Position numbers and translations under genes: made by a program. Source: a virus. From it: a DNA stretch of 24,563 bases. Location: IMG/VR virus record IMGVR_UViG_3300025115_000054, positions 1 through 24,563 of that record; one strand, 5' to 3'. Positions 1-24,563 of the stretch are shown in pieces. The notes under the pieces were generated by a model. The model did no database searches, was not told where the DNA came from, and saw only the letters and a list, made by a program, of their open reading frames with translations. Position 1 is the stretch's first letter. Each line of letters begins with the position of its first letter.

Positions 1-298
1 GGGTATAAGGTTCATTCTGACTATATATATATCTGACCATAAAACCAGACTTCTCGGCTTGCTTAAACCTTTGATATTTGACCTCTGGGTGAAGTTCAGC
101 AGTAATGATCCCTTTTACCTGATATTCTCCAAGGAATTCATTGGGGGTAAACAAGAACCCGGCCTCGGCATATTTCCTGAAGTCAATGGAAAAGGTCTTT
201 ATCTCTTCCTGTCTGTCAGTCATTGAAATTTTCGTGTAAGAGCAGCCCGAAAAAGAGGCACAGGCCGCAAGAACCAATAATAAGAAATTTGTTTTCAT
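1..298 (-). CDS. Putative lipoprotein, partial at left edge
   Basis: An ATG at 298 opens a leftward frame of 99 codons that reaches the window edge with no stop, so the C-terminus is missing. The N-terminus is a type II signal peptide: Lys at residue 2, a hydrophobic stretch from about residue 5 to 16, and two possible lipobox cysteines, LAAC (Cys13) and FSGC (Cys19). The mature part seen is hydrophilic and has no motif I recognise. Codons such as gcc, gag and ggg make it look richer in GC than the small genes around 4 kb, which may mean a different origin. A phage-encoded lipoprotein could act in superinfection exclusion, but nothing in the sequence proves that. The reading frame and signal peptide are clear; the function is unknown. 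Confidence 0.72.
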   Translation of the reverse strand, partial: MKTNFLLLVLAACASFSGCSYTKISMTDRQEEIKTFSIDFRKYAEAGFLFTPNEFLGEYQVKGIITAELHPEVKYQRFKQAEKSGFMVRYIYSQNEPYT

Positions 299-360
299 CA
301 GGGGAAAGAATTTTGGTTTACCCAAAGTTAAGCAATAATAAGCACTTAGCGCAATGAAAT

Positions 361-385
361 AAGCGGCCCTGACAATGGACCGCTT
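361..385 (-). terminator. Hairpin terminator between NYN gene and lipoprotein gene
   Basis: A 9-bp stem (361-369 with 377-385, one G-U pair on the minus strand) closes a 7-base loop. Read leftward it is followed by TTATTT; read rightward by TTTT. It lies downstream of the leftward gene ending at 485 and could end that transcript. The U-tract is imperfect in both directions. Confidence 0.5.
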
Positions 386-484
386 TTAAGCAAAAGGAAT
401 AGGAACACAAAAGCAAGCCCAACAAAAGTACGACTTACTTAGACCGATTCCAAACTAAGTGCGTGGAAGCATTACCGGCAAGGG

Positions 485-1123
485 CTACCAACCTGAGGGC
501 TTCGAAACAACTCGGCCTGATTTCAATGTATAAGGGTCTTGGAATTGGCATCGCTTATACCTTTCAACCTTTAAGTCGAAGCTCGGAATTGTTGTAATCG
601 CCGCTAGCTCCAAATTCTTACGCTGAAAGGGAAATGCGAACGTGATGTTGATAGCTGGGAACCTTTCTCTTACCTTTCTAATAGCTGGAGCAAGGTCGGT
701 ATCTCCGGTAATCACAATTATTGCATCGGCTTGGTTTTGGATACAAATATCCATAATCTGAACTGCCATGGCCACATCAGTCTCTTTTTCTTCGTGTTTT
801 GTGTTTGTACTTCTGCAATTAGGGCAAAAGACATCCTTTTTTTTAAACCGGCCCAAAATCACATTTACACCCGTATCGGCAATGCAGGCAATGTAGTCCC
901 TGTGCCTTGTCACTGTTCCAGGATTATTCCTTATAGCATAACTACGCAACGCAGAAAAGTAATAGACTTGCCCCAATACAGCATCTTTTCCGATAATTGG
1001 AAGACAGCTAAGACAGAACCTATGAATATCGAGCCACTTAAGACTATGACCAGTCCGCACTCTTATTTCCTCGATAGAGTGATAAAGATTGAAGCCATCT
1101 ATTAGAAAAACTACTCTTCTCAT
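485..1123 (-). CDS. NYN-domain (LabA/DUF88-like) putative ribonuclease
   Basis: The 212-residue protein begins with a typical NYN/PIN-like strand and acidic motif, FLIDGFNLYHS (Asp9, Asn12), followed by ETDVAMA (Asp116) and ITGDTDLAPAI (Asp141, Asp143). These acidic residues form the metal-binding site in NYN nucleases of the LabA/DUF88 type, which are believed to cleave RNA. A CPNC pair (Cys100, Cys103) before the second motif could bind zinc, as in several members of the family. Length is usual for the family. The ATG at 1123 directly follows a run of eight T on the coding strand, and a host-type promoter lies 60-90 bp upstream. In a phage this could process tRNA or mRNA, or act in competition with host defences; the target cannot be read from the sequence. 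Confidence 0.85.
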   Translation of the reverse strand: MRRVVFLIDGFNLYHSIEEIRVRTGHSLKWLDIHRFCLSCLPIIGKDAVLGQVYYFSALRSYAIRNNPGTVTRHRDYIACIADTGVNVILGRFKKKDVFCPNCRSTNTKHEEKETDVAMAVQIMDICIQNQADAIIVITGDTDLAPAIRKVRERFPAINITFAFPFQRKNLELAAITTIPSFDLKVERYKRCQFQDPYTLKSGRVVSKPSGW

Positions 1124-1160
1124 AAAAAAAATCCCCTAGATCGTAACCTAGAGGGGCCTA
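1124..1160 (-). terminator. Terminator-like hairpin in the leader of the NYN gene
   Basis: On the minus strand CCCC-TC-TAG pairs with CTA-GGGG (stem of about 7 bp with a 2-base bulge) and is followed by GAT and eight T, ending directly at the ATG of the NYN gene. Upstream on the same leader, further CCTAGG-type segments (1143-1176) could pair alternatively. It could be an attenuator of the NYN gene or the terminator of an upstream RNA. Confidence 0.5.
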
Positions 1161-1183
1161 GAGAATAAATCCCTAGGGATGAT

Positions 1184-1214
1184 ATTTTGATACAAATGTA
1201 AAGCAAAATCTTTA
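1184..1214 (-). promoter_or_regulatory. Bacteroidota-type housekeeping promoter for the NYN gene
   Basis: On the minus strand TTTG (1214-1211) is followed after exactly 19 bases by TACATTTG (1191-1184). This matches the known Bacteroides primary-sigma consensus TTTG-N19-21-TAnnTTTG. It points leftward to the NYN gene, giving a predicted start near 1178 and a leader of about 55 bases. It overlaps the stop codon of the small CxxC gene. Confidence 0.75.
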
Positions 1215-1331
1215 AAATGCAAATTTTTCTTTACTTTTTAAACACATTTTTCCTGTAACTATATCTATGTTAAAGTCAGATGATTTATAATCACAATAAC
1301 GACATTGCCATAATTCAATTTTAATAGGCAT
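1212..1331 (-). CDS. Small CxxC protein (39 aa)
   Basis: An ATG at 1331 opens a 39-codon frame ending in TAA. It carries CRYC (Cys10, Cys13) and a third Cys near residue 30, a pattern like half of a zinc ribbon. It lies 20 bases beyond the 3' end of the tRNA and just before the NYN promoter. The compact CxxC motif with an aromatic and charged context (WQCRYCDY) argues for a real small protein rather than chance, but I recognise no family. Role unknown; a nucleic-acid-binding zinc finger is one possibility. Confidence 0.5.
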   Translation of the reverse strand: MPIKIELWQCRYCDYKSSDFNIDIVTGKMCLKSKEKFAF

Positions 1332-1351
1332 AACTATTGATTTAGTATTTG

Positions 1352-1435
1352 TACCCAGAACAGGACTTGAACCTGCACAACCTAATGGTCAATAGATTTT
1401 AAGTCTATCTTGTCTACCACTTCCAACATCTGGGC
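1352..1435 (-). tRNA. tRNA-Leu (anticodon UAA)
   Basis: The 84-base minus-strand cloverleaf has a 7-bp acceptor stem (GCCCAGA with TCTGGGT, one G-U), anticodon stem ATAGA/TCTAT with loop CTTAAAA giving anticodon UAA, a long variable arm as expected for tRNA-Leu, and a T arm GCAGG-TTCAAGT-CCTGT. The discriminator base is A and CCA is not encoded. UUA is the leucine codon the surrounding AT-rich genes use most, so the tRNA probably supplements the host pool. Confidence 0.92.
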
Positions 1436-1437
1436 AT

Positions 1438-1477
1438 AAAAATAGGGGATAGACTTGTTATACTGGTCTACCCCCTA
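1438..1477 (-). terminator. Strong hairpin plus U5 ending 2 bases before the tRNA-Leu
   Basis: A 12-bp stem (1466-1477 with 1443-1454, one G-U) is followed on the minus strand by five T and then only two bases before the tRNA 5' end. It has the form of an intrinsic terminator for the leftward gene at 1660-2073, yet it sits where the tRNA leader must be transcribed. It may instead be a processing signal or an attenuator. Confidence 0.6.
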
Positions 1478-1485
1478 CCGTTCTG

Positions 1486-1640
1486 TTAAAACCGAAATGT
1501 ATTTAAATCCTTATAAGTTTATCTAACCATATGTATGTCTGCCCCGGAGGGCAGTCACCCAAAGGTTAAAAAACCTGGCAAATACAATCGGAATTTCACC
1601 GCTTGTGGTTTGTTTGTACTCATGACACCTAAGATTTGAT
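1486..1640 (-). ncRNA. Candidate structured RNA region with UNCG hairpin
   Basis: No credible gene lies here. On the minus strand 1554-1539 folds as CTGCCC-TCCG-GGGCAG, a 6-bp stem closed C-G over a UCCG (UNCG-class) tetraloop. A second hairpin at 1576-1563 is AGGTT-TTTT-AACCT. Segment 1582-1615 can form an irregular stem with matching CAAA/TTTG ends and a CGG/CCG core. Stable tetraloops appear only when the minus strand is read, which suggests a leftward RNA. Identity unknown. Confidence 0.35.
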
Positions 1641-1659
1641 TATATATAGTGGGAAAGGA

Positions 1660-2073
1660 TTAATTCCCTTGTGCATGCAAACGTTCAATTTCTTTTTTCA
1701 AATATTTAATTCTTTTTACCCAATCAAATGGAGTAAACCAAAAGTCACCCAAATAAACATTATCACCATCCTCATACCCTGGAACAGGTTGAGGGTCAGA
1801 AGAAGAATATTTCCTTTTCCTGATTGATAAGTTTTTAGGTGGCTTTTTACGTATGTACCATGAAAGAGAATTGTCTTCTTCTTCAAATATTATTTTTTTC
1901 TCTTTCATAATATATATTGCTTCGCAGATACCTGATGGTAGCCAATCAGATTTATATGCAGCTCTTTTATCTGACCCTGTTAGAGTTATACCTGATGTAA
2001 AGGTTTTCACTTCATTATCTATAAAGGTAATGATTAAAGTGAATAGTTCTGATAATTTTCTTCTTTTTGCCAT
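1660..2073 (-). CDS. Hypothetical protein (137 aa)
   Basis: An ATG at 2073 opens a 137-codon frame ending in TAA. The protein is basic with many Lys and Arg, has a Lys/Arg- and Pro-rich middle (IRKKPPKNLSIRKRKYSS), and ends in an amphipathic, coiled-coil-like segment (VKRIKYLKKEIERLHAQ). No enzyme motif, signal peptide or membrane segment is visible. It is flanked on both sides by hairpin-rich non-coding stretches on the same strand, so it may be separately expressed rather than part of a tight operon. I do not recognise the family. Confidence 0.7.
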   Translation of the reverse strand: MAKRRKLSELFTLIITFIDNEVKTFTSGITLTGSDKRAAYKSDWLPSGICEAIYIMKEKKIIFEEEDNSLSWYIRKKPPKNLSIRKRKYSSSDPQPVPGYEDGDNVYLGDFWFTPFDWVKRIKYLKKEIERLHAQGN

Positions 2074-2128
2074 TTTATCTCTGTTTTTATTGTATTTGAT
2101 TACTTCGTAGCTAGATTCAATTATTTAA

Positions 2129-2142
2129 ACCTAAAAATAGGT
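2129..2142 (-). other. Small hairpin upstream of the 137-aa gene
   Basis: ACCTA and TAGGT pair over a four-base loop (UUUU on the minus strand). It lies in the leader between the larger stem at 2156-2220 and the 137-aa gene. It is short and could be chance. Confidence 0.3.
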
Positions 2143-2155
2143 CAATAAAAAATAA

Positions 2156-2220
2156 CCTGCATAGGGATAGGAACGATTGTTACGGCAATCTGTCATATGA
2201 CTGTTCCTACCCTATACAGG
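2156..2220 (-). ncRNA. Three-way-junction hairpin, candidate structured RNA or terminator
   Basis: An outer stem of about 18 bp (CCTG/CAGG, then ATAGGG/CCCTAT, then TAGGAAC/GTTCCTA with one bulged base) encloses two small hairpins: GATTG/CAATC over six bases (2175-2190) and GTCA/TGAC (2192-2201). On the minus strand it is followed by TTATTTTTTATT, so it could terminate the leftward transcript. The branched interior is more elaborate than a simple terminator needs. Confidence 0.55.
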
Positions 2221-2241
2221 CTGGGTCTAACCAAACCGTGA

Positions 2242-2360
2242 GGACAGAGAGAGATTTGAACTCTACTATTCCTACCTACTAAATAACACCATGCCCGTAG
2301 GCATGTGCCTTGAAAGCTGTGTTATTGTTCAATAGGCGTTGCCTACAACTTTTGCTGTCC
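2242..2360 (-). ncRNA. tRNA-like structured RNA, unassigned
   Basis: The minus strand ends like a tRNA: AGAG-TTCAAAT-CTCT forms a T arm, and GGACAG (2360-2355) pairs with CTGTCC (2247-2242) as an acceptor stem, the seventh pair being mismatched. Between them the cloverleaf is not canonical: a GTTG/CAAC or TAGGC/GCCTA hairpin (2333-2349), a CTATT/AATAG helix, an 8-bp helix AATAACAC/GTGTTATT (2319-2326 with 2282-2289) and a CATGCC-TACG-GGCATG hairpin with a C(UACG)G tetraloop (2305-2290). No convincing anticodon arm was found. It may be a diverged tRNA with an insertion or a tRNA mimic. Confidence 0.5.
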
Positions 2361-2414
2361 GTCCTAAATGAGTCTTTTATTCATATATCTCAAATTAGGT
2401 GTTAGTCTATAAAT

Positions 2415-2449
2415 GGTACTAACAGAGGTATTTCTACCCCTGTTAGACC
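2415..2449 (-). other. Long hairpin with GAAA tetraloop downstream of the 260-aa gene
   Basis: On the minus strand a stem of about 14 bp (GGT, CTAACAG and GGTA paired with TACC, CTGTTAG and ACC, with one mismatch and one bulge) is capped by GAAA, a GNRA-type loop. It starts 19 bases past the stop codon of the leftward 260-aa gene. No T-run follows, so it is more like a 3'-end stabiliser or part of a larger RNA than an intrinsic terminator. Confidence 0.55.
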
Positions 2450-2467
2450 AAATATCTGTTTACCTTA

Positions 2468-3250
2468 CTACACTTCAGGTTCTGCATCTTTTCCTTCATC
2501 ATTTTCCCTTTCTACCACTTTGCTGGCAGTTGGGTCTTCAGATGGTGCAGATTCCTGAATTTTGTGTTTCTCTGCTTCAATAATCCTGTTGGATAGCAGA
2601 GCTTTCAATGTGCCGTAGTTACCTTCGGTCACAAAGAAACGAATCATGTTGTCTGTGGCCTGCTCTTTCTTCATTTTTCCTGTCTCTCTGTCAATCTTAT
2701 TGCTTATGAGAGCAACATGTTTGCCAGTGGCAGGGTCAACCTGGTGCAATTTGAATTTAAAGCCTGCATAAGCTTTAATCCATGCACCAAAGAGAGCATA
2801 GCCTTTCAGTTCGATTTTACCTTCATCAGGTGAACCGATAACCCTGAAATCATTCTCAAGGATGCACTGTTTAACTTCATCGAAGTTAACACCGTCAGCC
2901 TTTTCAAACATGACATACCAGCCATATTCAGCACTTCTGTTGGAACGCCTTACTTTTTCGCCACTTGGCAGTGTGACTGTCTCACCACCAAAGCCTGAAA
3001 CCTGAAGATGGAAGAAACGCTGTGGTTTCATACCTTCTTTTTTGAGATCATCTCTGAGCTCAGTTGTCCTGATGAACGAGAATTTCTCACGTATATACTT
3101 TCGTACTGCGTCGACATCATTCTCGTCACCTTCGAATTTCATTTCGCCTTTGCCAGCTTTTGCTTTGCCGACAACAATTACCCTTTGCGGGCCAATCTCG
3201 AAGTTTTCTTTAACTTCTTCGTAAATTGCATTTAATTCCTGTGGATTCAT
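2468..3250 (-). CDS. Hypothetical protein (260 aa) with acidic tail
   Basis: An ATG at 3250 opens a 260-codon frame ending in TAG. The body is mixed alpha/beta with many Lys, Glu and aromatic residues. The last 40 residues are low in complexity and acidic (ESAPSEDPTASKVVE, then ENDEGKDAEPEV), a tail reminiscent of single-strand DNA binding proteins and other phage replication accessories, although no OB-fold signature is clear. Base composition is closer to 45% GC than that of the genes just upstream at 3.3-5 kb. It is the longest leftward gene in the window. A role in DNA metabolism is only a guess. Confidence 0.8.
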   Translation of the reverse strand: MNPQELNAIYEEVKENFEIGPQRVIVVGKAKAGKGEMKFEGDENDVDAVRKYIREKFSFIRTTELRDDLKKEGMKPQRFFHLQVSGFGGETVTLPSGEKVRRSNRSAEYGWYVMFEKADGVNFDEVKQCILENDFRVIGSPDEGKIELKGYALFGAWIKAYAGFKFKLHQVDPATGKHVALISNKIDRETGKMKKEQATDNMIRFFVTEGNYGTLKALLSNRIIEAEKHKIQESAPSEDPTASKVVERENDEGKDAEPEV

Positions 3251-3281
3251 CTTAAAAATAGAATTTAGTTTATGTTTAGTT

Positions 3282-3608
3282 TTACTCGTCTCGTCCCAAT
3301 TGAGGATTTAGGGTGAGAGCCAATTGGAAAAACTCTCTTTTATGAAATATACCTAATGGTTTGATTGTAATCTCACCACCACGATATATCTTTCTGTCAA
3401 CTACATATTTATCCTTGGATTTAGTCTTTGAGACTATGCAGTTCAAGGATGCTAATAGAGATACCGAGGATTTTGTTCTATTAATCCCTAATGCTTTGTT
3501 TTCGTCGAATATATCGACCTGATAATTATCTCTCGGTAATTTCCTGTTCGACCTTATATCTGCGTTAATCGAACCCTGCTTGATACGAAAGAAAGACCTA
3601 GCATTCAT
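3282..3608 (-). CDS. Hypothetical protein (108 aa)
   Basis: An ATG at 3608 opens a 108-codon frame ending in TAA. The start overlaps the end of the upstream leftward gene by 11 bases, which indicates translational coupling in one operon. The protein is basic with several Arg-Lys clusters (RSNRKLPRDNYQ, SKTKSKDKYVVDRK) and a predicted beta-rich C-terminal half (GGEITIKPLG). No motif identifies it. It might bind nucleic acid, judging only from charge. Confidence 0.7.
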   Translation of the reverse strand: MNARSFFRIKQGSINADIRSNRKLPRDNYQVDIFDENKALGINRTKSSVSLLASLNCIVSKTKSKDKYVVDRKIYRGGEITIKPLGIFHKREFFQLALTLNPQLGRDE

Positions 3609-3963
3609 TTTCTAACAACATTAATTGTGTTACAACCTGAACAGCTGTTTTGACTTTCTTTCTTTTGTCACAGATGACATAATAGTCTTTGACATTTGGG
3701 GCATCATCTTTGTGCAACCCAAATACTATTATCTCTTTCTCAGGATTGTAAAATACACGCCTGAATTCACCTGATTCAAGTATCTCTTTAAGGATGTCAG
3801 CATATGATTGAGTCTGAAGATCATCATCATATGGAACGGATATATTGGCAATATCGTAAATTGTTATATTTAGATCAGCCAATACTTCATTCATTTTAAA
3901 TCTGAACACCCTTTTATGCTGCATGTCAACAGCATCCCTGATAGTACCGAATACTTTTACCAT
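3598..3963 (-). CDS. Hypothetical protein (121 aa)
   Basis: An ATG at 3963 opens a 121-codon frame ending in TAG, overlapping the upstream gene by 7 bases and the downstream gene by 11. The pattern of strands and helices (VFRFKMNEVLADLN, EIIVFGLHKDD, DYYVICDKRKKVKTAV) suggests a compact alpha/beta protein. There is no membrane segment or catalytic motif that I can name. It belongs to a run of small leftward genes with tight spacing, the usual arrangement of early or host-takeover genes in phages. Confidence 0.75.
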   Translation of the reverse strand: MVKVFGTIRDAVDMQHKRVFRFKMNEVLADLNITIYDIANISVPYDDDLQTQSYADILKEILESGEFRRVFYNPEKEIIVFGLHKDDAPNVKDYYVICDKRKKVKTAVQVVTQLMLLENEC

Positions 3964-4238
3964 ATACTACCGTATTTTGCGTAGTTAATGATAAAGTTAG
4001 CTATAAGAATAGCAAAGAATATAGCACCAATGGTTGATGCTACAGCACCTAAAAATGGTGCGAGAGTCTGCTCGAATGCAATTGGATTGCTATCTTCAAT
4101 CATTATTAGATTGACGAAGCATTTACTTGCTAAATGAGCAAATAGGTAAACAATAGTACCAAAAATGATTAGTACTACGAGGAACTTAATTAGTTCCTTT
4201 GTTTTAAAAATGCTTTCCGATTTCATGGTTAGACACAT
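3957..4238 (-). CDS. Small membrane protein with two transmembrane segments
   Basis: The frame of 93 codons holds two hydrophobic stretches, about residues 17-36 (KFLVVLIIFGTIVYLFAHLA) and 62-85 (FLGAVASTIGAIFFAILIANFI), so the product is very likely an inner-membrane protein with a short loop. A second ATG at 4226 (MKSESIF) may be the true start, because the bases between the two ATGs contain the TGTCTAACC core of the leader repeat found before other genes here. The frame touches the stop of the upstream gene. Small two-helix phage membrane proteins can be holins or exclusion proteins, but no lysis gene is adjacent, so neither can be claimed. Confidence 0.75.
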   Translation of the reverse strand: MCLTMKSESIFKTKELIKFLVVLIIFGTIVYLFAHLASKCFVNLIMIEDSNPIAFEQTLAPFLGAVASTIGAIFFAILIANFIINYAKYGSIW

Positions 4239-4456
4239 TATATTTGATTGTATGTTAATAGAGCTGTCTTAGCCCTATTTGTAATCGTTATCAGTAATCC
4301 ATTCTTATATACTTTGAATGAAGTCCTGACTTCTTCAGTGTACATTGGTTTTGGTCCAATAATAATCTTGGTTTCCATTACCAATTTAACCTGTCTGAAT
4401 GTATCGCTTGCGATTACATCCTTGACAGTATAGCCGTTTAATTCTTCAATAATCAT
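4238..4456 (-). CDS. Hypothetical protein (72 aa)
   Basis: An ATG at 4456 opens a 72-codon frame ending in TAA. The sequence alternates polar and beta-branched residues (VKLVMETKIIIGPKP, GLLITITNRAKTALLTYNQ), which suggests a small beta-rich domain. It starts 3 bases beyond the stop of the upstream leftward gene and runs into the membrane-protein gene, so the three are almost certainly co-transcribed. No family recognised. Confidence 0.65.
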   Translation of the reverse strand: MIIEELNGYTVKDVIASDTFRQVKLVMETKIIIGPKPMYTEEVRTSFKVYKNGLLITITNRAKTALLTYNQI

Positions 4457-4459
4457 TGG

Positions 4460-4714
4460 CTATGTTCTTAAACAGTTTATTAATTCTTCTGGTGCTTCAA
4501 TTACAATATGTATTTGACATGCACCATCTGACCAAACTGCTTGTTCCCACTTCCTATCTGCATATTTAGTGGTTAGTTCAACAGCTTGAAATGCTTTTGA
4601 TAATGATGTATAGAAGGTGTCCATTACCTTACTATTATCATTATACACCTTAACAAAGACATCAAGATTGCCTTTATCAAGGTTCTCAATTATTAGAGAC
4701 AATACTCTATTCAT
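4460..4714 (-). CDS. Hypothetical protein (84 aa) behind a repeated leader
   Basis: An ATG at 4714 opens an 84-codon frame ending in TAG. The product looks alpha/beta (VLSLIIENLDKGNLDVFVKVYND at the N-terminus, CQIHIVIEAPEELINCL at the C-terminus) with no recognised motif. The start codon lies 4 bases beyond a 29-bp sequence that is repeated exactly before the next gene upstream, so the two are probably expressed in the same way. Confidence 0.68.
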   Translation of the reverse strand: MNRVLSLIIENLDKGNLDVFVKVYNDNSKVMDTFYTSLSKAFQAVELTTKYADRKWEQAVWSDGACQIHIVIEAPEELINCLRT

Positions 4715-4718
4715 TTGT

Positions 4719-4747
4719 TTGTAATATTATTTGGTTAGACATGAATT
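4719..4747 (-). repeat. 29-bp leader repeat, copy 2
   Basis: Identical in all 29 bases to 4991-5019. On the minus strand it reads from AATTCATGTCTAACC to ATATTACAA and ends just before the ATG at 4714. The core TGTCTAACC recurs before the genes starting at 4238 and, as TGTCTAACT, at 5590. It contains its own ATG that would encode an 11-residue leader peptide (MSNQIILQTNE). Confidence 0.85.
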
Positions 4748-4761
4748 TAGGGGTGATATTC

Positions 4762-4986
4762 TCATGTACCCCCATTAATAGTGACTGTAATACATGGGTC
4801 TTCAATGTACTCTACTGTTTTACCAGCGAGTTTAAAGAGTTCAATCATCTTTCCTATATATTCTTGTGTTGCATATACAGTGTAAGCATGACCATCAGAC
4901 CTGAGTTGTATTAAGTGCATATATCTGTATGCACCAAAACAACTCTGTCTACAATCTCTGAACATTTTGATAGTTATTTTGTTCAT
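4762..4986 (-). CDS. Hypothetical protein (74 aa) behind a repeated leader
   Basis: An ATG at 4986 opens a 74-codon frame ending in TGA. The protein is small and basic at the N-terminus with several Cys (residues 11, 16 and near 65) and predicted strand-helix-strand order (HAYTVYATQEYIGKMIELFK). No family recognised. It lies behind the first copy of the 29-bp leader, 47 bases upstream of the next small gene. Confidence 0.65.
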   Translation of the reverse strand: MNKITIKMFRDCRQSCFGAYRYMHLIQLRSDGHAYTVYATQEYIGKMIELFKLAGKTVEYIEDPCITVTINGGT

Positions 4987-4990
4987 TATA

Positions 4991-5019
4991 TTGTAATATT
5001 ATTTGGTTAGACATGAATT
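4991..5019 (-). repeat. 29-bp leader repeat, copy 1
   Basis: Identical to 4719-4747 over 29 bases. It ends 4 bases before the ATG at 4986 on the minus strand. The internal ATG of the repeat would encode a 21-residue peptide here, starting MSNQIILQYNEQ and overlapping the real gene in another frame. It could be a promoter with leader, an operator or a translation-initiation region. Confidence 0.85.
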
Positions 5020-5281
5020 ATCAATAAAATATCCCAAGGCGCTGTGATGTTTGCATTAAGTCCCTTTCAACTCGTAGCGTATCTTGGCTGGTCACAAGCA
5101 GCATTCTCGTCGCGCAAGTAGGACACCTTTAAGGGATATATTATGCAGATCTTCTGACCACTATGCTCGAGGTCACTGGCTTGAAGAAAGACCCGTAAGC
5201 ATTTTCTGTGGCGTCTGCACTTTCATTTGCTATTTAGTAACAATACCTTTCGTAAGTAGATATTATTACTTTGTCTGAAAA
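5020..5281 (-). other. Gene-poor stretch of GC-richer DNA with a possible gene remnant
   Basis: No long frame is supported. A leader resembling that of the 86-aa gene (ACTAAATAGCAAA) precedes an ATG at 5226, which opens only 17 codons (stop at 5173-5175). A neighbouring frame on the same strand is open from about 5231 to 5141 without an ATG and reads like a protein (ESADATENAYGSFFK). Either the gene is a decayed or frameshifted copy, or the short frame is a leader peptide. Base composition is clearly less AT-rich than in the flanking 4-5 kb genes. Confidence 0.35.
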
Positions 5282-5316
5282 GAGTGCGAGTGGGTTTTAC
5301 ACCACTCAGCACACTC
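5278..5316 (-). terminator. Terminator downstream of the 86-aa gene
   Basis: On the minus strand GAGTG-GC-GAGTGG pairs with CCACTC-GC-ACTC (5282-5316, two bulged bases) over a loop containing AAAA, and is followed by TTTT at 5281-5278. Placed 14 bases beyond the stop of the leftward gene at 5330, it fits an intrinsic terminator. Confidence 0.65.
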
Positions 5317-5329
5317 ACCGATATTGCCA

Positions 5330-5590
5330 CTACTCAAGAGACCACTCAAGTCTGTACTGCCGATAAGTAGTACCGTCAATGTCCTTGTCCTTCGTGTATT
5401 CGTACAGCACGTCCATGCCACTACCTTTGAGACTCAGCATATCACCTAAGCGACACGCTGTGGTATCACCTACGATACCCTTCACGCCGTTCTTAAGCGT
5501 TGCAATGCACCACCCGCCTTTCGAATACCTGAAACTGCTGATTGCAGACTTACCCTTGTCGGCGTTAGCCGATTTCTTTTCTGTTGCCAT
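5330..5590 (-). CDS. Hypothetical protein (86 aa), first leftward gene
   Basis: An ATG at 5590 opens an 86-codon frame ending in TAG. The first 17 residues are Lys/Ala/Ser-rich and probably disordered (ATEKKSANADKGKSA); the rest looks like a small beta-rich domain (GGWCIATLKNGVKGIVGD). GC content is higher than in the next leftward genes. It is the first leftward gene from the divergent region and has its own terminator, so it may be a highly expressed early protein. The leader contains TGTCTAACT and ACTAAATAGCAAA, related to the other leftward leaders. Confidence 0.7.
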   Translation of the reverse strand: MATEKKSANADKGKSAISSFRYSKGGWCIATLKNGVKGIVGDTTACRLGDMLSLKGSGMDVLYEYTKDKDIDGTTYRQYRLEWSLE

Positions 5591-5599
5591 TGTCTTTGC

Positions 5600-5724
5600 T
5601 ATTTAGTTAGACACTCAGTTAGCGTGATTGACCCGTACGTCATTTCCCGCTCGGAGAGCATAGGGGACTCTGAATGGGGGTGCTTTCCCCTCTCTAAAAT
5701 ATTTTTCAAAAAAATTTAAAAAAA
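5600..5724. other. Divergent intergenic region with bulged inverted repeat
   Basis: This gap separates the leftward and rightward gene sets. It contains an inverted repeat (AGAG-cat-AGGGGA near 5657-5669 with TTCCCCT-CTCT near 5684-5695) followed by an A/T tract of about 45 bases. Such a site could hold promoters for both directions or a replication start, but no iteron set is visible. Confidence 0.4.
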
Positions 5725-5762
5725 ATGTAACAAAATTTTTAGTGGTACGTATATAGGTATAT
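5725..5762 (+). promoter_or_regulatory. Candidate phage promoter element, copy E1
   Basis: ATGTAAC at 5725-5731, 16 bases, CGTATA at 5748-5753, then N5 and ATAT ending at 5762. The same blocks at the same spacing occur at 6838 and 8128. It ends 22 bases before the start codon of the methyltransferase gene. Confidence 0.6.
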
Positions 5763-5784
5763 AAAACGCAAAGCCGCCAAACCA

Positions 5785-6237
5785 ATGAAAAACAGAAATT
5801 TAAACCATAGTGATAATTGGGCTACTCCAAAAGAATTTTACGACAAACTAAATGCTGAGTTTGCGTTTGACTTTGATCCTTGCCCTTTAAACGAGAATGG
5901 AATAACGCCTGATAAAGATGGCTTACTGATTGAATGGGGGCAAAGGAATTACATAAACCCCCCATACAGTAGAAACTTAAAAGAGGCGTTTGTAATGAAA
6001 GCCATTGAAGAAAGTAAAAAGGGCAAGTTGTGTGTAATGCTATTGCCTGTATCAACTTCAACAAAACTATTCCACGAGGCAATACAGCCAAACGCAAACG
6101 AGATCCGATTTGTAAAAGGTCGTATAAAATTCGTTGGAGTAAATACCAAAGGAGAATTAGTAAATAATAAAGCCCCAATGCACGATAGCATGATCGTTGT
6201 TTTCGGGTGCGGTGGCAAAAAAAATAATGTCGCCTAA
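5785..6237 (+). CDS. Phage DNA N6-adenine methyltransferase (Dam family)
   Basis: The 150-residue product has the short layout of the phage-type DNA N6-adenine methyltransferase family: a NWATP motif near the N-terminus (residues 11-15), FDPCP (30-34), the catalytic NPPY (58-61), a strand ending in CVMLLP, and a C-terminal strand IVVFG. NPPY is the N6-adenine signature. These enzymes transfer a methyl group from S-adenosylmethionine to adenine in DNA and typically protect phage DNA from host restriction. No restriction enzyme gene is adjacent, so it is solitary. The recognition site cannot be read from the sequence. It is the first rightward gene after the divergent region, so early expression is likely. 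Confidence 0.9.
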   Translation: MKNRNLNHSDNWATPKEFYDKLNAEFAFDFDPCPLNENGITPDKDGLLIEWGQRNYINPPYSRNLKEAFVMKAIEESKKGKLCVMLLPVSTSTKLFHEAIQPNANEIRFVKGRIKFVGVNTKGELVNNKAPMHDSMIVVFGCGGKKNNVA

Positions 6238-6262
6238 CTATCTTATAAAGTAATATTATGGT

Positions 6263-6457
6263 ATGGTAAAACCTGCAGAAGTATTATTATTTTATTTTCA
6301 GTTAAGGGACAAAGTGGAGTCTCTATATAAGGAATTAGAGGATGATACACTTAGACCTGATGTTAGGGTAAGGAAGCAGGATTATATAGATATGTACCTT
6401 TCAATGATGGAAGAGGCCAATTATGAATATTTTAAGAAATCTACACAGTTAAATTAG
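6263..6457 (+). CDS. Hypothetical protein (64 aa)
   Basis: An ATG at 6263 opens a 64-codon frame ending in TAG. The product is almost wholly helical and charged (FQLRDKVESLYKELEDD, DYIDMYLSMMEEANYEYFKK), so it may be a small helical bundle or a coiled-coil subunit. The next gene starts only 2 bases after its stop, indicating coupling. No family recognised. Confidence 0.7.
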   Translation: MVKPAEVLLFYFQLRDKVESLYKELEDDTLRPDVRVRKQDYIDMYLSMMEEANYEYFKKSTQLN

Positions 6458-6459
6458 GT

Positions 6460-6843
6460 ATGAAAGTTAATTATAGTGATATAAGGATATTGAATGATCT
6501 TACGGTAGTCAGAGTGATAGAACCTGAGTTTACTAAGGTAATGCGTAAGACTGTAGATAGGGACAACCCTAGGAATAAGGGTAAGGATCCTATAAAAGAT
6601 AATATGATTATGAAGGAGGTTGAGGAGAAGGTTACAAAAGATTTACAGGTAGCTGAGGTACTTAACATTGCTGCAGATAATAAATTTGGTATTAAGGTTG
6701 GTGATTTAGTAGTTGTTAACTTTAATAGGTTGAAGAAATTTGATATGTGGTCCGAAGGTACAGACACAGAGGATGTGGAATTTAATGTAGGAAAAGCTAT
6801 ATACGGGCTATCAAATTATGAGATTTTTGGCGTAAAAATGTAA
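6460..6843 (+). CDS. Hypothetical protein, possibly GroES-like fold (127 aa)
   Basis: The frame starts 2 bases past the previous stop. Features that recall GroES-type co-chaperonins are an N-terminal strand (RILNDLTVVRVIE), a central long insertion rich in Lys and Asp (about residues 25-60) where GroES has its mobile loop, then a beta strand after a glycine turn (KFGIKVGDLVVVNFN) and a final strand YEIFGVK. Many phages carry such proteins to redirect host GroEL to capsid folding. The similarity is by eye and weak; the long polar loop is also compatible with an unrelated beta protein. Its stop codon lies inside promoter element E2. Confidence 0.45.
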   Translation: MKVNYSDIRILNDLTVVRVIEPEFTKVMRKTVDRDNPRNKGKDPIKDNMIMKEVEEKVTKDLQVAEVLNIAADNKFGIKVGDLVVVNFNRLKKFDMWSEGTDTEDVEFNVGKAIYGLSNYEIFGVKM

Positions 6844-6875
6844 CCTTTTTTTAGGGGTTACGTATAAGTAAATAT
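6838..6875 (+). promoter_or_regulatory. Candidate phage promoter element, copy E2
   Basis: ATGTAAC at 6838-6844, 16 bases, CGTATA at 6861-6866, N5 and ATAT ending at 6875. It overlaps the stop codon of the upstream gene and faces a stretch with hairpins but no gene, so it may drive the candidate RNA at 6876-7050. Confidence 0.6.
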
Positions 6876-7050
6876 ATGCCCTAGGGGGATAAGCTGCCCT
6901 AGCAAGCCACGGGTAAAAGTTAAGCTCTTAAATGAGCACCTCAAACTTCAGTTCACAAGACTGTTGGTTCAGGCAAAATAGCTACAGTCAAAGGTGACTG
7001 GCTGCATAAAAGCGGTGTGATGGGATCATAAAATTACTCTAGGGTGGGAA
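6876..7050 (+). ncRNA. Candidate structured RNA downstream of element E2
   Basis: No gene is visible. Hairpins: CTAGGG (6881-6886) with CCCTAG (6897-6902); GCTC (6924-6927) with GAGC (6934-6937); CAGT (6949-6952) with ACTG (6960-6963); and AGC plus CAGTCA (6980-6990) with TGACTG plus GCT (6995-7003) over an AAGG loop. A second CTAGGG at 7039-7044 can also pair with 6897-6902, which would close the whole element and exclude the first hairpin. This is the form of a switch or an independent RNA. No known RNA family is recognised. Confidence 0.5.
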
Positions 7051-7079
7051 GTTAGGTTAAAAATATTAAATAATATGTT

Positions 7080-7217
7080 ATGAACAGACCAGACCCAAAA
7101 TCAGTTAACCCCTACAGTACTCAGTTACAAAGGCTGAGACTACGGGAGATCCGTAAAGTTAAGGAGAAGAATATAAAATTGTTAAGGTTGATTAAATATA
7201 GTATTAATGGTAGGTAA
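7080..7217 (+). CDS. Small basic protein (45 aa)
   Basis: An ATG at 7080 opens a 45-codon frame ending in TAA at 7215-7217. The product is strongly basic and mostly helical (LQRLRLREIRKVKEKNIKLL), so it may bind nucleic acid. It overlaps the first possible ATG of the next gene (7207) but ends just before the second (7222), suggesting translational coupling. It is short, so there is a real chance it is not a gene. Confidence 0.5.
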   Translation: MNRPDPKSVNPYSTQLQRLRLREIRKVKEKNIKLLRLIKYSINGR

Positions 7218-7647
7218 ATCAATGGATGAGAAAGAGCCAAAGAACAAATACTTATGTATTAAATGGTTAGAATGGTTTAAGGATTTTGTAGCAGCACATC
7301 ATGTCCTGACCATATCTAATGAAGTATTAGCAAATACCACTAGGGAGTTTGAGTATGACTTCTTAACAGTACAGGGTGATACTGGTGAAATGGGTTTTGA
7401 TTCAAGGTTTGTATTTAAGTTTAAAGGTAATGATAGGGTAGTCACTGTACCATTTGTACGAATTAGGTCTGCAGAGATAAGTACATTTTATGATACTGTA
7501 TTAAGCACATTAACTAGGTATATTATATATGGTAAGGAGTTTATGGGTGTAGCTAATATATTATGTGGTAATGCAGTTATTAATTGGCAGGCCCCAAAGG
7601 GGGAGCAGTATACATTAAAGGACTTAATTAAGCATGGAGACAAATAA
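7207..7647 (+). CDS. Hypothetical protein (146 aa, or 141 from the inner start)
   Basis: Frame of 146 codons from the ATG at 7207; the in-frame ATG at 7222 (MDEKEPKNK) follows the stop of the 45-aa gene by 4 bases and may be the true start. The product has a helical N-terminal part with Trp-rich LCIKWLEWFKDF and a beta-rich middle (FDSRFVFKFKGNDRVVTVPF). No recognised motif. It overlaps the next gene by 14 bases, and the two may encode partners. Confidence 0.7.
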   Translation: MVGKSMDEKEPKNKYLCIKWLEWFKDFVAAHHVLTISNEVLANTTREFEYDFLTVQGDTGEMGFDSRFVFKFKGNDRVVTVPFVRIRSAEISTFYDTVLSTLTRYIIYGKEFMGVANILCGNAVINWQAPKGEQYTLKDLIKHGDK

Positions 7648-8059
7648 TTATTATACACCTACTATTGAAGAGTTTCATGTTGGGTTTGAGTATGAACGAC
7701 TACTTCATGATATTTTTATAGGTTTAATTTGTGATACTAATGATATTGAAACAATAGAGGTATTACTAGGTGAAAACCCAGGGGAAATTAGGGTTAAATA
7801 TTTAGATAAAGTAGATTTTGCGGAGTTAGGGTTTATACATAAAGAAGATCAAGGTATGTCAGAGAATGGTGGGTTTATATATACTATACCAGATCCACAC
7901 TTTCAAAAAGCAGATATAATGGTTAGGTATTGGGTTAGTACTGGTTCTTATAGATTAAGAATAGATAGAATTAATGGTTGTATCTTTGATGGTACAATTA
8001 AAAATAAATCTGAATTGAAAAGGTTAATTAAACAATTAGGTATAGAACAAGTTCTGTAG
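7634..8059 (+). CDS. Hypothetical protein (141 aa)
   Basis: An ATG at 7634 inside the end of the previous gene opens a 141-codon frame ending in TAG. The product is acidic, with alternating strands (EIRVKYLDKVDFAELGFIH, KADIMVRYWVSTGSYRLRI) and a final helix KSELKRLIKQLG. No family recognised. An intrinsic terminator 24 bases downstream makes it the last gene of this rightward unit. Confidence 0.72.
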   Translation: METNNYYTPTIEEFHVGFEYERLLHDIFIGLICDTNDIETIEVLLGENPGEIRVKYLDKVDFAELGFIHKEDQGMSENGGFIYTIPDPHFQKADIMVRYWVSTGSYRLRIDRINGCIFDGTIKNKSELKRLIKQLGIEQVL

Positions 8060-8082
8060 GTTAGTAGTTGCTATGTGTTAGG

Positions 8083-8119
8083 CTAAGGTTGGTAGTATTA
8101 TTACTGACCTTAGTTTTTT
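8083..8119 (+). terminator. Intrinsic terminator of the first rightward operon
   Basis: CTAAGGT (8083-8089) pairs with ACCTTAG (8107-8113), with an inner AGTA/TACT extension, and six T follow (8114-8119). It separates the operon that starts at the methyltransferase gene from the next element, E3. Confidence 0.85.
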
Positions 8120-8127
8120 GTATATAT

Positions 8128-8165
8128 ATGTAACATTTTTTTGTTATCCCCGTATACCAGTATAT
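8128..8165 (+). promoter_or_regulatory. Candidate phage promoter element, copy E3
   Basis: ATGTAAC at 8128-8134, 16 bases, CGTATA at 8151-8156, N5 and ATAT ending at 8165. It lies just after a terminator and 19 bases before the next start codon, where a promoter is expected. It may drive the genes from 8185 into the virion module. Confidence 0.65.
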
Positions 8166-8184
8166 TAGTAACAAATACAGTAAT

Positions 8185-8376
8185 ATGGTAATATTAAAGC
8201 AACTATTAAAACGTAGGTTACATTGGGTAGATCTTGACAAAGATATATTTAATGAGGATGTAGTTAGGACAAAGGTATGGTTTGGTATATTTAAATTTGT
8301 GAACAGCGCAGATGTTAAACATACATTACCTGCAAATAAAGGTAAAAATAAAATAGGTTTTATAGATGGGGAGTAG
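8185..8376 (+). CDS. Hypothetical protein (63 aa)
   Basis: An ATG at 8185 opens a 63-codon frame ending in TAG. The protein is small and basic at the N-terminus (LKQLLKRRLHWVDLDK) with an aromatic middle (KVWFGIFKF). It is the first gene after candidate promoter E3, and the next gene overlaps its end by 11 bases. No family recognised. Confidence 0.65.
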   Translation: MVILKQLLKRRLHWVDLDKDIFNEDVVRTKVWFGIFKFVNSADVKHTLPANKGKNKIGFIDGE

Positions 8377-9073
8377 TTTAATCTTTGCTATAGACTTTGA
8401 CGGTACTATAGTTGATAATGAATATCCATTCATAGGGGCATTAAAACCTAATGCCAAGGATGTGATAAATAGTCTATATGAGTGTGGTCATTATGTGTTG
8501 ATTTGGACATGTAGGTCAGATGATGATTATAGTGATGGTACAATGCATGATGTTAAAGAGTTCCTAGATAAGAATGATGTATTATATCATGGTATAAATG
8601 TTAATGCTCCTATAGAGTTTGTTGGGTTTTCACCATACCCAAAGATTTGGGCCGATGTATATATTGATGATAGGCAACTTGGTGGTTTACCTAACGATTG
8701 GTTAGAGATATTAAATATGGTTAATAAAGAATTAAAAAATAGGCAAATGGAAGAAGTTACATTAATTTCTAAAACAGAAACAGTATATCCTATATTTGAA
8801 TATTGTACTATTATAGACAGGGATGGTTTTCTTGGCCTTGAGAAAGGTAGTAAGTTATATTTTGATATAGTAGATGAAGTATATAAATATTATCGTGATT
8901 TTGAATTAAAAGGTGATACCAGTGCATATGAAGAAGAGAATGCATTAGTATTGACAATTTCTGTTGTACATCAATTAGTGTCAGATGACATTATGGAGTA
9001 TGGTGGTAAATTAATATCAGATACTGAAATGTTACCTGAAGAGAAAGAACTTATGTTAAAAAATAGTAAATAA
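8366..9073 (+). CDS. HAD-superfamily hydrolase with C-terminal extension (235 aa)
   Basis: The N-terminal 105 residues carry haloacid-dehalogenase motifs: FAIDFDGT (Asp10 nucleophile, Asp12), IWTCRS (Thr48 as motif II), a possible motif III Lys93 and YIDDR (Asp101, Asp102 as motif IV). HAD enzymes mostly remove phosphate from nucleotides, sugars or proteins. A break near residue 120 is followed by about 110 residues of unrelated helical and acidic sequence (EEKELMLK at the end), possibly a second domain with its own function. The substrate is unknown; nucleotide or polynucleotide 3'-phosphate is common in phages. The ATG overlaps the previous gene. Confidence 0.8.
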   Translation: MGSSLIFAIDFDGTIVDNEYPFIGALKPNAKDVINSLYECGHYVLIWTCRSDDDYSDGTMHDVKEFLDKNDVLYHGINVNAPIEFVGFSPYPKIWADVYIDDRQLGGLPNDWLEILNMVNKELKNRQMEEVTLISKTETVYPIFEYCTIIDRDGFLGLEKGSKLYFDIVDEVYKYYRDFELKGDTSAYEEENALVLTISVVHQLVSDDIMEYGGKLISDTEMLPEEKELMLKNSK

Positions 9074-9074
9074 T

Positions 9075-9422
9075 ATGGAAGGAAAGGAAATTAAATCAGA
9101 AAGTATACCATTTGAATATGGTGATTTAACATTAATATGTTCATGTGGTCATACTAAGATTTTACACAGTAATGTACAACATGGTGTTAATTTTTATTTA
9201 TTCAATAATGATGAGAGTTATATTGAATTAGAATGTGATGAATGTAAAAGTAATTTATCATTGAAATTAAGACCAGCACTTGAACCTCCAATAAAAGATG
9301 CAATTATAGAACCTATAGGTGAGTGTGATACTCCTGATTGTGGTTGTATTGTTGAAGCTAATGATAAAGAAGAAAAAGAATATGTAGAAGATGAACTTTC
9401 GGAGAATAGTACAGAAGAATAA
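9075..9422 (+). CDS. Acidic Cys-rich protein, putative zinc ribbon (115 aa)
   Basis: An ATG one base past the previous stop opens a 115-codon frame. Cysteines come in pairs: CSC (22, 24), CDEC (54, 57) and a third group CDTPDCGC (84, 89, 91). The first two pairs fit a zinc ribbon with a 30-residue spacer. The last 25 residues are very acidic (NDKEEKEYVEDELSENS). Such a protein could contact RNA polymerase or DNA; no family is recognised. The next gene starts 32 bases before its stop in another frame. Confidence 0.7.
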   Translation: MEGKEIKSESIPFEYGDLTLICSCGHTKILHSNVQHGVNFYLFNNDESYIELECDECKSNLSLKLRPALEPPIKDAIIEPIGECDTPDCGCIVEANDKEEKEYVEDELSENSTEE

Positions 9423-9789
9423 AATATTCACGGAGTATGTTCGAATAATGAATGGGATTTTCGGTCTCTCCCCAAGGGAAGCCGAAGTCTATTCGTTACT
9501 ACTTAAAATAAACGATTCAGTTAATAATTCTGGGTTGAGTAAGTTTAAGATGAATATACTTAATACGGAGAATAGACGTATTATAATGCGTGAATGCAAT
9601 ATAACTAAAACTAATTTATCTAGACAGATAATTAAGTTTAAAGAGTTAGGTTTAGTTAGGTATGATGAGGCTACTAATATATATTATATACCTGATTATG
9701 TTGCACCTAAATTTGCTAGTGGGCATACTGTAGAGATAACTTTTACTTTAAGTACTGTATCAGATGAACAGACAGGATCTGATAATTAG
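9391..9789 (+). CDS. Winged-helix DNA-binding protein (132 aa)
   Basis: The core fits a winged helix-turn-helix: helix LSPREAEVYSLLLKI (27-40), helix around residues 60-68, recognition helix NITKTNLSRQIIKFKELG (70-87) and a wing with VRYDEATNIYYI (89-100). This layout is common in MarR-like regulators and phage replication or transcription switches. The start at 9391 overlaps the previous gene by 32 bases; an alternative ATG at 9448 would remove 19 residues but keep the domain. Being directly upstream of the packaging genes, it may regulate late transcription; this is inferred from position only. Confidence 0.7.
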   Translation: MNFRRIVQKNKIFTEYVRIMNGIFGLSPREAEVYSLLLKINDSVNNSGLSKFKMNILNTENRRIIMRECNITKTNLSRQIIKFKELGLVRYDEATNIYYIPDYVAPKFASGHTVEITFTLSTVSDEQTGSDN

Positions 9790-10150
9790 GCAGATATCTT
9801 TAAACCATATGATTAACGAAAGGGTGGTGAGACATATTGTATCACACCCAATTTTATTTGCTAAACAGCGTATGGCAGATCCTAATGATGATAGGCCAAT
9901 ACGCATTAAATATTTTGGGACATTTGTACAAAAGAAGATAGCAAATAAAGAGAATGTTAGGCGTTTGAACGAGGTATTAAAATTGGTTAGGTTAAACTCT
10001 ACTCATTATCTTAATGTATTTGATGGGTTATTTAATGACATGGATGAGATATTAAAACATATTCGTACAGCATTTAATACAAGGGATAAAGAAGAGTTTG
10101 ACGCAGTATATAATATTATAGTTAACAATAAATGTAAACATGGCGATTAA
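9764..10150 (+). CDS. Hypothetical protein (128 aa)
   Basis: An ATG at 9764 inside the end of the winged-helix gene opens a 128-codon frame ending in TAA. The N-terminal part contains HPILFAKQRMADPND and IRIKYFGTFVQKK; the rest is helical (ENVRRLNEVLKLV, DEILKHIRTAF). The IRIKYFGTF strand loosely recalls part of HU/IHF proteins, but no complete HU fold is present. It is last in its group before a 78-bp gap that holds a small hairpin (GTTGCCT with AGGTAAC, near 10187-10205). Confidence 0.72.
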   Translation: MNRQDLIIRQISLNHMINERVVRHIVSHPILFAKQRMADPNDDRPIRIKYFGTFVQKKIANKENVRRLNEVLKLVRLNSTHYLNVFDGLFNDMDEILKHIRTAFNTRDKEEFDAVYNIIVNNKCKHGD

Positions 10151-10228
10151 TTAAAGCTATTAATTAAGTCTTGTTTATTTGTAGTGGTTGCCTAAATAAG
10201 GTAACAAAATTAAAATGTTTAAGTTATA

Positions 10229-10801
10229 ATGAGAGTATTTGATATTTCAAATGGGGCTGTAACATTAGATCCGAGCAGATTAATTATACCGGAGTTTAAT
10301 GCATTATGGCGCAGAGATAAAAATAAAGACAAATTAAGGGCTACAAAAGAAATATCATATATTGTTTTTATGTACGATTTATCTGTAGATAATCCTTATA
10401 GGGGTTATTTAGAGATAGAAAGAGATCTAGTATTAAGGCGTGATTTCTTTCCTGATGGTAAATGGGAACCTGATGAATTAGTACAGAAAGCAATTAAGAA
10501 GTTTCGTGAACTAAGTGAAACAACTAATACTAGGTTATTAGCTAGTGCTAGGTCAGCAGCGGAAAAGCTTGCTACTTATTTTGAAGAGGTTGATTTCAAA
10601 CAATTAGATTCACAAGGTAAACCAGTATATTCTGCAAGGGAACTTGCATCTAACTTAGCAGCTGTAGGTAATATTGTTAAGTCATTAACATTCCTAGAGG
10701 AGCAAGTTAGGAAAGAATCCTTGGATAATACTGTGGCCAGAGGTGGTTCAGATATAGGTATGTATGAAATACCTAAGTTAGATTTTGATTATGGCATATA
10801 A
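10229..10801 (+). CDS. Candidate small terminase subunit (190 aa)
   Basis: The 190-residue product precedes and overlaps the large terminase gene, the normal place for the small subunit, which binds the packaging site and hands DNA to the motor. It is mostly helical, with two predicted long helices (LVQKAIKKFRELSETT; then LASNLAAVGNIVKSLTFLEEQVRK), as in oligomeric small terminases. A clear DNA-binding helix-turn-helix is not visible, so the call rests on position, size and helical content. The ATG follows an A/T-rich leader. The last bases overlap the ATG of the terminase gene (ATGGCATATAA), a sign of coupled translation. Confidence 0.55.
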   Translation: MRVFDISNGAVTLDPSRLIIPEFNALWRRDKNKDKLRATKEISYIVFMYDLSVDNPYRGYLEIERDLVLRRDFFPDGKWEPDELVQKAIKKFRELSETTNTRLLASARSAAEKLATYFEEVDFKQLDSQGKPVYSARELASNLAAVGNIVKSLTFLEEQVRKESLDNTVARGGSDIGMYEIPKLDFDYGI

Positions 10802-13800
10802 TCTAGAGATAAAATATACTGATAATTCAGACAAATTTAGGGAGCCGGCATTAACTTTCCAGAGGACAGGTAGATATACTAATGCCCCTCCTGGTACAAC
10901 AGAATATAGGCGATATTGGGATGAACAGTATCGTCGTTGTTTATTCGGTCATACTAGTGAGGATGGTGAATATATAACCGGTTATTTTTACTTTTACTTA
11001 AATTTTTGTCCTATTATTGTTACAAAGGTAGAGACTAAGAAAGATGGTAGTGGTAAAGAGAGGTCAGTTAGTACTAGGGTAAAAGACTTTCCTAGATTTT
11101 ATGATTATGACAGGGCGTATTTTGATGCTATAGAAGAAGCAGAAAATACAGGTAAACATCTAGTAGTTATTAAGAAAAGGGGTGCTGGTTACTCCTTTAA
11201 AGGTGGCTCTATGTTATGTCGTAATTTTTATTTAATACCAGACTCAAAGTCATATGCAATAGCTAGTGAAGCAGAGTTCTTAACCAAAGATGGTCTACTT
11301 ACTAAAGCTTGGGACTTTATGGATTTTATAGACCAACATACTGCTTGGTCTAAAAAACGTCAAAAGATAGATACTAGAATGCATAAGCGTGCATCTATTG
11401 TAATTGATAAAGATGGTGTTAAAACAGAGGTAGGTTATAAATCTGAGATTATAGGTATAACTCTTAAGAACGATGCTCAGAAAGCTAGGGGTAAAAGGGG
11501 TAAACTTATACTTTGGGAAGAAGCTGGTAAGTTTCCTGCCTTAAAGACAGCCTGGCAGATTGCTAGACCATCTGTTGAAGACTCAAACGTAGCATTTGGT
11601 TTAATGATCGCTTATGGTACTGGTGGTACTGAAGGAGTTGATTATGAAGGTCTAAAAGACCTATTTTATGAACCAGATGCATATAATTGTTTACCTATAG
11701 TAAACATTTGGGATGAAGAGAATTATGGCCAAGATGGTGGTTTCTTTGTTCCAGAATACTATAATATGACAGGTTCATATGATGGGGAACTAAAAGAATT
11801 TCATGGTTCACCATTTATGGATAGCCAAGGTAATTCAAATGTAAGACTTAGTAAAAGGTACTCTACTGAATTAAGGAAGAAAATATTTGATAGTGCTACT
11901 GATAAAAGTGCTGTAGATAGGTATATATGTGAACACCCATTTACACCTGCAGAAGCAACACTAAATATAAAAGGTAATATCTTCCCAAAAGCAGATTTAA
12001 TTAGGCATTTAGCAACTATACGTAACTCTACTAAATTGAAAGAATTTAAACAAGTAGGGGAATTGACATATGGTCCTGATAAACGTATAACCTGGCAGAT
12101 TAGTGATAAGTTAAAAGACCTTACTAAGTATAGATTAGAGAAAGGGGCAGATAAAAAAAGTGCTGTTGTTATATGGGAACATCCACCAGAAGATCCTCCT
12201 TATGGGTTATATATAGCTGGTTGTTTATTACCAGGAGAAAAAGTGTTAACAAACGAAGGATTGCTTAATGTAGAAGATGTTAATTATACTAATAGACTTG
12301 TTGATAAAGATGGTAATTTAGTTAATATTAAAGCATTACTTAGGTATGATAAAGAAAACGAAGACACTTATACTCTAAAAATGTCTAATACATACAGAAC
12401 AACTACTTTTACTAAAGAACATCCAATATATGTTTCAGATCATTCTTTAAATAAACAAAATATTATAAAGGAAAATTTATTTAATTTTGATTTTAAAAAA
12501 GTATCTGAAATTAAAATTGGAGATTGGGTTAAATATCCAAATACATATTTATGTAATGAATCTGATGAACACTATGCCCCAATATCAGAGTATTGGTGGT
12601 TTATAGGTTTATGGTTAGGTGATGGTTGGTGTTCTAAGAATAGGATATATGTGTGTTTTGATAAAACAAACATATCGCAAATTGAAAGATTAAAGAAATT
12701 TGTCAAAATGTTTTATCCTACTAATATTTCTATTAGAGAAAGAAATGGTTCAATTGAGTGTTCTTTTGTAGCTGATTATTTGAGAAAAGATTTACTTAAA
12801 TTTGGAAGATATGCTTCTGGTAAATTTATTCCAGAACATATTAAATATGAAGAAAACCTTATTAAACAAAATTTACTTTTAGGGTTTCTGGATTCTGATG
12901 GATGTGTATATAAAGATAAAAGAGGATATATATTTTTGGAATTTGTTAGTATGAATTTAAGGTTATTAGAAGATTTTCAAGATATTGCTTTTTCTTTAGG
13001 ATTAGTAGGAAATTTATCAAAATTAAGAGAAGAAGGAGATTATAACATAGAGGGTAGAATTGGTAAACAACACGAAGCCTATCATCTAAGATTTGGTCAT
13101 ACAGATTCTATTAAATTTGCTAATATGTGTAATTTTGATATAAGAAGTAAATTATCAAAAATAGATAGAAATAATATAAAACAAACTAGAAATAGACCAA
13201 AAGCAGGATGTTTTTTGAGTGAAGATAATAGATATATATATTTCCAAATAAAGAATATTATAAAAGGAAATTATACTGGAATTGTATTTAACTTTGAAAC
13301 GGAGACTCATAGTTTTTGTACACACCATATTTCTACACATAACTGTGACCCATATGATCATGATGAGTCAGGGACAAATTCTTTGGGGTCAGTTATTATA
13401 TATAAACGATTCCAGAATTTTGAATCTTATTATGATTTACCAGTAGCAGAGTATACAGGTAGGCCTGAATCAGCAGAAGAGTTTTATGAAATAGTTAGGC
13501 GGTTAGTTAAATATTATAATGCCAAATTACTTTATGAAAATGAGAAAAAAGGATTATATGTATACTTTTCACATAAAAATGAAGAGTATTTATTAGCAGA
13601 TCAACCAGATGTTATTAATGATATTCTTCAAAATAAGACTACTGTTAATAGACGAAAAGGAATACATATGAATAAAGAAATCAAATTATGGGGGGAAAGA
13701 TTAATCAAAGATTGGCTAAACGAAGAATATGCCCCAGGTCAGAAAAACCTACATAAAATATTTTCAGAACCATTATTAGAGGAACTTATCTCATATAGTA

Positions 13801-13961
13801 TGGATGGTAACTTTGATAGGGTTATGGCATTAATGATGGTCATGATATATAAACAAGAATTATATCATGTACAAGTTACAAAGAAAAAAGACTATGATAA
13901 ATCCAGGGCATTGTTTGCCGAACCTTTGTTCAAGGATTTAGATGGAATTGGTTGGATTTAA
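10791..13961 (+). CDS. terL: Terminase large subunit containing an intein
   Basis: The ATP-driven DNA-packaging motor and nuclease. Counting from the ATG at 10791 (a TTG six bases earlier is also in frame), residues about 126-138 (KRGAGYSFKGGS) form the deviant Walker A and LILWEEAG at 239-246 the Walker B with the catalytic Glu. After the intein, the nuclease domain shows CDPYDHDESGTNS, with the first acidic residue at the splice junction, then LLYENEKKG and a late acidic motif in YSMDGNFDRVMALMM. Residues 478-851 are the intein. Without it the protein is 682 residues, normal for a large terminase. Extein Arg codons favour AGG and CGT, unlike the intein. Strong call; the portal gene follows 12 bases later. 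Confidence 0.93.
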   Translation: MAYNLEIKYTDNSDKFREPALTFQRTGRYTNAPPGTTEYRRYWDEQYRRCLFGHTSEDGEYITGYFYFYLNFCPIIVTKVETKKDGSGKERSVSTRVKDFPRFYDYDRAYFDAIEEAENTGKHLVVIKKRGAGYSFKGGSMLCRNFYLIPDSKSYAIASEAEFLTKDGLLTKAWDFMDFIDQHTAWSKKRQKIDTRMHKRASIVIDKDGVKTEVGYKSEIIGITLKNDAQKARGKRGKLILWEEAGKFPALKTAWQIARPSVEDSNVAFGLMIAYGTGGTEGVDYEGLKDLFYEPDAYNCLPIVNIWDEENYGQDGGFFVPEYYNMTGSYDGELKEFHGSPFMDSQGNSNVRLSKRYSTELRKKIFDSATDKSAVDRYICEHPFTPAEATLNIKGNIFPKADLIRHLATIRNSTKLKEFKQVGELTYGPDKRITWQISDKLKDLTKYRLEKGADKKSAVVIWEHPPEDPPYGLYIAGCLLPGEKVLTNEGLLNVEDVNYTNRLVDKDGNLVNIKALLRYDKENEDTYTLKMSNTYRTTTFTKEHPIYVSDHSLNKQNIIKENLFNFDFKKVSEIKIGDWVKYPNTYLCNESDEHYAPISEYWWFIGLWLGDGWCSKNRIYVCFDKTNISQIERLKKFVKMFYPTNISIRERNGSIECSFVADYLRKDLLKFGRYASGKFIPEHIKYEENLIKQNLLLGFLDSDGCVYKDKRGYIFLEFVSMNLRLLEDFQDIAFSLGLVGNLSKLREEGDYNIEGRIGKQHEAYHLRFGHTDSIKFANMCNFDIRSKLSKIDRNNIKQTRNRPKAGCFLSEDNRYIYFQIKNIIKGNYTGIVFNFETETHSFCTHHISTHNCDPYDHDESGTNSLGSVIIYKRFQNFESYYDLPVAEYTGRPESAEEFYEIVRRLVKYYNAKLLYENEKKGLYVYFSHKNEEYLLADQPDVINDILQNKTTVNRRKGIHMNKEIKLWGERLIKDWLNEEYAPGQKNLHKIFSEPLLEELISYSMDGNFDRVMALMMVMIYKQELYHVQVTKKKDYDKSRALFAEPLFKDLDGIGWI
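12222..13343 (+). mobile_element. LAGLIDADG homing-endonuclease intein inside terL
   Basis: The 374-residue insertion starts with Cys (CLLPGEKVLTNEGLLNVEDV), ends HN, and is followed by Cys at the +1 extein position, the standard self-splicing residues. A block-B-like motif (KEHPIYV) and final ISTHN support splicing. Two dodecapeptides, GLWLGDGWC (near intein residue 128) and LGFLDSDGC (near 221), identify a LAGLIDADG homing endonuclease. Arg codons are nearly all AGA and Gly codons shift towards GGA compared with the exteins, suggesting recent arrival. The site is the conserved strand before the first nuclease aspartate, a place where an inexact loss would be lethal to the phage. Confidence 0.95.
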
Positions 13962-13973
13962 TAACTAAGTAAA

Positions 13974-16340
13974 ATGGCATATAGCAATAACGGTAATGTT
14001 TTTCCAGTACAAAAACTACCTAAGAAAAAGAAAACAGAGGATTGGGGTAAGAAGTGCGTAGATGCATTAATTGGTCGTTCTTCTATGGGTATTCTTGTTG
14101 GTGGTCAAGATAGGAAAGAAAGAATGAAGGTTGCTTATGAATTGTATAATAGTAACTTTGATGAAAAGGATTTTAAACATGTAACAGACCCATTTAAAGT
14201 TGGTGATACTTTTCCTGCAAAAATGCAGAACTTTAATATCATTAGACCTAAAATAGATTTGTTAATTGGCGAAGAAAGTAAAAGACCTTTTAACTTTAAA
14301 GTTATTCAAACAAATGAAGAAGCAATATCTAAAATGCAGGAAGAGTATAAATCTCTATTTGCACAATATTTAGCAGAATATTTACAGACAGGTGTTGAGG
14401 ATGAGGAATTTCTAATGTCCATCCAGAAATACATGAAAATGAACTATAAGAACATAGCAGAAGAAACAGCACAGAATATGTTAGCATATCTTAAGGAAAG
14501 ATTAATGGTTGTTAATGAATTTCTTAAGGGTTGGAAAGATGGTTTAATTTCTGGTGAGGAGATATATTATATAGGTATAGTTAATGGCGAACCTTTCTTA
14601 GAAAGAGTAAATCCATTATATTGTGACTATGATAGGGATCCAGAATTGGAATTTATACATGATTCATCTTGGTTTAAGAGAGAGTTTAAAATGGATGCGT
14701 CTACTGCTTATGATAGGTGGTTTGACAAATTAGATGAGGATGATCTTGATAAAATATTAAAGCTAACAGAAGGTGGATCAGCTGCTGGTTCTCCTATGAG
14801 TAAAAGTAAAGACCCACAAAGTAGGGGTATCATATTTACTGAAAAGTTACCATCACATGAGACTGATACTGAAATAAGAGATGAAATAACAGTGTATCAT
14901 GTAGTATGGACTTCTTATAAAAAAGTGGGGTTCTTAACTATTACTGATGAAGAAGGATTAGAGGAAGTGCTTCCTGTAGATGAAGATTATGATGTTCAAC
15001 CTAATGATAGGATTGAATGGGAATGGGTATCAGAGATATGGGAAGGATATAGGATAGGTAAAGATATTTATGTAGGTGTTCAACCTATAGAATATCAACA
15101 TCAATCAATAGAATCATTATATGAAAATAAAATTCCTTATACAGGTGTAATATATAGTAATACTAATTCTAGGGGTAAATCATTAGTAGAAATAATGAAA
15201 CCTCTTCAGTATATGTATACTGTACTTTGGTATAGATTAGATTTGATGATCGCTAGAGATAAAGGTAAAGCGATTGTTGTAGATATAACACAAATACCAA
15301 AAACATATGGTTTTACTGTAGAAAAATTTATGCATTATCTTGGTGCTTTAGGGGTAATGTTTGTAAACCCATATGAAGAAGGATGGGATGTTCCAGGTAG
15401 AGAAGGTGGTAAACCATCAAACTTTAATCAATTTGCTTCACAAGACTTATCAATGGGTAATGTCATAGCAGACTATATTAATCTTATGATTAAGATAGAA
15501 GATATGGTAGGTGAGATATCTGGTGTGTCTAAAGCAAGACAAGGTCAAATACATCATTCAGAATTAGTAGGTAATGTTGAGAGACAGGTATTACAATCTT
15601 CACATATTACTGAACCTTTATTCTGGAAACATAATCAAGCAAAAAGGGTTGTGTTAAATTCATTAATAGATGTTGCAAAATATGCTTATTCTGTTAATAA
15701 TAAAAAGAAGATAAACTTTATATTACCAGATACTTCTCGTGCTTTCATAGATATTACAAATGAATTTTTATATTCAGATCTTGATGTATTTGTAACAGAT
15801 TCTAGTAAAGAAACTGCAGATCTTGAAAAACTGAGGACACTTATGGGTCCTGCTATGCAAGCTGGTGCATCATTGTATGAAGCTGCTGAAATTGTTACTA
15901 GTGATAATATTTCATTTATTAAGAATAAACTTAAGGAAATAGATGAAAGACGTCAGCAAATGGAACAGCAAGCTCAACAGCAGCAGGTTGAAGCGCAACA
16001 ACAACAAACAGAAGCTCAAATGCAGATAGCTCAACAAGAAGCTGCTTTAAAACAAGAAGAACTCAGGATTAAAGAGGAAGACTCAATTCGTAAAGCAGAA
16101 ACACAGTTAGCAATTGCAATGCTTGGTCAAGAAGATGAAGAACCTGAAGTAGAAGATAATTCTATGGAAAGAATGAAAATGGAACTACAGAAAGATAAGC
16201 AAAGAGCAGATGAGAGAATAAAAGAAAGGCAACTTGAGGAAGACAAGCGTAAGAATAGAGTTGCTGAACAACAAAAAGAAAAAGAGATTGCTATTAAAAG
16301 AAAAGTAGCAAATAAACCTAGAACCAGTACTAATAAATAA
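13974..16340 (+). CDS. Portal protein (788 aa)
   Basis: The portal is the dodecameric ring through which DNA enters the head and to which the tail joins. The size, the position directly after terL and motifs such as FNIIRPKIDLLIGEESKRP near residue 85 and a long wing/stem region fit crAss-like portals. The C-terminal 130 residues are Gln/Glu/Lys-rich (QQAQQQQVEAQQQQTEAQ near 660-680, then a long charged helix), expected to form an extended coiled barrel. The ATG follows the terminase stop by 12 bases. Length is at the upper end for portals but usual for this group. Function is confident from order and layout, without any alignment. Confidence 0.85.
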   Translation: MAYSNNGNVFPVQKLPKKKKTEDWGKKCVDALIGRSSMGILVGGQDRKERMKVAYELYNSNFDEKDFKHVTDPFKVGDTFPAKMQNFNIIRPKIDLLIGEESKRPFNFKVIQTNEEAISKMQEEYKSLFAQYLAEYLQTGVEDEEFLMSIQKYMKMNYKNIAEETAQNMLAYLKERLMVVNEFLKGWKDGLISGEEIYYIGIVNGEPFLERVNPLYCDYDRDPELEFIHDSSWFKREFKMDASTAYDRWFDKLDEDDLDKILKLTEGGSAAGSPMSKSKDPQSRGIIFTEKLPSHETDTEIRDEITVYHVVWTSYKKVGFLTITDEEGLEEVLPVDEDYDVQPNDRIEWEWVSEIWEGYRIGKDIYVGVQPIEYQHQSIESLYENKIPYTGVIYSNTNSRGKSLVEIMKPLQYMYTVLWYRLDLMIARDKGKAIVVDITQIPKTYGFTVEKFMHYLGALGVMFVNPYEEGWDVPGREGGKPSNFNQFASQDLSMGNVIADYINLMIKIEDMVGEISGVSKARQGQIHHSELVGNVERQVLQSSHITEPLFWKHNQAKRVVLNSLIDVAKYAYSVNNKKKINFILPDTSRAFIDITNEFLYSDLDVFVTDSSKETADLEKLRTLMGPAMQAGASLYEAAEIVTSDNISFIKNKLKEIDERRQQMEQQAQQQQVEAQQQQTEAQMQIAQQEAALKQEELRIKEEDSIRKAETQLAIAMLGQEDEEPEVEDNSMERMKMELQKDKQRADERIKERQLEEDKRKNRVAEQQKEKEIAIKRKVANKPRTSTNK

Positions 16341-16348
16341 TTATAATT

Positions 16349-17470
16349 ATGGCTGATGATAAAGATAAGGGTGTATTTGATGGATTTGATTTCCTTGCGA
16401 GTATGCTTGTTAGAGACGACAACAATCCAGGTAAACCAGTAAAAGATGTTAATGATAATATCTTAGATATTGATCCTGATGAGTTAGAGAAGAAGATTAA
16501 AGATAAAGGTCAGAAGAAAGACACTACTAAAAAAGTAGATGATGATGTAGATGATGTAGACGATGATCAGGATGATAATGATGATAATAAAACAGATGAT
16601 GATAAAGATGAGAACGATGAATTTGAAAAAGACATCAGTTCATTCTTTGCAGCAGAGTTAGCTAAAAAAACAGGTATCGAATTAGATGAAGAAACTAAGA
16701 TCGAGAGTGTTGATGATGTAATGTCATTGTTATCTACTATTATAGATGATAATTCTAAACCTAGTTATTCTTCTGAAGAAGTAGAAAGATTTGATGAATT
16801 TGTTAAACAAGGTGGTGATTTGAGGGAATTTTATGATCAGATATATTCTGGTAGAATAAATACAGAATATATTGATATTAAAAAAGAATCAGATCAGAAA
16901 GCTGTTATAAAACAACATTTATTAAATCAAGGATATAATGAAGCCAAAATATCTAGGGCTATATCTAGATATGAAGAATCTGGTGTTCTTGAAGAAGAAG
17001 CTGAAGATGCACTTGAATTAGTTAAGGAATTCGATAAAAAGAATGCTGAAAGGCTATTAAAAGAGCAAGAAGAAGTTTTTAAAGAACAACAAAGAATGAA
17101 ACAAGAGTTCTTACGTGACGTAAACTCGACAATGAAGGACATGACAGAATTGGCAGGAGTACAAATATCAGATAAAGACAAAAAAGAACTCTTCAGTTAT
17201 ATTTTTGCTACTGATAGAAATGGTATGACAAGTTTTCAAAGAGATATTCAGAAAGACGTTAATACCCTTATTGAAGTGGCGTTTTTTACAAAAAACAAAG
17301 ACAAAGTCATTAATAAGACAAAGAAGAAAGCAACTTCTGATGCCTATAAGACATTACAGGAAAAAATAAAGATGAATAAAGGCAAACTAGGAAAAAGTGG
17401 TGGCCAAATAAACGATGACAATTCCGATAAAGGTTCTTTAGGCGATCTTGGAAAAGGTTTTATTTTTTAA
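16349..17470 (+). CDS. Acidic scaffold-like protein (373 aa)
   Basis: The gene sits between portal and major capsid protein, the standard place for a scaffolding protein or head-maturation factor. Residues about 56-95 are a run dominated by Asp with Asn and Lys (DDDVDDVDDDQDD), flanked by charged helices; residues 190-260 form coiled coil (KEFDKKNAERLLKEQEEVFK). The C-terminus is basic and Gly/Ser-rich (KMNKGKLGKSGGQ). No protease motif is visible. High charge, helical content and absence of enzyme signatures fit a scaffold that templates capsid assembly. The assignment is by position and composition. Confidence 0.65.
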   Translation: MADDKDKGVFDGFDFLASMLVRDDNNPGKPVKDVNDNILDIDPDELEKKIKDKGQKKDTTKKVDDDVDDVDDDQDDNDDNKTDDDKDENDEFEKDISSFFAAELAKKTGIELDEETKIESVDDVMSLLSTIIDDNSKPSYSSEEVERFDEFVKQGGDLREFYDQIYSGRINTEYIDIKKESDQKAVIKQHLLNQGYNEAKISRAISRYEESGVLEEEAEDALELVKEFDKKNAERLLKEQEEVFKEQQRMKQEFLRDVNSTMKDMTELAGVQISDKDKKELFSYIFATDRNGMTSFQRDIQKDVNTLIEVAFFTKNKDKVINKTKKKATSDAYKTLQEKIKMNKGKLGKSGGQINDDNSDKGSLGDLGKGFIF

Positions 17471-17496
17471 TTAATTTAAATTTAAGTAAATAGATT

Positions 17497-18963
17497 ATGG
17501 ACAACACAATGTTAAACAACCTAACGCTTTATCGTACAAAGTACTTTTCGGGGTTAGTTGATAGCAGGATGTTGGCGAATGCATTAGCAACAGAGCCTCA
17601 TAAAGTATCACCAGTTATATCATATATATTTGGTGCTTATGATAGAGGTAACGTTCTTGACTATCTTACGAATGGTATTGGTAGGACAATGACAGTCGAA
17701 TCCAATAGTTATCGTTGGGATGTCATGATAGAACATGACCGTGCCATCGAGATTAAAGGTGCTAAATGGAATGGTGCTAGCATTCAGTCAACCGATGTTC
17801 CAGGTATTGCTAAATCAACTATTCAGTTATGGCTGGATGATCGTTGGTTTGGACCTGGTGCAATATTAGCCTTTGACGACAAAGAATTTATGGTACGTGT
17901 CGTTGGGGAACCTTATCAGGATGGTTCGCAGTTTGTTTATACGGTTGTCACAGCTGATGGTAAAGATGAATCGTTTATTCCGCCTTCACTGCTCACTAGA
18001 GGTAAAAAAGTTAGTAGAATGGGTAGTGCTTACGGTGAATACAGCGAAGAAGCTGATATCGTCAACTACTCGACACCGTTTAAAATGGAGAACTATCTTA
18101 CTACTTGTAGATTATCGTATGACATAACTGGTGATGCTTTTGCATCTGTGATGGTTATTGAAATACGTGATCCTAAGAGCAACAAAACAACTAACTACTG
18201 GTCAACATATCAGGAGTGGGTTGCTATGCGTCAGTGGTATGAAAGGTTAGATAGAATGATGGTTTATCAGAAATCAAGTGTAGACGCTAACGGTCAGGTT
18301 GGTTTATTTGACACAAATGGTCGCCCAATATATATTGGTGCTGGTCTTCTTGAGCAGATAGCTCCTTCTAATATTCGTTACTATACTACTTTAACTCTTG
18401 ATTTAATAGATTCACTCTTATCAGATCTGTCGTACAACGTATTAGGTAAAGGTGAACGTAAGTTCCTTGCTCTTGCTGGTGAAATGGCTATGCGTGAGTG
18501 GCATAGGGTTCTCAAAGATGAAGCTTCTGGTTATTACTTAGTTGACACTAAATTTGTTAGTGGAACTGGTCAGGAGTTAGCACTTGGTGGACAGTTCATT
18601 ACATATCGTGGTCTGAATGGTATTGAAATTACTTTCAAACATCTCCCGATATTTGATGATCCTATTCATAACAGGAAACTACATCCTATTACTGGCAAAC
18701 CGCTTGAGTCTTACCGTGTAATGATTCTCTGGAATGGTTACTTAGATGGTGAGCCCAATATTCAGAAAGTAATTCGTAAAGGACGTGAAATGGTTATGTG
18801 GCATACCGCTGGTGCTGTAGCTCCAGGTGCAGGTTTTGCAACATCAATCAGTACGCTTCGTTCGAATGCAAAAGACGGATATTCGGTACACTTCTTATCA
18901 GAACAGGGTATCATGGTTAAAGATCCTACAGCTTGTGCACAGTTAATTTGCGATGCTGAATAA
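17497..18963 (+). CDS. Major capsid protein (488 aa)
   Basis: Length, position after the scaffold-like gene and an N-terminal region TEPHKVSPVISYIFGAYDRG agree with crAss-like major capsid proteins, which adopt the HK97 fold and form the icosahedral shell. Beta-rich middle segments (RDPKSNKTTNYWSTYQEW) and a long central helix region fit this. Codon use stands out: Arg is mostly CGT, and GC is higher than in neighbouring genes, as expected for the most abundant protein of the virion. A G6/C6 hairpin follows the stop. Confident, though no structural alignment was possible here. Confidence 0.88.
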   Translation: MDNTMLNNLTLYRTKYFSGLVDSRMLANALATEPHKVSPVISYIFGAYDRGNVLDYLTNGIGRTMTVESNSYRWDVMIEHDRAIEIKGAKWNGASIQSTDVPGIAKSTIQLWLDDRWFGPGAILAFDDKEFMVRVVGEPYQDGSQFVYTVVTADGKDESFIPPSLLTRGKKVSRMGSAYGEYSEEADIVNYSTPFKMENYLTTCRLSYDITGDAFASVMVIEIRDPKSNKTTNYWSTYQEWVAMRQWYERLDRMMVYQKSSVDANGQVGLFDTNGRPIYIGAGLLEQIAPSNIRYYTTLTLDLIDSLLSDLSYNVLGKGERKFLALAGEMAMREWHRVLKDEASGYYLVDTKFVSGTGQELALGGQFITYRGLNGIEITFKHLPIFDDPIHNRKLHPITGKPLESYRVMILWNGYLDGEPNIQKVIRKGREMVMWHTAGAVAPGAGFATSISTLRSNAKDGYSVHFLSEQGIMVKDPTACAQLICDAE

Positions 18964-18982
18964 AAAAACTGGGTGTGATGTT

Positions 18983-19001
18983 GGGGGGTGAGTAACCCCC
19001 C
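18983..19001 (+). terminator. G6/C6 hairpin after the major capsid gene
   Basis: GGGGGG (18983-18988) pairs with CCCCCC (18996-19001) over a 7-base loop, 20 bases past the capsid stop. No T-run follows, so it more likely stabilises the capsid mRNA 3' end or lowers read-through into the next genes than stops all transcription. Confidence 0.55.
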
Positions 19002-19043
19002 TAAACACTCGATTATGTTAAACCGTTTTAAAACGAGATATAT

Positions 19044-19916
19044 ATGTTAGTAATATTAAGACCCATTAAGCAAAGAACATGGACGAATATTAGGAAGTAT
19101 AGACACTGTTATGATTACTTAACAAGGTACTATACAAGATCTGGTAATATTTATACTGGATTAACTAGAAATGATGAAAAGAGATTAGGTGATTCTCTTG
19201 GTTTAGATCTATCAAATGGATCAGATTTTTGGAAGACTTTTTATGTAAGAGTAGGTTCTTCAGATGTGTTTCTTGATACAAATGACCCTATGGATGAATT
19301 AAGGTATTTATTTCTTAAAAACCATAAATTGGTAAAGACTTCTACTTTTGAAAATAAAGCTACTGCACAGTATCTTTTAATTAATCAGGAAGAAGAAGCT
19401 AAGAAAGAAAACTTATTTAATAAAGTTAAAACAGATGCAATTGTTGAGTTTAAGAAATTATCTTTAACAGACATGCGTAAATGTTTAAGGTTATTTGGTC
19501 AAAGTTCAAATAATGTAGGCAGCGAATTAATTGAAAATAGACTGTTTACTATTATACAGGAAAACCCACAAATGTTTTTAGATAAATGGGTTAATAATGC
19601 AAGTAGAGAAACAACTGTATTAATTGAAGAAGCTATCTCCAAAAATATTATACGTAGGAATAAAAACGTATATAAATATGGTAGTGATATAATTGCTAAT
19701 AGTTTAGAAGAGTGTATTGACTTTTTAAAGAATCCAAAGAATCAGGATATTAAACTTGCAATTATAGATGGTATTGAGGCAAAAGATTATATTGAACCTC
19801 TACCAGAATTATCAGAACCAGATGAACCACAAAAGAAAACAGTAAAAACACTTAAAACCAAAGATGGTGAAGAAGGTGTTGATATAAGTAAATTTAATGA
19901 TTTTTTTGCAGAATAA
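19044..19916 (+). CDS. Hypothetical structural-module protein (290 aa)
   Basis: An ATG at 19044 opens a 290-codon frame ending in TAA. The first 80 residues are basic and aromatic (RKYRHCYDYLTRYYTRSGN), the middle is helical (FNKVKTDAIVEFKKLSLTDM) and the last 40 are acidic and disordered with Pro (LPELSEPDEPQKKT). Its place between capsid and connector-like genes suggests a head-completion or vertex role. I recognise no family. It touches the next gene, whose ATG lies at its stop codon. Confidence 0.7.
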   Translation: MLVILRPIKQRTWTNIRKYRHCYDYLTRYYTRSGNIYTGLTRNDEKRLGDSLGLDLSNGSDFWKTFYVRVGSSDVFLDTNDPMDELRYLFLKNHKLVKTSTFENKATAQYLLINQEEEAKKENLFNKVKTDAIVEFKKLSLTDMRKCLRLFGQSSNNVGSELIENRLFTIIQENPQMFLDKWVNNASRETTVLIEEAISKNIIRRNKNVYKYGSDIIANSLEECIDFLKNPKNQDIKLAIIDGIEAKDYIEPLPELSEPDEPQKKTVKTLKTKDGEEGVDISKFNDFFAE

Positions 19917-20785
19917 TGACAATTAGCGAAATGCATACGGCTTTTAAGTTGGAGTTGGATAAGATAGATTCTCTCCAATATCCTGCTTTTACAGCCAATG
20001 AAATAGATTATCTATTAAACTCTGCAATCAAAAAATTTGTAAAAACTAGGTATAGTGGTACTAATGTTAAGAATCAATCTGTTGAAGAAACACAAAAAAG
20101 GATTGATGATTTAAAAACATTAGTCAGAGAAGCTACTGTATCATGTAGTGCAGGCACTATAAAACCAAATAGTTATGTATTAACTAGTGGGTTTAATGAT
20201 GCTGTATTTGCTTCAGCCAAATATTGGTTGTCGCTTGGTGAAGAAGTTAATATTGTTATAACAAGTAGTAGTGTACAAAAGAGACAAGGGGTTACTCCAA
20301 TAACATCTGATACATACAGATTTCATATTGATAGTCCTTTTTCAGAGCATATTCTACATTATGATTGTGCTAAGCCTCTTCGCCTGTTCTATAATAATAC
20401 TATAGAATTTATAACAGATGGTAACTATTCTATAAATTCTGCGTATATAAGGTATATCAAGGAGCCTATACCAGTAAATGCAACGGCAGTTACAGGTATA
20501 ACTTCAGGTAATATTTTACCAGGTAGGAGATATTTAGCTGCTACTTCTGGCAGTATTACTTACAATAGTGTATCATATGCAGTAGGTACTACTTTTATAG
20601 GGGTTGAAGGTGTAACAACTTTTACTCCTGTAGGTGGAGGTACTGTTAACTTTGTTGCTACAGACTGTGAATTATCTGATCATACTCATGATGAAATCGT
20701 TATGTTGGCTGTTCAGATAGCTTTAGAGAATGTAGAACAACCAAGATATCAGTCATATACCAATGAAGTGATTACCAGAGAATAA
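19916..20785 (+). CDS. Putative head-tail connector (ring/adaptor) protein (289 aa)
   Basis: The N-terminus MTISEMHTAFKLELDKIDSL and PAFTANEIDYLLNSAIKKFV is the helical opening typical of gp6/gp4-like adaptor proteins that bind below the portal, where a helix pair senses the portal rim. The remainder is beta-rich with repeated Gly/Thr (GITSGNILPGRRYLAAT, GTTFIGVEGVTTFT). Order after capsid supports a ring protein of a short-tailed virion. The call is by layout and order, not by alignment. The ATG overlaps the previous stop. Confidence 0.6.
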   Translation: MTISEMHTAFKLELDKIDSLQYPAFTANEIDYLLNSAIKKFVKTRYSGTNVKNQSVEETQKRIDDLKTLVREATVSCSAGTIKPNSYVLTSGFNDAVFASAKYWLSLGEEVNIVITSSSVQKRQGVTPITSDTYRFHIDSPFSEHILHYDCAKPLRLFYNNTIEFITDGNYSINSAYIRYIKEPIPVNATAVTGITSGNILPGRRYLAATSGSITYNSVSYAVGTTFIGVEGVTTFTPVGGGTVNFVATDCELSDHTHDEIVMLAVQIALENVEQPRYQSYTNEVITRE

Positions 20786-20811
20786 TGTTTAATTATTAAA
20801 ATTAATTTATT

Positions 20812-21849
20812 ATGTTAGAAAGAACAAGTAAGTTATTAATCGGGAAGGATATTAACCGGGATGCTCAGGTAGTAGCAGGTGCTGTAATCACCACTACCAT
20901 TGCTAGTACTGGTCTTGCCGATGGTGAAATCGTTGTTCTTGACAAAACTTTTAAGGTGTTAGCAGAAGGTGCATCCTATGCTGATTCCGATATAATTTAT
21001 ATTTGTCAAGGAACAGGCGACACGTATACCTACGTAACTGAAAGTGGTTCTACTGTAACTGGTGTAAGGAAACTTTTATTTTCAGATCCTATTGATGGTG
21101 GGTTAATAAAGAATTATACCGGTAGAGCTTACAGTGCTCCATCACAGCAGTCAACCGCAGTCAGTATAAATGGTAAAACTCCAGCAGCTGGTACAGAGTA
21201 TGTTTTACATATCGTATATAACGATATAAATGAACATCCTGGTCAGTTTACACACACATATAGGGTAGTAGCTTCAGGTACTGACCTTGATGTTCTTGGT
21301 GCTGCTTTTGTTACGAAAATCTCAAGACATAGTGGTGCTAGAATAACTGCGTCATATGATACTGGTACAGATATTATTACTTTAACTGGTAAGGCTATAC
21401 CTTCATGTACAACTAGTTTAAAAGATATAGATAAATTCACAATGGTTGAGTTTGTTGCTAATCTTAACTATATTGATACTGATGGTATATATCAGTCATT
21501 TGAGACATCAGTAACTGATACTCCTGCTAGTTATGGTAGTGGTTCATGGTATGAAGTTCGTGATATTGAGAAACTCTATTCTTCAGATAGAGGTCCAAGA
21601 AATAGGACTTTATTCCCAGTAATTGCTCCTGATTTTAGGGTAGTAGTTGGTGCTACTTACCATATAATTAATATTGAGCATGAGAGAGCATATGTATCTC
21701 CTGACAATCAGTATGTTAAATATGCACCTCTTACAACTACTCTTGCATTTGTAGTTCCAAGTTCGGGTACGCAATTAACATCTGTACTTGCACAGTTGAA
21801 TTCATGGATGGCCTCTACTCCGAAAGCTTTACAGCATATTACATTTTAA
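20812..21849 (+). CDS. Putative virion structural protein, beta-rich (345 aa)
   Basis: The 345-residue product is rich in Thr, Ser, Gly and Val with almost no long helix (GAVITTTIASTGLADGEIVV, DTGTDIITLTGKAIP), the composition of capsid-decorating or tail-sheath-like beta proteins. Codon use is closer to the capsid gene than to other neighbours (CGG, CGT and GCA in places), suggesting high expression. A role as auxiliary head protein is inferred from position; a tail role is also possible. The ATG follows a 26-bp A/T-rich gap. Confidence 0.6.
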   Translation: MLERTSKLLIGKDINRDAQVVAGAVITTTIASTGLADGEIVVLDKTFKVLAEGASYADSDIIYICQGTGDTYTYVTESGSTVTGVRKLLFSDPIDGGLIKNYTGRAYSAPSQQSTAVSINGKTPAAGTEYVLHIVYNDINEHPGQFTHTYRVVASGTDLDVLGAAFVTKISRHSGARITASYDTGTDIITLTGKAIPSCTTSLKDIDKFTMVEFVANLNYIDTDGIYQSFETSVTDTPASYGSGSWYEVRDIEKLYSSDRGPRNRTLFPVIAPDFRVVVGATYHIINIEHERAYVSPDNQYVKYAPLTTTLAFVVPSSGTQLTSVLAQLNSWMASTPKALQHITF

Positions 21850-21873
21850 TTAAAGATATAGGAGATATATATT

Positions 21874-22248
21874 ATGGCAAATGAATTTAAAACATTTAGG
21901 ACTACGAAAGTTAGATTTACTCTTACTAATACTGGTGATACAATTTACAGTCAGGAATTAATTCCTGCTGGTGCTATTATCACTGGTTTAAGGGTAAATG
22001 CTCCAACTGCTATTACTATAACTGGTGCTCAAGCGTCAGTTGTTCTCAGGGTAGGTACAGTTGCTATTGTTGCTACTACAGCTGTATCCGCTATTGTTGC
22101 TGCAACTGGTGCACCTAGAATTCTTACACTTGCTACGACAGGTGGAATTCAAGTTCCCGTTGCTGGTGTAGTAAATTTTGTTGAGTCAGCTAGTTCAAAC
22201 TCAGCTGCTACAGCATCATATGATTATTATATTGATTACTTAGTATAA
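21874..22248 (+). CDS. Small beta-sandwich virion protein (124 aa)
   Basis: The 124-residue product is almost wholly beta-prone with Ala, Val, Thr and Ile (GAIITGLRVNAPTAITITGA, VAIVATTAVSAIVAATG) and no charged helix, like small decoration or head-fibre proteins. There is no signal peptide at the N-terminus. A strong terminator follows, so it is the last gene of the capsid-accessory unit. Function is inferred from composition and place. Confidence 0.6.
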   Translation: MANEFKTFRTTKVRFTLTNTGDTIYSQELIPAGAIITGLRVNAPTAITITGAQASVVLRVGTVAIVATTAVSAIVAATGAPRILTLATTGGIQVPVAGVVNFVESASSNSAATASYDYYIDYLV

Positions 22249-22269
22249 TTAATGTATAAGTAAAGACAT

Positions 22270-22305
22270 AGGGGGTGCGGGTTGTTACCCTATCCCCCTT
22301 TTTCT
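22270..22305 (+). terminator. Intrinsic terminator after capsid-accessory genes
   Basis: AGGGGG (22270-22275) pairs with CCCCCT (22294-22299), with an inner CGGGT/ACCC extension and TGTT loop, followed by TTTTTC and further T-rich sequence. It separates the highly expressed capsid block from the glycosyltransferase gene. Confidence 0.85.
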
Positions 22306-22321
22306 TTTTAATTAAATAAAT

Positions 22322-23041
22322 ATGGAACCAAGGATAATAGGAGAAAGTACCGTTGGTGTAAACAACGAGGACCTTGAGAAAGCGATAGAAAGAGTTGAGA
22401 GATCTAAAATGTATAGAGATTTATCAACAATCATAATCTGTCCAACTAGGGGAATGTTCCCGACAAGAGTAGTCCAATCGTGGATGAAACTGTTAAGACC
22501 AATGAATCAGTTAGTAGCAGGACCAATCTTTGCAGAAGGCATAGAAGTTGGTGAAGCTTATAATAAACTTATAGAATATATACTTAAAAATGATTTTCTA
22601 AATAAATTTAAGTATGTACTTACCATAGAAGAAGATAATATGCCACCAGCAGATGGTTTAATCAAGCTATATGAAAGTATAGATGAGTATGATGCAGTAG
22701 GTGGTTTATATTGGGGAAAAGGTGATAATGGGTTTCCAATGATATTTGGGGATCCAGAAAAAGGTATATATGACTCAACCCCACAAAAACCAATACCAGG
22801 TAAAGTTCAGAGATGCTGTGCATTAGGTATGGGGTTTACTTTGTTTAAACTTGATATGTTTAAAAACATAGAAGGTGAATTATTTAAAACAAAACAGAGT
22901 AGCGATCCATTAGAAGGAGAATATAATATGACACAAGATTTCTTTTTCTTTAGAAAAGCAGCAGAACATGGTTATAAATTTGCCTGTGACAATAGAGTAT
23001 TAGTAGGTCATTATGACAGTAAACAAGATAAAGTATGGTAA
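22322..23041 (+). CDS. Putative glycosyltransferase, GT-A type (239 aa)
   Basis: The N-terminal TIIICPTRGMFP and following helix look like the nucleotide-sugar-binding start of a GT-A fold. YVLTIEEDNMPPADGLIKL holds an acidic EEDN cluster where DxD-type enzymes bind metal and sugar nucleotide; then AVGGLYWGK, RCCALGMGFTLFKLD and the terminal NMTQDFFFFRKAAEHG (acceptor-side acid) and VGHYD (late His) follow the usual order. The substrate is unknown. It follows a terminator and overlaps the methyltransferase gene by 7 bases, so the two are translated together. It may modify virion proteins, phage DNA or host glycans. Confidence 0.75.
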   Translation: MEPRIIGESTVGVNNEDLEKAIERVERSKMYRDLSTIIICPTRGMFPTRVVQSWMKLLRPMNQLVAGPIFAEGIEVGEAYNKLIEYILKNDFLNKFKYVLTIEEDNMPPADGLIKLYESIDEYDAVGGLYWGKGDNGFPMIFGDPEKGIYDSTPQKPIPGKVQRCCALGMGFTLFKLDMFKNIEGELFKTKQSSDPLEGEYNMTQDFFFFRKAAEHGYKFACDNRVLVGHYDSKQDKVW

Positions 23042-23640
23042 AAGTAGATTTAGCTTGCGGTGATCGCAAAAAAAGTGAAGACTATATCGGTGTTGATATA
23101 GCAAAGACAGAGGCAGTAGATATAATTCATGATTTGAATATATTTCCTTGGCCTTTTGAAGATAATAGTGTGGATGAAGTTTTTTGTTCACATTATATTG
23201 AGCATATTCCACATAAGGATGCTTATAGTGAAATAAAAAGTGTACTTAATAAATGTACATCTTTTGAAGAGTTTAAAAGAGCTTTTTTAGATAAAGGTCC
23301 AGAAAAAGATGGACTTATAAAATTCTTTGATGAATTATATAGAATATTAAAACCAGGTGGCAAAGCAGAATTGATAGCACCTTATTATACATCTGTTAGA
23401 TCATTTGGTGATCCTACCCATGAAAGATTTATATCTGATTGGACACCATTATATATCAATAAACAATGGCGTGAACAAAATAAATTAAGTCATTATGGCA
23501 TAGAAAGTAATTTTGATACTAATTATTACTTTCATGTTGATAGTGAGATAGCATTAAAATCTAAAGAAGTACAGGAAGAAGCATTTAAACATAATTGGAA
23601 TATTGTTAATGATATAGTATTAAAATTAATAAAAGTATAA
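23035..23640 (+). CDS. Class I SAM-dependent methyltransferase (201 aa)
   Basis: Motif I VDLACGDRK (4-12), the acidic residue after strand 2 in YIGVDI (Asp21), PFEDNSVDEVFCSHYIEHIP (40-59) and RILKPGGKAELIAPYY further on are the standard order of class I methyltransferases using S-adenosylmethionine. Between the last two lies an insertion of about 40 residues of helical sequence (YSEIKSVLNKCTSFEEFKRA). The target is unknown; overlap with a glycosyltransferase gene hints at sugar O-methylation. The next gene begins 4 bases after its stop. Confidence 0.82.
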   Translation: MVKVDLACGDRKKSEDYIGVDIAKTEAVDIIHDLNIFPWPFEDNSVDEVFCSHYIEHIPHKDAYSEIKSVLNKCTSFEEFKRAFLDKGPEKDGLIKFFDELYRILKPGGKAELIAPYYTSVRSFGDPTHERFISDWTPLYINKQWREQNKLSHYGIESNFDTNYYFHVDSEIALKSKEVQEEAFKHNWNIVNDIVLKLIKV

Positions 23641-23644
23641 ATAA

Positions 23645-24277
23645 ATGGTTTTATCTCTTAGTTTTTCTGTAGAAGAACGCAACGATAATAAAATAATAAC
23701 AGTTACTGATAGCACTGGGGTGTATGACGCTCTAACCAACACAGGTGGTTGGGGTGCACCTAACCCAGAGGTAACAGATATAGATGGTAGCAACCATACA
23801 TTAGAGATGATTATTACCATTACTACATCAGATAATGTTGAAGTAGAATATGATCCAATAGATTTATTCACTGAATTTGGTCCATTTACAACTACTGCTG
23901 ATTTAGTATTTGAATTAGATTGTTCTATGTTATTAATAGGTACAGAAGCATTAGGCACTACAGATACAGAATTTCCAGATGGAATATATGAAGTAGTATA
24001 TATTTATGATAGAGGGTTAGGTAGTGAAGTAAGTACTACAGTTAATTTATTAATAGAAGGGCAATCTAGAAATAGTGTATATAACTTACTTAGGGAAGTT
24101 CCTACTATTTATAATTGTTCAGATTGTAGAAGTAGGGTAATTTTAGATACATTGTTATCAAAAGCTTTTTTAGATGCTATTAGAGCTAGTGCATATGTTG
24201 CACAAGAAGAGAACTTACTTAAAGATTTAGCTGTTTTAGAAAGACTTGTTATAGATGGCAGTAATTATAATTGGTAA
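23645..24277 (+). CDS. Putative tail or structural protein (210 aa)
   Basis: The N-terminal 130 residues are beta-rich (ITVTDSTGVYDALTNTGGW) and the last 75 are helical with a CSDCRSR pair (Cys near 157 and 160). The position between enzymes and a tail fibre and the repeated beta strands suggest a tail-associated structural protein; similar proteins occur in phages of Bacteroidota, but their role is not established. It overlaps the fibre gene by 23 bases. Confidence 0.6.
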   Translation: MVLSLSFSVEERNDNKIITVTDSTGVYDALTNTGGWGAPNPEVTDIDGSNHTLEMIITITTSDNVEVEYDPIDLFTEFGPFTTTADLVFELDCSMLLIGTEALGTTDTEFPDGIYEVVYIYDRGLGSEVSTTVNLLIEGQSRNSVYNLLREVPTIYNCSDCRSRVILDTLLSKAFLDAIRASAYVAQEENLLKDLAVLERLVIDGSNYNW

Positions 24278-24563
24278 TAATACTAGTATAATAACGAATC
24301 CTTCTTATTATCAACCTAGTGTAGACCCTAGTGTAGTTACACTAGGTAATGTTATTTCTACTAATAGTTCTCCATATCCTTTAATCTCTTTTAATAATAA
24401 CCCTATTATATTAGCAGGTTCAACATCTGGAGGAGTAGGAGGAGTTTCTGTTCATAGTGATTTACAAGGGTTATCCGCTAACGACCATCCACAATACTTA
24501 CTTTCATCTTTAGCTTCTACTATCACAGCATCTGGTGGTGTAACTGTGCACAGTGGTTTAGCA
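24255..24563 (+). CDS. Tail-fibre protein, partial at right edge
   Basis: The ATG at 24255 lies inside the end of the previous gene and opens a frame of 103 codons to the window edge. Ser, Thr, Asn, Gly and Val dominate. SVHSDLQGLSANDHPQYLLS has the DHPQY pattern common in phage tail fibres, and GGVTVHSGLA repeats its beginning, suggesting tandem repeats continue to the right. The product probably binds the host surface. Only the N-terminal anchoring part is seen. Confidence 0.75.
   Translation, partial: MAVIIIGNNTSIITNPSYYQPSVDPSVVTLGNVISTNSSPYPLISFNNNPIILAGSTSGGVGGVSVHSDLQGLSANDHPQYLLSSLASTITASGGVTVHSGLA

Follow-up and report, generated by a model that had tools for sequence, protein, structure and literature searches.

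Three times on the same strand, the viral DNA analysed here (24,563 nucleotides, the window) carries a short element with fixed internal spacing, which raises the question of what this element is and which polymerase would read it. The record IMGVR_UViG_3300025115_000054 comprises the window only, and the left arm of the phage is incomplete in it. The phage belongs to the Crassvirales, near Suoliviridae: its terminase, portal and major head protein are those of the group, lie in the expected order and match head-and-packaging families. Its portal is about 45-51% identical to that of Suoliviridae, the best named relatives, and 55-62% identical to that of nearer uncultured contigs, and comparison of the window with named phages by megablast and blastn gave no match, or a match of the methylase gene only. 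Genes lie on the minus strand to the left of about 5.6 kb and on the plus strand to the right of it. The right arm holds the terminase, the portal, the capsid and giant late proteins, and the three copies of the element (P1, P2 and P3) head its successive units.

Three copies of one element in the window

The exact pattern ATGTAAC-N16-CGTATA is found at 5725, 6838 and 8128, always on the plus strand, and no other exact copy exists on either strand of the 24,563 bases. The three copies had been reported by an earlier sequence-only reading and are exact; the chance level is a mean of 0.01 copies, and three or more were obtained in none of 100 dinucleotide shuffles. A weight-matrix scan of the window with spacers of 15-17 recovered the same three copies only, and the pattern with three mismatches is at chance level (15 found, 11.1 expected). 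The layout given by that reading needs one correction, because a third block, (T/A)ATAT, follows CGTATA after 4 bases instead of 5 (TAGG-TATAT in P1, AGTA-AATAT in P2 and CCAG-TATAT in P3), whereas the total length of 38 bp stands. A T-tract follows TGTAAC. The features concerned are the following:

5725-5762, plus strand: P1; putative -35 box TGTAAC at 5726-5731, 16-base spacer, putative -10 box CGTATA at 5748-5753; in the divergent intergenic region
5785-6237, plus strand: Dam-type methylase gene, 22 nt after P1
6838-6875, plus strand: P2; putative -35 box TGTAAC at 6839-6844, CTTTTTTT, 16-base spacer, putative -10 box CGTATA at 6861-6866; structured RNA downstream
8083-8119, plus strand: intrinsic-terminator-like hairpin, CTAAGGT at 8083-8089 and ACCTTAG at 8107-8113, then six T; just 5' of P3
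8128-8165, plus strand: P3; putative -35 box TGTAAC at 8129-8134, ATTTTTTT, 16-base spacer, putative -10 box CGTATA at 8151-8156; 19 nt before the open frame at 8185
8185-13961, plus strand: gene run after P3, extending to the large terminase at 10785-13961

As the sequence-only reading had it, two copies end shortly before a start codon (P1 and P3, 22 and 19 nt 5' of the ATGs at 5785 and 8185), and one, P3, directly follows a terminator-like hairpin. P3 heads the series of genes that extends up to the terminase. No open frame lies close behind P2; a structured non-coding RNA is found there instead. A promoter based on a hairpin was also considered and rejected, as short stems across the spacer can be drawn in the second and third copies and are impossible in the first.

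Other features of the window deserve a mention. The large terminase gene is split by a LAGLIDADG-type insert, probably an intein (1058 aa, compared with 675 aa for the homolog in L177). The left arm carries, on the minus strand, a tRNA-Leu (taa) at 1351-1435, cr4_1 likewise having a tRNA-Leu near the arm junction, and a protein with a NYN domain, a predicted nuclease, at 485-1123.

A probable promoter of ECF type in phages and hosts

In all copies the -35 box contains GTAAC (as TGTAAC), the spacer has 16 bp and the -10 box starts with CG, which are features of ECF promoters. The published consensus of the ECF16 group is tGTAACc-N16-CGAA, and the EcfF promoter, whose transcription start has been mapped, reads GTAAC-N14-15-CG(t/a) (PMC3420878). 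Promoters of this group (Caulobacter SigF type, Bradyrhizobium EcfF) have in common with the element the -35 tGTAACc, the 16-bp spacer and a -10 beginning with CG; however, the -10 is CGTATA here and CGAA there, which sets the element outside ECF16 (PMC3420878), and its carriers are phages and Bacteroidota, not Proteobacteria; the likeness is one of promoter sequence. On the other hand, the primary promoter of Bacteroidota, the presumed host phylum, is read by sigma ABfr and has TTTG at -33 and TAnnTTTG at -7 (PMC7366714), whereas the element has TGTAAC and CGTATA; the sequence-only reading was right to set the two apart. We hold with good confidence that the element is an ECF-sigma-type promoter, which would be read by bacterial core RNA polymerase with an ECF-type sigma.

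The element is also found well beyond the window. A scan of 2.9 million viral contigs with an extended form of it gave at least 46 stretches, an undercount given the extra bases required. For some of these stretches the full records were examined: the 55-kb contig G008 contains 36 copies of TGTAAC-N16-CGTATA, the 128-kb contig G012 contains 24, and jumbo-phage contigs of 203-372 kb contain 6-25 each, whereas the reversed control pattern does not occur in them. G007 and G009-G012 are T4-like, with a gp23 capsid gene; G008 gave no terminase or gp23 match and could not be placed in a group. In G008, 32 of the 36 copies lie 5-45 bp before the start of an open reading frame, against 3.3 expected. 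Since crAss-like and T4-like contigs both carry the element, the same signal would serve at least two unrelated phage groups. From kinship, the hosts of these uncultured phages are presumed to be Bacteroidota.

A profile search with the portal gave 80 related loci. Among 50 whole crAss-like records, 11 contain the exact element (the reversed control, 0), with 1-5 exact copies per element-bearing relative. As in the window, these usually lie 5' of the genes for terminase, portal and capsid, mostly 3-8 kb upstream of the portal and pointing towards it. The weight matrix gave 1-8 candidate sites in each of these relatives, most of them where the right arm begins. Homologs of the window genes at 9075, 9391, 9764 and 10229 are arranged in the same order in relatives, where the element is upstream too, and an additional copy in G013 is ahead of homologs of the window genes at 22322 and 23035. 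The enrichment before genes for which the sequence-only reading had suggested a test in related phages is present, 15 of the 21 exact crAss-like copies preceding an open reading frame (0.89 expected). Here as in G008, the element is just 5' of genes and co-oriented with them, as in ECF promoters. Judged from sequence and placement, it is a promoter class rather than a local repeat, and its role as a promoter for a gene set, the right arm leading into terminase, portal and capsid, is strongly supported.

Fixed spacing and conserved boxes are also compatible with the binding site of some other DNA-binding protein, such as an operator. Nevertheless, the element is directional: all the copies of G008 are on one strand, reversed copies and copies with a spacer of 15 or 17 are absent, and nearly all are 14-36 bp before a start codon. 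Besides, TGTAAC and CGTATA show no dyad symmetry with each other, and the two boxes match an ECF -35/-10 pair. A protein-binding site that is not a promoter is very unlikely.

Sites of the same type exist in the bacteria themselves. Exact ATGTAAC-N16-CGTATA is found upstream of rpoD, the gene of the primary sigma factor, in six Bacteroidota records. Same-type sites lie within 250 bp upstream of rpoD in 12 of 29 Bacteroidia, whereas the remainder of these loci predicts about 0.17; the 29 rpoD genes (L298-L326) are the best-scoring copies and their genomes, drawn without regard to the element, are related, so that the 12 are not independent events. These sites have the form (T/C)G(T/A)AAC-N15-17-CGT, in which TTT often follows AAC, and occur once per genome, whereas the phages carry a repeated set. 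The strict element is rare in hosts, where a search of 198 Bacteroidia genomes gave 15 matches and the reversed control gave 4, and no large host regulon with exactly this sequence is therefore seen. No published description of an ECF-type site upstream of rpoD was found in the open-access literature. These sites suggest that an ECF sigma controls rpoD in many Bacteroidia.

The crAss-like group encodes its own RNA polymerase, and the sequence-only reading had proposed that this enzyme reads the element as a promoter of a gene set. The second part of the proposal is strongly supported by repetition, placement before starts and a position kept in relatives; the first part is not supported. A promoter of the single-chain phage polymerase would agree with the presence of the element in a crAss-like phage, at the head of an arm with terminase, portal, capsid and giant late proteins, and with its mismatch to the primary promoter of Bacteroidota. 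However, such a promoter should be common to crAss-like phages with the polymerase, and the element is absent from the named phages tested that are crAss-like or of this portal family (among them phi14:2, whose virion polymerase is characterised, DAC15, crAss002, PhiCrAssBcn3 and the prototype crAssphage) and from gut Suoliviridae, while it is abundant in T4-like jumbo phages and precedes rpoD in hosts. In phi14:2, of the same order Crassvirales, the polymerase is carried in the virion and serves the early genes (PMC7886860), whereas the element heads the structural arm. The ECF architecture and the site before rpoD argue against a phage RNA polymerase and favour the core polymerase of the host together with an ECF-type sigma; the phage enzyme is a very unlikely reader. 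A substitute motif was sought in the gut Suoliviridae by a dyad search, but nothing stood out clearly from the reversed control.

Left-arm genes of the window are preceded by another repeated motif, TGTCTAAC(C/T)AAATA, at 5613-5600, 5013-5000 and 4741-4728 on the minus strand (three exact copies, 0 expected), each 23-27 nt upstream of an ATG. It is a candidate early-class promoter or leader, and may be what the virion polymerase actually recognises.

The sigma factor

If the element is an ECF promoter, its sigma could be encoded by the phage or by the host. Most element-rich phages encode an ECF sigma: both ECF sigma domains are found in proteins of six element-bearing records that are not crAss-like (G006, G007, G009-G012), several of the genes being beside element clusters. 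The principle of a dedicated sigma class that redirects host polymerase to phage genes would be shared with the gp55 late promoters of T4, which have no -35 box. The jumbo phages with the element encode ECF sigmas, whereas the crAss-like carriers have no recognisable sigma.

In the crAss-like group the distribution is inverted. ECF-like sigma genes are kept in gut Suoliviridae (G041, G046, G050, G053, G054, G056, NC_055900 and NC_055893), in the left arm where annotated, and those examined have no element, even with a relaxed matrix. Neither the window fragment nor the crAss-like genomes with the element gave an ECF sigma; as the left arm of the window is incomplete, absence there says little, but G013 and G036 are complete, as judged by 127-bp terminal repeats, and show nothing above chance with all filters off. 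A phage sigma too diverged to be recognised would fit the sigma genes of the six other records and of the gut Suoliviridae, but not the null result in the two complete genomes, nor the crAss-like phages that have a sigma and no element; it is an unlikely explanation, though one of some weight. Since element and sigma gene are thus found apart, a host ECF sigma is moderately favoured over an unrecognised phage sigma for the clade of the window.

With a host ECF sigma as the most likely reader, the system would work as follows. The sigma would recognise -35 TGTAAC with its T-tract and, after the 16-bp spacer, -10 CGTATA, and transcription would start some 6-10 nt further. In the right arm, P1 to P3 would each drive one of three adjoining transcription units: the methylase operon, the structured non-coding RNA with the small genes behind it, and the run leading into terminase, portal and capsid. 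Initiation at the element, the cognate sigma and a timing that is middle or late and not early are what we infer from the DNA.

A structured RNA behind P2

P2 is followed by about 200 bases without a gene, and a structured stretch behind the element is common to seven distinct crAss-like phages. The features are these:

6873-7062, plus strand: predicted non-coding RNA, its ends placed from the position of the promoter and the sequence common to relatives
6940-7027, plus strand: conserved core, made up of three hairpins in a row; the linkers are CAACTT, TTGGATCAGGC and CTAC
7081-7218, plus strand: small putative open frame of 45 aa behind the RNA

A covariance model built from four sequences recovered the other three with E values of 2.7e-6 to 1.5e-4 in 1.0 Mb searched. 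In the seven sequences, 91% of the pair cells are standard and compensatory changes are seen in 11 of 15 pairs; covariation scores 0.80, whereas shuffles give 0.26 (sd 0.06) and slid helices 0.07-0.14. The alignment was fitted to the structure, which favours it over slid versions, and the independent hits of the model therefore weigh most. L253 (E 0.51) was considered a chance match and excluded from the pair counts; the hit to it by R2, a model that had included it, is circular and was disregarded. Folding of the single sequence gives a z of only -1.25, and the case for a structure comes from covariation. The distance from the element to the RNA is 103-175 nt in every copy found by sequence; in L198 the RNA is behind the element at 4398. 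A scan for the RNA core that ignored the element returned, among the matches listed, only known members and chance matches.

No Rfam family matches the RNA, either in the window or in the four relatives searched; none exceeds its gathering threshold, and allowing E values up to 1 changes nothing. ARAGORN found neither tmRNA nor tRNA there. The strong covariation indicates a structured RNA that is new to Rfam. In three phages, sequence like AGGTTAAAATA carries on beyond its 3' side in the direction of the following gene, and for this reason a leader or regulatory RNA is likeliest; it may instead be a trans-acting small RNA or a packaging RNA. A second, putatively structured RNA, unlike the first, is found behind an ECF-type element in G013, G022 and G036 (L176:10258-10560, L292:15792-15500 on the minus strand and L282:417-760), with visible compensatory stems (for example AACATAG/CTATGTT and TTTAG/CTAAA).

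The most far-reaching reading is a tentative one: two unrelated groups of uncultured phages, crAss-like and T4-like jumbo phages, would have adopted the kind of promoter that belongs to an undescribed ECF regulon in their Bacteroidota hosts and that also precedes rpoD, and the crAss-like members would use the host ECF sigma for the structural arm and a new RNA family. No published promoter map of crAss-like phages was found in the open-access literature. With a defined promoter sequence and a predicted sigma class, the late switch that follows the virion polymerase in these phages becomes testable. Besides, the element provides a sequence handle on the ECF site before rpoD in Bacteroidota, and the structured RNA gives this abundant group of viruses a new element that is concrete and open to experiment.
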